In this document: piece by piece, positions 1-64,000 of the stretch
How the letters are laid out: each line of letters starts with the position of its first letter
Position numbering within the stretch: position 1 is the first letter of the stretch
Source: Candidatus Tumulicola sp.
Lineage (GTDB): Bacteria; Vulcanimicrobiota; Vulcanimicrobiia; Vulcanimicrobiales; Vulcanimicrobiaceae
Reading direction: 5' to 3'
Assembly: GCA_036490475.1 (NCBI GenBank)
Contig: DASXDT010000006.1
Span: 1,550,001-1,614,000, forward strand
DNA length: 64,000 bases
The notes under the pieces: generated by a model
Databases searched by the model: none
What the model saw: the letters and a program-made list of their open reading frames with translations, nothing else
What the model was told of the DNA's origin: nothing
Program-made: the position numbers and the translations under genes

Positions 1-1
1 C

Positions 2-508
2 CAGCAGCGCAACTACGCCGTGGATTTGCAGAGTTTTTTGTTCGGCGATATCTTGGCGGTCGGGCCGCAAGATTTGTGGCTGATTGTGGCGCTGAGCGTA
101 ATCGTCGCGATTTCCGTGGTAATGATGTTCCGCGGGCTGCTCTACACCACGTTCGATCCGGTCGTCGCGCAGGCCAGCGGTATCGCCGCGCCGCGCTACG
201 AGTACGCGTTGCTGGTGTTGCTCGCGCTCACGATCGTCGTGGCGTTGCAGGCGGTTGGAATCGTTCTTGTCGCAGCGCTGCTTGTGACGCCGGCAGCGGC
301 AGCGTATCAGTTGACGTCGCGCTTTTCTCCGATGATGGCGCTGGCGGCTGTGTTCGGCGCGATCAGCACCGTCGGCGGCCTGTACCTCTCATACTACGTA
401 CGTGCCTCGAGCGGCGCAACGATCGTGCTCTTCGCAACCGTGCTGTTCTTCGTCGCAATCGGCATCAAAAACGCGCGGCGCGTACTTGGCTCACGGGTTA
501 CTGCCTAG
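2..508 (+). CDS. Metal ABC transporter permease, ABC-3 family (C-terminal part)
   Basis: This is the C-terminal ~168 residues of an integral membrane permease of the ZnuB/MntB/TroC (ABC-3) family, which imports divalent metals such as Zn, Mn or Fe with a binding protein and an ATPase. The reading frame is open from the first bases of the window, so the gene begins outside it; the internal GTG at 20 is not needed as a start. Visible family signatures are SFLFGDIL near the cut edge, LLYTTFDP, the helix ALQAVGIVLVAALLVTPAAAA, and GLYLSYY followed by SGATIVL. Four to five hydrophobic helices are present. The partner genes presumably lie upstream. The metal specificity cannot be told. Confidence 0.9.
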   Translation, partial: QQRNYAVDLQSFLFGDILAVGPQDLWLIVALSVIVAISVVMMFRGLLYTTFDPVVAQASGIAAPRYEYALLVLLALTIVVALQAVGIVLVAALLVTPAAAAYQLTSRFSPMMALAAVFGAISTVGGLYLSYYVRASSGATIVLFATVLFFVAIGIKNARRVLGSRVTA

Positions 509-575
509 CCCGTAGGGCACACAACCGTCCATCCAGAAGCTAGCGAGCGCCAGTATTCTTATGGAGGCAGCTCTC

Positions 576-2054
576 GTGAAGCGTTTTGGTTCGCTGTTCT
601 TGGCCGTCGCAGTTCTTCTAGCGACGTCTGCAACCGCCGCGCGGGCCGAAGACCAAAAAATCGATCCGCAAGCGCAGCAACTGTTGGAAAAGCATCATGC
701 GTACGTCGGATGGCAGTTCGGCGACGGAACGTTCCGGACGATGCGTATCGCGAGCACGGTAACCGACAAAAAGGGGGACAAGCTCGAAGACGTTGCGTTC
801 AGTTCGGCGGGCTTAGCATTTCACGAAACCGACACGATGCTTAAACAGAGCAATGTCGCGCTCCATAGCGGTTTCACGGGCTCCGTTTTCTGGCAGTGCT
901 TCGAAAACGGCTTTACGATGCCGATCTACGGCGAAGCCGCAAAGATGATGGCCTCATATTCAATGCTGATGCAAGAAGGCACGAGCGGCCTCCCGGGCTC
1001 GTTTCAAGGCAATAAGAACGTCGACGGCAAGAGCTATCCGGTCGTGCGCGTCACGATGGTTTTCGGCGATCCGATCGACCTCTATATCGACCCAACAACG
1101 GGGGCGTACGTCAAGGCAGTCATCGACCCGGATGGCGCCTACGAGACCGCGTATCACATCGTTTCGTACGGCGACGTCGTTTCGGGAAAGAAGATGGTCG
1201 CATCCTACCGCGTAGACGACAGCGACGAGCTGAACACCAACGTAAAATTTGAGCCCAATGCCGATGTTACTGCCGAAGAGCTGCACCCGCCGAAGGCTAC
1301 GGCGTCTTGGACGTTCTCGTCCGACCAGCCTGTGCCGATCACATTGACGCACGACCGCGTCTTGGTCGACGCAACGGTCAACGGTGTGAAAGGTACGTTC
1401 ATTTTGGACACTGGAGCCGACTCGATCTACCTTAACGACAATTTCGCCGACAAGGCGAAGGTCGAAGTGCTGAAGGGCACGGCGGACGTCGCATCCGTCT
1501 ATGGAATGACGAAGGACCGCCTTCGCAAAGCGAGCACAATCAATTTTGGAAACGCGACGCTACAGAACGTGTTCGTCTATTCGGAAAACTTTGAATCCGG
1601 CGATTCTTCAGGATTAGATGCGAAGGGCTATGCTGGTCTCATTGGGACCGATTTCTTCGCGGGCGCGATCGTAAAACTGAACGTGTACGATTCGACGATG
1701 TCGATCCTCGACCCAAGCACGGATTTATCGGGCATGAAAGGCCTGCCTATTTTCGTCGACCTGTCGGATGGAAAGCTCACCGTGCCGATGACGCTGGATA
1801 CATCTATGAAGGTGAACGCCATACTCGATACCGGCAATCCGAGTGATATTCTGTTTAGCGATCAGCTCGTGAGTAAGCGCTCGTTCAACCCGACGATGCT
1901 CACCTTGGGTCCGATTCAATATATGGTTGGAAGTTGGGAGCCTTGCTGCGTCGGCGGAAACTACGCCTTGCTGGGTTTTGATTTCCTCAAACACTTCGAT
2001 TACGTGTTCGATTATCCGCATGGACGCATGTTTCTAACCCCCAACAAGAACTAG
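576..2054 (+). CDS. Secreted retropepsin-like aspartic protease
   Basis: The 492-residue protein has an N-terminal signal peptide (KRFGSLFLAVAVLLATSATAARA) and so acts in the periplasm or outside the cell. Residues ~25-230 are a domain I do not recognise. The C-terminal half holds two aspartic-protease-like lobes, each with a D-T-G signature: LDTGADSIYLN and, about 140 residues later, LDTGNPSDILF. Both catalytic Asp positions are present, so a pepsin-like bilobal enzyme is possible, whereas bacterial members more often have a single retropepsin lobe that dimerises. The GTG at 576 is chosen because GGAGG lies 8 bases before it; an in-frame ATG at 561 has no such site. Substrate unknown. Confidence 0.8.
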   Translation: MKRFGSLFLAVAVLLATSATAARAEDQKIDPQAQQLLEKHHAYVGWQFGDGTFRTMRIASTVTDKKGDKLEDVAFSSAGLAFHETDTMLKQSNVALHSGFTGSVFWQCFENGFTMPIYGEAAKMMASYSMLMQEGTSGLPGSFQGNKNVDGKSYPVVRVTMVFGDPIDLYIDPTTGAYVKAVIDPDGAYETAYHIVSYGDVVSGKKMVASYRVDDSDELNTNVKFEPNADVTAEELHPPKATASWTFSSDQPVPITLTHDRVLVDATVNGVKGTFILDTGADSIYLNDNFADKAKVEVLKGTADVASVYGMTKDRLRKASTINFGNATLQNVFVYSENFESGDSSGLDAKGYAGLIGTDFFAGAIVKLNVYDSTMSILDPSTDLSGMKGLPIFVDLSDGKLTVPMTLDTSMKVNAILDTGNPSDILFSDQLVSKRSFNPTMLTLGPIQYMVGSWEPCCVGGNYALLGFDFLKHFDYVFDYPHGRMFLTPNKN

Positions 2055-2099
2055 CGGGGGCCGGCGAAGTGCGCTTGCGGGCGGTACGGCAGCCTGTGC

Positions 2100-2339
2100 A
2101 ATTCGGACTAGACTAAGTCCACTCGTTCATGCTTTGGCAATGTGAAAAGCCGGCGCATCTTGCGATCCCGCGTCGCCGTCGCACATGTGAGCACGGTTTA
2201 CTCCCGAGCGTTCGCCTTTTGAGACGACCCGAGGACAGTCCGCCTCGGAAGTTATACACAATTTTGAGCAAGATCGCTCAAAACTGTGCGGAAACTGCAT
2301 TACCGAAACGTGAACGACTGAACTAGACTTAGTTCAATT
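2100..2339. repeat. MITE-like element, copy A, with palindromic terminal inverted repeats
   Basis: A 240-bp non-coding stretch bounded by AATT. The left end carries the palindrome GGACTAGACTAAGTCC (2105-2120) and the right end GAACTAGACTTAGTTC (2320-2335). The ends are inverted repeats of each other over about 40 bp. The first 30 bases are identical to the reverse complement of the right end of the copy at 24998-25216, and the last 21 bases are identical to the reverse complement of that copy's left end. Interiors are not alike. An internal hairpin with TTTTGAGC/GCTCAAAA arms lies near 2262-2283. No transposase or convincing ORF is inside. It could be a MITE or a pair of operators flanking a regulatory spacer. 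Confidence 0.65.
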
Positions 2340-2548
2340 CTGATAGAGGGCGCGAAAGCCACGTCCGACTCGCGAGAAGGTCAAGCGGCGGTCGAGCGTA
2401 GCACGCCCGCTCCGCCGCTCGTCGAGGGGCCCTACAAAATGCTAACGCGGTTCGGGCTCAATCCGTTCGCCTTGCCATTTCTGGATAGCCTCAGACGCAA
2501 TCTCCCTGTACGATGGGTGCGGCGCACAACACGAGGTGAACTTTCTTC
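2340..2548 (+). other. Leader region, possibly with a coding remnant
   Basis: No complete gene is recognised between the repeat and the next CDS. One forward frame stays open from about 2340 to 2570; it contains an ATG at 2439 (MLTRFGLNPFALPF...) and runs into the next gene out of frame. Its third codon positions are fairly GC-rich in the first half, so a decayed gene is possible but unproven. A weak promoter-like pair (TTGCCA near 2471, TACGAT near 2509) precedes the downstream gene, whose Shine-Dalgarno AGGTGA sits just before its ATG. Confidence 0.3.
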
Positions 2549-3274
2549 ATGGATAACCGGGGCGTAGCCGGCTGGGCGCGTTCGCTTGACCTGCTTCGCG
2601 ATCTCGATTCCGACTGGACCGAGGCGTATTCCAATTTAACCGTCAATCCATGGCTGAGCGGCACGCTGCAGGCTAAAGAATATCAGCTGATCGCCGTCGG
2701 GCTGAGCGCCGCGATCACCCACCTGGACGGCTCTGCATTGCGCCGTCACATTTGGTCGGCGCTCCGCGCCGGCGCCACGCAGGCGGAGATTCTCGAAGTG
2801 CTTAAGATGGCGGCAATCGTGGCATTGCATTCGATGACTTTAGGCGCACCGATCCTCATCGAAGAGGCGACGGCCGCCGGCAAAACGCTCGGAAGCACGG
2901 AAGAGTTTGCAACGCCGGCCTGCGACAAAGTGAAGGCAAACGGAAACTGGAATACTGCGTGGGACTCGATCTTCGACCTCGATCCGAGTTGGACCGACGC
3001 GTTAGTTTCGGCCGGTGCGGGGTTCTGCACGGGTGGAATTCTTACTCCGAAATTCGTCGAACTCATCAGCATTGCGTTCGATGCGTCGATCTCGCACATG
3101 TATGCGCCCGGCGTGCGGCGGCACATGAAAGCCGCGCTCGCTCTCGGCGCGACGCCCGAAGAAATCATTACCGTGCTCAAGTTGTGTGTTTCGCAAGGTG
3201 CGGACGCGCTGTATCTCGGCGTGCCTATCCTGGCAGAGGAAGCCGCGACGTTCGCAGGCGGCCTCGCTAGTTGA
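2549..3274 (+). CDS. Tandem carboxymuconolactone decarboxylase (CMD/AhpD-fold) protein
   Basis: A 241-residue cytosolic protein made of two CMD-like helical repeats. Each has a D-x-x-W-T-[ED]-A start, a central helix (YQLIAVGLSAAITHLDGSALRRHI and its second-copy counterpart VELISIAFDASISHMYAPGVRRHM), then GAT-x-x-EI-x-x-VLK and a Gly-rich end (LGAPILIEEA; LGVPILAEEA). The C-x-x-C pair of redox-active AhpD proteins is absent in both repeats, so a peroxidase-partner role is unlikely. The two-domain form occurs in uncharacterised CMD-family proteins, some near aromatic degradation genes, but no such genes are close here. The stop overlaps the TTG start of the DUF202 gene, suggesting co-translation. 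Confidence 0.8.
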   Translation: MDNRGVAGWARSLDLLRDLDSDWTEAYSNLTVNPWLSGTLQAKEYQLIAVGLSAAITHLDGSALRRHIWSALRAGATQAEILEVLKMAAIVALHSMTLGAPILIEEATAAGKTLGSTEEFATPACDKVKANGNWNTAWDSIFDLDPSWTDALVSAGAGFCTGGILTPKFVELISIAFDASISHMYAPGVRRHMKAALALGATPEEIITVLKLCVSQGADALYLGVPILAEEAATFAGGLAS

Positions 3275-3660
3275 AAGATTCCGTCCGCGAGGAGCTCGAT
3301 CAATCGACGAAACTGGCGTTCGATCGGACGCAGCTTGCCGCAGATCGAACGATTTTGGCGTGGGTGCGAACTGCAACGTCGCTCATTACCTTCGGTTTCG
3401 CGATCTACAGTTTTTTTGGAATCCCCACTGGGGCCGGGCACGCCCACGTGTCATACCTCGGCCCGCGCATTTTCGCTCTAGCGCTCATCGCGATCGGCTT
3501 GTTGTCGTTGATGTTCGCGGCCATCCAACGGCAACACGAGATCAAATTGACGAAATTGCTATATCCCGATGTTAAGAGCGTGTCGATGGCCTCAGTGGTC
3601 GGCTTCCTAGTGGCGGCGCTCGGCGTTCTCGCATTAGTGATCGTGCTTTTGCGCGTCTGA
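3271..3660 (+). CDS. DUF202 family membrane protein
   Basis: A 129-residue protein with the DUF202 (YidH-like) layout. A soluble N-terminus carries the signature FDRTQLAADRTILAWVRTA, followed by three membrane helices (SLITFGFAIYSFFG; IFALALIAIGLLSLMFAA; SVVGFLVAALGVLALVIVLL). Family function is unknown. The start is TTG at 3271, overlapping the upstream TGA by four bases (TTGA), so it is likely translationally coupled to the CMD-fold protein. There is no signal peptide; the cytosolic loop before the last helix is QRQHEIKLTKLLYPDVKS. Confidence 0.88.
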   Translation: MKDSVREELDQSTKLAFDRTQLAADRTILAWVRTATSLITFGFAIYSFFGIPTGAGHAHVSYLGPRIFALALIAIGLLSLMFAAIQRQHEIKLTKLLYPDVKSVSMASVVGFLVAALGVLALVIVLLRV

Positions 3661-3716
3661 CCTTTCGAAGGGAAGTTCGCCTGGTGCGGGGCACACGGGC
3701 TTAAGGAGGATTGTTG

Positions 3717-4622
3717 ATGGAATCGAAGGCCGTTACAGAAGACGGAGCATTGACGTACGCCGACGGCAACCCGCAAGATCGCGTACAGTTTTTCGATGCG
3801 AAGCTGATCTTGAAGCCGGAGTTTTTCTACAGCGTTCGCGGCTTCAAATCGTTTAGCGATCTCGTCGCGGAGGCGAGTACGAAAGTCAAGGGCGTTTCGT
3901 ATGAAGCGTTCGATTTGACGAAGGCCCGTCCGAAAATCCGTGAAGTGATGTTCGTCGACACCGCCGACTTCCGGCTCTACAACAACTCATTCATACTCCG
4001 GCGTAGAACCGCATATCAGGACGGCTTTCCGATCGAAGATCCGGAAATCGTGTTCAAGTACCGCAGCTCCGACATGAACGCTGCGGCAGCGGTCGACGTG
4101 CGTCCGAATATCGCGGGCCCGTATCGAGTGAAGTTTAAGTCCGAAGCGCTTCCGCTCAAAGACCAGATCGGCGGCTATCGGCTGCTCTACGCGCACAACT
4201 GTATCTTCCCGTTAAGCTCCGTTCGTGCCGGCGACCGCACGAATTTGAAAACGATCGCACGCGGTCTGCCCGCGCTGGCAGGTCTCATCGGCGAGATGGA
4301 AGGCAACGTCGAGCTCGTCAATTCCACGCTCGTGGAAGAAGTGCTATTGGATCTGGGCATGTTGAACTTCGGCAAGGGAATTGTATCGAAGGCCAACATC
4401 TCGTTGTGGCGTTCGCTCGGCGATCATAGTGTGATGTGCGGTGAATTCGCGTATCAGACGAAGTTCGACCGGCGTGAAGACGTCCACGAGATCGCCAAGC
4501 AGCGCGTTGAAGAGTTCTTCATTAAATTGCAGCTGATCGCGGCCGGGTGGCTGTTTCTTGGCACCACGAAGACCGGCCTCGTGTACCGGCTCAAGGGCAA
4601 CGCCCCGCAAGGCCACGAGTGA
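3717..4622 (+). CDS. CYTH-like (triphosphate tunnel) domain protein
   Basis: A 301-residue cytosolic protein. The middle carries a pattern typical of the CYTH/triphosphate-tunnel fold: VMFVDTADFRLYNNSFILRRR (strand, DT, then L-R-x-R) and IVFKYRS, with a further RVKFKSE and a late TKTGLVYRLKG. Such enzymes bind triphosphate compounds or polyphosphate with metal ions, but the classical N-terminal ExExK motif is not evident, so a catalytic role is not assured. The ATG at 3717 is preceded by AGGAGG at 3704-3709 with 7-base spacing; TTGs at 3711 and 3714 are too close to that site. The stop overlaps the chromate-transporter GTG (GTGA), which may couple translation. Confidence 0.55.
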   Translation: MESKAVTEDGALTYADGNPQDRVQFFDAKLILKPEFFYSVRGFKSFSDLVAEASTKVKGVSYEAFDLTKARPKIREVMFVDTADFRLYNNSFILRRRTAYQDGFPIEDPEIVFKYRSSDMNAAAAVDVRPNIAGPYRVKFKSEALPLKDQIGGYRLLYAHNCIFPLSSVRAGDRTNLKTIARGLPALAGLIGEMEGNVELVNSTLVEEVLLDLGMLNFGKGIVSKANISLWRSLGDHSVMCGEFAYQTKFDRREDVHEIAKQRVEEFFIKLQLIAAGWLFLGTTKTGLVYRLKGNAPQGHE

Positions 4623-5269
4623 GCGTCGCACAGACGAGCGCGGCGACGACGCCGGCGACGTCGCCGGCGACGTCTCGGCCCAAAGCCTCGGTGTGGGAGA
4701 TCTTCATCACGTTTCTCGTGATAGGCGCGACGAGTTTCGGCGGCGGTGTCGTCGCGTATCTGCGCGATGCGCTCGTCAAAAGAAAGAAGTGGTTCGACGA
4801 CATCGAGTTCCTCGAAATGACGTCGATCAGCAACACGTTGCCAGGCCTCAATGCAACCAACATGGCGATTATTGCCGGCGATCGGCTGGCCGGCCTCGCC
4901 GGCGCGACCGTGGCGTTGCTGGGCATGTGTTTGCCGGCGTTTTTCTTTATGACGGCCGCCGGAATGGTGTACGCCGAGGCGCACGCGCGGCCGCTGGCGT
5001 CGGCCGCCTTACGCGGCGTCGCTGCCGCTGCGGTCGGACTGATCGGGGCCACGTGGTTCAAGATCGGCAAAAAGTCGTTGACGGGTTTTTACGACGCATT
5101 TCTCGTGATGGCAGCGATCTTAGGCGTGAACTACTTCCACTGGGGCGTGCCGATTACGTTGCTGGCCGTTGGCGGACTTGCGATCTTCATCCATCGGCCT
5201 CCCAAGGCGGCCGTAAAACCTGAGACTCCGGAACAAGAGGAAGAAGAATGGATCAGCTCCCTGCATTAG
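4619..5269 (+). CDS. chrA: Chromate transporter, N-terminal-type subunit
   Basis: A 216-residue inner-membrane protein of the CHR family. The first ~30 residues are Thr/Ala/Ser/Pro-rich and are followed by the family motif FGGGVVAYLRDALV, then SNTLPGLNATNMAIIAGDRLAG and four to five helices. In two-gene CHR systems two short subunits pair to export chromate (or import sulfate-like anions) by a proton- or sulfate-coupled mechanism. GTG at 4619 overlaps the upstream stop (GTGA); the open frame continues upstream to 4547 but that part lies inside the CYTH-like gene. The 3' end, rich in Glu (EQEEEEW), overlaps the second subunit by 22 bases. Confidence 0.85.
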   Translation: MSVAQTSAATTPATSPATSRPKASVWEIFITFLVIGATSFGGGVVAYLRDALVKRKKWFDDIEFLEMTSISNTLPGLNATNMAIIAGDRLAGLAGATVALLGMCLPAFFFMTAAGMVYAEAHARPLASAALRGVAAAAVGLIGATWFKIGKKSLTGFYDAFLVMAAILGVNYFHWGVPITLLAVGGLAIFIHRPPKAAVKPETPEQEEEEWISSLH

Positions 5270-5769
5270 CTCGGGTTTTCGCCTATCTGTCGCTGTTGAC
5301 GATCGGCGGCGGCATGGCGGCGTTCCCGGAGATGAAAGTGCTGATCGTCGGCACGCATCACTGGTTGACGGCCGAACAGCTCACGCACGTGTACAGCACC
5401 GGTCAGATGTCGCCCGGCCCCAACATGATGATGGTGGCTGAAGTCGGGCAGATGGTGAGCGGTCCGCTTGGTGCGCTAATCTGCGCCGTTGCGTTCTTCG
5501 TGCCGACGGGTATTCTAACGTTTGGTGTAAGCCGTTTATGGAACAAGCTTGCGAACTGGCCGTGGCGCAACTCTATTCAAAAAGGGCTCGGGCCGGTGGC
5601 GATCGGTTTGGCAGTCGGGGGTTTGATCACGTTCGGCAAAACCGCAATCACTGGGTGGCTGACGCTGGTTTTAGGGATCCTGACCTTCGCGTTAGTCATG
5701 CGCACAAAATTCAATCCGGTGTACTTTATTCTCGGCGGAGCCGTGGTCGGGTACGTCGCGCTTCGGTAG
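5248..5769 (+). CDS. Chromate transporter, second subunit
   Basis: A 173-residue membrane protein, the second half of a split CHR transporter. Motifs are LLTIGGGMAAFPEM near the N-terminus and STGQMSPGPNMMMVAEVGQMVSG, matching the ITQMTPGP-like block of ChrA, then helices VAFFVPTGILTFGV, LGPVAIGLAVGGLITFG and LTLVLGILTFALVM. It should form a heterodimer with the product of the preceding gene; the coding regions overlap by 22 bases. Its stop at 5769 abuts the stop of the convergent outer-membrane gene at 5770, with no room for a separate terminator. Confidence 0.87.
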   Translation: MDQLPALARVFAYLSLLTIGGGMAAFPEMKVLIVGTHHWLTAEQLTHVYSTGQMSPGPNMMMVAEVGQMVSGPLGALICAVAFFVPTGILTFGVSRLWNKLANWPWRNSIQKGLGPVAIGLAVGGLITFGKTAITGWLTLVLGILTFALVMRTKFNPVYFILGGAVVGYVALR

Positions 5770-6756
5770 CTACTTCGCTTCCTGCAGCAATTGCTGAATG
5801 TCGATGCCGCGCTTCACCGGCCAGAGCAAACTCCACGAAACGCGTAGGGTCGTTTGCGGAGAGCCGGCCGCGCGTACGACGTTCGTGTAGTACAAGAGGC
5901 CGACCGACATCAGCTGATCGTTGTACTTAAACGTCCTTGCGATTCCGCCCCCGACAGGCACGGTCCATTTCGTGCCCGGCAAGGTCGAGTTAACGGCCAT
6001 GATCGGTGCCGTCGATAACGCCCAACCATCCTTGAGGTTGTAGTTGACGAACGGTTGAACGAGACTCGAGGTCACGTTCGCACGATTCGGTAGGCCCGCA
6101 AACGACCACAGTTGCGTGCCCAGGGCGCCGATAACCCATTTACCCGGCATGATCAAGACGACGGCATCCGGTCCCGCCGACCATTTTCCCGAGCCGAGTG
6201 TGTTTGGCGACGCGGTGGGAATTTGAAAGATCGGTCCGACACCCCAGATGATTTGACCCGGCTTGGTTTTTGGTGCGAAGAAGAACTGTTGCTGCACGTC
6301 GCTTAGCCCGATCGTCGATGGACACCCGAGAAGCGGGGTCGCGCAAACCGCCGGTGGCGCGGCCGACGGTTGATTGACGATCGGAATAATGGTGCGTGAA
6401 ATGAGATTCCAGCTGGTGCTCAACATGATTGGGAAAACCGGCTGGATGTTGAGGTTGTATTGCAACCGCGTGTACGGCCCGACGCCGTAATTAAAGTTAT
6501 TTTGAAACGGAACGACCGTGATGTTGCCGACTGGATTTTGCGACGTCTTGATGATCGCTAACTGCAGCGCCTTTTGCTGCTCGGGAGTTAGCGAATTGAG
6601 ATCAATGCTCGCAGGCGACGCGCTCGGTGCCGGCGATGCCGGCGGCGCGGCCTGAGGCGTCTGAGCGAGTGCCGGGGGCGACGTACACGCCCAAGCTAGC
6701 GCGATTGCCGTCATGCCATAGGCGCGGCGACGCAAGAGTGTTGTATTTCCGAACAT
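5770..6756 (-). CDS. Outer-membrane transporter-like barrel protein
   Basis: A 328-residue exported protein. The N-terminus is a signal peptide (RRRAYGMTAIALAWACTSPPALAQ) followed by a Pro/Ala/Ser linker and a short helix SLTPEQQKALQLAIIKTSQNP. The rest alternates short amphipathic strands with NFNYG, YNLNIQPVFPI, WGVGPIFQIPTA and WALSTAPIMAVN, a pattern of outer-membrane proteins related to the neuromedin-U/transporter-like barrels found in many diderms. The protein ends in a strand without a terminal aromatic residue. Transcription is convergent with the chromate transporter and divergent from the AraC regulator 157 bases away. Substrate unknown. Confidence 0.65.
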   Translation of the reverse strand: MFGNTTLLRRRAYGMTAIALAWACTSPPALAQTPQAAPPASPAPSASPASIDLNSLTPEQQKALQLAIIKTSQNPVGNITVVPFQNNFNYGVGPYTRLQYNLNIQPVFPIMLSTSWNLISRTIIPIVNQPSAAPPAVCATPLLGCPSTIGLSDVQQQFFFAPKTKPGQIIWGVGPIFQIPTASPNTLGSGKWSAGPDAVVLIMPGKWVIGALGTQLWSFAGLPNRANVTSSLVQPFVNYNLKDGWALSTAPIMAVNSTLPGTKWTVPVGGGIARTFKYNDQLMSVGLLYYTNVVRAAGSPQTTLRVSWSLLWPVKRGIDIQQLLQEAK

Positions 6757-6913
6757 TACTCGCTGAATGTAAAGCCGCAGCTACGCCGGCGTCAATCCGG
6801 ATACGGCAAACGGCGACCGCGGGCAGTCCATTCATAATAGAACAGACATCGTCGCAGGAGAAGTTATACTAGCTAGGGTAGGCCGCCGCTAGAGTGCCCG
6901 AGCTGTTTGTAGC

Positions 6914-7828
6914 TTGAAAACCATCGAAAAAACGCGCTTCATCGACCAATCGAGGATGGTTTCAACCGTTCCCTCGTCGATTACTTGGGAGCAACTACAG
7001 CCAGGTAAGCTTGACGTCGCGTTTCGGGTGTTTCAGGTCGGGCCACTCACGATCTCTACGCGCGATATTAATCTGGCCTTCCACGGGTACGCGCAGGTCG
7101 CGCCCCACCGGTCTGGGGTGATGGCCGTCGAATCGAAAACCGACGCGCGCTGGCGCGGATCGCTTTTTGATGCGGCTACGCTGGCGCTTGGGAATGAAGT
7201 CGATATCCGTACGACCGGCGCCATCACGTTGTTCGGTATCGCGGTCGACCAACCCGAGTTGCATCTAACGTGTCCCCGCTCGTTGGACGCGAGCAATTTG
7301 ATCGAAAAACTCGCGCACGCCAAGGTGACGAACACCCCCGTTGCGGCGGCAGCCTTTCGCGCCGCGATCAAATTCGTATCCGCGCATCAAGGTGGCCCGC
7401 CGCCTGCGGCGACCGGAATGCTCGTGCCGATGCTCGCGACGTTGCTTGACGAGATCGACCAACATGCCGTCGACCGATCGCATTGCTTGAATCGACGCTA
7501 CGCCGCCGTTCGCACCTGCGAACGATATATGCGCGAACACATCGACGAAACCGTGACGCTCTTGGATCTTAGTCTCGCCTGCGGAATGCGGTCGCGTTCG
7601 CTCATCAATGCGTTCGAAGCGATCATGGGATACAGTCCGATGGATTACTTAAAGCGGCTGCGTCTTAGTGCGGTTCGGAGCGCCTTGCTACGAGCGGACG
7701 CGCGAGCGACGCGGGTCATCGACCTCGCGATGGACTGGGGATTCAGCCACATGGGTCATTTCGCGCACGACTACCGCATCATGTTCGGCGAGGCACCCTC
7801 ACAAACGCTTCTTGGTGACGACGGGTAG
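6914..7828 (+). CDS. AraC family transcriptional regulator
   Basis: A 304-residue regulator. The C-terminal third is an AraC/XylS DNA-binding domain: ERYMREHIDETVTLLDLSLACGMRSRSLINAFEAIMGYSPMDYLKRLRL (first helix-turn-helix) and RVIDLAMDWGFSHMGHFAHDYRIMFGEAPS (second). The N-terminal ~190 residues resemble the AraC-binding-like sensor domain. The TTG at 6914 gives the longest form; an ATG at 6956 is an alternative, and neither has a strong Shine-Dalgarno site. A TATACT -10-like box lies at 6865-6870. The divergent outer-membrane gene is a plausible target. The stop at 7828 abuts the end of the convergent gene at 7829. Confidence 0.88.
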   Translation: MKTIEKTRFIDQSRMVSTVPSSITWEQLQPGKLDVAFRVFQVGPLTISTRDINLAFHGYAQVAPHRSGVMAVESKTDARWRGSLFDAATLALGNEVDIRTTGAITLFGIAVDQPELHLTCPRSLDASNLIEKLAHAKVTNTPVAAAAFRAAIKFVSAHQGGPPPAATGMLVPMLATLLDEIDQHAVDRSHCLNRRYAAVRTCERYMREHIDETVTLLDLSLACGMRSRSLINAFEAIMGYSPMDYLKRLRLSAVRSALLRADARATRVIDLAMDWGFSHMGHFAHDYRIMFGEAPSQTLLGDDG

Positions 7829-8644
7829 CTACTGGGCGGCGAGCGTGAACGGTGCCGTGTAGAGTCCGTAGTGCGCTCCGCGGAACTCGATCCACATTTT
7901 GTACGTGCCGGCGGGTAGCGCGGGAAGGTCGACCGACATCTCGGGTCCGGCGACGGCCATCGCCATACCGCTGGCCTGTTTGACCTCGGCGTGCACGTGC
8001 ACGTACTGCAGGGTCGATGTGTTGATTAATACGATGTGCGCAGGGGCGCCGAGATAGAGTCCGAGGTTGCTCGCGGGGTTTCCGTTTTCGTCGATGGTTA
8101 GGTGCAGCGTGTGCTCGGCACCGGCGGCAAACGTGACCTTCGAAATCGCGACCGTATACGGCGCAACGCTGAGGGTCAAGGCCGACGGTGCGAAGTTCGG
8201 ATGCATGACGCCCATCGTCGGAGCTGCGCTCGAACCAACGTTGAAACGGAAGACTTGCCGGTCGAGACCTTTGGGTTGCGTGTCGGCGTAGACGTAGTAG
8301 CGATGGCCGGGCTCGGTTTTTATCGTTTCGAGAAACGCGCCGGTGCTGGTGTTGAAAGACGGATGCAGATGGTCGAACGTCGCGAAGTCGTCGCGCACCA
8401 CGACCATGTGAATCGTGCGTTGCATTTCGACGTCGTACTCCATCAGCGCGGCCGTCGAGCCGGTCGCATATTGCTTGATGTTCACGTGCGTTTCACCACC
8501 AATTACCTTCGTGGTCATTTTGGAAGCGATCTGCGCGGTGCCACCGAGCAGCGCGAACGTTCCGTTTTGCGGAGCGGCGGCCGCCGATGCGGCGGCGGGT
8601 AGCGTCAGCGCGAGGGCCAACGTCCAGCCGAGCCATCCGCTCAT
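7829..8644 (-). CDS. Secreted His/Met-containing protein of unknown function
   Basis: A 271-residue exported protein with a clear signal peptide (GWLGWTLALALTLPAAASAAAA). Beta-rich segments carry clusters of possible metal ligands: MVVVRDDFATFDHLHPSF, MGVMHPNF, YVHVHAEV and SGMAMAVAGPEM. His and Met placed like this are common in periplasmic copper-handling proteins, but no known family signature is complete. The frame is open far upstream (to 9598), but the likely start is the ATG at 8644, which overlaps the stop of the SDR gene (ATGA) and begins the signal peptide. It is probably the last gene of a glycosidase-SDR-secreted protein operon on the minus strand. Confidence 0.65.
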   Translation of the reverse strand: MSGWLGWTLALALTLPAAASAAAAPQNGTFALLGGTAQIASKMTTKVIGGETHVNIKQYATGSTAALMEYDVEMQRTIHMVVVRDDFATFDHLHPSFNTSTGAFLETIKTEPGHRYYVYADTQPKGLDRQVFRFNVGSSAAPTMGVMHPNFAPSALTLSVAPYTVAISKVTFAAGAEHTLHLTIDENGNPASNLGLYLGAPAHIVLINTSTLQYVHVHAEVKQASGMAMAVAGPEMSVDLPALPAGTYKMWIEFRGAHYGLYTAPFTLAAQ

Positions 8645-9774
8645 CCGGCGGTGCGAAGGACTTTCCACGTTTCGTCTCCTGTCGATTGTAAGTAACCCGC
8701 GGTCGTCAATGCATCGAGCACTTCGTGCAACGCGGCGCGTTCGTTTTTGTTCGGCATGCCCGCCCAGCGCATCGCGAGCTCGTTCAACTCCACGTCGCCG
8801 GACCCGTTCAAGGCGTCCCGCACGAAGGTTGGCGAGAGCTTCACGCGTTCCATGCGCCGGGCGACTGGCTCCAGCGCGGCTTCGAATGGATCGGTCTGCG
8901 CTTTCGGCGTTTCGGCGGCCACCGGCGGGGCGACGGCAGCAGGTTCTGGTTGGGGGGCGGGTGCCGGTCGCGCCGGCGTTGCAGCGTCGTCGCTCGGCGT
9001 GGCCGGCATCTTGGAAAGTACCCCGTCGATCGACGCGGCGAGCAATTCGAGGGCGATGACTCCCAACGTCTGTAAGGGTACCGCGTTGACCACCGGACTG
9101 CGCCGACGGATGCCACGGAGAATCGCTCTCGCGACGCGCTGTGGCGAAACGGCCGGTACGTTGGACGAAACCTTCGAGCCCATCGCGATATGAAACTCGG
9201 TGTCGACTAAACCGGGGTCGACGTAGGTGACTGCGACGCCGAAGCCACGCAGTTCCCGCCTGAGTTGAATCGCTGCGGCACGCGCGGCGGCTTTCGCCGA
9301 AGCATATGCTCCGTACGACGGTAACGGCACGCGTGCCAACCCAGAGCCGAGGAACAGCAACTGTCCGCGGTTCCGCTCGAGCTGCGGGAAGGCAGCGCGC
9401 GCCAGACGCAGAGGACCAGCGACGTGCAGCTGCCACTGATAATCGGTGGCGGCCTCGCTTTGCTCGAGCAGCGGCCCGAACGCGCCCGCACCCGCATTGT
9501 TGACGACGACGTCGATGCGCCCGAATGCCTGCATCGCCGTATCGACGATCTTGCGCGCCGTTTCCGGAGATGTGACGTCGGCGGCGACCGTCGTGCAAGA
9601 TCCGCCGGCACGCACGATCGCATCGCGCAGTTCGGCCAAGCGTTCGGCGCGTCGTGCGATGGCGACAATCGCAAAGCCGTTGTCTGCAGCTAAGAGCGCG
9701 AGTGCGCGCCCGATACCGGAACTTGCGCCGGTGACGATGAGAACCCGCGATTGCGTGGGCGTTCGGTTATTCAT
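8641..9774 (-). CDS. SDR family oxidoreductase with C-terminal extension
   Basis: A 377-residue protein. Residues ~10-250 form a short-chain dehydrogenase/reductase: TGASSGIG (cofactor loop), NNAGAGAFG, a Ser at ~144 and Y157-x-x-x-K161 (YGAYASAK). A Pro/Ala-rich linker (ARPAPAPQPEPAAVAPPVAA) then leads to a ~80-residue extension (VELNELAMRWAGMPNKNERAALHEVLDALTTAGYLQS) that may be a small helical, winged-helix-like domain. SDR enzymes reduce or oxidise carbonyl or alcohol groups with NAD(P)H; the substrate is not evident. The start overlaps the end of the glycoside hydrolase gene by 8 bases, and the stop overlaps the following secreted-protein gene. Confidence 0.85.
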   Translation of the reverse strand: MNNRTPTQSRVLIVTGASSGIGRALALLAADNGFAIVAIARRAERLAELRDAIVRAGGSCTTVAADVTSPETARKIVDTAMQAFGRIDVVVNNAGAGAFGPLLEQSEAATDYQWQLHVAGPLRLARAAFPQLERNRGQLLFLGSGLARVPLPSYGAYASAKAAARAAAIQLRRELRGFGVAVTYVDPGLVDTEFHIAMGSKVSSNVPAVSPQRVARAILRGIRRRSPVVNAVPLQTLGVIALELLAASIDGVLSKMPATPSDDAATPARPAPAPQPEPAAVAPPVAAETPKAQTDPFEAALEPVARRMERVKLSPTFVRDALNGSGDVELNELAMRWAGMPNKNERAALHEVLDALTTAGYLQSTGDETWKVLRTAG

Positions 9775-11005
9775 GCGTGTCGCAATACTCGCGATACAGG
9801 TCGAACATGCCTTTCGGCAACGATGCGTAGTACTCGGCTTCGGCGGCGATCGGCGCTTCGGCCGGCTTTACTTCGCGTTGTTGCGCGGCGAAGGCTTGCA
9901 ATGCGTGAGCGACCGGCTTGAGCGATCCGTCCGAGCGGACGATGCCGAAATGCAACTCGTGCGGTGCCTGATCGAACGGGGGCAGCGTCGCGAGTTTCGG
10001 ATCGTAGTCGGCCCAACACCACCAAAAACCGCCGATGGCTCCGCGCGCGTGCAGACGGTCGAGCACGTCGGTGGCGTAGGACGCCATCTCCTCTTCGGTC
10101 AGGCATGCAAAGCCGGCAGCATTGGCAGGCAGTTCTTTTTTCTGCCCATATCCGGGTTCTCCGGGTAGCGGCACCCGATCGTAGGGCGATACCGTATTTG
10201 CCGGACACGTTGGATCGCCGAACTCGCTGAACAGCAATGGTTTTCCGGTAAACGAACCTTGCAAAGCGCCCAGAAATGGCACGACGTTGCGATCCAGCCG
10301 GCCGCGTGAAAACGAACTGTACACGGAATAGCCGTGCATCGTCGCGATTTCCCATGGAAGTGAGATGCTCGACGGTCGCAGGTGACGGTCGCGTTCTAAA
10401 TCCTCTCCGTGCATGCCGCCGGTAACCCATCCGCCGCCTGACGCTTCGATCAGCGTTTCCGATAGTTGTTTGCTCCACGCGGCAGCATCTTCGGGCGACG
10501 CGGGCTCGCGCAGGTTGCTGAACTCGTTGCCGAGATCCCAACCGTACAGGCCTGGATGGTCTTGCACGCGTTCGCCGACGGCTTTCACGAAGACGAGTTG
10601 CGCAGCCAGCAGTTTTGGATCGGCGTAAAAGTCGCCGATTCCATAATACGATTCATTCTCGTTTGAGATCGTGCGGAAGCGCCCGTGCGGCGTGTTGCGA
10701 TCGAGCGACCACGACGGCAGCCAGTTGACCCCGCTCATGTGCCCGCAAAACAGCGTCGGCATCGCTGTGAGGCCCGCGCTTGCAACCGCGTCCATCACGG
10801 CGTCGAAGTTTCTCAGCGCATTGGCATTCATCGAGTTAGGTGAAGGTTGAAACTCATCCCAATCTATGAAGAAGCGCACGACGTCGAGCCCGAGGTCGCG
10901 GATGCGCTCCATGTCCTCGCGAATTTCGCCGCGGTCGAACTGCCGCCAGGCGTACATCGCGCTGTGCAACGGCCAGTAGTTGATGCCTAATACGAATTTC
11001 GACAT
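9767..11005 (-). CDS. Cellulase-superfamily (GH5-like) glycoside hydrolase
   Basis: A 412-residue TIM-barrel glycoside hydrolase of the GH5/GH-A clan. The N-terminus LGINYWP and [15 protein letters not shown] fit the first barrel strands. The putative acid/base is Glu161 in [11 protein letters not shown] and the nucleophile Glu261 in LLFSEFGDP, 100 residues apart; [10 protein letters not shown] is the late-strand Trp motif. No signal peptide is seen, so it may work on intracellular or glycosidic intermediates, or be exported by another route. It heads a three-gene minus-strand operon with the SDR and the secreted protein. The 83-base gap to purE contains both divergent promoters. Confidence 0.82.
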
Positions 11006-11088
11006 GCCGCGAGCGCTATTCGCGTTCGGCGCCCGAGCCTCTGCATGGGCGGCATGGAGGATTCGGCGGCGGGGCGAAGCGCGTCGTA

Positions 11089-11580
11089 ATGGCAGATTCG
11101 CGAGGCTCCGTTCGAGTCGGAATTATCATGGGCAGCCGGTCGGATTGGGAAATCATGGAGCCGGCGCGCGCAACCCTCGACGAATTGGGCGTCGGCTGTG
11201 AAATGCGCGTGGTGTCGGCGCATCGCATGCCGGATGAAATGTTCGAATACGCGGCCTCGGCCGCCGAGCGCGGGCTGCTGGCGATCATCGCCGGAGCGGG
11301 CGGTGCGGCGCATCTGCCCGGCATGACGGCGGCCAAGACGCTGGTCCCGGTCATCGGCGTACCGGTGCAGTCGAAGGCGCTCAACGGGGTCGATTCGTTG
11401 TTGTCGATCGCGCAGATGCCGCCCGGCGTTCCGGTGGCGACGATGGCGATCGGCGGAGCAATTAACGCCGCGCTGTTTGCCGCGCGGATCGTGGCGCTCG
11501 GCGATCCCGCGGTAGCGGAACAGCTCGCTGCCTACATGGCGCGCATGCACGAAACGGCGAAGTCGTCGACCCCCGAGTGA
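11089..11580 (+). CDS. purE: N5-carboxyaminoimidazole ribonucleotide mutase
   Basis: The 163-residue enzyme rearranges N5-CAIR to CAIR in purine biosynthesis, acting on the product of the adjacent purK. Class I PurE motifs are complete: [14 protein letters not shown] (phosphate-binding loop), [15 protein letters not shown], the glycine-rich [15 protein letters not shown], and [22 protein letters not shown]. Length is normal for the family. The ATG at 11089 is used. The stop overlaps the purK GTG (GTGA), a typical purEK arrangement. Confidence 0.97.
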
Positions 11581-12719
11581 CCGACCCGATACAAACGATC
11601 GGCGTGATCGGCGGCGGCCAGCTGGGCCGCATGTTTGCGGTCGACGCCAAGCGCATGGGCTACGACGTACTAACGCTCGACCCGCAAGAGCGTTCGCCCG
11701 CCGGACAAGTCGCCGACCAGCAAATCGTCGCGCGTTATGACGATCTCGGCGCGATCGAAGAACTTGGGCGTCGCAGCGATATCGTGACGTACGAATTCGA
11801 AAACGTCGCGATTTCGTCGGTCGAGCATCTGGAGAATTCCGGGCACAAAGTTTCGCCCTCGAGTTCGGTGCTGCGCATCACGCAGGACCGTATGCTCGAA
11901 AAGCGTTTCGTTCGGTCGTGCGGCATCGGCACGACGGCGTTTGAAAGCGTGGATGCTGCGGCCGATCTGCAGAGCGCGATTGCGACGGTTGGTTTCCCTG
12001 CGATTCTAAAGACGGTTCGCGGCGGCTATGACGGTAAGGGCCAGTGGCGCGTCGAGAATTTGACGCAGGCCGAGGCTGCGGTTACCGAAGCGAAAGGTGC
12101 GCCGCTGATTTTCGAGCGCGTCGTACCGTTTCGTTGTGAAGTGAGCGTCGTCGCGACGCGCGACGAGCACGACAACGTCGTCGCGTATCCGGTGGGCGAG
12201 AACCAACACCGGCACGGAATTCTGTCGATGACGATCGCGCCGGCCCGTATCGGGGCAGCGATCGCGGCGCGCGCGCAAGAAATGGCCGCGACGATCGGCC
12301 GTGGATTGAATCTCGTCGGTACGTTCTGCGTGGAGTTCTTCTTAACGGAAGATGGGAAGCTGCTCGTGAACGAGATCGCGCCGCGGCCGCACAACAGCGG
12401 CCATTACACCATCGACGTAACGCAGTGTTCCCAATACGAGCAACACGTGCGCGCGATCTGCGATCTGCCGCTGTCGCCGCCAATATTGTTGTCGAATGCG
12501 ATCATGATGAATATTCTCGGCGACGGCAACGGCGATCGCCTCGGCGGCGTGACCGACTTATTGTCGGACCCAACGATCGTGTTGCACATGTATGGCAAAC
12601 GCCACGCCGTCGCAGGACGGAAGATGGGTCACTTTACGATGCTGGTCGATGGCCCGCTCGATGATACTGCGATCGGGAAGGCTCGCGCCTCGCACGCGAA
12701 ACTTCGTTGGACGAATTAA
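11577..12719 (+). CDS. purK: N5-carboxyaminoimidazole ribonucleotide synthase
   Basis: The 380-residue ATP-grasp enzyme makes N5-CAIR from AIR, ATP and bicarbonate. It opens with [22 protein letters not shown] (nucleotide-binding Rossmann-like start) and has TYEFENV, the ATP-grasp stretch [18 protein letters not shown], and [28 protein letters not shown] at 11577 overlaps the purE stop. The gene's last bases overlap the stop of a small convergent gene (12716-12880) by four bases. Confidence 0.97.
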
Positions 12720-12880
12720 GGGGTTGTTACGCTCGAGCTGGCGGTATTATGCAGGCGATGTTGCGCGGCCGCTGCTTGCACCGCGATACCGAGTAGAACG
12801 ACGAGGATGACGACGGAAAACGACTTGATCAGAAACGGAAACGTCGTAAAATATCCCATCAATCGATCGTCAGAACTCAT
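12716..12880 (-). CDS. Small single-span membrane protein (54 residues)
   Basis: A short ORF with a strong Shine-Dalgarno (AAGGAGG about 5 bases before the ATG at 12880). It starts MSSDDRLMGYFTTFPF, continues through one hydrophobic helix (SFSVVILVVLLGIAVQAAAAQ) and ends with a short polar tail [14 protein letters not shown]. It is predicted to sit in the inner membrane. It ends four bases inside the 3' end of the convergent purK gene. It lies just upstream (5') of no close minus-strand partner except through read-through from the DUF3052-like/GT4 operon, whose last gene ends 21 bases before it. Function unknown. Confidence 0.7.
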   Translation of the reverse strand: MSSDDRLMGYFTTFPFLIKSFSVVILVVLLGIAVQAAAAQHRLHNTASSSVTTP

Positions 12881-12901
12881 TGAATCCTCCTTGGTGCGCT
12901 G

Positions 12902-13303
12902 CTAAGAACGGTTCTCGACCGGAATGACATATCGGGTCGCGGTATGCGTTTCGCTGTACGCGCTAATCTTGTTATCGATCAGGCCGGCGGCGAAACTGGC
13001 AGCGCGAACCTGGACGTCTTTTGGATCGGCGCCGCGACCCTTGGGGTGAAATATCCAGAGCATGCCGTTCATTTCGAGATGCTCTGCCGCGCCCGATATG
13101 CCGTCGAGGTCTTCGACTCGGTCGACCTTCAGAAAGATGATATCGTACCGGGCACGCAGTCGAGGAGAGGCCGATTTCGCAAGGCGCACGTCGAGCTCTC
13201 GAACGAACGCTGCGTCGTGCTTGCCGACGAGCGCGATGCGATGTTCTGCCCGAACACCGAGCTTGTCGAAGAGGGAGCGATGCGAATAGTCACGATCCGG
13301 CAT
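12902..13303 (-). CDS. DUF3052-like protein
   Basis: A 133-residue cytosolic protein (MPDRDYSHRSLFDKLGVRAEHRIALVGKHD...) that resembles the DUF3052 family: a short S-adenosylmethionine-methyltransferase-like alpha/beta fold with YDIIFLKVDRVEDL and a C-terminal MLWIFHPKGRGAD strand-turn. No enzyme activity can be assigned. The open frame extends upstream to 13504, but that part lies in the glycosyltransferase gene; the ATG at 13303 shares a base with that gene's stop (TGATG), pointing to translational coupling. It is the 3' gene of the amidohydrolase-GT4 run. Confidence 0.7.
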   Translation of the reverse strand: MPDRDYSHRSLFDKLGVRAEHRIALVGKHDAAFVRELDVRLAKSASPRLRARYDIIFLKVDRVEDLDGISGAAEHLEMNGMLWIFHPKGRGADPKDVQVRAASFAAGLIDNKISAYSETHTATRYVIPVENRS

Positions 13304-14451
13304 CAGGAGAACTTCAGCGATTTCGGCTTTTCCGGAATATCGGTGTACCCTTGCGGACGATCCCACCAATCGTGTTTGCGCGCGGCGAGCGTCCGGTGAT
13401 CCGGTTCCGGCGGTGCGCCCAGAGCGATCGCCTCGGTGTAGGCGGCGATATATCGGTCGATCATTCGTTCGTTCGAAAACGTCGCTTCGACATGCTGACG
13501 ACAAGCGCGCCGGCTGAGCTTTGCCAAGCCGGGCGCCTTCGCGACGGCATCCTCAACGTTGTCGCACAAGAAGCCGGTCACGCCGTCGACGACGATTTCG
13601 GGAATCGACCCCATGCGCGCGCCGAGAACCGGCGTTCCGCACGCCATCGCTTCAATCAACGTGAGGCCGAACCGCTCGGGTCGCGTCGTCATATGAACTA
13701 ATGCCAGCGCGTTGGAAAGCAATTCGTCGCGCGCTTCGCGTTCGACCGGGCCGATGAACTGCACCGCGTCGCCATCGATATGCGGCGCGACCTGTTCGTT
13801 GAAATAATTCTCGTCTTGCGGTATGCCGGCCATCTTGAGCCGAATGCCCGCGTGCTTGGCAACCTCGATCGCCAGATGTGCGCCTTTTTCGGGATGGAAG
13901 CGAGCGAGAAATACAAGATAGTCGCCCGGGGTGTCACGAAAAGTAAACAGGCTCGGGTCGATACCGTTGTACGTCGTCGCGAGATAGTCTAAACCGGGAT
14001 CGCGATCGGAATCCGAAATCGAGCAGAAGAAGCTGCGCCATGCGGCGTCGTAGTACGCCGCGAGGATTTGCGGAGACGAAAAACCATGAATCGTAGTAAT
14101 CATGGTCGGCAGTCCCGACGACATTGCGTAGGTCAGCGGCTTCCAATCGAAATTGTTATGGATCAGGTCGAATTCGTGCGCGCGACGGAAGAACTCGCCA
14201 ATGTGCAACGCGCCGAAGACGTCGCCGGAAAGCGCCGGATCCTGGTTGAGTCCGACCGGGACGATCGACGCGAGCTTGCCTTCGAACGTCGAGTTGCCGG
14301 TCGCGAACAGCGTGACGTCGAGTCCACGCCGGCGCATGCCATCGGCAATGTTGAACGCGACTTGCTCCCATGGGCCGTAGCCCGGCGGCGGCGACGGCCA
14401 CGAGATCGATCCGAGTACCGCGAGTTTAAGGCCTTCGAGGCCGTGCCTTAT
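13303..14451 (-). CDS. GT4 family glycosyltransferase, start codon uncertain (ATA?)
   Basis: A glycosyltransferase of the GT-B fold. N-terminal half: LKLAVLGSISWPSPPPGYGPWEQVAFNIADGM and DLIHNNFDW; C-terminal half: FLARFHPEKGAHLAIEVAK, the Glu-containing donor site RPERFGLTLIEAMACGTPVLGARMGSIPEIVVDGVTGFL. It transfers a sugar from a nucleotide-sugar donor; the acceptor is unknown. No in-frame ATG, GTG or TTG exists between the upstream gene's stop and residue ~29 (the M of IADGM); the only canonical start further out (GTG 14652) is deep inside the amidohydrolase. An ATA overlapping that gene's TAA (ATAA at 14451-14448) gives 382 residues and is used here as the best guess. Confidence 0.8.
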   Translation of the reverse strand: MRHGLEGLKLAVLGSISWPSPPPGYGPWEQVAFNIADGMRRRGLDVTLFATGNSTFEGKLASIVPVGLNQDPALSGDVFGALHIGEFFRRAHEFDLIHNNFDWKPLTYAMSSGLPTMITTIHGFSSPQILAAYYDAAWRSFFCSISDSDRDPGLDYLATTYNGIDPSLFTFRDTPGDYLVFLARFHPEKGAHLAIEVAKHAGIRLKMAGIPQDENYFNEQVAPHIDGDAVQFIGPVEREARDELLSNALALVHMTTRPERFGLTLIEAMACGTPVLGARMGSIPEIVVDGVTGFLCDNVEDAVAKAPGLAKLSRRACRQHVEATFSNERMIDRYIAAYTEAIALGAPPEPDHRTLAARKHDWWDRPQGYTDIPEKPKSLKFS

Positions 14452-15602
14452 GCGCGTACGAACTCGCCCGCTTTGACGACGCGCTTTGGATGCTGCAGCG
14501 CGCGGACATCCTGTCCGGCGTCGCCGTCGAGCAACAGCATGTCGGCGGGCTCGCCGATCGCTACGATTCCGCGGTGCAAACCGAGTAACTCGGCCGAGAC
14601 GGCGGTGGCGGCGTGCAATGCTTGCTGCGGCGTCATGCCGAGAAGCGACCACATCAGCTCGACTTCGTACGCGTAGTTCTCGTGCATGTTGTAGGGCGTG
14701 CCGGCGTCCGAACCGCCGGCGATGCGCACGCCGTTTTCGTAGGCTTTGCGAATGTTGACGAGCATCGCCTCGTTCACGATGTGGGCCTTATCGACGACGA
14801 ACTGCGGCTGATGACCCTCTTCCAAGTGTGCCAGGATACAAGTCGGTGCGCTCAGCGTCGGCACGAGATACGTACCCCGTTCCTTGAATAGCGCGATGGC
14901 CTCATCGTCGAGCATGTGCCCGTGCTCGATCGAATCCACACCGGCGCGCAAGGCATTCTTGATACCCAGGGTCCCGATCGCGTGCGCAGCAACGCGCATT
15001 CCGTGGCGATGCGCCTCATCGACGGCTGACGTGAGCTCGTCGGGTGTAAGCTGCGCATTGCCCGGCACGGCGCCGCGGGTCAACACGCCGCCGGTCGCGA
15101 TCAGCTTGATGCAATCCGCACCGGCTAACAGCTGCTCGCGCACGGCTTTACGCGCGTCCCACGGAGAATCGACGGCGCGTCCCAGAAACCAGCCGTGTCC
15201 GCCGGTCATACACAACACCGCGCCGGCAGCTCGTATGCGCGGGCCGTCGATCGTGCCGGCCGTAGTGCCGTCGCGGATGTCTTGCGCGATCGCGTTCGAG
15301 CTGCCGAGATCTCGAATGGTCGTCACGCCGGCTGCCAAACTCTTGCGAGCGTTGGCGACGGCTCGTAGCAGCCGCTGGCCGGGCGTCGATGACGCAATCG
15401 CACCCATAACGTCCGCCTCACCCGACATTTCGAGGTGCGCGTGCGCGTTGACCAATCCCGGCGTTACGGAGGCCGCTCGCGCGTCGCACTCACCGCTCGC
15501 AACGCGAAGCTCGGCGATTTTGCCATCGGCGACGACGATATCGACGTTGCTCTTCGGGGGCTCTAGTGTTCCGTCGTACAGCAGTCCGGCTCGAACGATC
15601 AT
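14448..15602 (-). CDS. Amidohydrolase family protein (imidazolonepropionase-like)
   Basis: A 384-residue metal-dependent hydrolase. Visible signatures of the amidohydrolase TIM barrel are TPGLVNAHAHLEM (first metal His pair), GADCIKLIATGG (the Lys usually carbamylated), RVAAHAIGTLGIKNALRAGVDSIEHGHMLD (two metal His) and GGSDAGTPYN (metal Asp). A small beta-sandwich is formed by the N- and C-terminal strands (VTPGL, PADMLLLDGD). Such enzymes split cyclic amides, dipeptides or similar C-N bonds; the substrate is not defined. Its TAA stop overlaps the presumed start of the GT4 gene. Confidence 0.88.
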   Translation of the reverse strand: MIVRAGLLYDGTLEPPKSNVDIVVADGKIAELRVASGECDARAASVTPGLVNAHAHLEMSGEADVMGAIASSTPGQRLLRAVANARKSLAAGVTTIRDLGSSNAIAQDIRDGTTAGTIDGPRIRAAGAVLCMTGGHGWFLGRAVDSPWDARKAVREQLLAGADCIKLIATGGVLTRGAVPGNAQLTPDELTSAVDEAHRHGMRVAAHAIGTLGIKNALRAGVDSIEHGHMLDDEAIALFKERGTYLVPTLSAPTCILAHLEEGHQPQFVVDKAHIVNEAMLVNIRKAYENGVRIAGGSDAGTPYNMHENYAYEVELMWSLLGMTPQQALHAATAVSAELLGLHRGIVAIGEPADMLLLDGDAGQDVRALQHPKRVVKAGEFVRA

Positions 15603-15839
15603 TTATTCCTCAAATGGGACGGGAAGAACGCGCAATCGCACGTGGTACGTTTGCTCGAGGTCGTATTCGATGTCCGACAACAGTTTCATGACACCGTGCA
15701 GCTTCGAAACCGGCACGCTAACGTGATAATCGTAACCGTCGCGCGAGCTTCTCAGCGTCGAGAGGTCGACCAGTGGCGCGAGCTTCGAGAAGAGTACCGC
15801 TTCGGCGTCCGACCTCGACTGATGCGCGGCGTCGTTCAC
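15603..15839 (-). CDS. Small partner protein of the HEPN gene
   Basis: A 78-residue soluble protein (MNDAAHQSRSDAEAVLFSKLAPL... DIEYDLEQTYHVRLRVLPVPFEE). I do not recognise it. The GTG at 15839 overlaps the stop of the HEPN gene (GTGA), so the two are expressed together. The position is that of an antitoxin in a HEPN module, yet the G-S-x-A-R-G and D-x-D motifs of MNT antitoxins are missing. The C-terminal D-x-E-x-D-L-E...V-x-L-V-P pattern is slightly reminiscent of the end of MNT domains, but this is weak. It is followed at once by the amidohydrolase gene at 15602. Confidence 0.6.
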   Translation of the reverse strand: MNDAAHQSRSDAEAVLFSKLAPLVDLSTLRSSRDGYDYHVSVPVSKLHGVMKLLSDIEYDLEQTYHVRLRVLPVPFEE

Positions 15840-16300
15840 TTCAACAGCCTTCGCAGGTCGCGGGCGATATCATCCGCCCACGCGAGGTACTCGTCGGCCT
15901 CGGCGCGCGAAAATGGTTCCGCGACGTCGGTAGGGCCATAATCGGCCAATTTCCGCGCCTTTTGCAATGAGTTGGTCCTCTTGGCGGCTTCAGAGGGCGA
16001 TAGCCGCGCGTCGGTAACGCCGGGCGCATTCCCGGCTTCGATGTTTCCGGAGTTCTGGCCGTCGTACAGCGCCTTTACCAGATCGACCGTTTCGTTGTGG
16101 CTAAAATGACCCTCGTAGAACGTTTGACCGGGATGCCGGTTCGCGACGCGCATCTCGAAAAGTTCGCCGGCGAACGCCGCGGTGCAGTAGACGGTGTAAT
16201 ACGCCCGCGCGATCGCCTGCAGATAGCAGCCATTATTTCGCAGCACGCGGATTGCGCTTTGCAGTCTTGCTTCTTGAACGTCAAGCTGATCGCGGGTCAC
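15836..16300 (-). CDS. HEPN domain protein
   Basis: A 154-residue helical protein with hallmarks of the HEPN/UPF0332 group: a helix ending AIRVLRNNGCYLQAIARAYYTVYCTAAFAGELF (A-R-A-Y-Y pattern) and, near the C-terminus, LQKARKLADYGPTDV followed by a last helix RAEADEYLAWADDIARDLRRLL. HEPN proteins are often ribonuclease toxins or components of defence modules, but many small members are inactive or RNA-binding; a clear R-x4-6-H catalytic motif is not seen here. GTG at 16300 has no obvious Shine-Dalgarno site. It heads a two-gene unit with the 78-residue protein, behind an imperfect palindrome. Confidence 0.75.
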   Translation of the reverse strand: MTRDQLDVQEARLQSAIRVLRNNGCYLQAIARAYYTVYCTAAFAGELFEMRVANRHPGQTFYEGHFSHNETVDLVKALYDGQNSGNIEAGNAPGVTDARLSPSEAAKRTNSLQKARKLADYGPTDVAEPFSRAEADEYLAWADDIARDLRRLLK

Positions 16301-16330
16301 AAAAAGTAGCCGACTCTTCCAAATATATGC

Positions 16331-16358
16331 ATACAGAGCAACTGAGTTGCTCTTGTAT
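16331..16358. promoter_or_regulatory. Palindromic operator upstream of the HEPN pair
   Basis: A perfect 17-bp palindrome GAGCAACTGAGTTGCTC at 16336-16352 extends to imperfect 13-14 bp arms (ATACA-GAGCAACT / AGTTGCTC-TTGTAT). It sits 30-60 bases upstream of the HEPN start, next to an AT-rich stretch (TATGCATATATT on the minus strand) that could contain the -10 box. A further GAGCAAC half-site lies near 16372. This is the layout of an autoregulatory operator of a toxin-antitoxin-like module; the binding protein is not known. Confidence 0.5.
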
Positions 16359-16403
16359 CGTAGACGAAGACGAGCAACATCTCAAGTGCCTAGCCTAGAT
16401 TAT

Positions 16404-16435
16404 CCGGCGCTCGAACGACCGAGATCGAGCGCCGG
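16404..16435 (-). terminator. Terminator hairpin of the propeller lipoprotein gene
   Basis: A perfect 10-bp inverted repeat, CCGGCGCTCG at 16404-16413 and CGAGCGCCGG at 16426-16435, with a 12-base loop, lies 11 bases past the stop of the minus-strand lipoprotein gene at 16447. No long T-run follows on the minus strand, so termination may be partial or Rho-assisted. Confidence 0.6.
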
Positions 16436-16446
16436 AGTCTGGCGTT

Positions 16447-17436
16447 TTACAACGGAAACGGAGGACTGACGGCCACGCCGGTCGGCTTGCCGCCGAGGCT
16501 GTATACCTGCTTTGACGTGCCGCCTGCCGGAAAGTCGAAGTGCTCGCCCGATCCCCCACCGGTATTTACCGTGTACACCGAGTTGCCGGATTTCGTGAAC
16601 GCAAAGGCCGTCGGTTGGATCGTGTACTTGCTGTTGAGCGGCGTTACGGCGAACTTTACGAGCGCATTGGCGAAAGCCGTGTATGTCACGATCGTTTCGG
16701 CCGTGGCGTCGATGATCGATAGTCGCTTGTGCGGGCCAAACTGTAGGCTCCCGGGATACTCCATGCCGTAATCCGACTGCAGCTCGTTGTAGTTACTGCC
16801 CGAGCATTCGCCTTGAACGATCGACACGACGACTTTCTTTTTGACGAAACCGTCGAAATAGAAGTCGCCGGCGGAATCGAACGCGCCGAAACCGACGCTG
16901 GTGTAATCCGGAGTGAGAATGGTCGAGCACGGCGTCGTTTTGCCCTTCGCGTACAGCACGATGCTGCCGGATCCGGCCGGGCATCCTTTCGCCGTGGAGC
17001 ATTCGTTGGTCACTGCGACCGTGCCATCCGCAGCCACCGCGACTCCGCGCGGAATGTAGCCCTCATCGTCGATGGTTTCGATCGGCGCCCCGTTGTAGGG
17101 AGACTCGAAGACCGGTACGCTCTGATCGCCGCTATCGGCGACGTACACTCGATTCTCTGCGTCGACTGCCAAACCGGCCGGCTTATGTAAATAGCTGATA
17201 ATGCCGACTAAGTCAGGCTTCGTGCGCTCCCAGATTTCGACGTAGTTCTCCTTAGCGTTGGCAAAAAAGACCAACGAGTCGTTCGGGCCGATCGCGGCGC
17301 CTTTCGCGTGCTGCGTCGTCGCAGGCTGCACTCCAGCGGCGGCCGGCAAATTCGACGATGGGGAGAGCGAGCCGTTCGAGCAGCCGGCAAGCAAAGCGAG
17401 GGCGCCGAGCACGGCAATAGACCGAGTGTTGAACAA
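16447..17436 (-). CDS. Beta-propeller (NHL-like) lipoprotein
   Basis: A 329-residue lipoprotein: signal peptide with lipobox (LALLAGC|S), a Ser/Pro/Ala linker, then repeated YWTD/NHL-like blades such as KPAGLAVDAENRVYVADSG, IPRGVAVAADGTVAVTN, GFGAFDSAGDFYFDGF and YPGSLQFGPHKRLSIID. It should be anchored in the envelope. The family occurs several times in this window (31044, 57238, 61251, 63701, and more distantly 62345). Ligand unknown; propellers of this kind often bind proteins or polymers. It is followed by a strong hairpin. It is not obviously in an operon with the HMG-CoA lyase gene 29 bases upstream, though read-through is possible. Confidence 0.85.
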   Translation of the reverse strand: MFNTRSIAVLGALALLAGCSNGSLSPSSNLPAAAGVQPATTQHAKGAAIGPNDSLVFFANAKENYVEIWERTKPDLVGIISYLHKPAGLAVDAENRVYVADSGDQSVPVFESPYNGAPIETIDDEGYIPRGVAVAADGTVAVTNECSTAKGCPAGSGSIVLYAKGKTTPCSTILTPDYTSVGFGAFDSAGDFYFDGFVKKKVVVSIVQGECSGSNYNELQSDYGMEYPGSLQFGPHKRLSIIDATAETIVTYTAFANALVKFAVTPLNSKYTIQPTAFAFTKSGNSVYTVNTGGGSGEHFDFPAGGTSKQVYSLGGKPTGVAVSPPFPL

Positions 17437-17465
17437 AGTGGGATCCTCCAGAGAAAGGGGCGTTC

Positions 17466-18392
17466 TTAAGCCGTAACGGCTGCGGCGGCCCGTTTGTCGC
17501 CGGCTTCGAGTGCTTGGTACGTTCTGCTGGTGAGCGGATGGTCGAGGACGGTCGCGATGTAGCGCGACGCCGCCCGGACCTTATCGATATCGACGCCCGT
17601 GTTGACGCCCATCTGATCGAGCATATAGAGCACGTCCTCGGTGCCGATGTTGCCCGTCGCGCCCGGGGCGTAGGGACAGCCACCCAACCCGCCGGCCGAC
17701 GAGTCGAAGACGTGTGCACCTAAGCGCAACGCCGCATAGATATTCGCCAGCGCCGTTCCGCGCGTGTCGTGAAAATGGAAGCCGATGCGGTCGAGCGGAA
17801 TCTCGTTCACGAGCAGCGGGACGAGTTGTTCGACTTGCGACGGGACGCCGACACCGATCGTGTCGCCGATCGAAACGCCGTCGCAGCCCATATCCATCAG
17901 CTCGACCGCGACGTCGACCACGCTTTGCGGCGTTACTTCGTCGCCGAACGGCGAACCAAAAGCGGTTGAAACGTAACCACGCACCCATACGCCGTCATCT
18001 TTTGCCGCGCGTACGACTTGCCGGAACGTCGCCAGCGACTCCTCGACCGTCATGTTGATGTTACGGCGTGTGAATTCGTTCGAGGCAGCGGAAAAAACCG
18101 CGATCGCATCGGCTCCGGCTGCTCTCGCATCCGCGTACCCTTTGAGATTCGGCGTCAAAACCGGATAGCGAACGCCGGGCGTTTTCTTAATCCGCCCGAA
18201 AACTTCGACCGCATCGCCGAGCTGTGGGATCGCTTTCGGACTGACGAACGAAGTCGCTTCGATCCATTTTAAGCCTGATTCCGACAGCAACTCGATAAAG
18301 CGAACCTTGGCATCGGCTAGAATCGTCTGCGACTCGTTTTGCAGACCGTCGCGCGGACCCATTTCGAACAGCGTTACGTTTTTCGGCAGCAT
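17466..18392 (-). CDS. mvaB: Hydroxymethylglutaryl-CoA lyase
   Basis: A 308-residue HMGL-like TIM-barrel enzyme that splits 3-hydroxy-3-methylglutaryl-CoA to acetyl-CoA and acetoacetate, the last step of leucine breakdown. Diagnostic motifs are MGPRDGLQNE, EATSFVSPKAIPQL, GVSIGDTIGVG, IGFHFHDTRGTALAN (metal His pair) and GGLGGCPYAPGATGNIGTEDV, which contains the active-site Cys. Length is normal. It is the third gene of a minus-strand unit (hydratase, mccA, mvaB), with only three bases between mccA and its ATG. Confidence 0.96.
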   Translation of the reverse strand: MLPKNVTLFEMGPRDGLQNESQTILADAKVRFIELLSESGLKWIEATSFVSPKAIPQLGDAVEVFGRIKKTPGVRYPVLTPNLKGYADARAAGADAIAVFSAASNEFTRRNINMTVEESLATFRQVVRAAKDDGVWVRGYVSTAFGSPFGDEVTPQSVVDVAVELMDMGCDGVSIGDTIGVGVPSQVEQLVPLLVNEIPLDRIGFHFHDTRGTALANIYAALRLGAHVFDSSAGGLGGCPYAPGATGNIGTEDVLYMLDQMGVNTGVDIDKVRAASRYIATVLDHPLTSRTYQALEAGDKRAAAAVTA

Positions 18393-18395
18393 GGT

Positions 18396-20342
18396 TTATC
18401 CAATTTCCACCAGCGGCGCTCCGCCGCTGACGATCTCCCCTTCACGTACGAACACATTTTTGACTTCGCCGGCTGCATCGGCCTCGATGCGATGTTCCAT
18501 TTTCATGGCCTCGAGCACAACCAGGAGCGCGCGCTCTTCGACCGTCTCACCTTGGGAAACGGCGATTTTGACGATCTTGCCCGGCATCGGGCTGGAAACT
18601 CGTCCGGGGGCCGACGCGCCGGCCGCGGCCGCCGCGCCGCTGAGCGATGGCGGATCGGCGAAGGCGAGGCTGTAGGTCTGGCCGCCGGTCTGGACCACGA
18701 AATCATCGTCGTCGTCAAACGATGCGGTGCCTTCGATTTCGGGCGCCTCGCCGAGTTGGGCCACGAGCGACGTGCCGCGCGTCGAAACGTGGAGTTTGCC
18801 GGTGAGCGATCCGCTTAAGCGCCAAACGTTTTCATCGGCCGTTACGTCGGCCAAAATATCGAACGACGCGCCGTCGTCCGACATCAAATGGATCGGCATC
18901 CCGACGCCGGCGATGCGCCACGGCGCCAGGCCGTCGAGCAATAGCGCCGCGCAGCACAGTAGCGCCGCATCCGGCGGGGTTTGCGGTTTGGTGAAGATCG
19001 ATTCGTCCAACCGTTCGGCTAAGAACCCGGTCGTGGTTGCGCCATCGCGAAACGCCTGGTCGCGCACGATCCACGATAACAGCGGAATATTCGTACGTAC
19101 GCCGTCGACCACGAAATCGTCGAGCGCGGCATCCATGCGCGCGACCGCAGCCGCACGATCGCTGCCGTACACGATCAACTTCGCGAGCATCGGATCGTAA
19201 TACACGCTCACATCGCTACCGGCCGCGACGCCCGAATCTAGACGAATGCCCGGACCTTCCGGCGGAATCCAATGCTCGATGGTCCCCGTCGACGGCAGCA
19301 TGTGGTTGGCCGGATCTTCGGCATAAATGCGCGTTTCGATCGACCAGCCGCGCGGCCGCGCGTCGTCTTGCGAAATGGTCAAACGTTCGCCCGATGCGAT
19401 GCGCAATTGCCAATGCACCAAATCGACGCCGTACACGAGCTCGGTCACCGGATGCTCGACTTGCAACCGCGTATTCATCTCTAAAAAATAATAGTTGCCG
19501 GACGAATCGAGCATGAACTCGCAGGTTCCGGCGTTGACGTAGCCGACCGATCGCGCGGCCGCAACAGCGCTGGCGCCCATTGTCGCACGTAATTCGGGCG
19601 AGAGCGCGACCGACGGCGCTTCCTCGACGATTTTCTGATGGCGGCGCTGAATCGAACATTCGCGCTCGCCTAAGTGAATCGTCGTGCCGTGCGCGTCGGC
19701 CAGCACTTGAAACTCGATGTGCCGCGGATCGATCAGATATTTCTCCAGCAATACGGCGTGGTCGCCAAACGCCGATTGCGCTTCGCGCTGCGCGGCCGCT
19801 AACGCATCGTCGAAGTCTGCCAGGTTCTGGACGACGCGCATGCCGCGCCCGCCACCGCCGGCGCTGGCCTTGATCAACACCGGAAATCCCATTTGGCCGG
19901 CTTGCGCGCGCAACATTTCCAACGACTGATCGTCGCCGTCGTAACCGGGAACCGTCGGCACGCCGGATTCGCGCACCCGTCGCTTGGCTTCGATCTTGCT
20001 GCCCATGGCGGCCATCGCTTCGGGGCTCGGCCCGACGAACGTCATCCCCGCTGCCGCGACTGCGCGTGCAAAGGCCGCGCGTTCCGAGAGAAATCCGTAG
20101 CCCGGATGCACCGCGTCGGCGCGCATCGCGACGCCCGCGGCGACGACGGCTTCGATATCGAGATACGACTCCGTGGCCGGAGCCGGGCCGACACAGCGCG
20201 CGTCGTCCATGAACTCCAAGTGGTACGCCTCGGCGTCGGCTTCGGAATAGATGCCGAGCGGGACGATTCCCATCTCGCGTGCACCGCGCGCGATACGGAC
20301 CGCGATTTCACCGCGATTGGCGATCAATAAACGCTGAATCAC
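18396..20342 (-). CDS. mccA: Methylcrotonyl-CoA carboxylase-type biotin subunit
   Basis: A 648-residue fused biotin carboxylase/biotin carboxyl carrier protein. Domains in order: biotin carboxylase N-terminal (IQRLLIANRGEIAVRIARGAREMGI), ATP-grasp (VLIKASAGGGGRGMRVV; HIEFQVLADAHGTTIHLGERECSIQRRHQKIVEEAPS; FLEMNTRLQVEHPVTE), biotin carboxylase C-terminal, a middle linker domain and a biotinyl domain with EAMKMEH, the biotinylated Lys being near residue 614. It loads CO2 on biotin for the CT subunit, here most likely the product at 25316-26896. The setting with mvaB and a hydratase argues for 3-methylcrotonyl-CoA rather than acetyl- or propionyl-CoA, although the sequence alone cannot settle this. 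Confidence 0.92.
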   Translation of the reverse strand: MIQRLLIANRGEIAVRIARGAREMGIVPLGIYSEADAEAYHLEFMDDARCVGPAPATESYLDIEAVVAAGVAMRADAVHPGYGFLSERAAFARAVAAAGMTFVGPSPEAMAAMGSKIEAKRRVRESGVPTVPGYDGDDQSLEMLRAQAGQMGFPVLIKASAGGGGRGMRVVQNLADFDDALAAAQREAQSAFGDHAVLLEKYLIDPRHIEFQVLADAHGTTIHLGERECSIQRRHQKIVEEAPSVALSPELRATMGASAVAAARSVGYVNAGTCEFMLDSSGNYYFLEMNTRLQVEHPVTELVYGVDLVHWQLRIASGERLTISQDDARPRGWSIETRIYAEDPANHMLPSTGTIEHWIPPEGPGIRLDSGVAAGSDVSVYYDPMLAKLIVYGSDRAAAVARMDAALDDFVVDGVRTNIPLLSWIVRDQAFRDGATTTGFLAERLDESIFTKPQTPPDAALLCCAALLLDGLAPWRIAGVGMPIHLMSDDGASFDILADVTADENVWRLSGSLTGKLHVSTRGTSLVAQLGEAPEIEGTASFDDDDDFVVQTGGQTYSLAFADPPSLSGAAAAAGASAPGRVSSPMPGKIVKIAVSQGETVEERALLVVLEAMKMEHRIEADAAGEVKNVFVREGEIVSGGAPLVEIG

Positions 20343-21145
20343 TTGTGGAAACCGGCTTTGCGGCGCTCGAGAAATGCGCGCAGCCCTTCTTGGCCCTCGG
20401 GACTGATGCGTTGATTGGCGATCGCCTGGCTCGTGATTTCACGCGATTCTTCGTAAGTGGCGTCGAGCACGTTGCGTACGAGTCGTTTTGCGGCGCGCAC
20501 CGCATACGGGCCGGCGCTCAGGATCTCTTTCAGCGTCAACTCGACCCGTGCGTCGAGTTCGTCGATCGAAACCACGTCGTGCGCGAGGCCGATTTGCACC
20601 GCGCGTTTCGCGTCGAAACGCTCGCCGGTGAGAAACAGCGCGCGCGCGTTCGACGGCCCGATCTTGGCGATGACGAACGGCGAAATCACTGCAGGAATGA
20701 TGCCTAGTTTCACTTCGGTAAAACCGAAGAGCGCGTCGTCGGCGGCCAGGACGATATCGCACACCGAGGCAAGGCCCGAACCGCCCCCCAACGCGGCCCC
20801 GTGCACCCGCGCGATCACCGGCCTCGGGCAGTTGTCGATGGTGCGGAACATATCGCTCATGCGTTGCGCGTCGATCGCGTTCTGTTCGAAACTGAGGTCC
20901 AGCGATTCGCGCATCCAGCCGACGTCGGCGCCGCCGCAGAAGGCCTTGCCCTCGCCGGACAGGACGACCGCCCGAACGTCGTCAGCCCCAGAGAGGCGGG
21001 TGAACGTTTCGGCGAGTTCGCCGATCATTTTGGCGTTGAATGCGTTGCGGACGTCGGGGCGCGCGAGCGCGACCCTGGCGATTCCGTCGTCGAAGCTGAC
21101 GTTAAGGGTCGAAGCGGCCATGCCGGGGGTCGATTCTCCAGTCAT
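20339..21145 (-). CDS. Enoyl-CoA hydratase family protein, probable methylglutaconyl-CoA hydratase
   Basis: A crotonase-fold enzyme of 260-268 residues. Motifs: GEGKAFCGGADVGWMRES (oxyanion hole strand), RVHGAALGGGSGLASVCDIVLAADDALFGFTEVKLGIIPAVISPFVIAKIG (second oxyanion Gly and catalytic Glu region) and a C-terminal trimerisation helix. Between mccA and mvaB-type genes the expected reaction is hydration of 3-methylglutaconyl-CoA to HMG-CoA. The start is either ATG 21145, with AAGG 9 bases before it, or ATG 21121; the frame open to 21445 is not coding. The stop overlaps the mccA start (ATGA). Confidence 0.88.
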   Translation of the reverse strand: MTGESTPGMAASTLNVSFDDGIARVALARPDVRNAFNAKMIGELAETFTRLSGADDVRAVVLSGEGKAFCGGADVGWMRESLDLSFEQNAIDAQRMSDMFRTIDNCPRPVIARVHGAALGGGSGLASVCDIVLAADDALFGFTEVKLGIIPAVISPFVIAKIGPSNARALFLTGERFDAKRAVQIGLAHDVVSIDELDARVELTLKEILSAGPYAVRAAKRLVRNVLDATYEESREITSQAIANQRISPEGQEGLRAFLERRKAGFHK

Positions 21146-21166
21146 CCGAAGGCGCCTTGGACGCGT

Positions 21167-21172
21167 TATACT
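21167..21172 (+). promoter_or_regulatory. -10 box (TATACT), likely leaderless promoter of the cytochrome b gene
   Basis: TATACT ends six bases before the ATG at 21179. Transcription started at the usual distance would begin at or next to the start codon, giving a leaderless mRNA. No good -35 hexamer is visible at 16-18 bases upstream. Confidence 0.4.
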
Positions 21173-21178
21173 GCTGGA

Positions 21179-21988
21179 ATGGGTGCGCGAGCGATGCGAT
21201 TGATCTACCGCTATGCTTGGCTGACCCGAGCCAGCCACTGGCTCTGGGCGCTTGCGTTTGCCGTGCTCGTCTCGAGCGGTCTGCAGATTTTCAACGCCTC
21301 TCCGAACCTGGACGCTTCCGATAAAAGCAATGCGGCGCGGCGCGTCTTGGCGATCGGTGCGCCGTCGGACGGCGTCGGCACGACGACGATTTTCGGACAT
21401 ACGTTTTTTACCACCGGATGGCTGGGCTGGACCGACGACGGCCAAGGATCGCAGGGCTTACACGCCTTTCCGGCCTGGATCACGATCCCGGGCAACCAAG
21501 ATCTCGCCGGGGGGCGCCGCTGGCATTTCTTTTTCGCGTGGATCGGCGGACTGAGTTGGCTGGTCTGGCTGATTTCCGCATGGAGGAAGGGCAGTCTGCG
21601 AGATCTCGTCTTGCGCCCATCGGATATTCCGAAGCTGTGGCCGATGCAGGCGTATTATTTTCACCTGCGGCGCGAGCCTCCGCCGCACGGCGTGTACAAT
21701 CCGCTGCAAAAGTTTTCGTACACGGCGATCTTGTTCGCGATCGCGCCGTTCGTCGTGCTGACCGGGCTAGCGTTGTCGCCGGGCATAGACGCGATCGCTA
21801 ATCCATTGACGTGGCTGTTAGGCGGACGGCAGTTCGCGCGGCTGTGGCACTTCGTGGGCATGGGATTGTTGCTGGCGTTTTTCGCGGTGCACGTGTTTCA
21901 GGTAGCGACGCAAGGCGTCGTCAATCAGATGCGTGCGATGATCACCGGCTGGTACAAGTTGGATGAGCGAGAGGTGACCGGCCCGTGA
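21179..21988 (+). CDS. Cytochrome b561-type membrane subunit
   Basis: A 269-residue di-haem b-type cytochrome of the thiosulfate-reductase/formate-dehydrogenase-gamma style. Candidate haem His residues lie in hydrophobic helices: LTRASHWLWALAFAVLVSSGLQIF, GGRRWHFFFAWIGGLSWLVWLI and ARLWHFVGMGLLLAFFAVHVFQV. It sits in the inner membrane and would exchange electrons between quinone and the molybdopterin protein encoded next, whose start overlaps its stop by four bases. ATG 21179 is used; ATG 21194 (MRLIYRYAWL) is an alternative. The frame open back to 20801 lies antisense to the hydratase gene and is not coding. Confidence 0.88.
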   Translation: MGARAMRLIYRYAWLTRASHWLWALAFAVLVSSGLQIFNASPNLDASDKSNAARRVLAIGAPSDGVGTTTIFGHTFFTTGWLGWTDDGQGSQGLHAFPAWITIPGNQDLAGGRRWHFFFAWIGGLSWLVWLISAWRKGSLRDLVLRPSDIPKLWPMQAYYFHLRREPPPHGVYNPLQKFSYTAILFAIAPFVVLTGLALSPGIDAIANPLTWLLGGRQFARLWHFVGMGLLLAFFAVHVFQVATQGVVNQMRAMITGWYKLDEREVTGP

Positions 21989-22725
21989 AGCGTCGCTTGT
22001 TTTTGGCATCATCGATCTCGGCGGCGCTGGCCGGCTGCGGTCCGATCGCCAACACCGTCGCCAACAATCCGGCGTGGCAGAAAGTACTCGAATCGGTCGA
22101 GCCGCTCGATCATGCGTTGATCGGCACGCGCGGTTTGGCGCGTGAGTACGCCGATTCGGCGGTCGATCGCAACTTTCGCGTCAACGGCTTTGCGACGCCG
22201 GACGATTCGCACTACGTGCGATTGGCCGCGCACGGCTTCGTCGATTACAAGCTGGTCGTCGATGGCGCGGTCGATCGGCCGCGCACGTTTGCCTATTCGC
22301 AGTTGCTGCGCATGCCGCGCCAGACACAAACGACGAGACACGATTGCGTTGAGGGATGGAGTGCGATCGGCAAATGGAGCGGCGTACGCCTAGCCGATAT
22401 TCTCGACGCCGCCGGCGTGCGTCGCGACGCGCGCTATGCTATTTTTCACTGTTTAGATAACGACGGCAGCGGCACGCTGTATTACGAATCGCTGGATCTG
22501 CATCAGGCCTATCATCCGCAGGCGTTGCTGGCTTTGACGCTCAACGACGCGCTACTCGATCCCGCGCATGGGGCGCCGGTGCGGCTGCGCGTTCCCACGC
22601 AACTGGGCTACAAGAGCGCGAAATGGGTCGCGCGCATCGAGCTAGCCTCGTCGTTTGCGAGCGTCGGCGGCGGACGCGGCGGTTATTGGGAAGACCAGGG
22701 CTACGAGTGGTACGCGGGCATCTAA
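21985..22725 (+). CDS. Molybdopterin-dependent oxidoreductase, SUOX fold
   Basis: A 246-residue exported molybdoenzyme of the sulfite-oxidase/YedY-like group. The N-terminus combines a twin-arginine-like start (KRRLFLASS) with a lipobox (LAGC|G), so it may be a Tat-exported lipoprotein facing the periplasm. The Mo-coordinating Cys is the one in TRHDCVEGWSAIGKWSGVRL. GTLYYESLDLHQAYHPQALLALTLNDALLDPAHGAPVRLRVPTQLGYKSAKWV is the C-terminal part of the fold. Its GTG at 21985 overlaps the cytochrome b stop (GTGA), forming a two-component electron-transfer pair. The natural substrate (sulfoxide, sulfite or other) cannot be told. Confidence 0.87.
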   Translation: MKRRLFLASSISAALAGCGPIANTVANNPAWQKVLESVEPLDHALIGTRGLAREYADSAVDRNFRVNGFATPDDSHYVRLAAHGFVDYKLVVDGAVDRPRTFAYSQLLRMPRQTQTTRHDCVEGWSAIGKWSGVRLADILDAAGVRRDARYAIFHCLDNDGSGTLYYESLDLHQAYHPQALLALTLNDALLDPAHGAPVRLRVPTQLGYKSAKWVARIELASSFASVGGGRGGYWEDQGYEWYAGI

Positions 22726-22804
22726 CGCCCTAGGGCGCGCGGTGCGGCCGATGGCGCATCCGCTCGGGTCGTTCGACGGTTATCGCCAGCGGAGGACGCA
22801 GTTC

Positions 22805-23185
22805 TTGAGCAATCGACAAGTTTTACAACCGCACCCCGGTCATCCGATTACGGTCGAGCCCGCGAAGGGCCGCGTGGTCGTGACCGTTGCCGGTAAGAAG
22901 GTCGCCGACTCGCGCAATGCGTTGGCGCTGCGCGAGGCCCAATATCCGGTCGCGCATTACATTCCGCTCGCCGACGTCGACCACAGCCTGATCGCGAAGA
23001 CCGAGCACACGACGTGGTGCCCGTACAAAGGTGAAGCGTCCTATCATTCGATTTCGCACGGTGGTGCACGGAGCGAAAACGCGATCTGGACCTACGAGGC
23101 TCCGCACGATGCGGTGGCCGCGATCAAAGGTCACGTCGCGTTTTATCCGGATCGCGTCGACTCGATCGAAGTTTCGGATGATTGA
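22805..23185 (+). CDS. DUF427 domain protein
   Basis: A 126-residue cytosolic protein of the DUF427 family, a small beta-tent fold with the signatures RVVVTVAGKKVADSRNALALREAQYPVAHYIPLADV, TTWCPYKGEASYHSI and FYPDRVDSIEV. Family function is not established. The TTG at 22805 is preferred because GGAGG lies 9 bases before it and the conserved domain starts soon after; an upstream ATG at 22751 would add 18 residues. Its last codons overlap the OsmC start by 8 bases. Confidence 0.85.
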   Translation: MSNRQVLQPHPGHPITVEPAKGRVVVTVAGKKVADSRNALALREAQYPVAHYIPLADVDHSLIAKTEHTTWCPYKGEASYHSISHGGARSENAIWTYEAPHDAVAAIKGHVAFYPDRVDSIEVSDD

Positions 23186-23666
23186 TCCGTTGGAAGAAGC
23201 GATACTGATCGAGACGACCGAAGGCGGCTTATTCCAGTCGCGGGTCACGACTGAGGACACGACGTTCATCATCGACGAGCCGGTTGAAATGGGCGGACTG
23301 GCTTCCGGTCCGAATCCCTATGACTTGCTCGCCGCCGCACTCGGCGGCTGTACCGCCATGACGATGAAACTGTACGCGAAGCGCAAACAGTGGCCGCTCG
23401 AGCACGTCAAGGTGCGCGTGTTGCACGAGCGTGACGGTCTGAACGGCCGCGACAAGTTTACGCGACAGATCGAATTGACCGGCCAACTCGACGACGAACA
23501 AAAAGAGCGGCTGCTGGCGGTCTCGCTCAAGTGTCCGGTACACAAGACGATTTCGAGCGGCGCCGACATCGAGACGCTGATCGTCCCGGCTTCGTCGGAC
23601 CGGGAGGTCGAGTCCCATTGCGCGCACGCGATCGACTGCATGGAAGCCGCGACGGCGACACCCTGA
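23178..23666 (+). CDS. OsmC family peroxiredoxin-like protein
   Basis: A 162-residue OsmC/Ohr-fold protein. The two redox Cys are in LLAAALGGCTAMTMKLYAKRK and LAVSLKCPVHKTI, the expected positions for thiol-dependent reduction of organic hydroperoxides. The bottom half SGADIETLI is typical of the OsmC branch, whose members often act on lipid or sulfur substrates rather than H2O2. The ATG at 23178 overlaps the DUF427 gene. The C-terminus (HCAHAIDCMEAA) is Cys/His-rich and may not belong to the core fold. Confidence 0.92.
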   Translation: MIDPLEEAILIETTEGGLFQSRVTTEDTTFIIDEPVEMGGLASGPNPYDLLAAALGGCTAMTMKLYAKRKQWPLEHVKVRVLHERDGLNGRDKFTRQIELTGQLDDEQKERLLAVSLKCPVHKTISSGADIETLIVPASSDREVESHCAHAIDCMEAATATP

Positions 23667-23725
23667 CGCCAACGCCCGAACGCCCTTAACGAGGAAGCTC
23701 CTCGTTCGCTCGCGTAGCTGCCGCC

Positions 23726-24439
23726 ATGCGCCGATTGTTGACGACTGCCGCCCTTTTTGCATTGGCGGCTTCGCTGTGTCTGCCCGTGACGGCCGAAGAG
23801 CCGCCGCACCCGACGTTCTCACCGCTCGCACCCGGTTCGGTGGTGCAGAGCCAAGTCGTGTACCTCGCCGGTCAGGCGATGCACAGCCAGTGGCGCGGTG
23901 TGATCAGCAAACGCGCCGTCGGTAAGAGCTCCGGCACGACGTTTTATCAGTGGTATCTTTCGATTTACCAGATTGACGACACGACGTATCGTTTACGGTA
24001 TCAGTCGCCACGTGACGGTGGGCCGCTCTCGAAGGTCGAGAAAGCCTCCGTTGGCGATATGTGGTACCCGTTGCAGTCGGCGGAGATCGTCGACAGTGCG
24101 ATGCTGATGCAGCCCGCGGTGGAGCAGTTGATCGTTTCTTCGCACGAAACCGGCGCGGACTGCGGATCGGCCACCGTCACGGTGCTTCGCACGAATTCGG
24201 CCGGCAAGGTCGTTCCGGCGGTGACGATTCAGAACAACTGCGATTTGAAGGTGCGTGTATCGCGAGGGACCGGCGGCGTGTCCGACGCGTTGATTCTTAA
24301 CGGGCCGTACTACAACTCGACCGCGCCGAATTGCTGCCCGACGAAGGCGAAGGCTGTCGCGACGCTGCGTTATCGCAACGGTACGTGGATCGAGCAGCCG
24401 AAATACTTCACCCTGTACCCGAACGCGTTTCCACATTAA
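23726..24439 (+). CDS. Secreted protein of unknown function
   Basis: A 237-residue exported protein with a Sec signal peptide (RRLLTTAALFALAASLCLPVTA). Beta-rich segments follow (FYQWYLSIYQIDDTTYRLRYQSP; DMWYPLQSAEIV), then four Cys that could form disulfides (ADCGSATVTV, NNCDLKVRV, NCCPTKAKA) and a C-terminal YRNGTWIEQPKYF. No family recognised. ATG 23726 directly precedes the signal peptide. The stop at 24437-24439 overlaps the apparent N-terminus of the following GNAT gene. Confidence 0.7.
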   Translation: MRRLLTTAALFALAASLCLPVTAEEPPHPTFSPLAPGSVVQSQVVYLAGQAMHSQWRGVISKRAVGKSSGTTFYQWYLSIYQIDDTTYRLRYQSPRDGGPLSKVEKASVGDMWYPLQSAEIVDSAMLMQPAVEQLIVSSHETGADCGSATVTVLRTNSAGKVVPAVTIQNNCDLKVRVSRGTGGVSDALILNGPYYNSTAPNCCPTKAKAVATLRYRNGTWIEQPKYFTLYPNAFPH

Positions 24440-24965
24440 TCTCGGCATACGTGAGTTCGACGAAGCCTTCGTCTCGTACGACGATCTAACGCGGCTTCTC
24501 AACGACGCCTATCGGCCGTTAGCCGAAATGGGCCTCAACTACGTGGCCGCCACACAGGATGCGTCGGTGACGCGCGCGCGCGTCGCGGCGGCATCTGCCT
24601 GCTGGATCGCGTATCGAGCGCACGATCTCGTCGGCACGGTCTGTTACTACGCCGGAGGTCATGGCGCGGATGGACCGGCCCGGTATACGAATGCCGACGT
24701 CGCCCACTTCGGCCAGTTTGCGGTGATCCCGCGCCTTCAAGGTACGGGCGTGGGTTCTGCTCTACTCGACGTCGTGGAGCGGAAAGCGCTGGCCGATCGT
24801 AAGTCGGAAATTGCGTGCGATACCGCCGAGCTGGCCACCGAACTGATCGGCTTCTATCAGAAGCGCGGGTTTCGAATCGTGGAGCGCCATCGCTGGCCGC
24901 ACGCGCGCTATGTGAGCGTCGTTTTAAGCAAGAGCCTCCATGATTCGACCCAAGGCTCGAAGTAG
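24435..24965 (+). CDS. GNAT acetyltransferase, start codon uncertain (ATT?)
   Basis: An N-acetyltransferase with the acetyl-CoA loop IPRLQGTGVGSALLDVVERKA and the C-terminal strand TELIGFYQKRGFRIVERHRW. The first canonical start is ATG 24528, but the same frame continues upstream as coding-like sequence (FDEAFVSYDDLTRLLNDAYRPLAEM) that matches the usual first helix of this GNAT type. No ATG, GTG or TTG lies there; an ATT at 24435 overlaps the upstream TAA by one base. I report the longer form; a conservative call would be 24528-24965 (145 residues). Substrate unknown. A non-coding stretch follows. Confidence 0.75.
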   Translation: MNLGIREFDEAFVSYDDLTRLLNDAYRPLAEMGLNYVAATQDASVTRARVAAASACWIAYRAHDLVGTVCYYAGGHGADGPARYTNADVAHFGQFAVIPRLQGTGVGSALLDVVERKALADRKSEIACDTAELATELIGFYQKRGFRIVERHRWPHARYVSVVLSKSLHDSTQGSK

Positions 24966-24997
24966 CTCGCCGTCAGTGTGTTTGACCACTGTAGCGA

Positions 24998-25216
24998 AAT
25001 TGAACTAAGTCTAGTTCACTGGTTCACAATTCGCTAACACCGTTTTCGATCGATTTTGATGCGATCCACCGATCGACTGTGGATAGACGGGACAACTGGC
25101 GAACATTTTCTCATGTAAGAGCCCGAACGTAGTCCGAAGCCGTACGGAAGGTTAGAATTCCGTCCGATTTGCGTGTTGCCGAAATGTGAACGAGTGGACT
25201 TAGTCTAGTCCGAATT
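24998..25216. repeat. MITE-like element, copy B (inverted relative to copy A)
   Basis: A 219-bp non-coding element between convergent genes. The left end has GAACTAAGTCTAGTTC (25002-25017) and the right end GGACTTAGTCTAGTCC (25196-25211), each just inside AATT. These are exact reverse complements of the right and left palindromes of the element at 2100-2339; identity spans 30 bases at one end and 21 at the other, with looser similarity to about 40 bases. The interior differs. The remainder of the gap (24966-24997 and 25217-25315) shows no gene. Because both neighbours end here, the palindromes are not in promoter positions for them, which favours a mobile-element origin. Confidence 0.65.
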
Positions 25217-25315
25217 CCGTACGGTGCAAATTTATGCTATCGCCTCCGTCAATCGACCAATACGAGCCGCAACCATGTGACGAGCCGGAATAACCAACGC
25301 TCTCCGCGCGGATGC

Positions 25316-26896
25316 CTACATCCGGAATATGCCGAATTGCGTCCGCGGCTGCGGCGCATGCGCCGCGGCATCTAAACCAATCGCCAGAACGCGCCGTGTA
25401 TCCAAAGGATCGATGATCCCGTCGTCCCACATGCGGGCCGTCGAATAATACGGCGAGCCTTCGCGTTCGTATTTCTCTAAGATCGGCGCTTCGAACGCCG
25501 CCTTCTCTTCAGCAGTCATGCCGCCGCGAACGGTCGACAAAACGCTCGCAGCTTGCGGCCCACCCATCACGCTGATGCGCGCGTTGGGCCACATCCAGAG
25601 CTGGCGCGGCGAGTAGGCGCGTCCGCACATGCCGTAGTTGCCGGCTCCGAAACTGCCGCCGATCACGACCGTAAACTTCGGCACCTCAGCACACGCGACG
25701 GCCATCACCAATTTCGCGCCGTCTTTGGCGATGCCGCGATTCTCGTACTCGCGTCCGACCATGAACCCGGTAATATTCTGCAAGAACAACAGCGGTGTGC
25801 CGCGCTGCGCGCACAACTCGATAAAATGCGCCCCCTTGAGAGCACTCTCGCTAAACAAAATGCCGTTATTGGCCAAAATCCCAACCGGATGTCCGTCGAT
25901 CCGCGCGAACCCACACACAAGCGTCGTGCCGTACCGCGCCTTGAACTCGTGAAACTCCGATGCGTCGACCAGCCGCGCGATAATTTCGTGTACGTCGTAA
26001 CCGACTCGACTATCCGAAGGGATAACGCCATACAACTCGCGCGGATCGAATGCCGGATCCACCGGCTCGACGCGATCCCATTGCTGCGGGAGCTCCAGAT
26101 GCAGATTGCGCACGATCTCACGCACCATCGCCAGCGCTTGATTGTCGTCGTTGGCGAAATGGTCGGCCACACCGGAAACGCGGGTGTGCACGTCGGCACC
26201 GCCCAAATCTTCGGCCGAAACTTCCTCACCCGTGGCAGCCTTCACCAACGGCGGACCGCCTAAGAAGATCGTTCCGTTACCCTTCACGATCACGGTTTCG
26301 TCGCTCATCGCGGGAACGTACGCACCGCCGGCCGTGCACGAACCCATCACGGCAGCGATCTGCGCGATACGTTTGCTTGACATGCGCGCTTGATTGTAAA
26401 AGATGCGGCCGAAATGTTCGCGATCCGGAAATACGTCGGATTGCAACGGCAAGAACGCTCCGCCCGAATCGACCAAATAAATGCACGGCAAGTGATTCTG
26501 CTCGGCGACTTCTTGCGCGCGCAAATGCTTCTTGACCGTCATCGGGTAGTACGTACCGCCCTTAACGGTGGCGTCGTTCGCGACGATGACGCAATGCACG
26601 CCTTCAACGATACCGATGCCGGTGATGATGCCGGCCGACGGAGAGTCGTCGGAATACATGCCGCCGGCGGCCAGCGCCGAAAATTCCAAAAACTCGGAGC
26701 CGGGGTCGACCAGCCGGTCGATCCGTTCGCGAGCCGGCAGCTTGCCGCGCGATCGATGCTTGGCGACCGACTCCTCACCGCCGCCGGCGCGCACCGCGGC
26801 CAGCCGCGCGCGCAGCTCGGTTACCGAAGCGCTCATGCGCTCGAAATTGCGATCGAACGATTCGTCGCGCGCGAGACGCGATTCCAAGACGGCCAT
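25316..26896 (-). CDS. mccB: Acyl-CoA carboxylase carboxyltransferase, probable methylcrotonyl-CoA carboxylase beta
   Basis: A 526-residue biotin-dependent carboxyltransferase with the N- and C-type CT halves. Features: [120 protein letters not shown] and [31 protein letters not shown] and the QNITGFMVG region are typical of MccB-type subunits. It takes CO2 from the biotin of the mccA product. It lies ~5 kb from mccA, on the same strand but separated by oppositely transcribed genes. ATG 26896 is used; the frame stays open to 27148 and no strong Shine-Dalgarno decides the start. Confidence 0.9.
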
Positions 26897-27015
26897 CGGC
26901 CAGGCCGTTCGGCGCTTGGCCGCCTCGTTCCGGCGCTGCCATACGACCCCGGCGAGCTTCGTGAAGCGCCGGTTAGATGTCGCTGCCACACCGGCTCCAA
27001 CCTGAAGCCGAGTGC

Positions 27016-27021
27016 TATACT
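27016..27021 (+). promoter_or_regulatory. -10 box (TATACT), likely leaderless promoter of the DUF1800 gene
   Basis: TATACT lies seven bases before the ATG at 27029, so the mRNA would start at or within a base or two of the start codon. No Shine-Dalgarno site can fit between them, which supports leaderless translation. A -35 hexamer is not evident. Confidence 0.45.
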
Positions 27022-27028
27022 GCACCCA

Positions 27029-28510
27029 ATGGCAATCGCGCAAACGACCGCCGATTTTGGCGGCATGAATCGTCCGCAAGGGCGTTTGGACGCGACCACC
27101 GCTCTGCTGCCGTTCGAAGGGCCGCTGACGGAGCGTTCGGCCGCACATTTACTGCGGCGCGCCGCCTTTGGCGGAACGCCCGAAGAAGTCGCCCGCTATG
27201 CAGCGATGAGCCCGGCCGCGGCCGTCGATTCGCTCGTTCGCTATCCGCAGTTGCGTGTCGACCCGCCGAGCGATCTCTACAGTCCGACTTCCCAGCTAGA
27301 ACAATACGGACCGGGCGGCTTGCGTTCGCTCGGCATCATGCAGCGCAAGGACCTCAACAAAGACATCCGGCGCCAAGAGCACGGATCGACGCTGTCGATG
27401 CAGGTCTGGTGGCTCAACCGCATGCTCGCATCGCCGGCGCCGCTGCAAGAGAAGATGACCCTGTACTATCACGGTCACTTCACCTCGACCGTCATTCGCA
27501 AGGGCATTTCGCCCGCGATGATGTTCGATCAGCAGCAACTGTTTCGGCAATATGCGCTCGGCAATCTTCGCGATCTCACCAAGGCCGTGGCCAAAGATCC
27601 GGCGATGCTCAGATATCTCGACAACGCTCGCAACTCGGTTTCGGAAAATAACGAAAACTTCGCGCGCGAGTTGATGGAACTGTTCACGCTTGGGGTCGAC
27701 CACTATACAGAAGAGGACGTGCGCAACTCGGCGCGCGCTTGGACCGGCTGGAAGGTCAATAAAATTACCGAACAAGCGTCCTTCGATCCGGCCGCACATG
27801 ACAACGGTTCCAAAACGTTCCTCGGGCAGACCGGCAACTTCGACGGCGACGACATCGTCAACATCATTTTCTCGCAGCAGCAGTGCGCGCGATTCTTCGC
27901 GACTAGCCTGCTCAATAATTTCGTCTACAACGACCCCGAGCCGGAGCTGGTCGACAGTCTCGCGGCCGTCATTCGCAAGAACGACTATAATCTCGAGCCG
28001 GTCATGGCGACGTTGCTGCGTAGCCGCGTGTTCTTCTCGCCGCGCGCCTATCGCGCATTGGTGAAGAGCCCGGTCGAGTTCGTGGTCGGCGCCTATCGGA
28101 CACTCGGCATCGACAAGCTCGACGGTACCGTACTGCCGATTCTTCGCGAAACCGGACAGATGCTGTTCTATCCGCCCAACGTCGCCGGTTGGCCGGGCGG
28201 TGCGAACTGGATCACGAGTGCCACGATGATCGCGCGTCAAAACTTCCTCAAACGCATCGCCAACTCGCAGACCCTCGAACAATCGACGTGGCTGAAATCG
28301 ATTCCGATGCACCCCACGACGGTGGCGCAAACCCTCTCTTCGGGAATCTTGCAAGGCGACGTCGCGCCCGCCTCGATGCATCAAATCGATTCGTATCTCG
28401 CCGGTGCGGGATCGGCGGCGCTGGCGGCGCTGACGATCGAAAACTACGACGAACGCGTGAGCGGCGCGACCTTTTTAGCTATGGCAACGCCCGCCTACCA
28501 ACTCAACTGA
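27029..28510 (+). CDS. DUF1800 family protein
   Basis: A 493-residue protein of the DUF1800 family. Signatures: [19 protein letters not shown] near the N-terminus, [87 protein letters not shown] and [24 protein letters not shown]. Function is unknown; members are nearly always paired with DUF1501 proteins, as here (12 bases downstream). No obvious signal peptide. The frame remains open to 26390 but that part is antisense to mccB. The start is fixed by the promoter-like TATACT just upstream. Confidence 0.9.
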
Positions 28511-28522
28511 CTGCAGGCCAAA

Positions 28523-29743
28523 ATGAAACGTCTTAATTTTCTAGCGGGAACGCTTTCCGGACTCAGCGTGGTCGCAAGCGGCGATCATTTCTTCGCCAAG
28601 GCGCTCGCGCAATCGCCGCTGCCCGGTTTACCCGGCGGCGACAATCGTACGCTAGTGCTGGTGAATCTCATCGGCGGTAACGACGGTCTGAACTGCGTCG
28701 TACCGCACGGAAATTCCCAATACTATCGCGTGCGTCCGTCGCTGGCGATCGCATCGAGCGATGTGTTGCACATCAACTCGCAGGTCGGCTTCAATCCGAG
28801 GATGCGTTCGCTGAAGGGCTTATACGATAAGGGAATGGTCGCGGTGGTTCAGGGCGTCGGTTATCCGGACCCGAATCATTCGCACTTCCGTTCGAGCGAA
28901 ATCTGGCAGACCGCTGCTCCCGAAACGTACATGCACACCGGATGGCTCGGGCGGTATCTCGACTCGGCCGGCTTACCCGATAAAAATTTGTTCAAGGGCG
29001 TCGCGATCTCGCAAGTGCTGCCGGAAGCGCTGGTATCGGAGCGCATAGACGTTCCGACGATCGCCAACCTCAATCACTACGGTTTGGTGTCCGATCAGGA
29101 TCCCTATTCGCGCAATGCGTTTGCGCAGGATGCGCACGATCGCAGCCTACTCTTTCAATCGCCGTATCTCGGCCAGGTGATGCAGATCGAAGATCACGCG
29201 CAACGCGGTTCCGAAGAGTTGCCGCACCTGATCGGCGGCTACCGCACGCAGGCATCCTACCCGTCGTCGACGATTGGAAAGAGTCTCGCGCTGGCGGCAC
29301 AGATCATCGGCAGCAACATCGGTACCCGAGTGCTCTACGTCTCGCACGGTTCGTTCGATACGCACGTGAACCAAGTCCAGACACAGAACAATCTGCTCGG
29401 CCAGCTGTCCGACGCGCTGTCGGCCTTCTACACCGACCTCGCAGCGCACGGGAACGACAAGCGCGTGCTCACCATGACGTTCTCAGAGTTCGGACGGCGC
29501 ATTGAAGAGAACGGCGCGCGCGGTACCGATCACGGCGAAGCTTCACCGCTCTTCATGGTTGGCGGCGGAGTCAAGGGCGGAGTATACGGCTCCGATCCGG
29601 ATCTCAACAACACCAACATGGGCAATGTCAAGTTCAGCACGGATTTCCGTAGCGTGTATGCAACGGTACTCGAGCGTTGGCTCGGACGCCCGTCGGCCCC
29701 CGTCCTGGGCGGTCAGTTCTCGAAGCTTCCGATCTTAGCCTAA
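28523..29743 (+). CDS. DUF1501 family protein
   Basis: A 406-residue exported protein (signal-like N-terminus KRLNFLAGTLSGLSVVASG...AKALAQ) of the DUF1501 family, which is related to the alkaline phosphatase/sulfatase superfamily. Motifs: TLVLVNLIGGNDGLNCVVPHG, VQGVGYPDPNHSHFRSSEIWQTA, VLYVSHGSFDTHVNQ, VLTMTFSEFGRRIEENGARGTDHGEASPLFMVGGGVKGG. The conserved D-G, N-H-S-H, D-T-H and E-F-G-R...D-H groups could coordinate metal as in the superfamily. It forms a conserved unit with the upstream DUF1800 gene. Confidence 0.9.
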   Translation: MKRLNFLAGTLSGLSVVASGDHFFAKALAQSPLPGLPGGDNRTLVLVNLIGGNDGLNCVVPHGNSQYYRVRPSLAIASSDVLHINSQVGFNPRMRSLKGLYDKGMVAVVQGVGYPDPNHSHFRSSEIWQTAAPETYMHTGWLGRYLDSAGLPDKNLFKGVAISQVLPEALVSERIDVPTIANLNHYGLVSDQDPYSRNAFAQDAHDRSLLFQSPYLGQVMQIEDHAQRGSEELPHLIGGYRTQASYPSSTIGKSLALAAQIIGSNIGTRVLYVSHGSFDTHVNQVQTQNNLLGQLSDALSAFYTDLAAHGNDKRVLTMTFSEFGRRIEENGARGTDHGEASPLFMVGGGVKGGVYGSDPDLNNTNMGNVKFSTDFRSVYATVLERWLGRPSAPVLGGQFSKLPILA

Positions 29744-29771
29744 AGTCGCTTCGGCGGCATCGTAGGTTCTC

Positions 29772-29807
29772 GGTTGCATGTCGTGCAAAACACGGCGGCA
29801 TGCAACC
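29772..29807. promoter_or_regulatory. Inverted repeat over the start of the MBL-fold gene
   Basis: A perfect 9-bp inverted repeat, GGTTGCATG at 29772-29780 and CATGCAACC at 29799-29807, with an 18-base spacer. The right arm contains the ATG at 29800 and ends one base before the second ATG at 29809. As RNA it could hide the start region; as DNA it could be an operator or the terminator hairpin of the upstream gene, though no T-run follows. Confidence 0.45.
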
Positions 29808-30621
29808 GATGGAACGCATCGCCGGCCGTTCCTCCATTCTCTTTCTCGGCAGCGGTGGTGCGCGCTTCGTCGTTGCACGGCAACTGCGTTCGTCGGCCGG
29901 AATGTGGATACGGTTTGGCGACACGCAAATCCACGTCGATCCCGGTCCAGGCGCCTTAGTACGGGCGCTCTCGCACGTTCCACCGTGCAATCCGCGCGAA
30001 CTCGAAGCGATCGTTCTTTCGCACAAACATCTCGACCACTCCGGCGATGTCAACGCGCTGATCGAAGCCATGACGTCGGGCGGTTTTCGCCGTCGCGGAC
30101 AAATTCTGGCGCCGGCCGATGCCTTCGAACACGGCGCCGTCGTGCTTGCGTACTCGCAACGGTATGCCGGAACGGTCGTGCGCCTCGAACCATCTTCCGG
30201 GCCATACGCGATTGGTGATGTCGAACTGCGTACGTCGATGCCGCATCTGCACGCGGTGCAGACGTACGGCATGCATTTCACGTACGGCGGCTTGCGCGTC
30301 GCGTACCTACCGTGCGGCCGCTTCTTCACCGGCCTCGCCGAAGACTACGCACAGCACAAACCCGACGTGCTGGTCATTAACGTTCTTCGCTACCGCGATG
30401 ACGCCAAGGTCGACCATCTCACGTTCGATGGTGCGCGATCGATTGTCGAAGCCGTTCGTCCAAGGGTCGCGATCATGCAGCATTTCGGAACGAAGATGCT
30501 CGAAGCGCAGCCGCGTCATTTGGCCCAAGAGTTGGAAGACGAACTGGGGCTGCGCGTGATCGCCGCCCACGACGGCTTGACTGTCGATCTCGACACCGAG
30601 GTTGCCGCGGTTGGCGTTTGA
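29800..30621 (+). CDS. Metallo-beta-lactamase-fold hydrolase
   Basis: A 273-residue cytosolic MBL-fold protein of the ribonuclease Z/AtsA-like type. The core is IVLSHKHLDHSGDVNALIEAM (H-x-H-x-D-H metal site), preceded by FLGSGGARFVVARQLRSSAG and IHVDPGPGALVRAL. Downstream metal ligands may be the His in SMPHLHAVQTYG and the Asp/His in VAYLPCG and MQHFGTKM. The activity (phosphodiesterase, arylsulfatase or other ester hydrolysis) cannot be fixed. Start is ATG 29800 or ATG 29809; the frame is open to 29677 inside the DUF1501 gene. The stop overlaps the start region of the next GNAT gene. Confidence 0.82.
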   Translation: MQPMERIAGRSSILFLGSGGARFVVARQLRSSAGMWIRFGDTQIHVDPGPGALVRALSHVPPCNPRELEAIVLSHKHLDHSGDVNALIEAMTSGGFRRRGQILAPADAFEHGAVVLAYSQRYAGTVVRLEPSSGPYAIGDVELRTSMPHLHAVQTYGMHFTYGGLRVAYLPCGRFFTGLAEDYAQHKPDVLVINVLRYRDDAKVDHLTFDGARSIVEAVRPRVAIMQHFGTKMLEAQPRHLAQELEDELGLRVIAAHDGLTVDLDTEVAAVGV

Positions 30622-31036
30622 GATTACCCGGCCAGCCGATACATCGGTCGCGCAGTTTTTCCAGTGCAGCGAACGCGAGAATCTCAAGACGTTCTACGGC
30701 TTCTCGGTCATTTGGCACGAGCAGTCGCACGATTTCGCCGCGATCGACGCGGGCGAGACCGTCGGCGCCCTGACGATCCGGATCGCCGCCTCATTGGCGC
30801 ACATCGAGCGTCTGTTCGTGCAAACGGCGAATCGGCGCGTAGGCATCGGTCGCGGATTATTGGCCAACGCCGAGGACATCGCGAACTACTACAACTGCCA
30901 CAAGATGACGGTGCTCGTTCCGTCCGGCAGCGCAGCCCAGCGATTTTTCGAAGCCTGCGGATATCACCAGGAAGCGCTGCTGCCGCAGCATACGTTCAAG
31001 ATCGATATGTCCGTACTCCGTAAATTTTTATTGTAA
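30602..31036 (+). CDS. GNAT family acetyltransferase
   Basis: A ~144-residue N-acetyltransferase. The acetyl-CoA-binding region is AHIERLFVQTANRRVGIGRGLLANAEDIA (R-x-x-G-x-G/R type loop), followed by KMTVLVPSGSAAQRFFEACGYHQEA, the usual C-terminal helix-strand. The N-terminal part (AQFFQCSERENLKTFYGFSVIW) is less typical. Starts at TTG 30602 or TTG 30611, both inside the end of the MBL-fold gene. Substrate unknown. Confidence 0.75.
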   Translation: MPRLAFEITRPADTSVAQFFQCSERENLKTFYGFSVIWHEQSHDFAAIDAGETVGALTIRIAASLAHIERLFVQTANRRVGIGRGLLANAEDIANYYNCHKMTVLVPSGSAAQRFFEACGYHQEALLPQHTFKIDMSVLRKFLL

Positions 31037-31043
31037 GGGAACC

Positions 31044-32041
31044 ATGATCCACCGATCCGTCGTGGCTACCATTGCGCTCGCTCTGGCGGGTTGTTCGTCG
31101 GCCGCATTGCCAAATTCGACCGCGTCAAGCGCCGGAGCGGTGCGTTCGCTGGCCCGCGCGGCTCGCACGTTCGCGCCTAGTAGGGCCGCAGTAATCCCGG
31201 CTGACAAAGCGCCCTGGAAGGGCGCGTCGTGTACGTTTCGCCGACCTCCACCGGATATACGTACGTGTATCCGGGCGCACCGCACGCGCCCAGGAAAACG
31301 CTGTATTCGTTCGATCTCTATCCCGGTGTCGAAAACTCGATTCAGATCGACACAAAGCAGAACGTCTACTTCGCCGATTCGTACTCGACGTGGGTATACG
31401 AATACGCTCCCGGTACGAATACGCCGGTCAAGAGTTTCCCGACCACACAATCACCGTACGATATTGCTCTACGCGGCAATACGCTGTACGTCTTTGAGGG
31501 TCAGTTGAGCGGCGGGATCGCGGACATTGCGATCTACGAGAACGGAAGTACGAAGCCGACGCGGACGCTAGCGGACGGGAACGTTCAGTATCCGTCCGGC
31601 CTAGCAGTCGACCAGGTCGGCAACGTGTTCGTCGGTTACGAAGGGCCGAGTTTTACGTCGGGCATCGGTGAGTTCGTGCGTGGCAAAGGCTCGATGAAAG
31701 TTTTGAACTCGAACGTGCTGCCGCTCGCACTCGCGATTGACGGTGCGGGGAATCTATTGGCTGACGTGGTGTCCGCAGGCTCGAACTCGAGCATCCAAAC
31801 CTATCCGCCGGGGAAAACGAGCCCGAGCAAATCGATCGATAATCTGCCCTGGCTCTATCAGTTCTCGCTGACGGCCGACGGCAAGCATTTCTATGCGGGC
31901 GACTCTGGATACAACGCGACATCGTATCAATACTACACGTATCCGGGCGGCAAGCTGGTGTACACGTATGCAGTGCCGGGCGCATTTGCAGGCGTGGCCG
32001 GCATCGCTGCTGCGCCGTCGCTAGTCGTTGGAAAGTGGTAA
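31044..32041 (+). pseudogene. Beta-propeller lipoprotein with a frameshift near 31209-31229
   Basis: The N-terminus is in one frame from ATG 31044 (MIHRSVVATIALALAGC|SS lipobox, then ...VIPADKAPWKG), while the propeller body is in another frame from about 31205 to 32041 (GRVVYVSPTSTGYTYVYPGAP, VENSIQIDTKQNVYFADSY, YPSGLAVDQVGNVFVGYEG, LPLALAIDGAGNLLADVV, QFSLTADGKHFYAGDSGY). Joining them needs a one-base deletion between 31205 and 31230, where a tight hairpin GCGCCCT-GGA-AGGGCGC sits. It may be a true pseudogene, a programmed shift, or an assembly error at the hairpin. The intact protein would resemble the other propeller lipoproteins here. Confidence 0.75.
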
Positions 32042-32111
32042 CGAGCGCGCGTCCTGGGCAACCGCCCGACGTTGCAGGAACGGCGAGCTCGAGGGGCACG
32101 AGTTCGGGTAG

Positions 32112-33485
32112 TTAGCCGATCCTGTGGAACCGCGGCGGCTGATGACTGTCGCGCTGGTGCGGGCGCGCGTCGCCCTGTGAATTCTGGGGCGGTGCCGCGC
32201 CTTTGCGTCCACCCTGCTGCTGTTGATAGGTAGGCGCCGGCGGTTGTGCGTTGCGCGGCTGGGAAGAGCGCGGCTGCGGCTGCGGTTGTTGATAGCGAGC
32301 CGGCGGCGGCTGTTGCGGGTAGCGCTGCTGCACTTGTTGCGGGTAGCGCTGCGGATACTGCGGCGTCGCGTAGCGCGGAGCCGGCTGAGCGTACCGCGGC
32401 GCGACGTTCGCCGGAGCGAACGCACGAGCCGGTGCATAGGCGCGGGCCGAAGCCTGTTGCACCGGTCGCGGCAATCCCGGGAGCGTCTGAGTACTGCGCA
32501 GTTCGGCTTGTACGCGCGGGTGGTTGCGCGCCGATCCGTTGTAGAGGTATACCGAGCCGTTCTTGCTGTCGGCGGTAACGACAGGACCGCCGCCGCGCAC
32601 GGTGGCTTGCGTCATGTTCGTGCCGTTATGCACTTGCGTGCCGTCGTGAAAGCTCGACACGATGTGTCCCGAACCGCTGTGTGCGCCGATTTGCGCGCTT
32701 CCGCGAACGCCCAGCGCCACGTTGCCGTGCACCGATTCGAACCGTGCTAAGCCCGCCTGAAACGATCCGTTGTCGTATACGATCGAGCCGTATTGGCTGC
32801 TGGCCTCGATCTGATGCGACGTGCAGCCGCGAAACAGCATGTTGCCGGTGGCCGTACGCACGCGCAAACGATCGAAGGTCGAGTTGTTAGCGCGTACCTG
32901 GCCGTCGACCGCTTCGGCGTAGCCGCTGCCGTGCACGTGATTCATCGTGATGCCGCCGTTATCGACGTGTGCGATGAACGCGCCGTTGTAGTTGCGGAGA
33001 TTGTACTGTCCGGTTCCCACGTGCGCCGTCACCAATGCGGTGCCGCGGGGCACCATGATGGTTGTGTTACCGTGCCCTTGCGCGACGACGGCGTCGTGCG
33101 TCGAACCTTGCAGTTGCGGCATCACGAACGACTCTTCGGGAAGCGTCACGTTGCCGTGTGATGTCGAGACGTTCTGCGACCAGGCGGTGTACTGATGCGA
33201 CAAATTCGGATCGACCGCCGATGCGGGCACGTGTCGCACGTTCACCGTTCCTTGGGTCTGCACGCTCACGTCGGGCCGGTCCCAGGTTTGCACGTTCAAC
33301 GTGCCGCTGTCGAGTTGGACGTTCAGAACCGGATTGGGTCCCACCGAGACGGACTGGTCGGCCAATGCAGCCGCCGCGGGCACGGCGGCCCAGCAGAGAA
33401 CTGCGAACGCGAACATCTGGCCCCAGCGCGCGGGGCGGCGGTTGGACACGTCTCTATTGTATCTGCCTGCGGTCGCGTCCATCAT
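32112..33485 (-). CDS. DUF4097-like surface protein with Gln/Pro/Arg-rich tail
   Basis: A 457-residue exported protein. After an N-terminal signal (GQMFAFAVLCWAAVPAAAALA) comes a right-handed beta-helix-like region with repeated short turns (LNVQLDSGTLNVQTWDRPDVSVQTQG; GQYNLRNYNGAFIAHVDNGGITMNHVHGSG; GNMLFRGC; GNVALGVRGSAQIGAHSGSGHIVSSF; VVTADSKNGSVYLYNG), as in putative adhesins (DUF4097). The last ~120 residues are low complexity, rich in Q, P, R, Y, A (RYPQQ repeats), and likely disordered. Its ATG overlaps the histidine kinase stop by 4 bases, so it belongs to the five-gene regulatory operon and may be its output or sensor. Confidence 0.7.
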   Translation of the reverse strand: MMDATAGRYNRDVSNRRPARWGQMFAFAVLCWAAVPAAAALADQSVSVGPNPVLNVQLDSGTLNVQTWDRPDVSVQTQGTVNVRHVPASAVDPNLSHQYTAWSQNVSTSHGNVTLPEESFVMPQLQGSTHDAVVAQGHGNTTIMVPRGTALVTAHVGTGQYNLRNYNGAFIAHVDNGGITMNHVHGSGYAEAVDGQVRANNSTFDRLRVRTATGNMLFRGCTSHQIEASSQYGSIVYDNGSFQAGLARFESVHGNVALGVRGSAQIGAHSGSGHIVSSFHDGTQVHNGTNMTQATVRGGGPVVTADSKNGSVYLYNGSARNHPRVQAELRSTQTLPGLPRPVQQASARAYAPARAFAPANVAPRYAQPAPRYATPQYPQRYPQQVQQRYPQQPPPARYQQPQPQPRSSQPRNAQPPAPTYQQQQGGRKGAAPPQNSQGDARPHQRDSHQPPRFHRIG

Positions 33486-34900
33486 GAAGGGCCGGTGAAC
33501 GGTATGGCCAGCATGGGCAAGCGCACCCGAAAAAGGGCGCCGCCGCGCTCGGAACGGCCGACCGTCACCTCTCCATCGTGCACTCGGGCGATCGAACGAA
33601 CGATGGCGAGCCCCAGGCCGGTGCCCGGTACGGCGCGCGAGCGGGCCTTATCGGCGCGGTAGAAGCGGTCGAAAACCAGGGGCAGCTCCTCTTCGGGCAC
33701 GCCCGGGCCACTGTCGGCAACCTCGACGAAGGCGTTCGGACCCTCGCTGCTCACGTGGACGTCCACCCCGCCTTGCTCGGTGAACTTGAGGGCGTTGTCG
33801 ACGAGGTTCGAGACGAGCTGGCGTAACAAGCCGGGATCCCCCAGCACGGTCGGCGTTCCGTCGTAACGGAAATCGAGGGCGAGGTGCTTTTCCTCGGCTC
33901 GGGGCTGCGCGTGCTTGGTCACCTCGCTGGCGACCTGCGCCAACGACACCGGCTCCTTGGGAACGTCGTCGCCGCGGTCGGCCTTGGCCAGCGTCAGCAT
34001 GCCGTTCACCATGTCGGCCAGCGTGGCACTTTCGCTCGCGATCGTCTCGAGGCTGTCGCGCAACACTTCGGGATTGCGGTCACCCCAGCGCAGCAGCATC
34101 TGAGCGTTCGAATTGATCGACGTCAGTGGCGTCTTGAGTTCGTGCGATGCATCCGAGATGAACTGGCGCTCGCGGGCGAACGCTTCGGATAGGCGCTGCA
34201 GTAAATCGTCGAAGCTCGTCGCCAAGCGACCGATCTCGTCGCGGCGCTGCGTCCAGCGAAGACGTCGCGTTAGCCGGTCGAAACCGATCTGCCGCATTGC
34301 GTCCGACAGCTCGTTCAGCGGCGTCGTAATCTGCGCGGCCAAACCGATCGAAAACAGCACGACCGCCAGCGCGGCGCATACCAGGACCAACGCGATGGCG
34401 TCGCGCGCCCGAGCGAACGTTTGATTCAGCGCATCGAGCGGTTCGGCGACGTGCACGATTGCCGAACTATCGCCCTCGCGTAAATACCGGTCCTCGACGA
34501 GAAACGGACGCCCATCGACGGTGACGTTGCGATAGTCGGTTTGACGTTTGGCGGAGAGCGACGCATTGGGCGGAATGCTGGCATCGCCGAGATTCGCCGT
34601 TTTCGCGAGCGGATAGCCGGCCGCGGAGTCGACTTGCACGAAGCTGCTGGGCGAGCTCCAGTTAGCTAGATTGCTACTGGTAAAGAGAAATTGCAGGCTG
34701 GCCGGCGAGCTGCCCTGCACCGAAAACGGATTCGACTGCGCGGCCGATTGCACGATCGCGCGCATCGTGGCCGATACATTGGCCATCGACTGATCGTAGA
34801 GAATGCCTTGAAAGCGCCACGCGATGATGCCGCTGGTGGCCGCCAGCACGACGATCAACAGGGCCGCATACGACAACGCGATGCGCCATTTTAGTGACAC
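33482..34900 (-). CDS. Sensor histidine kinase
   Basis: A 472-residue membrane kinase. Order: TM1 (IALSYAALLIVVLAATSGIIAW), ~130-residue periplasmic sensor without a known motif, TM2 (AIALVLVCAALAVVLFSIGLAAQI), HAMP (TPLNELSDAMRQIG...RRDEIGRLATSFDDLL), HisKA with H253 in SDASHELKTPLTSI, and HATPase with the N, G1 and G2 boxes (LVSNLVDNALKFTEQ; VADSGPGVPEEE; GTGLGLAIVRSIARVHDG). Pairs with the OmpR-type regulator 15 bases upstream. The stop overlaps the following DUF4097-like gene, so a link to envelope state is likely. Confidence 0.96.
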   Translation of the reverse strand: MSLKWRIALSYAALLIVVLAATSGIIAWRFQGILYDQSMANVSATMRAIVQSAAQSNPFSVQGSSPASLQFLFTSSNLANWSSPSSFVQVDSAAGYPLAKTANLGDASIPPNASLSAKRQTDYRNVTVDGRPFLVEDRYLREGDSSAIVHVAEPLDALNQTFARARDAIALVLVCAALAVVLFSIGLAAQITTPLNELSDAMRQIGFDRLTRRLRWTQRRDEIGRLATSFDDLLQRLSEAFARERQFISDASHELKTPLTSINSNAQMLLRWGDRNPEVLRDSLETIASESATLADMVNGMLTLAKADRGDDVPKEPVSLAQVASEVTKHAQPRAEEKHLALDFRYDGTPTVLGDPGLLRQLVSNLVDNALKFTEQGGVDVHVSSEGPNAFVEVADSGPGVPEEELPLVFDRFYRADKARSRAVPGTGLGLAIVRSIARVHDGEVTVGRSERGGALFRVRLPMLAIPFTGPS

Positions 34901-34915
34901 GAACGGACCTTGGAA

Positions 34916-35602
34916 TCAGTCCTTGATCGTGTAACCGACGCCGCGTACGGTCGTGATCAGTTTGTCGTCGAACCCATCGTCGATCTTGCCGCGCAGATAC
35001 CGCACGTACACGTCGATCAAGTTTGAGTCGCCGAGAAAGTCGCTGCCCCACACTCCGTTGAACAGTTCGTCGCGCGTGTGTACTTTGTTGCGATGCAGCA
35101 GCAAGTACTCGAGCAGCGCGTACTCTTTGGCGGTCAGAGCGATCGGCTGGTCGCCGCGATGCACTTCGTGGCGATCGCGATCCATCACCACGTCGCGATA
35201 CTCGATCACGTTCGATTGCGGCGAACGCTCGCGCAGCCGCGCGCGAACGCGTGCTAACAATTCGGGCGTCGAGAACGGTTTGGTGACGTAGTCGTCGGCG
35301 CCGACGTCCAGGCCGGCGATCCGGTCGGGAACGCGGTCTTTGGCCGTGAGCATGATGATCGGGACTTTGCTCTTGGCGCGAATGCGGCGGCACACTTCCA
35401 TGCCGTCCATGCGCGGAATCATCAAATCGAGGATAACGAGGTCGGGCTCTTTGAGGGCCTTTTCTAGACCGCTGAGCCCGTCGCGAGCGACATCCACGTC
35501 GTACCGCTCGTGCTCGAGCTCGAGCTGCAGCACGCGGCTGATGGCCGCGTCGTCCTCGATGACGAGAATCTTATATGGCTGACGGTCCGCGGGTTTCTCC
35601 AT
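34916..35602 (-). CDS. OmpR/PhoB-type response regulator
   Basis: A 228-residue regulator. Receiver domain: acidic pair in VIEDDAAIS, phospho-acceptor Asp59 in VILDLMIPRMDG, Thr in IIMLTAKD, Lys in DYVTKPFS. DNA-binding winged helix: ALTAKEYALLEYLLLHRNKVHTRDELFNGVWG...NLIDVYVRYLRGKIDDGFDDKLITTVRGVGYTIKD. It is encoded between the small membrane protein and the kinase, and is probably phosphorylated by that kinase. Targets are likely to include its own operon or the divergent DUF4097-like genes. Confidence 0.97.
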   Translation of the reverse strand: MEKPADRQPYKILVIEDDAAISRVLQLELEHERYDVDVARDGLSGLEKALKEPDLVILDLMIPRMDGMEVCRRIRAKSKVPIIMLTAKDRVPDRIAGLDVGADDYVTKPFSTPELLARVRARLRERSPQSNVIEYRDVVMDRDRHEVHRGDQPIALTAKEYALLEYLLLHRNKVHTRDELFNGVWGSDFLGDSNLIDVYVRYLRGKIDDGFDDKLITTVRGVGYTIKD

Positions 35603-35611
35603 GCACCACGT

Positions 35612-35995
35612 TTATCGACCGCGTCCGGCCTCGAACCTCTGCCGTAACATGACGGCAGATTGTGATGAGGTGAAAAGTGACAGCCACAGCGCGGTCGCCG
35701 TGCCGGCGCCCAGCCAACCCAGGACCATTACATTCGAGAGACCGGTCGCTATCGTATGGGCGATCGCGGACAGCGTGTTCACGAAAAGGGCGCCGCCACC
35801 CAAGGCGACGAGGATGACCAGCCACACGGTTACGGCCGAAACGGCACCAATGGCGATCACTTCCCACAGCGAGAACGGCGGGGCCGGGCGGTAGGCGGTG
35901 GCAGTCAGTATCGATCCGCGGAGCTCGCCGGGCGGCTCCTCCAGCGGTAATGCGAAGAGGGCTCGGTCGAGCGCATCGTCGCTGTCGTACATCAT
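35612..35995 (-). CDS. Small membrane protein following the ECF sigma gene (possible anti-sigma-like)
   Basis: A 127-residue protein with a ~35-residue cytosolic N-terminus (DALDRALFALPLEEPPGELRGSIL) and two or three membrane helices (VIAIGAVSAVTVWLVILVALGGGALFV; NVMVLGWLGAGTATALWLSLFTSS). The short acidic N-terminus before membrane helices, and the gene's overlap with the ECF sigma gene (four bases), match the position of a membrane anti-sigma factor, but no ZAS zinc motif (H-x3-C-x2-C) is present. Function therefore inferred only from position. Confidence 0.65.
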   Translation of the reverse strand: MMYDSDDALDRALFALPLEEPPGELRGSILTATAYRPAPPFSLWEVIAIGAVSAVTVWLVILVALGGGALFVNTLSAIAHTIATGLSNVMVLGWLGAGTATALWLSLFTSSQSAVMLRQRFEAGRGR

Positions 35996-36543
35996 GATTC
36001 CGTTACCTCCGTGTTCCCAAGAAGCCTGCGTAGCTGCTCCTTCGCCCTGAATAAGTGTGTCTTTACCGTACCCATCGGCAGCCCCAATACCTCGGCGATC
36101 TCGTCGTACTGGCGTCCTTGTAAATGATACAACGTAATCACCGTCCTGTATTTCTCGGGTAGCTGGTCGATTGCGGTTCGCAGCCGGCGTGCTTGGTCGA
36201 GATCGATTGCCTGTTGTTCCGGCCCTGGCGTTGCGTCCGCCCGCTCCGGCATTTCCTCGTTACTGAATCGCTTTCGACGGTCCAGGCGGTCGCAGCTCGC
36301 ATGGTAGACGATGGCAAAGATCCAGGTCGAGAATTTCGCGCCCGGCTTGAACGTCCGCAAGCTGCGAAAGGCCTTGAAAAATGCCTCCTGGGTAGCATCC
36401 CGTGCATCTTCAACATTTTGTAAGGTGCGATACGCCAGATGATACACGGCCCGATCGTAGCGCTCCACCAACGTGGCGAACGCTTCGGGGTGTCCGTGGA
36501 GGGTCATCGTAACCAATTCCCCGTCGGCCGGTGAGTTCGTCAT
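35992..36543 (-). CDS. ECF-type RNA polymerase sigma factor
   Basis: A ~183-residue sigma-70 family factor. Region 2: HPEAFATLVERYDRAVYHLAYRTLQNVEDARDATQEAFFKAFRSLRTFKPGAKFSTWIFAIVYHASCDRLDRRKR. Region 4: LPEKYRTVITLYHLQGRQYDEIAEVLGLPMGTVKTHLFRAKEQLRRLL. Region 3 is absent, as in ECF factors. Start ATG 36543 (MTNSPADG) is preferred; a GTG at 36579 adds 12 residues. It heads the sigma, membrane protein, OmpR, kinase, DUF4097-like operon on the minus strand. It is divergent from the 39-residue ORF, with a ~155-base gap that must hold both promoters. Confidence 0.96.
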   Translation of the reverse strand: MTNSPADGELVTMTLHGHPEAFATLVERYDRAVYHLAYRTLQNVEDARDATQEAFFKAFRSLRTFKPGAKFSTWIFAIVYHASCDRLDRRKRFSNEEMPERADATPGPEQQAIDLDQARRLRTAIDQLPEKYRTVITLYHLQGRQYDEIAEVLGLPMGTVKTHLFRAKEQLRRLLGNTEVTES

Positions 36544-36699
36544 TCGGCGTTCCGGCGGGGCCTCAGCGAGTACCGGCACGTCTCAAGTACGCGCGTGCGT
36601 ATCGAGTTGTTTCGCCTCGACGGCATCGCACGAATTCGAAACAAGTGCGCCGCAGGGCCGTAGGTAGGGCAGACACTTTCACGGAGGCATAAACCCAAA

Positions 36700-36819
36700 A
36701 TGGCGACTATCCCGAACACACTCCTCTCCGATCCGGCTCGCCCCACAGTGGGCGGAACCGAGCGGAACTCCGCCCAGGCGCTGCGCCCGACCTTCACCGG
36801 CTGGGGCCCGCGTATCTAA
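36700..36819 (+). CDS. 39-residue ORF coupled to the DUF4097-like gene
   Basis: A short ORF, MATIPNTLLSDPARPTVGG...FTGWGPRI, whose TAA is followed two bases later by the ATG of the next gene (TAACGATG). GGAGG at 36683-36687 lies 12 bases upstream of its ATG, somewhat long but usable. Codon third positions are GC-rich like the neighbouring genes. It has no membrane segment. It could be a small regulator, a leader peptide that couples translation of the following gene, or (less likely) chance. It sits between the ECF sigma operon and the DUF4097-like gene. Confidence 0.5.
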   Translation: MATIPNTLLSDPARPTVGGTERNSAQALRPTFTGWGPRI

Positions 36820-36821
36820 CG

Positions 36822-37751
36822 ATGAACCGCACCCCGATCGTCGCGATGCTGGTTGCAGTCGAAATACTGCTGGTCGGTATCGGAGTGTTTGCGCTTCAAG
36901 GCGGGCATGCATTTTCGGCGCAACGCGGCGGCGGTTGGACCGCCGGCCCGATCGCGCCCATCGCCGCCGGCGGCGCCCCACAGATCGAGGTCGACGACTC
37001 AGATTCTCGCGTTGACGTAGCGGTATCGAACGACGGCCTGGTGCACGTCGCGGACCGTTCGCACGCCGATCTCATGTGGGGCGGCCACATACAACCGCTG
37101 CACGTGAGCCGAACCGCCGGCGGCGTTTCGATCTCGCGAGCGCACTCCGATTCGTTCGGCGCACACATTCAGATTGGTTTTTCGGATCAACGTATCGAAG
37201 TCGACGTTCCGCCCGGCGCACATCTCAAGATCGTACGCTGCTCGGGCGCAACGCTGACCGGCGTTCGCGGCGGTGCCGAAGTGCATTCGCAAGACGGACG
37301 CATCACGCTGACCGACGTTCAGGGCGACGCACTGACGGCGCAATCGGATGACGGAAGCATCCATCTCGACGGCGTGACGGCGGCTTCGCTGGACGCACAC
37401 TCGAGCGACGGACGCATCGTCGCTAAAGGTTTGACACTCACGGGCTCGGCGCCGCACGCGTCGCTGCAAACGGACGACGGTTCGATCGACGCCGGCGGTT
37501 CGTTCCCCGCAAATGGTTCATACGACGTCTCGACGAGAGACGGCTCGATTCGGCTCGCGCTCCGGCGCGACGCCGACCTCACGGTCGACGCATCAACTAG
37601 CGACGGACGCATCTCCGTAGACGGAAAGAATACCGCCCACGGCGATGGCGACGGCGCACATCACACGGTCCGCCTCGGGAACGGCTCGGGAAATCTCCGG
37701 GCATCGAGCGACGACGGATCGATTAACATTCTTACAAACGGAGCGGTCTAA
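36822..37751 (+). CDS. DUF4097-like putative adhesin, membrane anchored
   Basis: A 309-residue protein: one N-terminal membrane helix (PIVAMLVAVEILLVGIGVFAL), then an extracytoplasmic beta-helix of repeated short turns, e.g. IEVDDSDSRVDVAVSNDGLVHV, AEVHSQDGRITLTDVQGDALTAQSDDGSIHLDGVTAASLDAHSSDGRIVAKG and VSTRDGSIRLALRRDADLTVDASTSDGRISVDG. The S-D/Q/T-D-G-[RS]-I repeat is typical of DUF4097/LiaF-like head-group proteins that respond to envelope stress. Transcribed away from the ECF sigma operon, so it is a candidate target. It shares this fold with the 32112-33485 product. Confidence 0.75.
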   Translation: MNRTPIVAMLVAVEILLVGIGVFALQGGHAFSAQRGGGWTAGPIAPIAAGGAPQIEVDDSDSRVDVAVSNDGLVHVADRSHADLMWGGHIQPLHVSRTAGGVSISRAHSDSFGAHIQIGFSDQRIEVDVPPGAHLKIVRCSGATLTGVRGGAEVHSQDGRITLTDVQGDALTAQSDDGSIHLDGVTAASLDAHSSDGRIVAKGLTLTGSAPHASLQTDDGSIDAGGSFPANGSYDVSTRDGSIRLALRRDADLTVDASTSDGRISVDGKNTAHGDGDGAHHTVRLGNGSGNLRASSDDGSINILTNGAV

Positions 37752-37755
37752 GATC

Positions 37756-38376
37756 ATGGATGGCACAGTCGTACCTGTTTTCGTGATTCTCATCGTTGTC
37801 GGCGCGCCGATTGCCGCGTGGGTTGTCACCCGCGTCCTCGCGCACCAAGAACGAATGGAAATGCTCAAGCGCGGCTTCGTTCCGCCGCCCGATCCGCACG
37901 CAATGCGGCACGCGGCGAAGTGGGGCATGAAATCCGGCTGGGTGCCGGGACCTGGGCCGGGGCCCGGGCCGGGCGCTTCGGTTCCGCCTCCGGGATGGAG
38001 CCCCGCCGCCTACGATCCGTCGTTCCAAGCGCAAGCCCATCTGCGCAAAGGCGTTCAGGTCGCCTTCATCGGCTTGGCGCTGCTGATCGGCCTCTCGTTC
38101 ATCGGGCACCACGCGTTCGGACCGTGGCTGCTCGGCGGACTCATCCCGCTGTTCGTCGGCATCGCCCAGATCATCACTGCGATCATGGGGGGAGCCCAGT
38201 TCGGACAGTTGCCCGGTGTAGGCTGCTCGCCGTCCGAATCGCAGTACAGCGCCGGGGCGCCGCAGGCGCCGACGGCGCCGACCGGCCCGCCTCCGCCGCC
38301 CTCTTCGTACGGCGGCTGGCGTCCGACCGGCATGACCGAGATCGAGCCGCCGGCTTCGCCGCCCGACCGTCGCTAG
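37756..38376 (+). CDS. Membrane protein, DUF6249-like, with Pro/Gly-rich linker
   Basis: A 206-residue membrane protein. TM1 (VVPVFVILIVVGAPIAAWVVT) is followed by RVLAHQERMEMLKRGFVPPPD, a short amphipathic segment common in DUF6249-type proteins next to ECF sigma genes, then a GP-rich linker (PGPGPGPGPGAS), two TMs (VAFIGLALLIGLSFIG; LLGGLIPLFVGIAQIITAIM) and a Pro-rich tail. It starts at ATG 37756, four bases after the upstream stop. Position suggests that it works with the DUF4097-like protein and the regulatory operon. A strong terminator follows. Confidence 0.65.
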   Translation: MDGTVVPVFVILIVVGAPIAAWVVTRVLAHQERMEMLKRGFVPPPDPHAMRHAAKWGMKSGWVPGPGPGPGPGASVPPPGWSPAAYDPSFQAQAHLRKGVQVAFIGLALLIGLSFIGHHAFGPWLLGGLIPLFVGIAQIITAIMGGAQFGQLPGVGCSPSESQYSAGAPQAPTAPTGPPPPPSSYGGWRPTGMTEIEPPASPPDRR

Positions 38377-38394
38377 AAGCGATCGATCCAAACA

Positions 38395-38425
38395 AAAAAT
38401 GCCGCCGGATTTCCGGCGGCATTTT
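38395..38425. terminator. Rho-independent terminator, works for both strands
   Basis: Perfect hairpin with arms ATGCCGCCGGA and TCCGGCGGCAT around a two-base loop, flanked by A-run (left) and TTTT (right). It ends the membrane-protein gene on the plus strand and the 46-residue minus-strand gene on the other side. Confidence 0.85.
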
Positions 38426-38462
38426 CGTTAGTGGTGGTGGTTATGAAAAAGTGAAGAGGACG

Positions 38463-38603
38463 TTACTTGCAGGATACCAGAGCCATCGCCCAGCCTGCGG
38501 AGGTACGCGTTCGGACGAGATATCCGTCGGCGGTTCGGTCGTACACTTGATAACCAGCGCGGAGCGCATCCGCTAACGATTTGAAAACGAGTAGACCAGC
38601 CAT
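38463..38603 (-). CDS. Small soluble protein of 46 residues
   Basis: A short ORF with GGAGGG nine bases before the ATG at 38603. It reads MAGLLVFKSLADALRAGYQVYD, then RTADGYLVRTRTSAGWAMALVSCK. The pattern (short helix L-A-D-A-L-R-A-G-Y-x-V-Y-D, then two beta strands ending in A-M-A-L-V) looks like a complete alpha-beta-beta micro-domain. It is divergent from pyrK across a ~105-base region with two AT-rich -10-like blocks (TATACC, TATAAC near 38638-38649). It ends before the bidirectional terminator at 38395-38425. Function unknown. Confidence 0.6.
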   Translation of the reverse strand: MAGLLVFKSLADALRAGYQVYDRTADGYLVRTRTSAGWAMALVSCK

Positions 38604-38709
38604 CTGCGGAGCCCTCCTTTCGAGTTCTTACTGCTCTATACCGTATAACGCACGAAGCTGCAAGACGGTTAGGGCAAATTCGCGGATTTTTTTTAGAATT
38701 AGGAGAAAT

Positions 38710-39546
38710 ATGAGGGAAATGCAGCCGGCGCTCGATCACAACGCTCGCGTACACGTCACATCCGTCATCGATCGGCGCGTCGTTGCGCCCGGCGTGATTT
38801 CTCTAGGATTTCGCGCGCCCGAACTCGCACGCGCGGCGCGCGGCGGGCACTATGTGATGGCGGTTCCTCCAACCGGCGAAGCGGCCGCCGTCGCGCTCGG
38901 AATCTACGAAGCAGACGACAATCGTATCAGCTTGTTGTTTTTCTTGACGGGCAAGCGAACGCGTGAGTTGGGCGCGTTGCGTCCGGGCGACGAGCTATCG
39001 ATGTTCGGCCCGCTGGGTAACGGCTTCGATCTCACCAAGCCTCCGAAGCGCGCCACGATCGTTGCGGGAGGCGTCGGCATCGCATCGGTATTACTGGCTG
39101 CCGAGGAGTTGTTGCGCGCCGGTTCGCGTGTGGAACTGCTGTATGGCGCCCGGTCGTCCGCCTACTTGGTCGACGCCAAGCGGTTCGCGCGGCTCGGCTG
39201 CGACGTTGCCGTATCGACCGACGACGGCAGCGCCGGGCATCATGGTTTTGTCACCCAGCTGCTCGAGCAGCGCAAGCCTCCCGAATTGTTGCTGGCCTGC
39301 GGTCCATCTCCGATGTTGCGCGCCGTTGCCGCGTCGGCGGCTCGCATGGGCGTGCGAGCGCAACTTTCACTCGAGGAAACCTTTGCGTGCGGCGTCGGCG
39401 GCTGCTGGGGTTGCGTGGTGCCGCTCTCGGCAGAGAGCGCGCAAGCGCCGAGTTTCCCGCCAGGCGATCGCGGCGGCAGCGACGTCGTGTACGCACGAAT
39501 CTGTAAGGAGGGTCCGGTCTTTTGGAGCGACGAGCTGCGGTGGTAG
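38710..39546 (+). CDS. pyrK: Dihydroorotate dehydrogenase electron-transfer subunit
   Basis: A 278-residue FAD and [2Fe-2S] protein that passes electrons from PyrD to NAD. FAD domain: FGPLGNGFDL; NAD part: IVAGGVGIASVLLAAEEL; C-terminal cluster: EETFACGVGGCWGCVVPL, plus a later Cys in YARICKEGPVF. It forms a heterotetramer with the PyrD encoded next. Start is ATG 38710 (AGGAG four bases away) or ATG 38719. A T8 run precedes the gene at about 38685-38692, but no convincing attenuator hairpin goes with it. Confidence 0.93.
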   Translation: MREMQPALDHNARVHVTSVIDRRVVAPGVISLGFRAPELARAARGGHYVMAVPPTGEAAAVALGIYEADDNRISLLFFLTGKRTRELGALRPGDELSMFGPLGNGFDLTKPPKRATIVAGGVGIASVLLAAEELLRAGSRVELLYGARSSAYLVDAKRFARLGCDVAVSTDDGSAGHHGFVTQLLEQRKPPELLLACGPSPMLRAVAASAARMGVRAQLSLEETFACGVGGCWGCVVPLSAESAQAPSFPPGDRGGSDVVYARICKEGPVFWSDELRW

Positions 39547-39547
39547 C

Positions 39548-40513
39548 ATGACGGCGATCGCAATGCCCGATCTGTCGGTGCGCCTGGGCAAACTCGAATT
39601 GCCGTATCCGACGCTGATGGGCAGCGGCTGCTACGGTTCGGGCGACGAGTTCGCCTCGTTCGCCGATTTACGCAAGATCGGCGCGGTGGTGCTCAAGAGC
39701 GTCACGCGCGAGCCGCGGCTCGGCAATCCGACGCCGCGCCTGGTGCACGTTGCCGCCGGAATGCTCAACGCGATCGGATTACAGAATCCGGGCATCGATT
39801 GGTATCTCGAACACGACGTGCCGAAGTTTGCCGGACGTCCGTGCGTCCTGATCGGCAGTGTCGCCGGCTTCTCGATCGACGATTACGCCTACGTTTGCGA
39901 ACGCTTGGCATCGCGCGACGAGATCGCTGCGATCGAAGTGAACATTTCGTGTCCGAACGTGGCCAGCGAAGGCGAGACGTTCGCGTGCGATCCGCGCCTG
40001 ACGGAAAAAGTCGTGCGCGCCGTGCGTTCGACCACCGATAAAACGCTGATCGTCAAACTGTCGCCCAACGTCACCGACATCGCTGGCATCGCGCGGGCGG
40101 CCGAGGCGGCCGGCGCCGATGCGCTGGCGGTCGTCAACACCGTGCGCGGCATGGCGATCGACGTCGAGACATGGCGTCCGCGTCTGGGGAACGTCACGGG
40201 CGGCCTGTCGGGCCCGGCGATTCGGCCGATCGCCGTGTTGGCAGTGTACGAAGTCGCGCGCGCGGTGAAGATTCCGATCGTGGGACAGGGTGGAATCGAA
40301 ACCGTCTCCGATGCGCTGGAGTTTCTCCTGGCGGGTGCGAGCGCAATCGGAATCGGAACCGCGAATTTTACGGACCCGCGCGTACCGGAACGCATCGTAG
40401 CCGGGCTATCGGACTACTTACAGCGGCGCGGCTTGTCCACGATTGCCGAGTTGACGGGCAAAGCCAACGTCGGGCGCTTGAGCGCCGCACAAATCGAAGG
40501 AGATGCTGGATAG
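39548..40513 (+). CDS. pyrD: Dihydroorotate dehydrogenase, catalytic subunit
   Basis: A 321-residue class 1B FMN-binding TIM barrel that oxidises dihydroorotate to orotate. Motifs: LPYPTLMGSGCYGSG, SVTREPRLGNPTPRLVHVAAGMLNAIGLQNPG, EVNISCPNV, VKLSPNVTDI, GGLSGPAIRPIAV and IVGQGGIETVSDALEFLLAGASAIGIGT. In class 1B enzymes the base is Cys; the S-C-P-N block fits. The ATG lies directly after pyrK. The open frame upstream to 38963 is antisense-like overlap within pyrK and not coding. Followed by pyrF. Confidence 0.96.
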   Translation: MTAIAMPDLSVRLGKLELPYPTLMGSGCYGSGDEFASFADLRKIGAVVLKSVTREPRLGNPTPRLVHVAAGMLNAIGLQNPGIDWYLEHDVPKFAGRPCVLIGSVAGFSIDDYAYVCERLASRDEIAAIEVNISCPNVASEGETFACDPRLTEKVVRAVRSTTDKTLIVKLSPNVTDIAGIARAAEAAGADALAVVNTVRGMAIDVETWRPRLGNVTGGLSGPAIRPIAVLAVYEVARAVKIPIVGQGGIETVSDALEFLLAGASAIGIGTANFTDPRVPERIVAGLSDYLQRRGLSTIAELTGKANVGRLSAAQIEGDAG

Positions 40514-40514
40514 T

Positions 40515-41234
40515 ATGGCACCGCAACTCATCGTCGCGCTCGACGTGCCGGACGCCGCTGCGGCCGAATCCCTGGTCGATCGCCTGTACGACCTCGACCC
40601 AATCTTCAAAATCGGACTCGAGGCGCTCTGCTCGTATCCGGAGCGCATCTTTTCATACTGCGAAGCGCGCGACGTGCGGATCTTCGTCGATGCAAAACTG
40701 CACGATATTCCGCGCACCGTCGCTGCCGCGATACGCGGCCTCGTACGGACAAACGTCAAGATCATCAACGTGCACGCGCTCGGTGGCAACGAGATGATGC
40801 AGGCGGCGGTCGAGGCGGCCGGCGAGCGTGCGGCCGAACTCGGTATCGCGGCACCGAAGATCTTCGCCGTCACGATTCTTACCAGCATCGCACCGGAAGA
40901 TCTCAACGAGCTGGGTCTACAAGGCGGCCCGGGAGAAAATGCGACGCGACTCGCGGCGCTCGCGCGCGATGCGGGTTGTGCCGGCGTCGTGTGCGCCGTG
41001 CCGGAAGTACGCGACTTGAAAAACTTCTTCGGAGAAAACTTTCTGACGCTGACGCCCGGCATCCGGCCTCGCGGCAGCGATCACAACGATCAGAAGCGCG
41101 TGGTGACGCCGGCCGACGCCGCCGCCGCCGGCGCCGATTACGTCGTTGTCGGACGACCGATCACACAGACCGAAGATCCGCTAGCTGCAGCGCGCGCGAT
41201 TCTCGACGAATTAGACGGCGTTGCCGTCGTGTGA
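40515..41234 (+). CDS. pyrF: Orotidine-5'-phosphate decarboxylase
   Basis: A 239-residue TIM-barrel enzyme that makes UMP from OMP. Motifs: LIVALDVPDAAAAESLVDRL, IFKIGLEAL, VRIFVDAKLHDIPRTV (catalytic Lys/Asp tetrad), VNVHALGGNEMMQAAVEA, LTPGIRPRGSDHNDQKRVVTPADAAAAGADYVVVGRPIT. GGAG at 40499-40502 favours the ATG at 40515; an ATG at 40503 sits on the Shine-Dalgarno. The stop overlaps pyrE by four bases (GTGA). Confidence 0.96.
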   Translation: MAPQLIVALDVPDAAAAESLVDRLYDLDPIFKIGLEALCSYPERIFSYCEARDVRIFVDAKLHDIPRTVAAAIRGLVRTNVKIINVHALGGNEMMQAAVEAAGERAAELGIAAPKIFAVTILTSIAPEDLNELGLQGGPGENATRLAALARDAGCAGVVCAVPEVRDLKNFFGENFLTLTPGIRPRGSDHNDQKRVVTPADAAAAGADYVVVGRPITQTEDPLAAARAILDELDGVAVV

Positions 41235-41800
41235 GCATTTCAGCCGAACTCACGCAGCGGTTGGCCGAACGTGGCGCGTTGCTGCAGGGTCATTTCCGGC
41301 TAAGCTCCGGACGTCACAGCGATCGCTACATTTCGAAGTTCAGAATTCTCGAAGATCCTAAGCTCGTCGAACCGCTCGCGGCCGAAATCGCGCGCGCCTT
41401 TGCCGATGCGCGTCCAACGGTCGTGGTGAGTGCCGCCGTCGGCGGAATCGTGCTGGGTTACGAAACGGCGCGCAGCCTCGGCGTTAGCGGAATTTTCGTC
41501 GAAAAAGAAGATGGGCGCGCCGTGTTGCGTCGAGGCTTTGCGTTGAACGCACGCGATCGCGTGCTAATCGTGGAAGACGTCGTCACCACAGGATTATCGG
41601 TGCGCGAGGTGATCGACGTCGTGCGTGCGACCGGCGCGCAGGTGGTCGGCGTCGGTGCGATCGTAGTGCGCGGGACCGCTGAATTCGGCGTTCCGACCGT
41701 CGCACTACTGCACATGCCGTTGGAATCGTACGATCCGAGCGAATGTCCGTTGTGCGCCGCGGAGGTTCCGATCGACGATCCCGGCTCGCGCCGGACTTGA
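41231..41800 (+). CDS. pyrE: Orotate phosphoribosyltransferase
   Basis: A 189-residue type I PRTase that joins orotate to PRPP. The PRPP motif is VLIVEDVVTTGLSVREVI; others are HFRLSSGRHSDRYISKFRIL, VVSAAVGGIVLGYETA and VFVEKEDGRAVLRRGF. GTG 41231 overlaps the pyrF stop. The long open frame upstream is not coding. Its stop overlaps the TTG of the GNAT gene (TTGA). It ends the conserved pyrKDFE order, which together covers dihydroorotate to UMP. Confidence 0.96.
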   Translation: MSISAELTQRLAERGALLQGHFRLSSGRHSDRYISKFRILEDPKLVEPLAAEIARAFADARPTVVVSAAVGGIVLGYETARSLGVSGIFVEKEDGRAVLRRGFALNARDRVLIVEDVVTTGLSVREVIDVVRATGAQVVGVGAIVVRGTAEFGVPTVALLHMPLESYDPSECPLCAAEVPIDDPGSRRT

Positions 41801-42258
41801 CCCCGAGCGTCCGAACCGGAAACGCCGCCGACTGGCCGTTCGTCAGCGATCTCGGGCGGCGAACCGCGTCGAGCAGCATCGCTTCGGTGCGACCGGCGCC
41901 GGAGCGTTTCGTGGTGAATGCGTTCGACCGGCTGATCGACACGATTCGAGCTCAATCGCACGTGGTGCTGATCGCCGAGGTAGACGGCCGCCCGGCGGGG
42001 TTTTTGCTGATGCTCGACGGGCTGCCGGACGACGTGACCGGCTTGCCGCAAGCGTTCGTGGCGTATATGGCGGTCGAACCGCAGTTGCAGCGCTCCGGCA
42101 TTGGTGCGGCACTGTTGCAAGCGGCCGAGCGTAAAGCAATCGAGCTAGGCCTGCCGTATATAGCCCTCATGGTAACCGAGGAGAACACCGCGGCGCAGGC
42201 GCTGTACGGAAGCGGCGGCTACGCCACCGAGCGGCGGCTGTTGAGTAAACGGCTCTGA
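41797..42258 (+). CDS. GNAT family acetyltransferase
   Basis: A 153-residue N-acetyltransferase. It has SVRTGNAADWPFVSDLGRRT, VVLIAEVDGRPAGFLLMLDG, the acetyl-CoA loop FVAYMAVEPQLQRSGIGAALLQAAERKA and VTEENTAAQALYGSGGYATERRLLSKRL. TTG 41797 overlaps the pyrE stop. The open frame back to 41743 is inside pyrE. The TGA stop overlaps the apparent CTG start of the following transporter. Substrate unknown; resembles ribosomal-protein-alanine-acetyltransferase-like GNATs. Confidence 0.85.
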   Translation: MTPSVRTGNAADWPFVSDLGRRTASSSIASVRPAPERFVVNAFDRLIDTIRAQSHVVLIAEVDGRPAGFLLMLDGLPDDVTGLPQAFVAYMAVEPQLQRSGIGAALLQAAERKAIELGLPYIALMVTEENTAAQALYGSGGYATERRLLSKRL

Positions 42259-43316
42259 ACCCGCAGCTCTGGCGGCGCATCGCCTGGATCGTCGCCGGTC
42301 TGTGCGTTTTGCTGGCAGCCGTTTGGGTGGCCGCACACATTCCGCGTACGATCTCGATCTTCACGATTGCGGCGTTCATCGCGTTCGGTGTCGGTCCGGT
42401 CGCACGCCGCCTCGAGAAGCACATGCCCAAACCGTTAGCGATCGCCGCGGTGTTCGCGGTGTTGTTTCTTGCGATCGCCGTCGCGATGTTGTTCGTGGTG
42501 CCGCTGACGATCGATCAAGTGCAGCTGCTGGCGACCAACCTTCCTAGTTACGCGACTGCGGCGCAAAGCTTTATCGGCGGCGCGCAGCACTCATTGTCCG
42601 AGCACTTCCCGCAGCTGCAGCTTCCCCAAGCCAACCTCAGCGTCTCGTCGTTCACCGGGACCAAGCTGACCGGATTCGTCGCCGCGGCGCTTGCTTCGCT
42701 GGGAACCATCGCGATCAACACCGCCGCCGGACTGTTCGTCGCCTTTTCGGCGATCATTCTGTCGTTTTTCTTCCTGCTCAACGACTCGCAGATCGTCGAG
42801 TGGTTCGCCGGGATGTTTCCGCCCAACAAGCGCGAGACGGCGCGTAAGCTTTCGGCCGAAGTAACGCAGCTGTTCGGCAACTATATCGCGGGTCAGATCG
42901 CGGTGAGCGCGATCACCGGTTTCGTGATCGCGGTAGCGAGCGCGGCGATCGGCTTTAAATTCTCGCTGATTCTGGGCATCATCTCGGCGGTCGCATACGC
43001 GATCCCGATCATCGGCATGCTGATCGCGGAAATCGTCGCCGTTCCCATGTGTTTGCCGCAAGGCGTATGGATGGTGCTCTGGGTGCAAGTGATCATGTTC
43101 GGAATGGCGCGCATCAGCGATAACGTGCTGGTTCCGAAGATCATGGGCCAATCCGTCGGCGTCTCGCCGATCGGCGCGATGTTCGCAGTGTTCGCCGGGG
43201 GCGAGCTGTTCGGGATCCCGGGGTTGATTCTCGGGATCCCGGTCGCTGCGTTAATAAAGATCCTATGGCGCTATTTCATGGCGCCGTGGCTGCACGCGCA
43301 GCTGGATCGAAACTAA
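42255..43316 (+). CDS. AI-2E family transporter, start uncertain (CTG?)
   Basis: A ~353-residue inner-membrane protein of the AI-2E/PerM family with seven to eight helices. Family traits: IAWIVAGLCVLLAAVWVAAHIPRTISIFTIAAFIAFGVGPVARRLEK; VPLTIDQVQLLATNLPSY; FLLNDSQIVEWFAGMFPPNKRETARKLSAEVTQLFGNYIAGQIAVSAITGF; and the conserved VPKIMGQSVGVSPIGAMFAVFAGGELFGIPGLILGIPVAALIK. The first canonical start is TTG 42309, which would cut the first helix; a CTG at 42255 overlaps the GNAT TGA (CTGA) and gives the complete MNPQLWRR... N-terminus. Substrate is uncertain. The end overlaps the convergent lipoprotein gene by four bases. Confidence 0.85.
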   Translation: MNPQLWRRIAWIVAGLCVLLAAVWVAAHIPRTISIFTIAAFIAFGVGPVARRLEKHMPKPLAIAAVFAVLFLAIAVAMLFVVPLTIDQVQLLATNLPSYATAAQSFIGGAQHSLSEHFPQLQLPQANLSVSSFTGTKLTGFVAAALASLGTIAINTAAGLFVAFSAIILSFFFLLNDSQIVEWFAGMFPPNKRETARKLSAEVTQLFGNYIAGQIAVSAITGFVIAVASAAIGFKFSLILGIISAVAYAIPIIGMLIAEIVAVPMCLPQGVWMVLWVQVIMFGMARISDNVLVPKIMGQSVGVSPIGAMFAVFAGGELFGIPGLILGIPVAALIKILWRYFMAPWLHAQLDRN

Positions 43317-44023
43317 CCTTTCGAACCTCTGAATACGCGCGAGGCATTACCAGGGTACTGGTAGCGCATCACCTTCGTCAGATCGATTCCGCGAATGATG
43401 CTGGCTGAGTGGTACGCGAGACCCCATGAATCGATCGACGACATATCCGGGAAGATACACGCTTCCAGAACTTGATCCGTGGATTTGTTGTTGACCCAGC
43501 CGCCGCCGGCAGCGTTGATTCCACCGAAGAGGTCGCTTCCGCCAAGCGTACTGCAGTAGCACGACGCGGGATTACCGCTGCACGAGCCTAACGGCGGCGG
43601 GAACAGATACGCCAGAGCGGCCAACGTCGGTTTGGTGGTGTACAGGGTCGAGAGCAGGATGTGAATGCGCGATCCACCGCTGGTGGTGGTGTCGGTGTAT
43701 TGGCAGAACTTTGCCTGTCCCGAAAGCTGCAACTCCGACGACGGATCGTTGGTGCCGTACACCGGAACGCGCGTGTACACCGTACCGCCGGTTTGTTTGC
43801 AATAGGCCGCGGCTTTCGATTCGTCGGGCGAGACGGCGTTGGAAACTTGGATGTGCGCGGCCGCTGCGGCGTTCATCTGGGTGGGGGCCGGCTGATGTAA
43901 GCCGGATGCAGCGACAGCATTCGATCCGGCGATGCCGGACGATTGTGGGCTGGTATTGTAATTTCCGGCGCAGCCCGTTGCAATAACTGCAACGGCGACA
44001 GCGGCCGCAAATGATAACTTCAT
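43313..44023 (-). CDS. Lipoprotein of unknown function
   Basis: A 236-residue lipoprotein with lipobox VAVIATGC|A and a low-complexity start (NYNTSPQSSGIAGSNAVAASG). It contains seven Cys (AAYCKQTGG, KFCQYTDT, GSCSGNPASCYCSTLG, EACIFPD), likely disulfide-bonded, and a C-terminal RGIDLTKVMRYQYPGNASRVFRG. No family recognised. AGGAGA precedes the ATG at 44023. It overlaps the convergent AI-2E gene by four bases; the 50-base gap to the GT39-like gene's stop has no clear terminator. Confidence 0.7.
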   Translation of the reverse strand: MKLSFAAAVAVAVIATGCAGNYNTSPQSSGIAGSNAVAASGLHQPAPTQMNAAAAAHIQVSNAVSPDESKAAAYCKQTGGTVYTRVPVYGTNDPSSELQLSGQAKFCQYTDTTTSGGSRIHILLSTLYTTKPTLAALAYLFPPPLGSCSGNPASCYCSTLGGSDLFGGINAAGGGWVNNKSTDQVLEACIFPDMSSIDSWGLAYHSASIIRGIDLTKVMRYQYPGNASRVFRGSKG

Positions 44024-44073
44024 GCGGGCTCTCCTAGGGGTGCAGGGACTTAGTAAGAGTTAAATACGCCTTT

Positions 44074-45804
44074 TTAGGGAGAAAACCCGCTCACGACCGC
44101 GAGTGGGTCGAGGAATGTGACGTATCCACAGGCTCTTGCGACGCGTAGACGTTGCTCGTTGTACCAAGGCGAGCGGTCTTGCTCCGCCAGCGCAACGAGC
44201 GCTACGTTCGCAGCGCGCGCAGCGGCGCAGGGTTGTGATTCCGGCAGATCGAGCGTGCGGGCGTGCGGGGCTAAAACGTCGACGACGCCGATACGGATGC
44301 CCCAGCCGCCGGCCGACGAGGGCTGCGTGCGCGCGATCCACGCGAACAATCGCGACGCTTTGCCGTCGACCGCGTAGGTGTCGGTGTAATAATCAACCGG
44401 GTGGCGCGCCGCCAACGACGACGCGGCGACGATCGACAATGCGAATGCGACCGTGCACACGGCTACAGTTTTCGTTCGTTGCGAAAGGTACGCGCCGAGC
44501 GCGGCTAACGGACCGATGGCAAGCGCGGTGCGCGTCCCGCCGTCGTTCCAGTAAATCGCCGCCGTCGTTGCAACGCCAAAGACGCACGACAGTGCGCTCA
44601 CGACGAGCGTGCCGATTGAAAAGCGCGCGATCCATGGACCGGCCGCCACGATGCCGGCCGCGATCGCCGGAACGGCGTACCGCAACGAGGTCCCGTTGGC
44701 GAGTTCTGGATGGACGTCGACAAACGCTAGCGGCATCACCAAGAAAAAAAGGCCTGCGGCGAGCGCGGAATATCCGATCGCACGACGCGGTTCGCGGTCG
44801 AGCAACGGGCCGGCAAACGCGGCCAGCAACGCCAGTGCGAAAAACGGCGAGACGGTGAAACTAACGCGCACGAGTAAGGCGAGCGCGCCGAAGCCATTGG
44901 CGAGGATCGTCGAACTCCAGGTGTTGGCGTAGGACGTTTCGGCCGGCGGCACCAGTGCACGATGCCACAGCAGGGCATCGTGCGCGAACCACAGCACCGC
45001 TGCGGCGGCGAGCGCGATCCATACGCCGCGAGCGGCTCGCGTCGTTGCAGCCGCGACGACCGCTAAGACCCAGCCGTACGGTTTGATCAACGCGGTGACG
45101 ACCGCCGTGCGTGCCGCGGCCGCAGGTTCGTAGAGCATCGTCCACAACGACTCGAGAAAAAATGCGCCCAGCCACACGTCGTTCTGGAGCGAACCGGCTT
45201 GCTGCGCTACGGGAGCAGCCGTAACCGCCGCCGCGGCGACGATATCGGCTAGCAGCGGCGTCGCACCGCAGCGCTCGCGTAACCATGTGGCTAAGCGCAA
45301 TCCGAGCAGTGCTAATGCGCCGAAACCGGCCCAACCAACCGCAAACGGACCGCTGACCGCGTAGAGTCCGGCGGCGAACGCTTCGCTGGCCGGCGGATAC
45401 CACCAGTAGCGCCCGTCGGTGGTCCACATGCTGCCGGCATGCACCCATGCTGCCGCGTTTGGCAAGTGATATGACAGCGTGTCGCCGTCCAGCGGCGGAC
45501 GCATCAGTTGTGGCCACGCAACGAAGAACACGGCGGCGGCCAGAACGTACGGAATGGGTTCTGCTACGTCGTTCGTGCGAATGCGCGGGCTTCGAACGTA
45601 GGCGATCGCGACGACGATCGCGAGCACGATCCAACACGCCGCGGGATACAACAGATGAACGAGCGCGAGCCCGATCGGAATCGCGACGCCGATAACGAGT
45701 GCATCGCGCACGCGATCGGCAATCGACGCGCGGCCATCGCGACGGAGCGCGCCGCCGGCATAGCCGATGCCGAGCAGCCAGAGCGCTGCCGCGATCGCGT
45801 TCAA
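44074..45804 (-). CDS. Polytopic membrane protein, GT39-like
   Basis: A 576-residue integral membrane protein with about eleven to thirteen helices. An early large loop carries RPPLDGDTLSYHLPNAAAWVHAGSMW (the D-x-D-like acidic pair and Y-H typical of GT-C/GT39 glycosyltransferases) and GRYWWYPPASEAF. The C-terminal ~110 residues are extracytoplasmic (AVDGKASRLFAWIARTQPSS...). It would use a polyprenyl-phosphate sugar as donor if the GT assignment is right, but the GT-C motif is only partial. ATG 45804 is used; argS ends 22 bases upstream. The upstream gene cluster dprA-rlmH-argS runs in the same direction. Confidence 0.6.
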   Translation of the reverse strand: MNAIAAALWLLGIGYAGGALRRDGRASIADRVRDALVIGVAIPIGLALVHLLYPAACWIVLAIVVAIAYVRSPRIRTNDVAEPIPYVLAAAVFFVAWPQLMRPPLDGDTLSYHLPNAAAWVHAGSMWTTDGRYWWYPPASEAFAAGLYAVSGPFAVGWAGFGALALLGLRLATWLRERCGATPLLADIVAAAAVTAAPVAQQAGSLQNDVWLGAFFLESLWTMLYEPAAAARTAVVTALIKPYGWVLAVVAAATTRAARGVWIALAAAAVLWFAHDALLWHRALVPPAETSYANTWSSTILANGFGALALLVRVSFTVSPFFALALLAAFAGPLLDREPRRAIGYSALAAGLFFLVMPLAFVDVHPELANGTSLRYAVPAIAAGIVAAGPWIARFSIGTLVVSALSCVFGVATTAAIYWNDGGTRTALAIGPLAALGAYLSQRTKTVAVCTVAFALSIVAASSLAARHPVDYYTDTYAVDGKASRLFAWIARTQPSSAGGWGIRIGVVDVLAPHARTLDLPESQPCAAARAANVALVALAEQDRSPWYNEQRLRVARACGYVTFLDPLAVVSGFSP

Positions 45805-45825
45805 GGTACCGCGACCGCGTTCAAA

Positions 45826-47493
45826 TCACATCGATTCGGGAGCGGAGACGCCCAACAAATGTAACGCGGTCGCCAACACCGATTTCGTCGCGACGCATAA
45901 TGTGAGACGCGCGCGGCGCGTCGTCGCGTCGTCGGTGAGAATCTTGCACTCGGCGTAGAACGCGTGAAAATCCGATGCAACATCGCGAGCGTAGCGCGCT
46001 AGTCGGTGGGGTGCGAGATGATCGACGACGCCTTGGACGATCGACGGGAGCTCGACCAAACGCCGAATCAACTGCAATTCGGTCGGCATCGTCAAAACGC
46101 TCAAGGTGCCGTCATCGGGCGCGCCTTGCGGGTCGTGTCCGGCGTTGCGTAGCACCGAGGCGATGCGGGCGTGACCGTATTGCACGTAATACACCGGGTT
46201 ATCGTTGCTATGAGCCACCGCCAGCGAAAGATCGAAGTTGAGCGGCGACTCGGGCGACAGCATGACGAAGAAGAAGCGCGCCGCATCGTTGCCGACTTCG
46301 TCGAGCAGCGTTTCGAGCATTTCGATTTGACCGGCGCGCTTGCTCATCTTGACCGGTTGGCCGTCGCGAACGAGCGTGATTTGACCCGAGATCAACACGT
46401 CGATGCATCCCGGACGCCCGAGCGCGGTCGCTAGCGCATTAAGGCGTCCGACGTAGCCGTGATGATCCGGCCCGAGAATGTCGATCACGCGATCGGCGCG
46501 CCCAAGCTTTTCGTCGTGATACGAAACGTCGAGCGCGTAATAGGTCGGCCGCCCGTCGCTGCGCACGACCACACGATCCTTATCGTCTCCAAAATCGGTC
46601 GTGCGCACGAACACCGCACCGTCCGATTCGTAGGTGAGCCCGCGGCCCTGCAAACCGTCGATTCCGCTCTGGATCGTGCCGCGTTCGTGCAGCTCCAACT
46701 CGCTCTGCCACAGGTCGTAGCGAACGCCGAAGCGCTCGGCCAGCAATTGCTGCTGCTCGACGATCGTGTCGCGGGCGAAGCGCTGAAAATACGGCAGCCA
46801 CTCATCGCGTGAGGCGGTGTCCCAGTGCGTGCCTTCGCGTTCGCGCAGCGTTTGCGCGATGTCGATCAGGTACTGGCCCGGGTAGCCCTCTTGGGGAAAC
46901 GGGAATTTGGGCGTTTCGATTTGACGGTAGCGTGCGTATAACGATTCGCCCAAGAGCTGCATCTGTGCCCCGGCGTCGTTGATAATCCACTCCGTGAACA
47001 CGTCGTATCCGCAGTAGCGCATGGCGCGCGCCAGGGCGTCGCCGATCGACAGCGAGCGCCCCTGTACCACGACCAACGGGCCGGTGGGATTGGCGCTTCC
47101 GAATTCCAGCGAGATGCGCCCACTGCGATCCGTACGTTGCGTGTCGCCGCCATCGCGCGCCAGCCGCGCCAACTCGGCCTGCCAGATCGTCGGCGAGAGC
47201 CGTAGATTGATGAACCCGGCGACCGCGGCGACATCGGTGAACGCGCGGGATGCCTCAGTTTCGCGAACCCGCTCCACGAGTGCCAATGCGACGTCTTGCG
47301 GCGAGCGGCGAGCGAATTTCGCCAGCGAAAACGCGACGTTGGTCGCAAAGTCGCCAAACGACGCGCGCCGCGGCGATTCAAAACTCACCACGACCGCAGG
47401 CGCATCGGGATACAGCGCGGACGCCGCAGCCGATAGCGCTTGTGCGAATCCGTCGAGCGCGTGCGTTCGCGGATCAGTGATGGTAGGGCTCAT
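45826..47493 (-). CDS. argS: Arginyl-tRNA synthetase with a degenerate HIGH motif
   Basis: A 555-residue class I synthetase. N-terminal Add-1 domain (SFGDFATNVAFSLAK), catalytic core LEFGSANPTGPLVVVQGRSLSIGDAL (residues ~129-153), DVFTEWIINDAGAQMQLLG, RSDGRPTYYALDVSYH, DILGPDHHGYVGRL and KMSKRAG, then a DALR anticodon domain (PTELQLIRRLVELPSIV...). The class I HIGH signature after NPTGPL, usually H-V-G-H, reads V-V-V-Q here; the KMSK loop is intact. I know of ArgRS lineages with a modified HIGH region, so this may still be active. ATG 47493 overlaps the 3' end of rlmH by 20 bases. Confidence 0.94.
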   Translation of the reverse strand: MSPTITDPRTHALDGFAQALSAAASALYPDAPAVVVSFESPRRASFGDFATNVAFSLAKFARRSPQDVALALVERVRETEASRAFTDVAAVAGFINLRLSPTIWQAELARLARDGGDTQRTDRSGRISLEFGSANPTGPLVVVQGRSLSIGDALARAMRYCGYDVFTEWIINDAGAQMQLLGESLYARYRQIETPKFPFPQEGYPGQYLIDIAQTLREREGTHWDTASRDEWLPYFQRFARDTIVEQQQLLAERFGVRYDLWQSELELHERGTIQSGIDGLQGRGLTYESDGAVFVRTTDFGDDKDRVVVRSDGRPTYYALDVSYHDEKLGRADRVIDILGPDHHGYVGRLNALATALGRPGCIDVLISGQITLVRDGQPVKMSKRAGQIEMLETLLDEVGNDAARFFFVMLSPESPLNFDLSLAVAHSNDNPVYYVQYGHARIASVLRNAGHDPQGAPDDGTLSVLTMPTELQLIRRLVELPSIVQGVVDHLAPHRLARYARDVASDFHAFYAECKILTDDATTRRARLTLCVATKSVLATALHLLGVSAPESM

Positions 47494-47935
47494 CGCGCGC
47501 GATCTTCGCCGCGCGATACAACTGTTCCAGCACCAGCATGCGCGCCCACTCGTGCAAGAACGTGAGCTGCGAGAGCGACCACGTGAAATCGGCGCGTTCG
47601 AGCAACGCCGGAGCCGCGCCGTACGTGCCCGCAATGACGAGCGTCAGGCGTTGCATTCCGTCTCGGGCGACCGCATCCAAGCGCGTCGACAGTTGCGGGC
47701 TCGAGAGTTGCATCCCGCCGCGATCGAGCAGCCAGACCGGCTCGCCCGGCCGGACGTGCTTGAGAATTCGTTCGCCTTCGTCGCGCATTGCCGACGCCGG
47801 ATTGCTGCCGTCGCCGGCACGCACTTCGATTTCTTGGTAGGTGTGGTAGTGCGAGAGGCGCGAGCGCATATCGTCGCAAGCGGCGGCGACGTACGAGCTT
47901 CGAATCCGGTCGACGGCGATTAGGCGCACGATCAT
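47474..47935 (-). CDS. rlmH: 23S rRNA (pseudouridine-1915-N3)-methyltransferase
   Basis: A 153-residue SPOUT-fold RlmH. Motifs: GDGSNPASAMRDEGERILKHV, PVWLLDRGGMQLSSPQLS, LTLVIAGTYGAAPALLERADFTWSLSQLTFLHEWARMLVLEQLYRAAKIARDEPYHH, with the typical C-terminal Y-H-H. It methylates helix 69 of 23S rRNA. The start overlaps the dprA stop (ATGA); the end overlaps argS. The three genes form one minus-strand operon with argS. Confidence 0.97.
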   Translation of the reverse strand: MIVRLIAVDRIRSSYVAAACDDMRSRLSHYHTYQEIEVRAGDGSNPASAMRDEGERILKHVRPGEPVWLLDRGGMQLSSPQLSTRLDAVARDGMQRLTLVIAGTYGAAPALLERADFTWSLSQLTFLHEWARMLVLEQLYRAAKIARDEPYHH

Positions 47936-48804
47936 GGCTTGCGGGCGGTTTTACGTGCATAGACACCGGGGCCTCGCGATTCGACGAATCCGCGCAGTTC
48001 GAGCGACGTCAACGCAGCGAGTAGCGCGGGTACACCGAGGCGGACGGCCGCCGCCAGCTCGTCGATGGTGCGCGGCGATTCGCTCAGCGCCGCAGCAATC
48101 GCCCGGTCCGCCGGACCGGATGGCGCGAACGCTTCGAGGCTGGGGAGTACCGGCGGGATGCGCAGCACCTCGAGCACGTCGACGGCGCTGCGTGCCAAGA
48201 TCGATCCATCGCGAATCAGCGCCAGACAACCCGCCACGTGCCGCCGGTCCACGTCGCCTGGGACGGCGAACGTGGGAATGCGTCCGCCCGCCAGCCCGGC
48301 GGTGTTGAGCGCGCCGCTCCTGGCCGGCGCCTCGATCACCACGAGCGCGTCGGCCAGCGCCGCCACCAATACGTTTCGCTCCAGAAATCGATACGGCAGC
48401 GCCGGCTCATCGGGCTCGAAGGGAGAGATGACGGCGCCGCCACCGGCTACCATGCGTTCGGCCAGGTCGCGGTTGCGAGCCGGAAAGAAGTGGTGGTGGC
48501 CGCCGCCGAGGACGCCGACGGTGGGCGCTCCAGCCTCGAGTGCGCCCTCGTGCGCCGCGGCGTCGATGCCGAGCGCCAGCCCCGAGACAACCGTGCAGCC
48601 CGCCGCCCCCAGGTCGCGGCCGAACTCACGAGCCAGCCGCTTCCCCAACGGCGTCGCCGCACGCGTCCCTACGACAGCCACGCACGGCCGCCGCAGGCAT
48701 TCGAGGGTCCCGACGTACCAGCCGCCGCCGACCGATGCGTCGAGACCGCGGTCCTCTCGAACCGCCTCCATGGACTCGCGGGAGTATCGATCCGGCTCGT
48801 CCAC
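47932..48804 (-). CDS. dprA: DNA-processing protein A
   Basis: A 290-residue DprA/Smf protein that loads RecA on incoming single-stranded DNA in natural transformation. Rossmann-type core: PCVAVVGTRAATPLGKRLAREFGRDLGAAGCTVVSGLALGIDAAAHEGALEAG, FFPARNRDLAERM, FLERNVLVAALADALVVIEAPARSGALNTAGLAGG and FAVPGDVD. A C-terminal winged helix (DRAIAAALSESPRTIDELAAAVRLGVPALLAALTSLELRGFVESRGPGVYAR) is present; the N-terminal SAM domain is absent. GTG 48804 start. Gap to the divergent zinc-ribbon gene is ~109 bases. Confidence 0.95.
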   Translation of the reverse strand: MDEPDRYSRESMEAVREDRGLDASVGGGWYVGTLECLRRPCVAVVGTRAATPLGKRLAREFGRDLGAAGCTVVSGLALGIDAAAHEGALEAGAPTVGVLGGGHHHFFPARNRDLAERMVAGGGAVISPFEPDEPALPYRFLERNVLVAALADALVVIEAPARSGALNTAGLAGGRIPTFAVPGDVDRRHVAGCLALIRDGSILARSAVDVLEVLRIPPVLPSLEAFAPSGPADRAIAAALSESPRTIDELAAAVRLGVPALLAALTSLELRGFVESRGPGVYARKTARKP

Positions 48805-48913
48805 GCCCGTCTATCCCCCGCCTCGACGCGGCGGCAAGGGTGCCCGGCTATCCAAGCGCGGGGGGAATCGCCTGGGTCCACGGGAATAGGCTGGCCCCAA
48901 CGGAGGTAGACTA

Positions 48914-49063
48914 GTGGCAGCAGAGGCGTATTGCGTTAAATGCAAGACGAAGCGAGAGATTAAAGACGCCGTTCAGATTACGATGAAGAACGGACGTCCC
49001 GCAACCGAAGGTAAATGTACGGTATGCGGTACCAAGATGTTCAAGATCGGCGCCGCGGCCTAA
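48914..49063 (+). CDS. Small zinc-ribbon protein (DUF5679-like), 49 residues
   Basis: A short ORF, GTG 48914 with GGAGG seven bases upstream. It has two C-x2-C pairs, AYCVKCKTKREI and KCTVCGTKMF, joined by KDAVQITMKNGRPATEG. This is the pattern of the DUF5679 zinc-ribbon peptides found in several soil and actinobacterial genomes. It probably folds around one Zn ion in the cytosol; function unknown. A strong terminator follows 25 bases after the stop. Confidence 0.85.
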   Translation: MAAEAYCVKCKTKREIKDAVQITMKNGRPATEGKCTVCGTKMFKIGAAA

Positions 49064-49087
49064 CAACCCGCGTACATAAGCCGCGCG

Positions 49088-49112
49088 AGGACCGCCAAAG
49101 GCGGTCCTTTTT
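49088..49112 (+). terminator. Rho-independent terminator of the zinc-ribbon gene
   Basis: AGGACCGCC and GGCGGTCCT form a perfect 9-bp stem around an AAA loop, followed by TTTTT. A classic intrinsic terminator, immediately before the nrdR promoter. Confidence 0.92.
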
Positions 49113-49140
49113 GCGTTCACAACGGATAGTGACGTATACT
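49111..49140 (+). promoter_or_regulatory. Probable promoter of nrdR
   Basis: TATACT at 49135-49140 is a good -10 box; TTGCGT at 49111-49116, overlapping the terminator's T-run, is a possible -35 at 18-base spacing. The start codon lies ~37 bases beyond the -10, so the mRNA has a short leader that includes the GGAG at 49167-49170. Confidence 0.5.
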
Positions 49141-49177
49141 GTGAGAACCCACTACATATGGGCCTTGGAGTGCACCG

Positions 49178-49630
49178 CTGACCTGTCCGACATGCCGCAA
49201 GAGCGAGACGCGCGTCGTCGATTCACGCGACGACGAAACGGTCGTCCGCCGGCGTCGAGAGTGCCTCGATCCGCGTTGCAAGCACCGTTTTACCACGTAC
49301 GAACGGATGGAAGCGCCGCGCCTTTTTGTCGTAAAGAAAGACGGGCGTCGCGAGCAGTTCAGCCGCGAAAAACTGCTTGGTGGGCTGCGCAAGGCGTGCG
49401 AGAAACGGCCTATTTCTGAAAGCCAGATGGAAGTCGTGGCCGCCGCCTTGGAGCGCGAGTTGTTGGCGCGCGGCGAGAGCGAAGTTTCGTCGTCCTTCGT
49501 GGGCGAAAAGTTGATGGAAGCGCTCAAGGCGCTCGACCCGGTCGCGTACATTCGATTCGCCAGCGTCTATCGCTCGTTCCGCGATATCGAGAGCTTTCGC
49601 GAAGAACTGGCGGCGCTGCTTGCCAAATGA
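49178..49630 (+). CDS. nrdR: Transcriptional repressor NrdR, CTG start
   Basis: A 150-residue (family-typical) repressor of ribonucleotide reductase genes. Zinc ribbon: (M)[44 protein letters not shown]-cone: [31 protein letters not shown], then [23 protein letters not shown]. The family begins M-x-C-P-x-C; here that position is a CTG at 49178, with GGAG seven bases upstream. No ATG, GTG or TTG lies in frame between the upstream stop (49142) and 49307, and a 49307 start would lose the whole zinc ribbon. The second Cys pair is C-x4-C (C29, C34) rather than the usual C-x2-C. The final codons overlap dut. Confidence 0.92.
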
Positions 49631-50090
49631 CGCGGGCGCGACGGTGCACGTTGCGCTCAAGCGCCTTCCCGGGCTCGATGGATTACCGCTTCCAGAATAC
49701 ATGAGCGAACACGCCGCCGGCGCCGATTTGCGGGCCGCCGTCGACGAACCAGTCGTTCTCGCGCCCGGAGCGCGCGCGCTGGTGCCGACCGGCATTGCGA
49801 TCGCGCTTCCGCCCGGATATGAAGCGCAGGTGCGCCCGCGCAGCGGTCTGGCGTTACGCAGCGGCGTGACGTGCCTCAACTCGCCCGGGACGATCGACGC
49901 CGATTATCGCGGACAAGTCTGCGTGCTGTTGGCCAATCTCGGAAGCGAGGACGTGACGATCCAGCGCGGCGATCGCATCGCCCAACTCGTCGTCGCGCCC
50001 GTTTCGCGTGCAGCGTTCGGCGCGGTCGACGAGTTGCCCGAAAGCGTGCGCGGCGCCGGAGGTTTCGGATCGACGGATCGAGCGTCGTGA
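49620..50090 (+). CDS. dut: dUTP diphosphatase
   Basis: A 156-residue trimeric dUTPase that hydrolyses dUTP to dUMP. All five motifs are present: [11 protein letters not shown] (1), [13 protein letters not shown] (2), [11 protein letters not shown] (3), [10 protein letters not shown] (4) and [10 protein letters not shown] (5). Start is TTG 49620, overlapping nrdR by 11 bases, or GTG 49644 (VHVALKRLP), which begins right at the conserved first strand. The stop overlaps the panE GTG (GTGA). Placement after nrdR groups nucleotide-pool control genes. Confidence 0.95.
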
Positions 50091-51061
50091 AAATTTATAT
50101 CGTCGGCCGCGGCGCCGTTGGCTCGTATTTCGGCGACGCGTTGGCGCGCGTCGGTCTCGATGTGGAATACGCTCCGCGTTCGATCGACGACGTCGTTCCG
50201 GTCGACGCCGACGTGGCGTTGGTAACGACCAAAGCGTACGATACCGACTCGGCCGTCGAGAGCTTGCGAAAAGCGATTCGCGATCCTGCGAAGTGCGTGT
50301 TCGTGACCCCGCAAAACGGCGTCGGCAACGAAGAAAAATTAGCGGCGGCGTTCGGCGCCGATAACGTCGTTGCGGCAGCGCTGACGACGCCGGTGGGCCG
50401 CGATCGCGACGGGCGCGTGAATACCGCCAACGAGGGCGGCGTCGCACTGGCGCCGGTCGGTTCGAAATCGTATAACTGGCTGATCGCTACGTTTTCTGAA
50501 GCCGGTTTGACGGTGAAAGTCGTCGAGGATTGGCGCGCGCTCAAGTGGAGTAAACTGGCGCTCAACGCCGTCGCCAACGCGAGTTGCGCGATCTTGAACG
50601 TGCTGCCGAATCGGTTGGTGCATTTTGAGAAGATCTTCACGCTCGAAATTCGCATGATTCGCGAGATTCGCGCCGTGATGCAAGCGATGAAACTGACGCC
50701 GGTCGACCTTCCGCGATATCCCGTTCGCGCGTTGTTCGGCGTCGCATCGTTGCCGAGTCCGGTAGCGCGCGGATTGCTGGCGCGCAGCATCGTTTCCGCG
50801 CGCGGAACCAAGCCGCCGTCGCTGTTGCTGGATCTGCGTAGCGGGCGGCCGCAAACCGAAGTCGACTTCATCAACGGTGCCGTTTCCGCTGCAGGACACG
50901 ACCACAACGTGCGCACGCCGGTCAACGCGATCTATTGTCGCGTGCTCGACGATATCGCGCATACGCCGCCGTTATGGGCGAAATACCGCGAGCGACCGGA
51001 AACGCTCGAGGCCGAAGTTGTGGCCGAAATGCGTCGCGCCAAGGCGCGCGCCCGCAAGTAG
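50087..51061 (+). CDS. panE: 2-dehydropantoate 2-reductase family protein
   Basis: A 324-residue ketopantoate-reductase-fold enzyme. The N-terminal Rossmann part has [50 protein letters not shown] and [15 protein letters not shown]; the C-terminal helical domain has [23 protein letters not shown] and [31 protein letters not shown], the family's substrate-binding block. It would reduce 2-dehydropantoate with NADPH for CoA synthesis; paralogues with other substrates exist. GTG 50087 overlaps the dut stop; the longer frame to 49871 is not coding. Confidence 0.88.
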
Positions 51062-51068
51062 TTTTTCG

Positions 51069-51482
51069 CTACAACTGCTTGGCGTAAAATATTTCCGGGT
51101 CGCCGGCGTCGAGATCGTCGAGACGCCCGACGCGCGCAAAACCGAGACCTTCGAGCACGCTTTGCATCGCGCCATTCGACTCATTGGTCGACGTGTGTAG
51201 GCGATGGCCGGTGTTGAGTTGTTCGACGCGCTCGATCAACGCCGACGCGACCCCGTGATGGCGATAGTCCGGCGACACGCCGAGCATCCATAGAAACGGT
51301 CGCGCGTAAAATCCGCGGTCCCACACCACGTAACCGGCGACGCCGCCGTCGATATCGGCGACGAGACATTCCTTGGTGCCCAGCGCATGGCGAATGAACG
51401 TGCTTGGATGTTCGTAGTGAAGGGCGTGCGGCAGGCTCGCCAGGAGCGGTAACTCTTCCGATTTGGCGGTGCGAAGATGCAT
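51069..51482 (-). CDS. GNAT family acetyltransferase
   Basis: A 137-residue N-acetyltransferase: YVVWDRGFYARPFLWMLGVSPDYRHHGVASALIERVEQLN (acetyl-CoA loop with R-x-x-G-x-A) and the C-terminal TSTNESNGAMQSVLEGLGFARVGRLDDLDAGDPEIFYAKQL. It ends 7 bases from the convergent panE stop. Its 5' side faces the haem-barrel operon 93 bases away, so the DtxR-like sites at 51536-51562 lie in the shared upstream region. Confidence 0.88.
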   Translation of the reverse strand: MHLRTAKSEELPLLASLPHALHYEHPSTFIRHALGTKECLVADIDGGVAGYVVWDRGFYARPFLWMLGVSPDYRHHGVASALIERVEQLNTGHRLHTSTNESNGAMQSVLEGLGFARVGRLDDLDAGDPEIFYAKQL

Positions 51483-51535
51483 GGCGGGCCCTGCGACGTG
51501 CTGATTCGGCTTTCCTAGGTAGAAGGAGAGGCCAA

Positions 51536-51562
51536 CCTAAGGACGTAGTTAGGAGCACCTAA
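51536..51562 (+). promoter_or_regulatory. DtxR-like operator half-sites upstream of the haem-barrel gene
   Basis: CCTAA (51536-51540), TTAGG (51549-51553) and CCTAA (51558-51562) lie in a row just before the Shine-Dalgarno (GGAGG, 51566-51570). TTAGG-AGCA-CCTAA is a perfect inverted repeat. The half-sites recall the TTAGG...CCTAA core of operators bound by DtxR/IdeR/MntR-type iron or manganese regulators, though the spacing differs from the 19-bp consensus. A further CCTAGG is near 51514. Confidence 0.4.
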
Positions 51563-51575
51563 ATCGGAGGTAACG

Positions 51576-52694
51576 GTGCGGATCTGGCTACTGGCGCTGG
51601 CCTTGGGGGCTGCGTGGTTCGTGAGTAACACTGGGCGGGGGCAGGCGCTCCCGATTTTTGCCCACCGGTACGGCTTTTCGTGCCAGCAATGCCACACCAC
51701 CATTCCGCAGCTGAATGCGTTCGGTAAGTATTTCCAGAGCCACGGTTTCCGGTTGCCTGGGGGGCGCGGCGTCGTGCCGGTCGCGGTGAAAACCGAGCTG
51801 CAATACAACAGCGCCGGAGGTGGAGATAGCGACGACCCGGGCGGCGCCCCACAACCGCTGCCAAAATTCATCGTCAACGAAATCGAAGTGCTGTCGGGCG
51901 GTTCTATCGGCAACAACACGTCGTATTGGCTCGAGCAGTATCTGGTCGACGACGGCTTGCCGGGCCAGCCACGCGATATGTGGGTGAACTTCGACCAGTA
52001 CGACAAGGCGCGCGATCCGATCGGGCCGACGTTTCACGCCAAGATTGGACAGTTCACGCTGCCGTTGCCGGTCGATCCCGAAACGCAACGGCCTACGCTC
52101 TCCGGCTATCTGCTCTATAGCCAGACGGTTGCGAGCAATCCGTTCAACTTTTTCGATCCCGATATCGGCGCAGATTTCTCATTCACCGACGATCGTCACG
52201 GCTTTGAAGCGCATTTCGATACCCTCGAAGCCTACACGCGCAGCAGCGGCATTCCGATATCGGGCATCGATTTGATGGGCACCGTGTCGCAAAATATCGG
52301 CCGCAATTTTACGGCGTACTTGTACCGCTATCAAGGCCAGCAACACCTCGAACCGATCGAAGATAATTTTTACCGGCAAGCGTATGGGCTCGGCTTTCAG
52401 GAAGGCAAATTCGGCGCCGTCGGGATCATTCAGAACGGCTACGACACGAGCGCCTACGGTTTCGGTAACGGCGCCCGATCCTCGGGCGGCTTTCTGCAAA
52501 CGTCGTATGCGTTCAACAGCGCCGTTGCGCTCTATGCGCGGTACGACAGCGTGTACGATCCGTTCAACCTACGCGTTAATCAAGGCACGCTGTCGCTCGT
52601 TTTGCGGCCCGCCAGCCACTACCGGTTTACCCTCGAAGGCACCAAGTCGCAAGGCAACTATCAGCTCGGCACCGGGTTGATGTTTGCCTATTAA
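51576..52694 (+). CDS. Outer-membrane barrel protein with one c-type haem motif
   Basis: A 372-residue exported protein. Signal peptide RIWLLALALGAAWFVSNTGRGQA is followed by a single CXXCH (C36, C39, H40 in YGFSCQQCHTTIPQLN), then ~320 residues of alternating beta strands with aromatic girdles (NNTSYWLEQYLVDD; HAKIGQFTLPLP; RNFTAYLYRYQGQQHLE; GAVGIIQNGYDTSAYG; HYRFTLEGTKSQGNYQLGTGLMFAY). This looks like a porin-type barrel with a covalent haem on its N-terminus, possibly at the periplasmic mouth. GTG 51576 has GGAGG five bases before it. It is followed by the multicopper oxidase 12 bases later. Confidence 0.75.
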   Translation: MRIWLLALALGAAWFVSNTGRGQALPIFAHRYGFSCQQCHTTIPQLNAFGKYFQSHGFRLPGGRGVVPVAVKTELQYNSAGGGDSDDPGGAPQPLPKFIVNEIEVLSGGSIGNNTSYWLEQYLVDDGLPGQPRDMWVNFDQYDKARDPIGPTFHAKIGQFTLPLPVDPETQRPTLSGYLLYSQTVASNPFNFFDPDIGADFSFTDDRHGFEAHFDTLEAYTRSSGIPISGIDLMGTVSQNIGRNFTAYLYRYQGQQHLEPIEDNFYRQAYGLGFQEGKFGAVGIIQNGYDTSAYGFGNGARSSGGFLQTSYAFNSAVALYARYDSVYDPFNLRVNQGTLSLVLRPASHYRFTLEGTKSQGNYQLGTGLMFAY

Positions 52695-52706
52695 GAGATC
52701 GTCGAT

Positions 52707-54245
52707 ATGTTAAAGCGTTGGTTGGGTTGTTCGATCGCACTTGCGATCCTCGCCGGCTGTGGCGGCGGTGGCGGCGCCGGAGGAGGCGTGGTTCCGCAAA
52801 CCACTTCGACCTCGGCCCCGACATCGTCCGGACCGTTGCCCGAACCTCCGCAAGTGTTTGCCAAACACGGCGTCGCAACGGTATCGCTGACGGCACAAAT
52901 CGACGCGGCGACCGGCTTTCCGGAGTTCGTTTGGAAAGGCCAAAAAGGCATCATGCCGACGATCCGCGTGAAGCCCGGCGAGACGATCGTGGTCGATGTT
53001 GCCAACGAACTGCCGGCGGCCGGCGGCCGCGCCAGCGACATGAATCTGCATTTTCACGGTCTGACGGTATCTCCGAAGGCGCCGGCCGACGACGTGATCA
53101 CGATGTTGGCAATGCCGGGCGGAACGCTGCATTACGTCGTTCCGGTCCCGAGCAATCAAGAGCCGGGATTGTACTGGTATCATCCGCACGTCTTCCCGCA
53201 AACCGACTACCAAGTTGGCCAGGCAGGCATGTCTGGTGCGATCGTGATCGATGGTTTGCAAGATCACTTGCCGGGGTTGGCATCGATGAAAGAGCGGCTG
53301 ATCATCGTTCGCGACACCGACATCAGCGTCGCCCAGCAGAACCTGCGCGTTCGTCACAACGACGAAGACAGCAACGGCAACCCGTGCGGGCCCGATCCCG
53401 GATTGCAACCGTCCCTCAACGGCGCGGTGCGTCCGACGATCGCTATCCAGCCCGGCGAACGTCAATTTTTCCGCGTCATCAACGCGACCGGACATAAGAA
53501 TCTCAAGCTCGCGGTCGACGGCGGAACGCTCGACGTGGTTGCGGTCGACGGCTACGCGCTCGACGTTAATCCCGGAACTCCGCCGACCGAAACGATGCCG
53601 AGTTTGGTCGTTCCGCCGGCTGCGCGCGCCGAGTTCGTCGTTACCGGGTCTGCAAGTGGAACGTCGGAGTTTCGCACGCTATGCTATAACTCGGGTCCAA
53701 CGGGCGATCCGGATCCGATGAACGTGCTCGCCGATTTGCGATCGAAGGGAGCGGGCCAGTCGGCGCGCTTCGCGCGCTCGACCGGACCGCTTAGCGTCGG
53801 CGCGCAACTGCCGCATAACGCGTTCTCCGGGCCGATGCCGGCGTATTCGCAAGAACGAAAAGTCGTGTTGAGTGAAGACAACAACGGCATGTACATCAAC
53901 GGCAAGCAGTTCAATATGGGCGATGGGCCGATGTTCACCGTGCATACCGGCACGGTCGAGAAGTGGAACGTCGTCAACGTCACCGAGGAAGTGCACGACT
54001 TCCACATCCATCAGGTGCATTTCTTGGTGGTGCAGATCAACGGAGCTACCGTACAGCATCCGATTTGGCAAGATAGCGCGGTCGTGCCGCATCGCATTCC
54101 CGGCGTCAACGGTTCGTGGAAACCCGGCTATCTCACGATGCTGGTCGATTTTCGCGATCCGATCATCGCCGGTACGTTTATGTTCCATTGCCACATCCTC
54201 GATCATGAGGACTCCGGCATGATGGCCAAGATCACTGCGATCTAG
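52707..54245 (+). CDS. Lipoprotein multicopper oxidase
   Basis: A 512-residue three-domain cupredoxin oxidase anchored by a lipobox (LAILAGC|G) and a Gly-rich linker. Copper motifs: HFHG (H115, H117), WYHPH (H159, H161), HDFHIHQVHF (near residues 431-440) and HCHILDHEDSGM (H494, C495, H496, H500 and axial M505), i.e. complete type 1 and trinuclear sites. It oxidises a substrate by one electron at a time and reduces O2 to water; laccase, cuprous, ferrous or manganous oxidase activity is possible. Operon partner of the haem-barrel protein. The 3' hairpin at 54264-54282 may terminate it. Confidence 0.93.
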   Translation: MLKRWLGCSIALAILAGCGGGGGAGGGVVPQTTSTSAPTSSGPLPEPPQVFAKHGVATVSLTAQIDAATGFPEFVWKGQKGIMPTIRVKPGETIVVDVANELPAAGGRASDMNLHFHGLTVSPKAPADDVITMLAMPGGTLHYVVPVPSNQEPGLYWYHPHVFPQTDYQVGQAGMSGAIVIDGLQDHLPGLASMKERLIIVRDTDISVAQQNLRVRHNDEDSNGNPCGPDPGLQPSLNGAVRPTIAIQPGERQFFRVINATGHKNLKLAVDGGTLDVVAVDGYALDVNPGTPPTETMPSLVVPPAARAEFVVTGSASGTSEFRTLCYNSGPTGDPDPMNVLADLRSKGAGQSARFARSTGPLSVGAQLPHNAFSGPMPAYSQERKVVLSEDNNGMYINGKQFNMGDGPMFTVHTGTVEKWNVVNVTEEVHDFHIHQVHFLVVQINGATVQHPIWQDSAVVPHRIPGVNGSWKPGYLTMLVDFRDPIIAGTFMFHCHILDHEDSGMMAKITAI

Positions 54246-54263
54246 GCGAACAACAATCCGTGG

Positions 54264-54282
54264 CGGCTCCTACGCGGAGCCG
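54264..54282 (+). terminator. Hairpin after the multicopper oxidase gene
   Basis: CGGCTCC and GGAGCCG form a perfect 7-bp stem around a TACGC loop, 18 bases past the stop. No T-run follows, so the terminator strength is unsure. The rest of the gap to 54414 contains GC-rich sequence without a gene that I can support. Confidence 0.5.
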
Positions 54283-54414
54283 TCACGGAACCGCGGCGGC
54301 TCCGGATTGGGGCGGGGCCGTCGCGGACCCTTATTATTTACGAGCCCGCCGCACTTTTGGCCCCTTGAGTTCTTCTTAGGATTAGCGCGGGCGCGGCGCG
54401 GGCAAAGGAGCGGA

Positions 54415-54681
54415 ATGGCAAGCAAACATCGGTACACGGCCAAAGAGCACCGGCAAGTCGAGCACATCGAAAAGAGCGAGGAAGTTCGCGGGCATTCGGC
54501 GACCGAAGCCACAGCAATCGGTTACGCGACCGTCAACAAACGGAATCCCGACGATCACCGTTACACGGCGAAAGAAAAACGCCAAGCCGAGCACATCATC
54601 GATTCGGAAGAAAAGGCCGGTAAGTCCGAGACCGAGGCGAAAAGCATCGCCTATGCGACGGTCAACGCCCGCTCGAAATAG
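54415..54681 (+). CDS. Small two-repeat protein, stress/plasmid-stabilisation-like motif
   Basis: An 88-residue, highly charged cytosolic protein of two near-copies of one ~43-residue unit: HRYTAKEHRQVEHIEKSEE...GHSATEATAIGYATVNKR and HRYTAKEKRQAEHIIDSEE...GKSETEAKSIAYATVNAR. The unit (KE-x-RQ-x-EHI...SE-x-x-G-x-S-x-x-x-A-x-x-I-A-x-x-TVN-x-R) resembles short soil-bacterial proteins, often single-repeat and labelled 'plasmid stabilization protein', of unknown activity. AAAGGAG lies just before the ATG at 54415; the open frame back to 54307 is not used. It ends 19 bases into the 3' end of the convergent gene. Confidence 0.7.
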   Translation: MASKHRYTAKEHRQVEHIEKSEEVRGHSATEATAIGYATVNKRNPDDHRYTAKEKRQAEHIIDSEEKAGKSETEAKSIAYATVNARSK

Positions 54682-55597
54682 CGCTCCGTTTCGGGCGGTC
54701 GAAGTACCAGTCTAATACGCGTATCGCGCGTAACGTATTCCAGCGGCTGGCGCGGCCGGTTTCGGGTTCGATCGGAAATCCTAGCCGGTCCGAATGGACG
54801 CGATTCATCGGCCAACGGCTATTTTGATGGCGGCGCGCTTGCACGATTTCGATCGCTTCGCTCGCGCGCGCGTCGGGTTTTGCGCCGGCACTTCGAAGGT
54901 AATCGAGCCCGCGCAAAATATCGTAATGCCACGTCGTCGGATACGCGAAGCGCGTCCAGCGTTGGTCGATTTCTGCGCCGTCGCTCAGCCGGCGGAACAT
55001 CCGCCGTTCGAGCAGATATTCTTGGCCTCTCAACCGCGCTGCGGCGACCGTTTCGTCGTGCCCCCAGCGGCGCTCGTATTCGTTCAATCCTTCGAGAACG
55101 CGAATCGTCGAGTTGAACGACGAACGCACGCTGGCCGGTGCTTCGCAGTTCCATCCGTCGGCAAGCTGTTCGCTCAACAAGCGCTCGACGATCGCGTCGC
55201 AACGCTCGCCGAAGTAGCTGCCGAAAGCCAGGATGGCGCCGTTGATGCACGCTTCGGTTTCGCCCTCGAAGTACGGCCGGCCGTCGAGCGCTTCCCAATG
55301 TAAGCTTTGCCGGACACGCGCGATCGCGTTTTGCGCTTGCGGGCTTTTCGGGTCGAGCCCCATTTCACGCAAGAGCGCCAGCGCGTCCATCGAGATCATC
55401 CATCCGTCGTCGGGCTCGGCCCAGGCGCCGTTCGGCATTTGCCGGTCGAGCAGCGCTTTGCCCCAGCCTTCGGTGGCGACGCGCGAGCGTTCGGCGGCTA
55501 CGGCTTGGGCCGCCGCATCGGTTAAGTCGTTCAAGGCGTGCCAGCGAATCGCCGGATCGCCCTCTATCAACCAGCGAAGAATGCTTGCGTCACTCAC
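54662..55597 (-). CDS. Prenyltransferase/squalene-cyclase-like alpha-toroid protein
   Basis: A 311-residue protein of helical pairs: ILRWLIEGDPAIRWHALNDL, GKALLDRQMPNGAWAEPDDGWMISMDALALLREMGLD, LSEQLADGWNCEAPASVRSSFNSTIRVLEGLNEYERRWG, FAYPTTWHYDILRGLDYLRSAG, EAIEIVQARRHQNSRWPMN. The repeated Q-x-P-N-G-x-W/Q-L-x-D-G-W blocks are like the QW motifs of alpha/alpha-toroid enzymes, but the catalytic D-x-D-D of cyclases is not evident, so enzymatic activity is uncertain. ATG 55597; ends over the two-repeat gene. Divergent from a small membrane protein. Confidence 0.65.
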   Translation of the reverse strand: MSDASILRWLIEGDPAIRWHALNDLTDAAAQAVAAERSRVATEGWGKALLDRQMPNGAWAEPDDGWMISMDALALLREMGLDPKSPQAQNAIARVRQSLHWEALDGRPYFEGETEACINGAILAFGSYFGERCDAIVERLLSEQLADGWNCEAPASVRSSFNSTIRVLEGLNEYERRWGHDETVAAARLRGQEYLLERRMFRRLSDGAEIDQRWTRFAYPTTWHYDILRGLDYLRSAGAKPDARASEAIEIVQARRHQNSRWPMNRVHSDRLGFPIEPETGRASRWNTLRAIRVLDWYFDRPKRSAISSGR

Positions 55598-55672
55598 CGA
55601 TGACCGCTACCGCCCCGCGCGGCATCGCCCCTGCGCGAGGCCGCGGATGTCGCGGGCGCGAATTGCGAGGTT

Positions 55673-55915
55673 ATGTTCCGTATCGTGCTCTCTCTGATCG
55701 TCGGCGTCGGCGTTGCGTACTTCAGCATCACCGCACTGTGCGGTTACGAGTTAGGGCGCCAGATCAATAAAGCAAAAGCCAACCCGCTCGTTGCGATCGG
55801 CGCGCAGATGATCGGCCGCAACGACACCGAAGCGTTCGCGATTCACAAGGCCAAGTTTCCGGCTTTCATCACCGAATCGCCGAGCTTTTGGCTGCTGCTC
55901 CGCCAATCGGAGTAA
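55673..55915 (+). CDS. Small membrane protein of unknown function
   Basis: An 80-residue protein with one N-terminal membrane helix (FRIVLSLIVGVGVAYFSITALCG) and a soluble tail (YELGRQINKAKANPLVAIGAQMIGRNDTEAFAIHKAKFPAFITESPSFWLLLRQSE). No family recognised. GAGG lies just before the ATG. It ends 2 bases from the stop of the convergent methyltransferase. Confidence 0.5.
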   Translation: MFRIVLSLIVGVGVAYFSITALCGYELGRQINKAKANPLVAIGAQMIGRNDTEAFAIHKAKFPAFITESPSFWLLLRQSE

Positions 55916-55916
55916 G

Positions 55917-56672
55917 CTAGAGTTTTCTCACTCGCCAAATTTGTTCTGCAGGCCACTTACGCGCCCACTCGAGGGGCACAAAATCCACGTACGTCGTCGC
56001 TGCGTTTTCGGGTGGTCGAAGCTCGATCAGGTCCTCGATTTCGAAAGCATTGTTTCGAAACAGCTCGATCCACTCGCCGTAGGGTAACGAGAAATTGACC
56101 GTGTCCGCGTCTTCGAAACGTCGTTGCTTGAAGTAGTTTGCGTGCAACCGGTCATCGACACGGTCGTTGGACTCGTTCCAGCAAACATTAAAAATAGGCG
56201 TTGAGGCGGAGAATGCCAGCAGCCCGTGTTGACGCAACAGACGACCGGCTTCGGGCACGGTGCGAAGCGGATCGCAGAAAGTCATGGCACCGTGGTCGCA
56301 GAAGACGATGTCGAACGATGCATCCGACAACGGAACCGCTTCCGCGCTGGAGTGAACGAGTGGAAAAGCGAGGCCGGCGTCGCGCATGTTCTTGCGAGCG
56401 TGGTCGAGCTGCCGCGCTGAAACATCGAGACCGACGGGGCGCGCGCCGAGTTTCGCAAGCGCGATCGACCAACGTGCCGCTCCGCAGCCCAATTCGAGCA
56501 CATCTTTTCCTTCGACGTTTCCGAGCACGCGGAGTTGCGATTCGGGAATCGACCAACAACCCCAGGCCATCGAATTTTCGGCTAACTGGGTCGAATGCCG
56601 TGTCTCATAGTCGTCGCTCTGTTGATCCCAGCGCGCGGCATTCTTTCGTGCGTGCTCCGTCAGCGATTTCAT
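55917..56672 (-). CDS. SAM-dependent methyltransferase, class I
   Basis: A 251-residue methyltransferase. SAM-binding motif I VLELGCGAARWSIALAKLGARPVGLDVSARQL, motif II region FDIVFCDHGAMTF, post-motif LLRQHGLLAFSASTP. The N-terminus NAARWDQQSDDYETRHSTQL and ...NSMAWGCWSIPESQLRVLG is typical of UbiE/methylase-11 type enzymes of broad substrate range. Substrate unknown. Its ATG is only 16 bases from the ATG of the divergent glycosylase gene. Confidence 0.85.
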   Translation of the reverse strand: MKSLTEHARKNAARWDQQSDDYETRHSTQLAENSMAWGCWSIPESQLRVLGNVEGKDVLELGCGAARWSIALAKLGARPVGLDVSARQLDHARKNMRDAGLAFPLVHSSAEAVPLSDASFDIVFCDHGAMTFCDPLRTVPEAGRLLRQHGLLAFSASTPIFNVCWNESNDRVDDRLHANYFKQRRFEDADTVNFSLPYGEWIELFRNNAFEIEDLIELRPPENAATTYVDFVPLEWARKWPAEQIWRVRKL

Positions 56673-56688
56673 ACCCAGGGGTTAACTG

Positions 56689-57234
56689 ATGTTGCCGGAT
56701 CTCTTTCTTGGTGGCCTCGACGTCGTGTTCGTCAATCTCAATCCGGCGGTGTATTCCGTGGAACGGGGGCATTATTTCGCCCGCAAGAGCAATAAGTTTT
56801 GGCCCTGCATCTCCGCGTCGAAGCTGACGCTCGCGATGCGCATGGAGCTCGGCGTAGCTCGACTCGGCCCCGAGCACGACGTCCTCTTGCCGCGGTTCGG
56901 CATCGGCTTTACCGATCTGGTCGAACGCCCAACGCCGCGAGCCGGTGACGTGAGCCCGGCCGAATTCGTTGACGGCGCTGCCGCACTCCTCAGGAAGCTC
57001 GAACGATTTCAGCCCCGCATCGCATGCTTTCAGGGTATAACGGGCTATCGCTACGTGCACGCATCGTTCGCCGAATTGTCAGATCGACAGCCGTCTCTCG
57101 GACTACAGGCTGCGCACGTCGGACGAACGCGACTCTTCCTCGTGCCGAATCCGAGCGGTGCGAACGCTCATTATACGAGGGCGGAACAAACGCAGTGGTA
57201 CGACCGTGTCAGCGACGCCCTCGCGGCAGAATAA
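56689..57234 (+). CDS. mug: Mismatch-specific uracil/thymine DNA glycosylase (MUG/TDG type)
   Basis: A 181-residue uracil-DNA-glycosylase-superfamily protein. The first strand-turn VVFVNLNPAVYSVERGHYFARKSNKFWP matches the G-I-N-P-G-x-x-S...G-H-x-F-A-x-x-x-N-x-F-W-P motif of MUG (G-I replaced by N-L), and LVPNPSGANAHYT matches the later P-N-P-S-G-x-N-A-H block. GIGFTDLVERPT and RIACFQGITGYRYV are also family-like. It would excise U or T from G mismatches in base-excision repair. AGGGG is 8 bases before ATG 56689. It nearly abuts the convergent propeller gene (stop at 57234 versus 57238). Confidence 0.88.
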   Translation: MLPDLFLGGLDVVFVNLNPAVYSVERGHYFARKSNKFWPCISASKLTLAMRMELGVARLGPEHDVLLPRFGIGFTDLVERPTPRAGDVSPAEFVDGAAALLRKLERFQPRIACFQGITGYRYVHASFAELSDRQPSLGLQAAHVGRTRLFLVPNPSGANAHYTRAEQTQWYDRVSDALAAE

Positions 57235-57237
57235 GCG

Positions 57238-58296
57238 TTAGGGTGGGCTTACGACTTGGCCGTATGGGGCCTTGGGCGCGATCGACGGATCGATCGAGCG
57301 TGTCGGGTTTCCGCCCTTGGTATAGCTGAAGTAGTTCTCGCGGTTAGGACAATTCAAATTCCCGGCGACGACGACGTTTTGCTTGTCGCCCACACCGGTG
57401 ACGAAGGGTTGTATCGCGACCATCCAATTGTGATAGGGATAACACGTGTCGGTAAGGTCGGTCTTGCGGACGATCCGTACTTCTCCGCCCGAAACGGTGA
57501 TGCGATAGATCATCGTCGTGTAGTTGAACTGGTAGTTTTGATCGGTCGCGGTGAGATATTTTCCGTCCCATCCGACGCTGCCGGGAAATCCGACCGCTAG
57601 TCCGTTCAACGGTTTGAATTTCTTCTTGCCGGCAGGCAGTTCCAGAAAACTCGGTACACCCGAATAATCGGTGCCTTGCACGAAGAGATTTCCGGATGGG
57701 TCGTAACCGGGCGGAAACGCCCGGTACAGAGCGGGGTCTTCGTAGTTGGCTTGCTTTCCGGTCAATCCGCCGGATGCGATGACGAGACCGCCGCCGCCAC
57801 TCGCGAAATTAGCGAAGTTTGCGATGGCCATGTCGCCATTTTTCGGGTTGACCGAACATCCCGTGGGAAAACCGAAATTGTCGGTCACCGTCGCGACCGG
57901 CGTGGTGCCGCCATGCGCGAATTCGTAGATCCTTCCGGTGTCATTGTCGACGACGTAAATGTTGCCGCCGCTATCGACGCACTGCCCGTACGGAAAAGTC
58001 AGACCGGTAATCTGACCGTACAGTTTGCCGGCTTTCGAACGGTAATCGTACACATCGACGGTTCCGGAGGCGCCGTCCGAAACGTACAGCAGCCATTGCT
58101 TCTTCGCATCCGGCAGCATCCAGGACGCCCTGCGGTTGAAATGGCGCACCGGCACCAGCCCCAAGCTGTTCGTCCCGGCGATTCGCTGGTCGAGCGCTGA
58201 CGACGTGGCCGGCGGCGTGCCACCGGAACAGCCGCCGGCGAGAACCGCCGCGGCGAGCAAACCGAGGAAATGTCTTGCGCGGACCCTGTACGACAT
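57238..58296 (-). CDS. Beta-propeller (NHL-like) lipoprotein
   Basis: A 352-residue lipoprotein: lipobox AVLAGGC|S, Thr/Ser/Pro linker, then blades such as LLYVSDGASGTVDVYDYRS, FPYGQCVDSGGNIYVVDNDTGRIYEF, PTGCSVNPKNGDMAIANF and FPGSVGWDGKYLTATDQNYQF. The D-x-x-G-x-x-[YF]-V/A repeats mark NHL/YWTD-type propellers. FPGSVGWDGKYLT is nearly the same as FPGSVQWDGKYLT in the 61251 protein, showing a shared family. Envelope location, ligand unknown. Confidence 0.85.
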   Translation of the reverse strand: MSYRVRARHFLGLLAAAVLAGGCSGGTPPATSSALDQRIAGTNSLGLVPVRHFNRRASWMLPDAKKQWLLYVSDGASGTVDVYDYRSKAGKLYGQITGLTFPYGQCVDSGGNIYVVDNDTGRIYEFAHGGTTPVATVTDNFGFPTGCSVNPKNGDMAIANFANFASGGGGLVIASGGLTGKQANYEDPALYRAFPPGYDPSGNLFVQGTDYSGVPSFLELPAGKKKFKPLNGLAVGFPGSVGWDGKYLTATDQNYQFNYTTMIYRITVSGGEVRIVRKTDLTDTCYPYHNWMVAIQPFVTGVGDKQNVVVAGNLNCPNRENYFSYTKGGNPTRSIDPSIAPKAPYGQVVSPP

Positions 58297-58379
58297 ACGG
58301 GTGCTCCCTTCGCGAAAACCTTGCCGGGCGTGCTTTTGCCAAGGTGGTGCGGTTATCTTTCAGCGCGAATGGAACTCAA

Positions 58380-58703
58380 ATGCCCGTTGCGTCTTGCGTC
58401 CCGGTCATTCCGAGCGTCGATATCGAGAAGAGTTTGCGCTTGTGGGTAGACGGCCGCTAAACAAAGACCATATGTGGTTTATATTGAACCGGCGAGCGGG
58501 ACGCCGGACAAGCCGGCAGGTTACGAGGGCATCCGGCTGTATTGGACACCGAACGATCTGCGAGAAACTCGGGAGCGATTGAAAAGCCTAGGCTACACCG
58601 TTTCGGAACTCGACGATCGCAGCTACGGACAGACCGAGTTCTTGCTGACCGATGACACGGTTATTCGCACTGTTTCGGCATCCCGTGCGAAGAGAAAACC
58701 TAG
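58380..58703 (+). pseudogene. VOC/glyoxalase-like protein, multiply frameshifted
   Basis: Three pieces of one vicinal-oxygen-chelate protein lie in different frames. First VPVIPSVDIEKSLRLWVDG (from ATG 58380), then DHMWFILNRRAG (about 58468-58504), then TPDKPAGYEGIRLYWTPNDLRETRERLKSLGYTVSELDDRSYGQTEFLLTDD (58504-58656), then GYSHCFGIPCEEKT (58659-58703). The junctions need one-base deletions near 58502 and 58655, and about 20 family residues are missing between the first two pieces. It cannot make a normal enzyme. Open frames such as 58474-58749 are pieces of it. Confidence 0.75.
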
Positions 58704-58745
58704 CTACTCTGGCCCACACACGCGCGAACCGAAAGGAACGACTAG

Positions 58746-58937
58746 ATGAACGGCAACACGGCCGGCAACATTCCCAGCTGCCCAGCTCCCGGCGCAAACG
58801 GCACCCATAACTTCCCGGCACTGCCCACGACGCTCAACTCCTACACCACCATCCTCTGCAAAAATTGCGGCGGGACGCTGGGGATTCAAGCCGGACAACC
58901 CCCGCAATTCACGCCGTGTACGGGTTCGAGTCACTAA
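58746..58937 (+). CDS. Small Cys-containing protein (63 residues)
   Basis: A 63-residue protein, MNGNTAGNIPSCPAPGANG..., with a compact C-terminal CKNCGGTLGIQAGQPPQFTPC, i.e. C-x2-C and one more Cys, which suggests a small zinc-ribbon-like or disulfide fold. AAAGGA precedes the ATG. No family recognised. It sits just after the VOC pseudogene and convergent to the esterase gene. Confidence 0.55.
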   Translation: MNGNTAGNIPSCPAPGANGTHNFPALPTTLNSYTTILCKNCGGTLGIQAGQPPQFTPCTGSSH

Positions 58938-58977
58938 GCTGGAGATGGCGCCCTTGGCGCGCAGTAGCACGACGAAA

Positions 58978-59991
58978 CTACAAGAGACGATGCGACAAGA
59001 AGAATCGCACCATTTCGCGGCTTGCGTCGGGTCCGGCCGCGTCGGTATAGGAACCGGCCGGACTTCCCCCCGACCATGCATGGCCGGCGCCGTGAATATC
59101 CCACTGCTCGAGTAGGTCGCGCCCGTTCGCATCCGCGTACGTCGTTTTCGTGTAGGCGCGGCTTCCCGGAACGTGTCCGGCCTCGACGCGCTTAGCGTAT
59201 TCGGGTGAATGGAGAGCCTGCGCAAAGCGGTCGCTATTGACGTTGTTGACGGTCCGGTCGCGATCTCCATGAAACACGATTGTCGGTGTCGGGACACCCT
59301 TCGCCGGTTGGGACGGTGACTTGGCGGCGCTCGGGCCACGTTTCATTACCGCAAACGCAGAGTCGACGTCCTTGGCCAAATCGTATGCGATGCCCGAATG
59401 CACGCCCACCGCTGCATAGATGTCGGGATACGTCGTTCCAAGTACCGCTGCCGCCGCGGCGCCGGCCGATAACCCGGCGACGTAGACGCGTTGAGAATCG
59501 ATCGCATAGCCGGACATGACTTGTCGCGTAATGCCGGCGACGATCGACGGCTCACCGAAGTCGCGGGTTTGTTGGGTGCGCAAAAACCAGTTCCAGCATT
59601 TCCGCGGATTCGCCGACGCCGGTTGTTCGGGATACGCAACGAGGAAGTTGAATTCTTCCGCGAGTTCGTTCATGCGCGTTCCGGTTGCAAAGTCGCCTGC
59701 AGATTGCGTACAACCATGAAGCATGACGATCAGCGGGCGCGGTTGCCCGTCGTAGCGGTTTGGCACGTAGAGTTTGTACGATCGAGCGCCAAAGCTGTTG
59801 TTAAAGGTTTTCGTTAGGAATTGACCGCGCGTTACGCCGATCAATGCACCTTGAACGACCGTCGCCTGGGCGGCAACGGGCGCGCCGGCGACGGTCAGTG
59901 ACGCTTGCAGTAGGGCCGTCGCTTCCGTGAGGTTTCCCGCGCGCGTAAGTTTCGTCGCGGCAACGATGTCGCGATACTGTGGTGTTTTCAA
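58978..59991 (-). CDS. PHB depolymerase family esterase
   Basis: A 337-residue alpha/beta hydrolase of the extracellular PHB depolymerase/feruloyl-esterase-like family. N-terminal YKLYVPNRYDGQPRPLIVMLHGCTQSAGDFATGTRMNELAEEFNFLVAYPEQ, nucleophile Ser175 in YVAGLSAGAAAA, DPx region TIVFHGDRDRTVNN (catalytic Asp) and HGAGHAWSGGSPAGSYTDAAGPDAS (catalytic His). A clear Sec signal is not seen; the first ~55 residues are helical. It could hydrolyse polyhydroxyalkanoate or other esters. It lies 15 bases downstream of the RHH regulator in the same direction and is likely controlled by it. Confidence 0.88.
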   Translation of the reverse strand: MKTPQYRDIVAATKLTRAGNLTEATALLQASLTVAGAPVAAQATVVQGALIGVTRGQFLTKTFNNSFGARSYKLYVPNRYDGQPRPLIVMLHGCTQSAGDFATGTRMNELAEEFNFLVAYPEQPASANPRKCWNWFLRTQQTRDFGEPSIVAGITRQVMSGYAIDSQRVYVAGLSAGAAAAAVLGTTYPDIYAAVGVHSGIAYDLAKDVDSAFAVMKRGPSAAKSPSQPAKGVPTPTIVFHGDRDRTVNNVNSDRFAQALHSPEYAKRVEAGHVPGSRAYTKTTYADANGRDLLEQWDIHGAGHAWSGGSPAGSYTDAAGPDASREMVRFFLSHRLL

Positions 59992-60006
59992 AATATGGCT
60001 TTCCGG

Positions 60007-60426
60007 TTATGAGGAGAGGCGGTCGGACAACGCGGATTTGACGGCCGCGCTGGCTTGCAGTGCACCGAGAACCGACACCGATGCGATTGTGGAGCGTGCG
60101 AGCTCGGCGCTAACGTCGTTTGCGATGCGAGCGAGACCGATCACCCGAATGTTTACTTTGTGGCCCGAGCGCTGTAGATCTTCGAGAAACTCCCGGCTGT
60201 AGTCGTGCAGTCCCAGGTCGAAGTTCTTCCGCGCTACCGACTTTTCTAACGCTTCGCGGTGTTTATCGAGATGATTGCGAATTGCCGTGCGGATGAAATC
60301 GGTGCGATTCGCGTAGAAGCCGTCCGACACAATCAAATCGATCTGCCCAAGGTCGACGTACCCGAGGTTGATCGTGATTTTTTCCGAATCGCCGGCTCTG
60401 GCAGGCCTCTTCTCCGCAATAACCAT
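60007..60426 (-). CDS. Ribbon-helix-helix (CopG-like) regulator
   Basis: A 139-residue regulator with a ribbon-helix-helix N-terminal domain: KITINLGYVDLGQIDLIVSDGFYANRTDFIRTAIRNHLDKHREAL (strand, two helices). The rest (HDYSREFLEDLQRSGHKVNIRVIGLARIANDVSAELARSTIASVSVLGALQASAAVKSALSD) is a helical extension. The start is ATG 60426, since a TTGACT/TACCAT promoter (60458-60463 and 60435-60440, 17-base spacer) leads directly into it, making the transcript leaderless; ATG 60453 would lie inside the promoter. Direct repeats over the -10 suggest autorepression. It precedes the esterase gene. Confidence 0.8.
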   Translation of the reverse strand: MVIAEKRPARAGDSEKITINLGYVDLGQIDLIVSDGFYANRTDFIRTAIRNHLDKHREALEKSVARKNFDLGLHDYSREFLEDLQRSGHKVNIRVIGLARIANDVSAELARSTIASVSVLGALQASAAVKSALSDRLSS

Positions 60427-60428
60427 CC

Positions 60429-60463
60429 ACACAGATGGTACACGGATGGCCACATTTAGTCAA
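60429..60463 (-). promoter_or_regulatory. Promoter with direct-repeat operator of the RHH-esterase operon
   Basis: On the minus strand: TTGACT (-35), 17 bases, TACCAT (-10), then 8 bases to the ATG. Direct repeats CCATCCGTGT and CCATCTGTGT (60449-60440 and 60438-60429), one base apart, cover the -10 and the transcription start. RHH proteins often bind such tandem sites, so the gene is likely autoregulated. Confidence 0.6.
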
Positions 60464-60714
60464 CCCCGGCGTCGCGAAGCGGCTATTATGAGAAGGCTGC
60501 TGTTATGAACGGTAAGCGCTCGTGCCGCTCGGAGGCCTAGCGCGCGCCTCGAGGTTGCAGCGCGTCATGTACCCGTCATCTCGACGATTGTCAATGGCGT
60601 CGTAATCCGCTGACACGGCGATTCTTCGAACGCGCCGAACCGGAGCGTTTCGTGCCATCCTCCGAGCGTGCGGATGTCGCTCTGCTGTCGGCTGAGTTTT
60701 AGCTCGAACGGGGG
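60464..60714. other. Intergenic stretch without recognised gene
   Basis: Between the RHH promoter and the P-loop gene. I see no complete ORF with a ribosome-binding site, no tRNA-like cloverleaf and no clear terminator. It may hold the decayed end of an older gene. Confidence 0.35.
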
Positions 60715-61188
60715 CTAGGAGGCGACAAGTTCTTCGAGACGACGGAGGACTTCGGCGAGGGGTTGAGACGCGTCGATCTCCGTCGTTGCGCCGGCTCGCA
60801 GTAACGGCTCGACGATCGCGAGATCGTACAAGATACGCGCGCGCTCATCCGCGGTCTTACCATACGGGTTGTTGGTGCGGGTGGCGATTCTCTGGAGTAG
60901 GACTTCGGCACGCGCGCTGAGCAGGACGATGTGATCGAATAGCGGGTAAAAGGTTCCTTGATTCGATTTGCAACCGGCTACGAATAAATTGCCGTGCGTG
61001 TGCGCAACCAGTAGGTCGTTCATCGCGTCCTCTCGCCAGATCCAGTCGCGCTCGCCGTTCGGCAACGTTATCCAACGACTCCAACGATCGTCGTCGGTAT
61101 CTACGGCGTCATAACCGCGTTCTGCGAGAGCGTGTAGCGCGCTGGACTTACCAGTGCCCGACATTCCGGTAATGAGGACTTTCGCCAT
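60715..61188 (-). CDS. P-loop kinase-like protein (AAA/shikimate-kinase-like)
   Basis: A 157-residue nucleotide-binding protein with a Walker A at the N-terminus (VLITGMSGTGKSSALHALAERGYDAVDTDDD) and a lid/arg-rich segment (LQRIATRTNNPYGKTADERARILYDLAIVEPLLRAGATTEIDASQP). The layout fits small ATP-dependent kinases or AAA-type P-loop proteins that phosphorylate a small metabolite or nucleoside; FVAGCKSNQGTFYPLFDHIVLL is typical of that family. Substrate unknown. ATG 61188; divergent from the propeller lipoprotein at 61251. Confidence 0.75.
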   Translation of the reverse strand: MAKVLITGMSGTGKSSALHALAERGYDAVDTDDDRWSRWITLPNGERDWIWREDAMNDLLVAHTHGNLFVAGCKSNQGTFYPLFDHIVLLSARAEVLLQRIATRTNNPYGKTADERARILYDLAIVEPLLRAGATTEIDASQPLAEVLRRLEELVAS

Positions 61189-61250
61189 GGATAACGCTTC
61201 TAGGCGGCTCGGCGTAGGGCTCTTTCGGTTCTACGTGAAGGGAGTGTGTG

Positions 61251-62264
61251 ATGAATACGACTGGCTTTCTACGATGCGCCGGTGCTGCGATCGCATTGGC
61301 GCTCTGTTCGGGCTGCGCGAGCGGACCCGGTGCGGCGCCGTCAAACGCCAACTCTGCTAACAAATACGGCGCGAAAACGTTGATCGTCAATGGTCGCGCC
61401 ATAACTGCAGAGCGACTCAACCTGGGCGGCTTGCCGCTATACCCGGCGACCGTTTTCGACGCGACTGCGAAGTCGAAATCGAAGTACTTCGACTACATCA
61501 TCAACCTATATGGCACGTACGCCAGCATCTTCGATTATCCGAAGAGCACCAAACAGATCGGCACGATAACCAATGTCGGTGGCCAGGGTTGCACGAACGT
61601 GCTGTATGGCTACGGTAAGAAGAAGTTCTGGATCGTCGCCGGATCCGACCAGATCACGGAGTACGAGGTCCCGCAGAAACCCCTCAGGACCCTGTCCACT
61701 CCCGACGGCAGCATGCCGTCCAGCTGCGCGATGGACAGCGACGGCAATCTTGCGGTGGGAGACCTGCATAACGGTGACGTCATAATCTACCCACACGCAA
61801 AGGGTTCCGGAAACGCTATCCCCTCGCCGTTGTTCGCAGAATACTTCGACGGTTACGACGATAAGGGAAACCTCTTTTTTGATGGGTTCGATATAAACAC
61901 GAACGTCCTGTTCGAAGAGCTTCCAAAGGGAAGCAGTACGGTGCGGCCGATCTCGACGAGCAACACCATACGGTTTCCCGGTTCGGTGCAATGGGACGGA
62001 AAATACTTGACGGTTTTCGATCAGGGAACGAACGATTTCTATCAGTACAATGTGAAAGGCACCGAGGCCACGCTCAAGCATACGGTAGCACTCTCAGGTT
62101 CCAGCGACTGCGCCCAGACCTGGATCGCGACGGGCGTCGTGTATTGCGGCGACGCGGGTAACGACAACGGGGAAGTGTTCAAGTACCCGGCCGGCGGATC
62201 GCCGGTGGCGGTTCTTACCGGGAACTTCGACGAACCGCTCGGCACGGTGGCTGTCGAGAAATAA
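61251..62264 (+). CDS. Beta-propeller lipoprotein
   Basis: A 337-residue lipoprotein: lipobox ALALCSGC|A, short linker, then a propeller-like domain (FDYPKSTKQIGTITNVGGQGCTNVLYGYGKKKFWIVAGSDQITEYEV; SSCAMDSDGNLAVGDLHNGDVIIYPH; YDDKGNLFFDGFDINTNVLFEELP; FPGSVQWDGKYLTVFDQGTNDFYQY). ATG 61251, with AAGGGAG eight bases before it. Its N-terminus (NGRAITAERLNLG, YGTYASIFDYPKS) is repeated in the 63701 gene, a tandem paralogue. A strong hairpin follows. Confidence 0.85.
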   Translation: MNTTGFLRCAGAAIALALCSGCASGPGAAPSNANSANKYGAKTLIVNGRAITAERLNLGGLPLYPATVFDATAKSKSKYFDYIINLYGTYASIFDYPKSTKQIGTITNVGGQGCTNVLYGYGKKKFWIVAGSDQITEYEVPQKPLRTLSTPDGSMPSSCAMDSDGNLAVGDLHNGDVIIYPHAKGSGNAIPSPLFAEYFDGYDDKGNLFFDGFDINTNVLFEELPKGSSTVRPISTSNTIRFPGSVQWDGKYLTVFDQGTNDFYQYNVKGTEATLKHTVALSGSSDCAQTWIATGVVYCGDAGNDNGEVFKYPAGGSPVAVLTGNFDEPLGTVAVEK

Positions 62265-62276
62265 TTCTCTACACAA

Positions 62277-62306
62277 AGAGCACCGGCTTATGCGCGCCGG
62301 TGCTCT
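62277..62306 (+). terminator. Terminator of the propeller lipoprotein gene
   Basis: A perfect 11-bp inverted repeat, AGAGCACCGGC and GCCGGTGCTCT, with an 8-base loop, 12 bases after the stop. It also lies past the end of the convergent lipoprotein gene (62345) and may serve both. Confidence 0.75.
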
Positions 62307-62344
62307 CGTGACGATCGGAAATCGATCGGCATGCTGCCGATTAG

Positions 62345-63496
62345 CTACTGCTCGAGTACGTGCAGCGTATCATCCGCGGTGGAGGTGTAGTAGAGCACGG
62401 TGTCGCTGTCGCTCGTTCCGTAAGCGGCAAGACCGAAGACGTGCGCGGTCTTACTCGTATCGAGCGTTTTGGTGGCCAATACCTTACCGTTCGGCGTTAT
62501 TTCCACCAACGTATTTCCGCCCTTCGTATTCGCTAGAATAAGATTGCCGTTCGGCAGCAGGGCAGACGCTACGGGTGCGTTGAGCGGAGAGCCGCTGTAG
62601 ACCAGCGTCGCGCACGTATCCGTCGGATGCTTGCACGTGAATTTCTTTCCGCCGGGCTGAACCGCGATCTCGTCTTTGTCGAGTAAGTTGCTGGCATTCG
62701 AGATGGAAACGAGCGTGTTGTCGGCTCCATCTACCACGTACAACGTGTCGTTGCAAAGGGGTCCGTTTCGCGTCGCATTGTATTGCAGGCCGGACGGCCC
62801 TAAGGTTGTCCAACCCGAACCATTTTTGCCAAAACCGGAGACCACTTCGGTCGAGGTGGTCTTTCCGCCACTGACCGAAATGAACGACAACTTAACGAGC
62901 GCGCCGGTCTTGGAATCGGACACATAAATATCTTCAGGCGCGTACGGCAAACCGCAGAATGCATCTGCATCGGCAAATGGAGCCTCGAGGTGTGATTTTA
63001 AGCTCTTCTCGAGGTTACCGGATTGGTCGAACTGCCCGACCGAACCGCTGGTCATTCCGCTGCCGTACACTTGGTTGGCCTCGGTGATGGCGTCGCCGTC
63101 GCATCCGTTGATCTTCGTGTTCTGCGTAAACGTGGCAGGCTTCGCATTCTGATGAGGATCGAGGACCTCGATCGTCGAGCCTTTGCCTGCTGCGCCGGCG
63201 GAGTTTTCGAAGTTACAAACGAGCAGCTGCCCCGCCTTTAGGCCGAAGGTCGAGCGAACCCGCACGACCGCGCGCGGGCCTTTGTCGCCGTTCTTAGGAT
63301 CGACAGTCGAACCGATCACGACGTCCTTCGTAAGTTTCTTCAAGATCGACGTCGTGTCGACGGCTGCGGGCGCCGCTTGAAAGACGGGACTCGTTCCCGT
63401 TGCTCCGGTTGGCACCGCGGTATTCCCCCCGCACGCCGAGGTCGCAAAAAGCGTTCCCGCGACTAACACAATCGCGCGACCGTTCAAAGATGGCAT
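62345..63496 (-). CDS. Lipoprotein with NHL-like repeats, disulfide-rich
   Basis: A 383-residue lipoprotein: lipobox LFATSAC|G, then FGLKAGQLLVCNFENSAGAAGKGSTIEVLD, VYGSGMTSGSVGQFDQSGN, APEDIYVSDSKTGALVKLSFIS, GPLCNDTLYVVDGADNTLVSIS, LPNGNLILANTKGGNTLVEITPNGKVLATKTLD. The Y-V-x-D/L-x-L-A-N repeats are again propeller-like, but it lacks the YGTYASIFDYPKS segment and forms a separate subfamily, with several Cys. AAGGGAG precedes the ATG at 63496. Divergent from the 63701 paralogue. Confidence 0.8.
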   Translation of the reverse strand: MPSLNGRAIVLVAGTLFATSACGGNTAVPTGATGTSPVFQAAPAAVDTTSILKKLTKDVVIGSTVDPKNGDKGPRAVVRVRSTFGLKAGQLLVCNFENSAGAAGKGSTIEVLDPHQNAKPATFTQNTKINGCDGDAITEANQVYGSGMTSGSVGQFDQSGNLEKSLKSHLEAPFADADAFCGLPYAPEDIYVSDSKTGALVKLSFISVSGGKTTSTEVVSGFGKNGSGWTTLGPSGLQYNATRNGPLCNDTLYVVDGADNTLVSISNASNLLDKDEIAVQPGGKKFTCKHPTDTCATLVYSGSPLNAPVASALLPNGNLILANTKGGNTLVEITPNGKVLATKTLDTSKTAHVFGLAAYGTSDSDTVLYYTSTADDTLHVLEQ

Positions 63497-63700
63497 CCTA
63501 AAATCTCGCTCCCTTGCAGTGATGATAATTTTGGGTTCGAAGCGCCTCGTCCGTCGCCTGCACGAAACGCTTGATTTGACGCCACGACCAAGCGTTTAGC
63601 AATGCAGCCGAGTGCAAGGTCGTTGGCGCGTACCCGATAAAGTAGCTCCTTCTACGAGCGGCTTCGACCCGCCCGTTTCTGCTTACAAGGGAGTTACTTG

Positions 63701-64000
63701 ATGAATCCGACCGGGTTAATGAAATTCGCCGGTGCTGTCGTTGCACTTTCGCTAGCTTCGGCGTGCGCCGGTGGCTCGGTGGTCGCGCCGGCGAGCACCA
63801 CGCCGAACGGCTCGTACATCGGCAAGACGTTGTTCGTGCAGGGGAGACCGGTGACTGCGGCCCGCCTGAATCTGAACCCGATGCCGCATTACACGACGAA
63901 CGTTCCCGATACAGATGCGAAGAGGTCGAAGGACTTCGAGTACACGATCAGCTTTTACGGCACGTACGCAAGCATCTTTGACTATCCGAAGAGCGTCAAC
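63701..64000 (+). CDS. Beta-propeller lipoprotein, partial (cut by window end)
   Basis: First 100 residues of a lipoprotein paralogous to the 61251 gene: lipobox ALSLASAC|A, then GKTLFVQGRPVTAARLNLNPMPHYTTNV and ISFYGTYASIFDYPKSVN, parallel to KTLIVNGRAITAERLNLGGLP and INLYGTYASIFDYPKSTK. The frame stays open to the last base. AAGGGAG lies nine bases before the ATG. Confidence 0.85.
   Translation, partial: MNPTGLMKFAGAVVALSLASACAGGSVVAPASTTPNGSYIGKTLFVQGRPVTAARLNLNPMPHYTTNVPDTDAKRSKDFEYTISFYGTYASIFDYPKSVN

Follow-up and report, generated by a model that had tools for sequence, protein, structure and literature searches.

The closest described relatives of the system reported here are the Cyc2 proteins, monohaem fusions of cytochrome and porin in iron oxidisers, which are known from Acidithiobacillus, the Zetaproteobacteria and the Gallionellaceae (PMC8406198). 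According to Keffer et al. (2021), a Cyc2 protein has a signal peptide, one CXXCH preceded by the motif AXPXFAR[Q/K][T/Y] and followed four residues later by PXL, a 16-strand porin for which OprO/OprP (4RJW, 2O4V) were the modelling templates, and a length of at least 365 aa (PMC8406198). Three Cyc2-type proteins have been shown biochemically to be iron oxidases acting on Fe(II), the haem potential of one Cyc2 is 208 mV, and the haem is believed to sit as a plug in the periplasmic opening of the barrel (PMC8406198). Similarity among Cyc2 homologues generally lies mostly in the haem domain (PMC5566968). In the rus operon of Acidithiobacillus, copper proteins are also found near cyc2 (PMC10654088).

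An outer-membrane barrel and a multicopper oxidase (MCO) encoded side by side are also found in the copper-resistance systems PcoA-PcoB/CopA-CopB (PMC5566968). For iron oxidisers, a "Porin-periplasmic MCO?" conduit has been discussed and answered only with PcoAB (PMC5566968), and papers covering both Cyc2 and MCOs treat them, in the parts consulted, as separate systems. A Cyc2-like gene was reported earlier in Eremiobacterota MAG 15 from acid mine drainage (PMC8357290); the phylum is the same as here, but that gene was a single one identified by BLAST, with no operon or MCO partner mentioned. Our literature search, whose coverage left out most subscription journals, revealed no published Cyc2-MCO operon, no paper combining Eremiobacterota with MCOs, and none linking YceI with Cyc2.

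The window (the whole stretch of DNA that was analyzed, 64,000 nucleotides from Candidatus Tumulicola sp., a bacterium of the uncultured phylum Eremiobacterota) contains a barrel gene and an MCO gene in tandem (Table 1). The sequence and the list of open reading frames place both on the + strand, with an intergenic gap of exactly 12 bases. The original prediction described an exported protein with one N-terminal CXXCH, followed 12 bases downstream by a complete MCO with a lipobox, and both parts of this description hold: the 372-aa ORF has a signal peptide together with C36, C39 and H40, and the second ORF has the LAGC lipobox, three Pfam domains and all copper ligands. The pair is flanked upstream by a GNAT acetyltransferase gene on the opposite strand (51069-51482) and downstream by a short two-repeat ORF (54307-54681) and then a gene on the - strand (54662-55597), none of which joins it. 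The short ORF just 3' of the MCO gene encodes two near-identical HRYTAKE...EHI repeats and is without a Pfam match. Promoter and terminator scans gave no signal above chance. The inverted repeat downstream of the MCO gene, which is not followed by a T run and was not flagged by the terminator scan, might possibly mark a transcript end.

Table 1. Features of the barrel-MCO gene pair (coordinates of the window)
Feature	Position	Strand	Remarks and basis
Shine-Dalgarno-like GGAGG	51566..51570	+	5 bases ahead of the barrel gene's GTG start; read from sequence
Cyc2-like fused monohaem cytochrome-porin gene, 372 aa	51576..52694	+	GTG start; ORF, AlphaFold, structural and profile matches
ALPIFAHRY, residues 24-32, counterpart of Cyc2 motif AXPXFAR[Q/K][T/Y]	51645..51671	+	alignment
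Haem-binding CQQCH, residues 36-40	51681..51695	+	sequence; C36, C39 and H40 invariant in 31 relatives
PQL, residues 44-46, PXL motif four residues past CXXCH	51705..51713	+	P44 and L46 invariant in 31 relatives
Lipoprotein three-domain MCO gene, laccase/CueO type, 512 aa	52707..54245	+	ATG start; Pfam domains, best PDB match
Lipobox LAGC, lipidated Cys18, then glycine-rich tether	52749..52760	+	sequence
Four copper-ligand motifs: H115/H117, H159/H161, H430/H433/H435, H494-C495-H496...H500...M505	53049..54221	+	sequence
Inverted repeat GTGGCGGCTCC-tacgc-GGAGCCGTCAC	54260..54286	+	directly 3' of the MCO stop; read from sequence

The first protein of the pair has a signal peptide and ALPIFAHRYGFSCQQCHTTIPQLNAFG at its start, has C36-Q-Q-C39-H40 as its only CXXCH, and ends in FAY, with an aromatic last residue. 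Its barrel nature was a guess in the original prediction, and structure prediction now supports it: the AlphaFold model built from the window protein and 30 relatives has 16 strands (mean pLDDT 79.3, pTM 0.77), as has a second model, for which the lead sequence was a relative belonging to the MCO-linked clade. The barrel strands are well determined, and the haem domain is the weakest part of the model (pLDDT <50 for residues 19-46). The top VIA-align matches were OprO (4rjw, Z 25.6), its mutant and OprP (2o4v, Z 25.1), followed by general porins with Z scores of 22-24; values no more than 1 apart are ties, and a common fold of this kind says nothing on function. No family was matched in Pfam (E up to 1) or NCBIfam, and a sequence search of the PDB gave a chance-level match only. 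A search of the haem region of 31 relatives for a conserved distal haem ligand revealed no invariant His or Met besides H40; H30 is not conserved.

These features bring the protein close to Cyc2. It has in common with Cyc2 the signal peptide, the single N-terminal CXXCH with PXL four residues later, the length (372 aa against the minimum of 365), the predicted 16-strand porin with OprO/OprP as the nearest solved folds, and the profile similarity of the haem domain. It differs in that the barrel part is shorter, in that the neighbouring gene encodes an MCO instead of a cytochrome c or the components of a rus operon, and in that the strict motif fails at two positions (H replaces R, and R replaces Q/K, with A, P, F, A and Y in agreement). 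The motif is graded, because some relatives (L052, L068) match it exactly and two proteobacterial Cyc2-like homologues also depart from it (FAAQT, FNRQT).

A plasmid search with the barrel gave only three weak matches, all in the haem domain, and these served as the starting point for a set of Cyc2-like proteins for comparison, identified from motif and context and not from biochemistry, which came from named plasmids of Methylocystis, Caballeronia, Paraburkholderia, Ideonella, Polymorphobacter, Acidithiobacillus ferrooxidans and Acidiphilium. Six of these proteins were aligned. The resulting HMM scored the window barrel at E 4e-11 (Z = 100000), and hhalign of the window family against the proteobacterial profile gave a probability of 98.5% and E 2.3e-15; the similarity is concentrated in the haem domain. 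On the basis of these profiles and the predicted fold, we assign the barrel to a divergent Eremiobacterota branch of Cyc2, and we call it Cyc2-like rather than Cyc2 because of the two motif positions. The original prediction had described the pairing as unfamiliar. This applies to the combination with an MCO, for which no published counterpart was found, but not to the barrel, which belongs to a recognisable known type.

The second protein is, as judged from its sequence, a laccase-type three-domain enzyme with all copper ligands. PF07732, PF00394 and PF07731 are all above the Pfam cut-offs, the ten His, the type 1 Cys495 and Met505 are complete, and the best PDB sequence match is a Thermus laccase (E 8e-38). 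Three cupredoxin domains, the full ligand set and the axial Met are common to this protein and to bacterial three-domain MCOs such as the Thermus thermophilus laccase (2xu9 and 6wcn, the best sequence matches in the PDB), whereas the lipid anchor and the pairing with a haem porin set it apart from them. As position +2 after Cys18 is Gly and not Asp, sorting of the lipoprotein to the outer membrane is to be expected. In the MCO tree, the enzyme is sister to a paralogue of its own genome, within a large clade with quite different gene neighbours, and the other barrel-linked MCOs form or adjoin a separate clade. The genes of the nearest MCOs (L188, L189, L192, L195 and others) adjoin either a gene for a radical SAM protein with DUF3463 (PF04055/PF11946) or genes for NHL-type propeller proteins related to that encoded at 57238-58296 of the window, and not barrel genes.

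Copper-resistance operons have the same arrangement of an outer-membrane barrel and an MCO, which raises the possibility of a PcoA-PcoB/CopA-CopB-like resistance system against copper (or iron). In such a system, the MCO alone would oxidise periplasmic Cu(I) or Fe(II), the barrel would let the metal in or out, and the haem would be only a redox tap or sensor that does not feed the MCO. The best-scoring named families of the MCO are CueO and copper_res_A (CopA/PcoA), and the copper chaperone SCO1 is encoded beside the barrel-MCO pairs of relatives. However, the MCO scores against these families, 106 bits for CueO (cut-off 525) and 55 bits for copper_res_A (cut-off 479), are far below the curated NCBIfam cut-offs, which led us to reject the enzyme as an equivalog of either, and the window MCO further differs from CopA in being a lipoprotein. 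The barrel could likewise be rejected as PcoB/CopB: it has no Pfam match or similarity to PcoB, it has 16 predicted strands against the 10-12 stated for PcoB (PMC5566968), and it carries an invariant c-type haem site that PcoB lacks. We therefore regard a resistance system of this type as rather unlikely.

Linkage of the two genes in relatives had been named in the original prediction as a check, and it was found in some of them. Barrel homologues (E <1e-3) are present in 98 of the 103 genomes of the order, and full-length close relatives reach class level. Named loci are nearly all from Candidatus Eremiobacterota MAGs of peat, permafrost and soil, a near-restriction that is of little informative value for distant phyla, as the named-genome contigs were scanned with peptide patterns of the window subfamily. 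The window family comprises 46 loci, and an MCO gene is linked to the barrel gene in six of them, from five genomes (the window, G007, G097, G063 twice, and G049). The gene order is barrel-MCO-SCO1 in G007, G097 and G063, SCO1 being a copper-assembly protein, and barrel-YceI-MCO in G049. A YceI gene (PF04264), whose product we take to be a periplasmic lipid or quinone binder, lies directly downstream in approx. 28 of the 46 loci, one of which also has the MCO; 13 loci have neither neighbour. Examples of YceI-like genes directly 3' of window-type barrels are L051 2262-2822, L055 7022-7531 and L062 8469-9011, with about 25 more. The linkage of barrel and MCO is thus real but sporadic.

In the maximum-likelihood barrel tree, the MCO-linked proteins occupy three separate places (the G007/G097/G063 clade, the window, and G049) split by starred branches. 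A single ancestry of all pairs could be rejected, since in both the barrel and the MCO tree starred branches lie between the window and the clade with the order barrel-MCO-SCO1. From these separate placements of barrel and MCO, the pairing in the window was most likely made independently, and the trees suggest that such pairs formed independently at least twice and probably three times. Recurrent pairing with MCOs of separate subfamilies speaks for selection over inheritance of one accident.

The trees also bear on a further explanation, namely that the two genes are chance neighbours with no common function. The genome (3.3 Mb) encodes nine MCO domains, and the barrel-MCO pair of the window is absent from the nearest barrel relatives. 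Against this stand the common strand, the 12-base gap and the three separate pairings. A rough estimate, which assumes nine MCOs in approx. 3,300 genes (from genome size) and treats loci that are not independent as if they were, gives a probability of about 4e-4 for at least three MCO pairings in 50 loci and about 8e-3 for at least two besides the window. Because homologues occur in 98 of the 103 genomes and MCO pairing arises on three barrel branches, we consider the pairing to be beyond chance; tested by the repeated linkage and the trees, mere adjacency is judged unlikely, and we give it very little weight.

Copper proteins are also encoded beside other haem barrels of this group. The genome has a second barrel gene (C6:513050-514003; 33% identity to the window barrel), which belongs to a sister Cyc2-like subfamily. 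In 24 of the 36 sampled loci of this subfamily, a plastocyanin-like cupredoxin gene (PF00127) lies directly upstream, accompanied in 8 of the 24 by SCO1, and most of the ten cupredoxin ORFs that were read out have a lipobox-like signal. The genome itself carries such a cupredoxin-barrel pair (L010 1360-2968; C6, near 513050-514468, - strand). Cupredoxin-linked barrels were also observed in L151, L152, L153, L158, L160, L171, L172, L174, L175, L229-L231, L233-L238, L240, L241 and L246-L248. It looks as if Eremiobacterota generally use a copper protein as electron acceptor for haem porins. Given the rus operon, copper proteins near haem barrels are not without precedent, whereas an MCO in the role of partner has none in the searched literature.

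An association of a different kind was found in two genomes of one genus, where a 1100-aa frame (L088 4777-8079, L089 6691-9993) combines a chemoreceptor (CHASE3, HAMP and MCP signalling domains) with a C-terminal Cyc2-like barrel. Three further loci (L079, L085 and L086) have a four-base overlap between the barrel gene and a separate cluster-mate gene, which Pfam identifies as an MCP gene in L079 and L086. It would be unusual for a haem porin to form one unit with a chemotaxis receptor.

The copper theme has to be weighed against an ordinary Cyc2-type entry, in which the electrons of the barrel would reach the respiratory chain through soluble c-type cytochromes or cupredoxins, and the MCO would be an unrelated laccase that is merely co-regulated. 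The named proteobacterial Cyc2-like genes of our comparison set nearly all adjoin c-type cytochrome genes, and the genome encodes soluble c-type cytochromes and four haem-copper oxidase subunits. In contrast, no cytochrome c gene adjoins the pair in the window, and the genes that repeatedly adjoin the barrels of Eremiobacterota are those of copper proteins. This explanation appears doubtful to us.

Our preferred reading, to which we give an even chance, is that the barrel and the MCO together relay electrons at the outer membrane as a two-protein system, the two genes probably being co-transcribed as one short unit. A small soluble reductant would enter the Cyc2-like pore from outside and reduce the c-type haem at its periplasmic mouth; Fe(II) is the likeliest candidate, with another metal or a small organic reductant as possible alternatives. 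The MCO, lipid-anchored beside the barrel with the inner leaflet of the outer membrane as the probable site, would receive the electrons of the haem at its type 1 copper and pass them, four at a time, to O2, with the formation of water. The outside reductant would in this way be disposed of, or oxidised for use, without the respiratory chain. CueO, CotA and other three-domain MCOs whose type 1 copper has a Met ligand take up electrons singly and convert O2 to water, working at potentials far higher than 208 mV. The haem potential reported for one Cyc2 (PMC8406198) would thus permit downhill transfer to a type 1 copper of this kind.

Several lines of evidence are consistent with a relay: (i) the likeness of the barrel to Cyc2 in predicted fold, profile and most of the haem-domain motif, (ii) the complete copper ligands and the lipid anchor of the MCO, together with the 12-base gap on the same strand, (iii) the repeated adjacency of barrel and MCO genes, with SCO1 as third gene in the MCO clade and a putative cupredoxin partner in the sister subfamily, and (iv) the presence of a cytochrome c assembly protein in the genome. 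Other observations argue against it. Most barrels of the window family have no MCO neighbour, the MCO lineage of the window elsewhere adjoins quite different genes, and with nine MCO domains in the genome one MCO neighbour is no rare event by itself. Furthermore, the soluble cytochromes c and haem-copper oxidases encoded in the genome could take the electrons instead, and the predicted haem domain is of low model confidence. The original proposal that a haem porin and an envelope oxidase move electrons across the outer membrane, or support metal oxidation outside the cell, is therefore plausible in view of the Cyc2-like barrel and its recurrent copper neighbours, but the linkage is exceptional, and transfer and metal substrate are conjectural.

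More broadly, and tentatively, the pair may represent a minimal oxidase for extracellular donors, in which a haem porin and an outer-membrane MCO would carry electrons from an outside metal or other reductant to O2, bypassing the inner-membrane chain, and which would have been assembled independently several times in Eremiobacterota. The recurrent independent joining of barrel and MCO suggests a small self-contained electron relay that has not been described before. The pair also makes the question of a porin-MCO conduit (raised in PMC5566968) testable with two purified proteins. Cyc2 homologues are employed as markers of microbial iron oxidation, and little is known of the partners that they have outside the Proteobacteria. 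If it is true that the barrels of Eremiobacterota feed copper proteins (MCO or cupredoxin) and not cytochromes, many "Cyc2" calls in soil and peat genomes may mean detoxification or oxidation that yields no energy, as opposed to lithotrophy.
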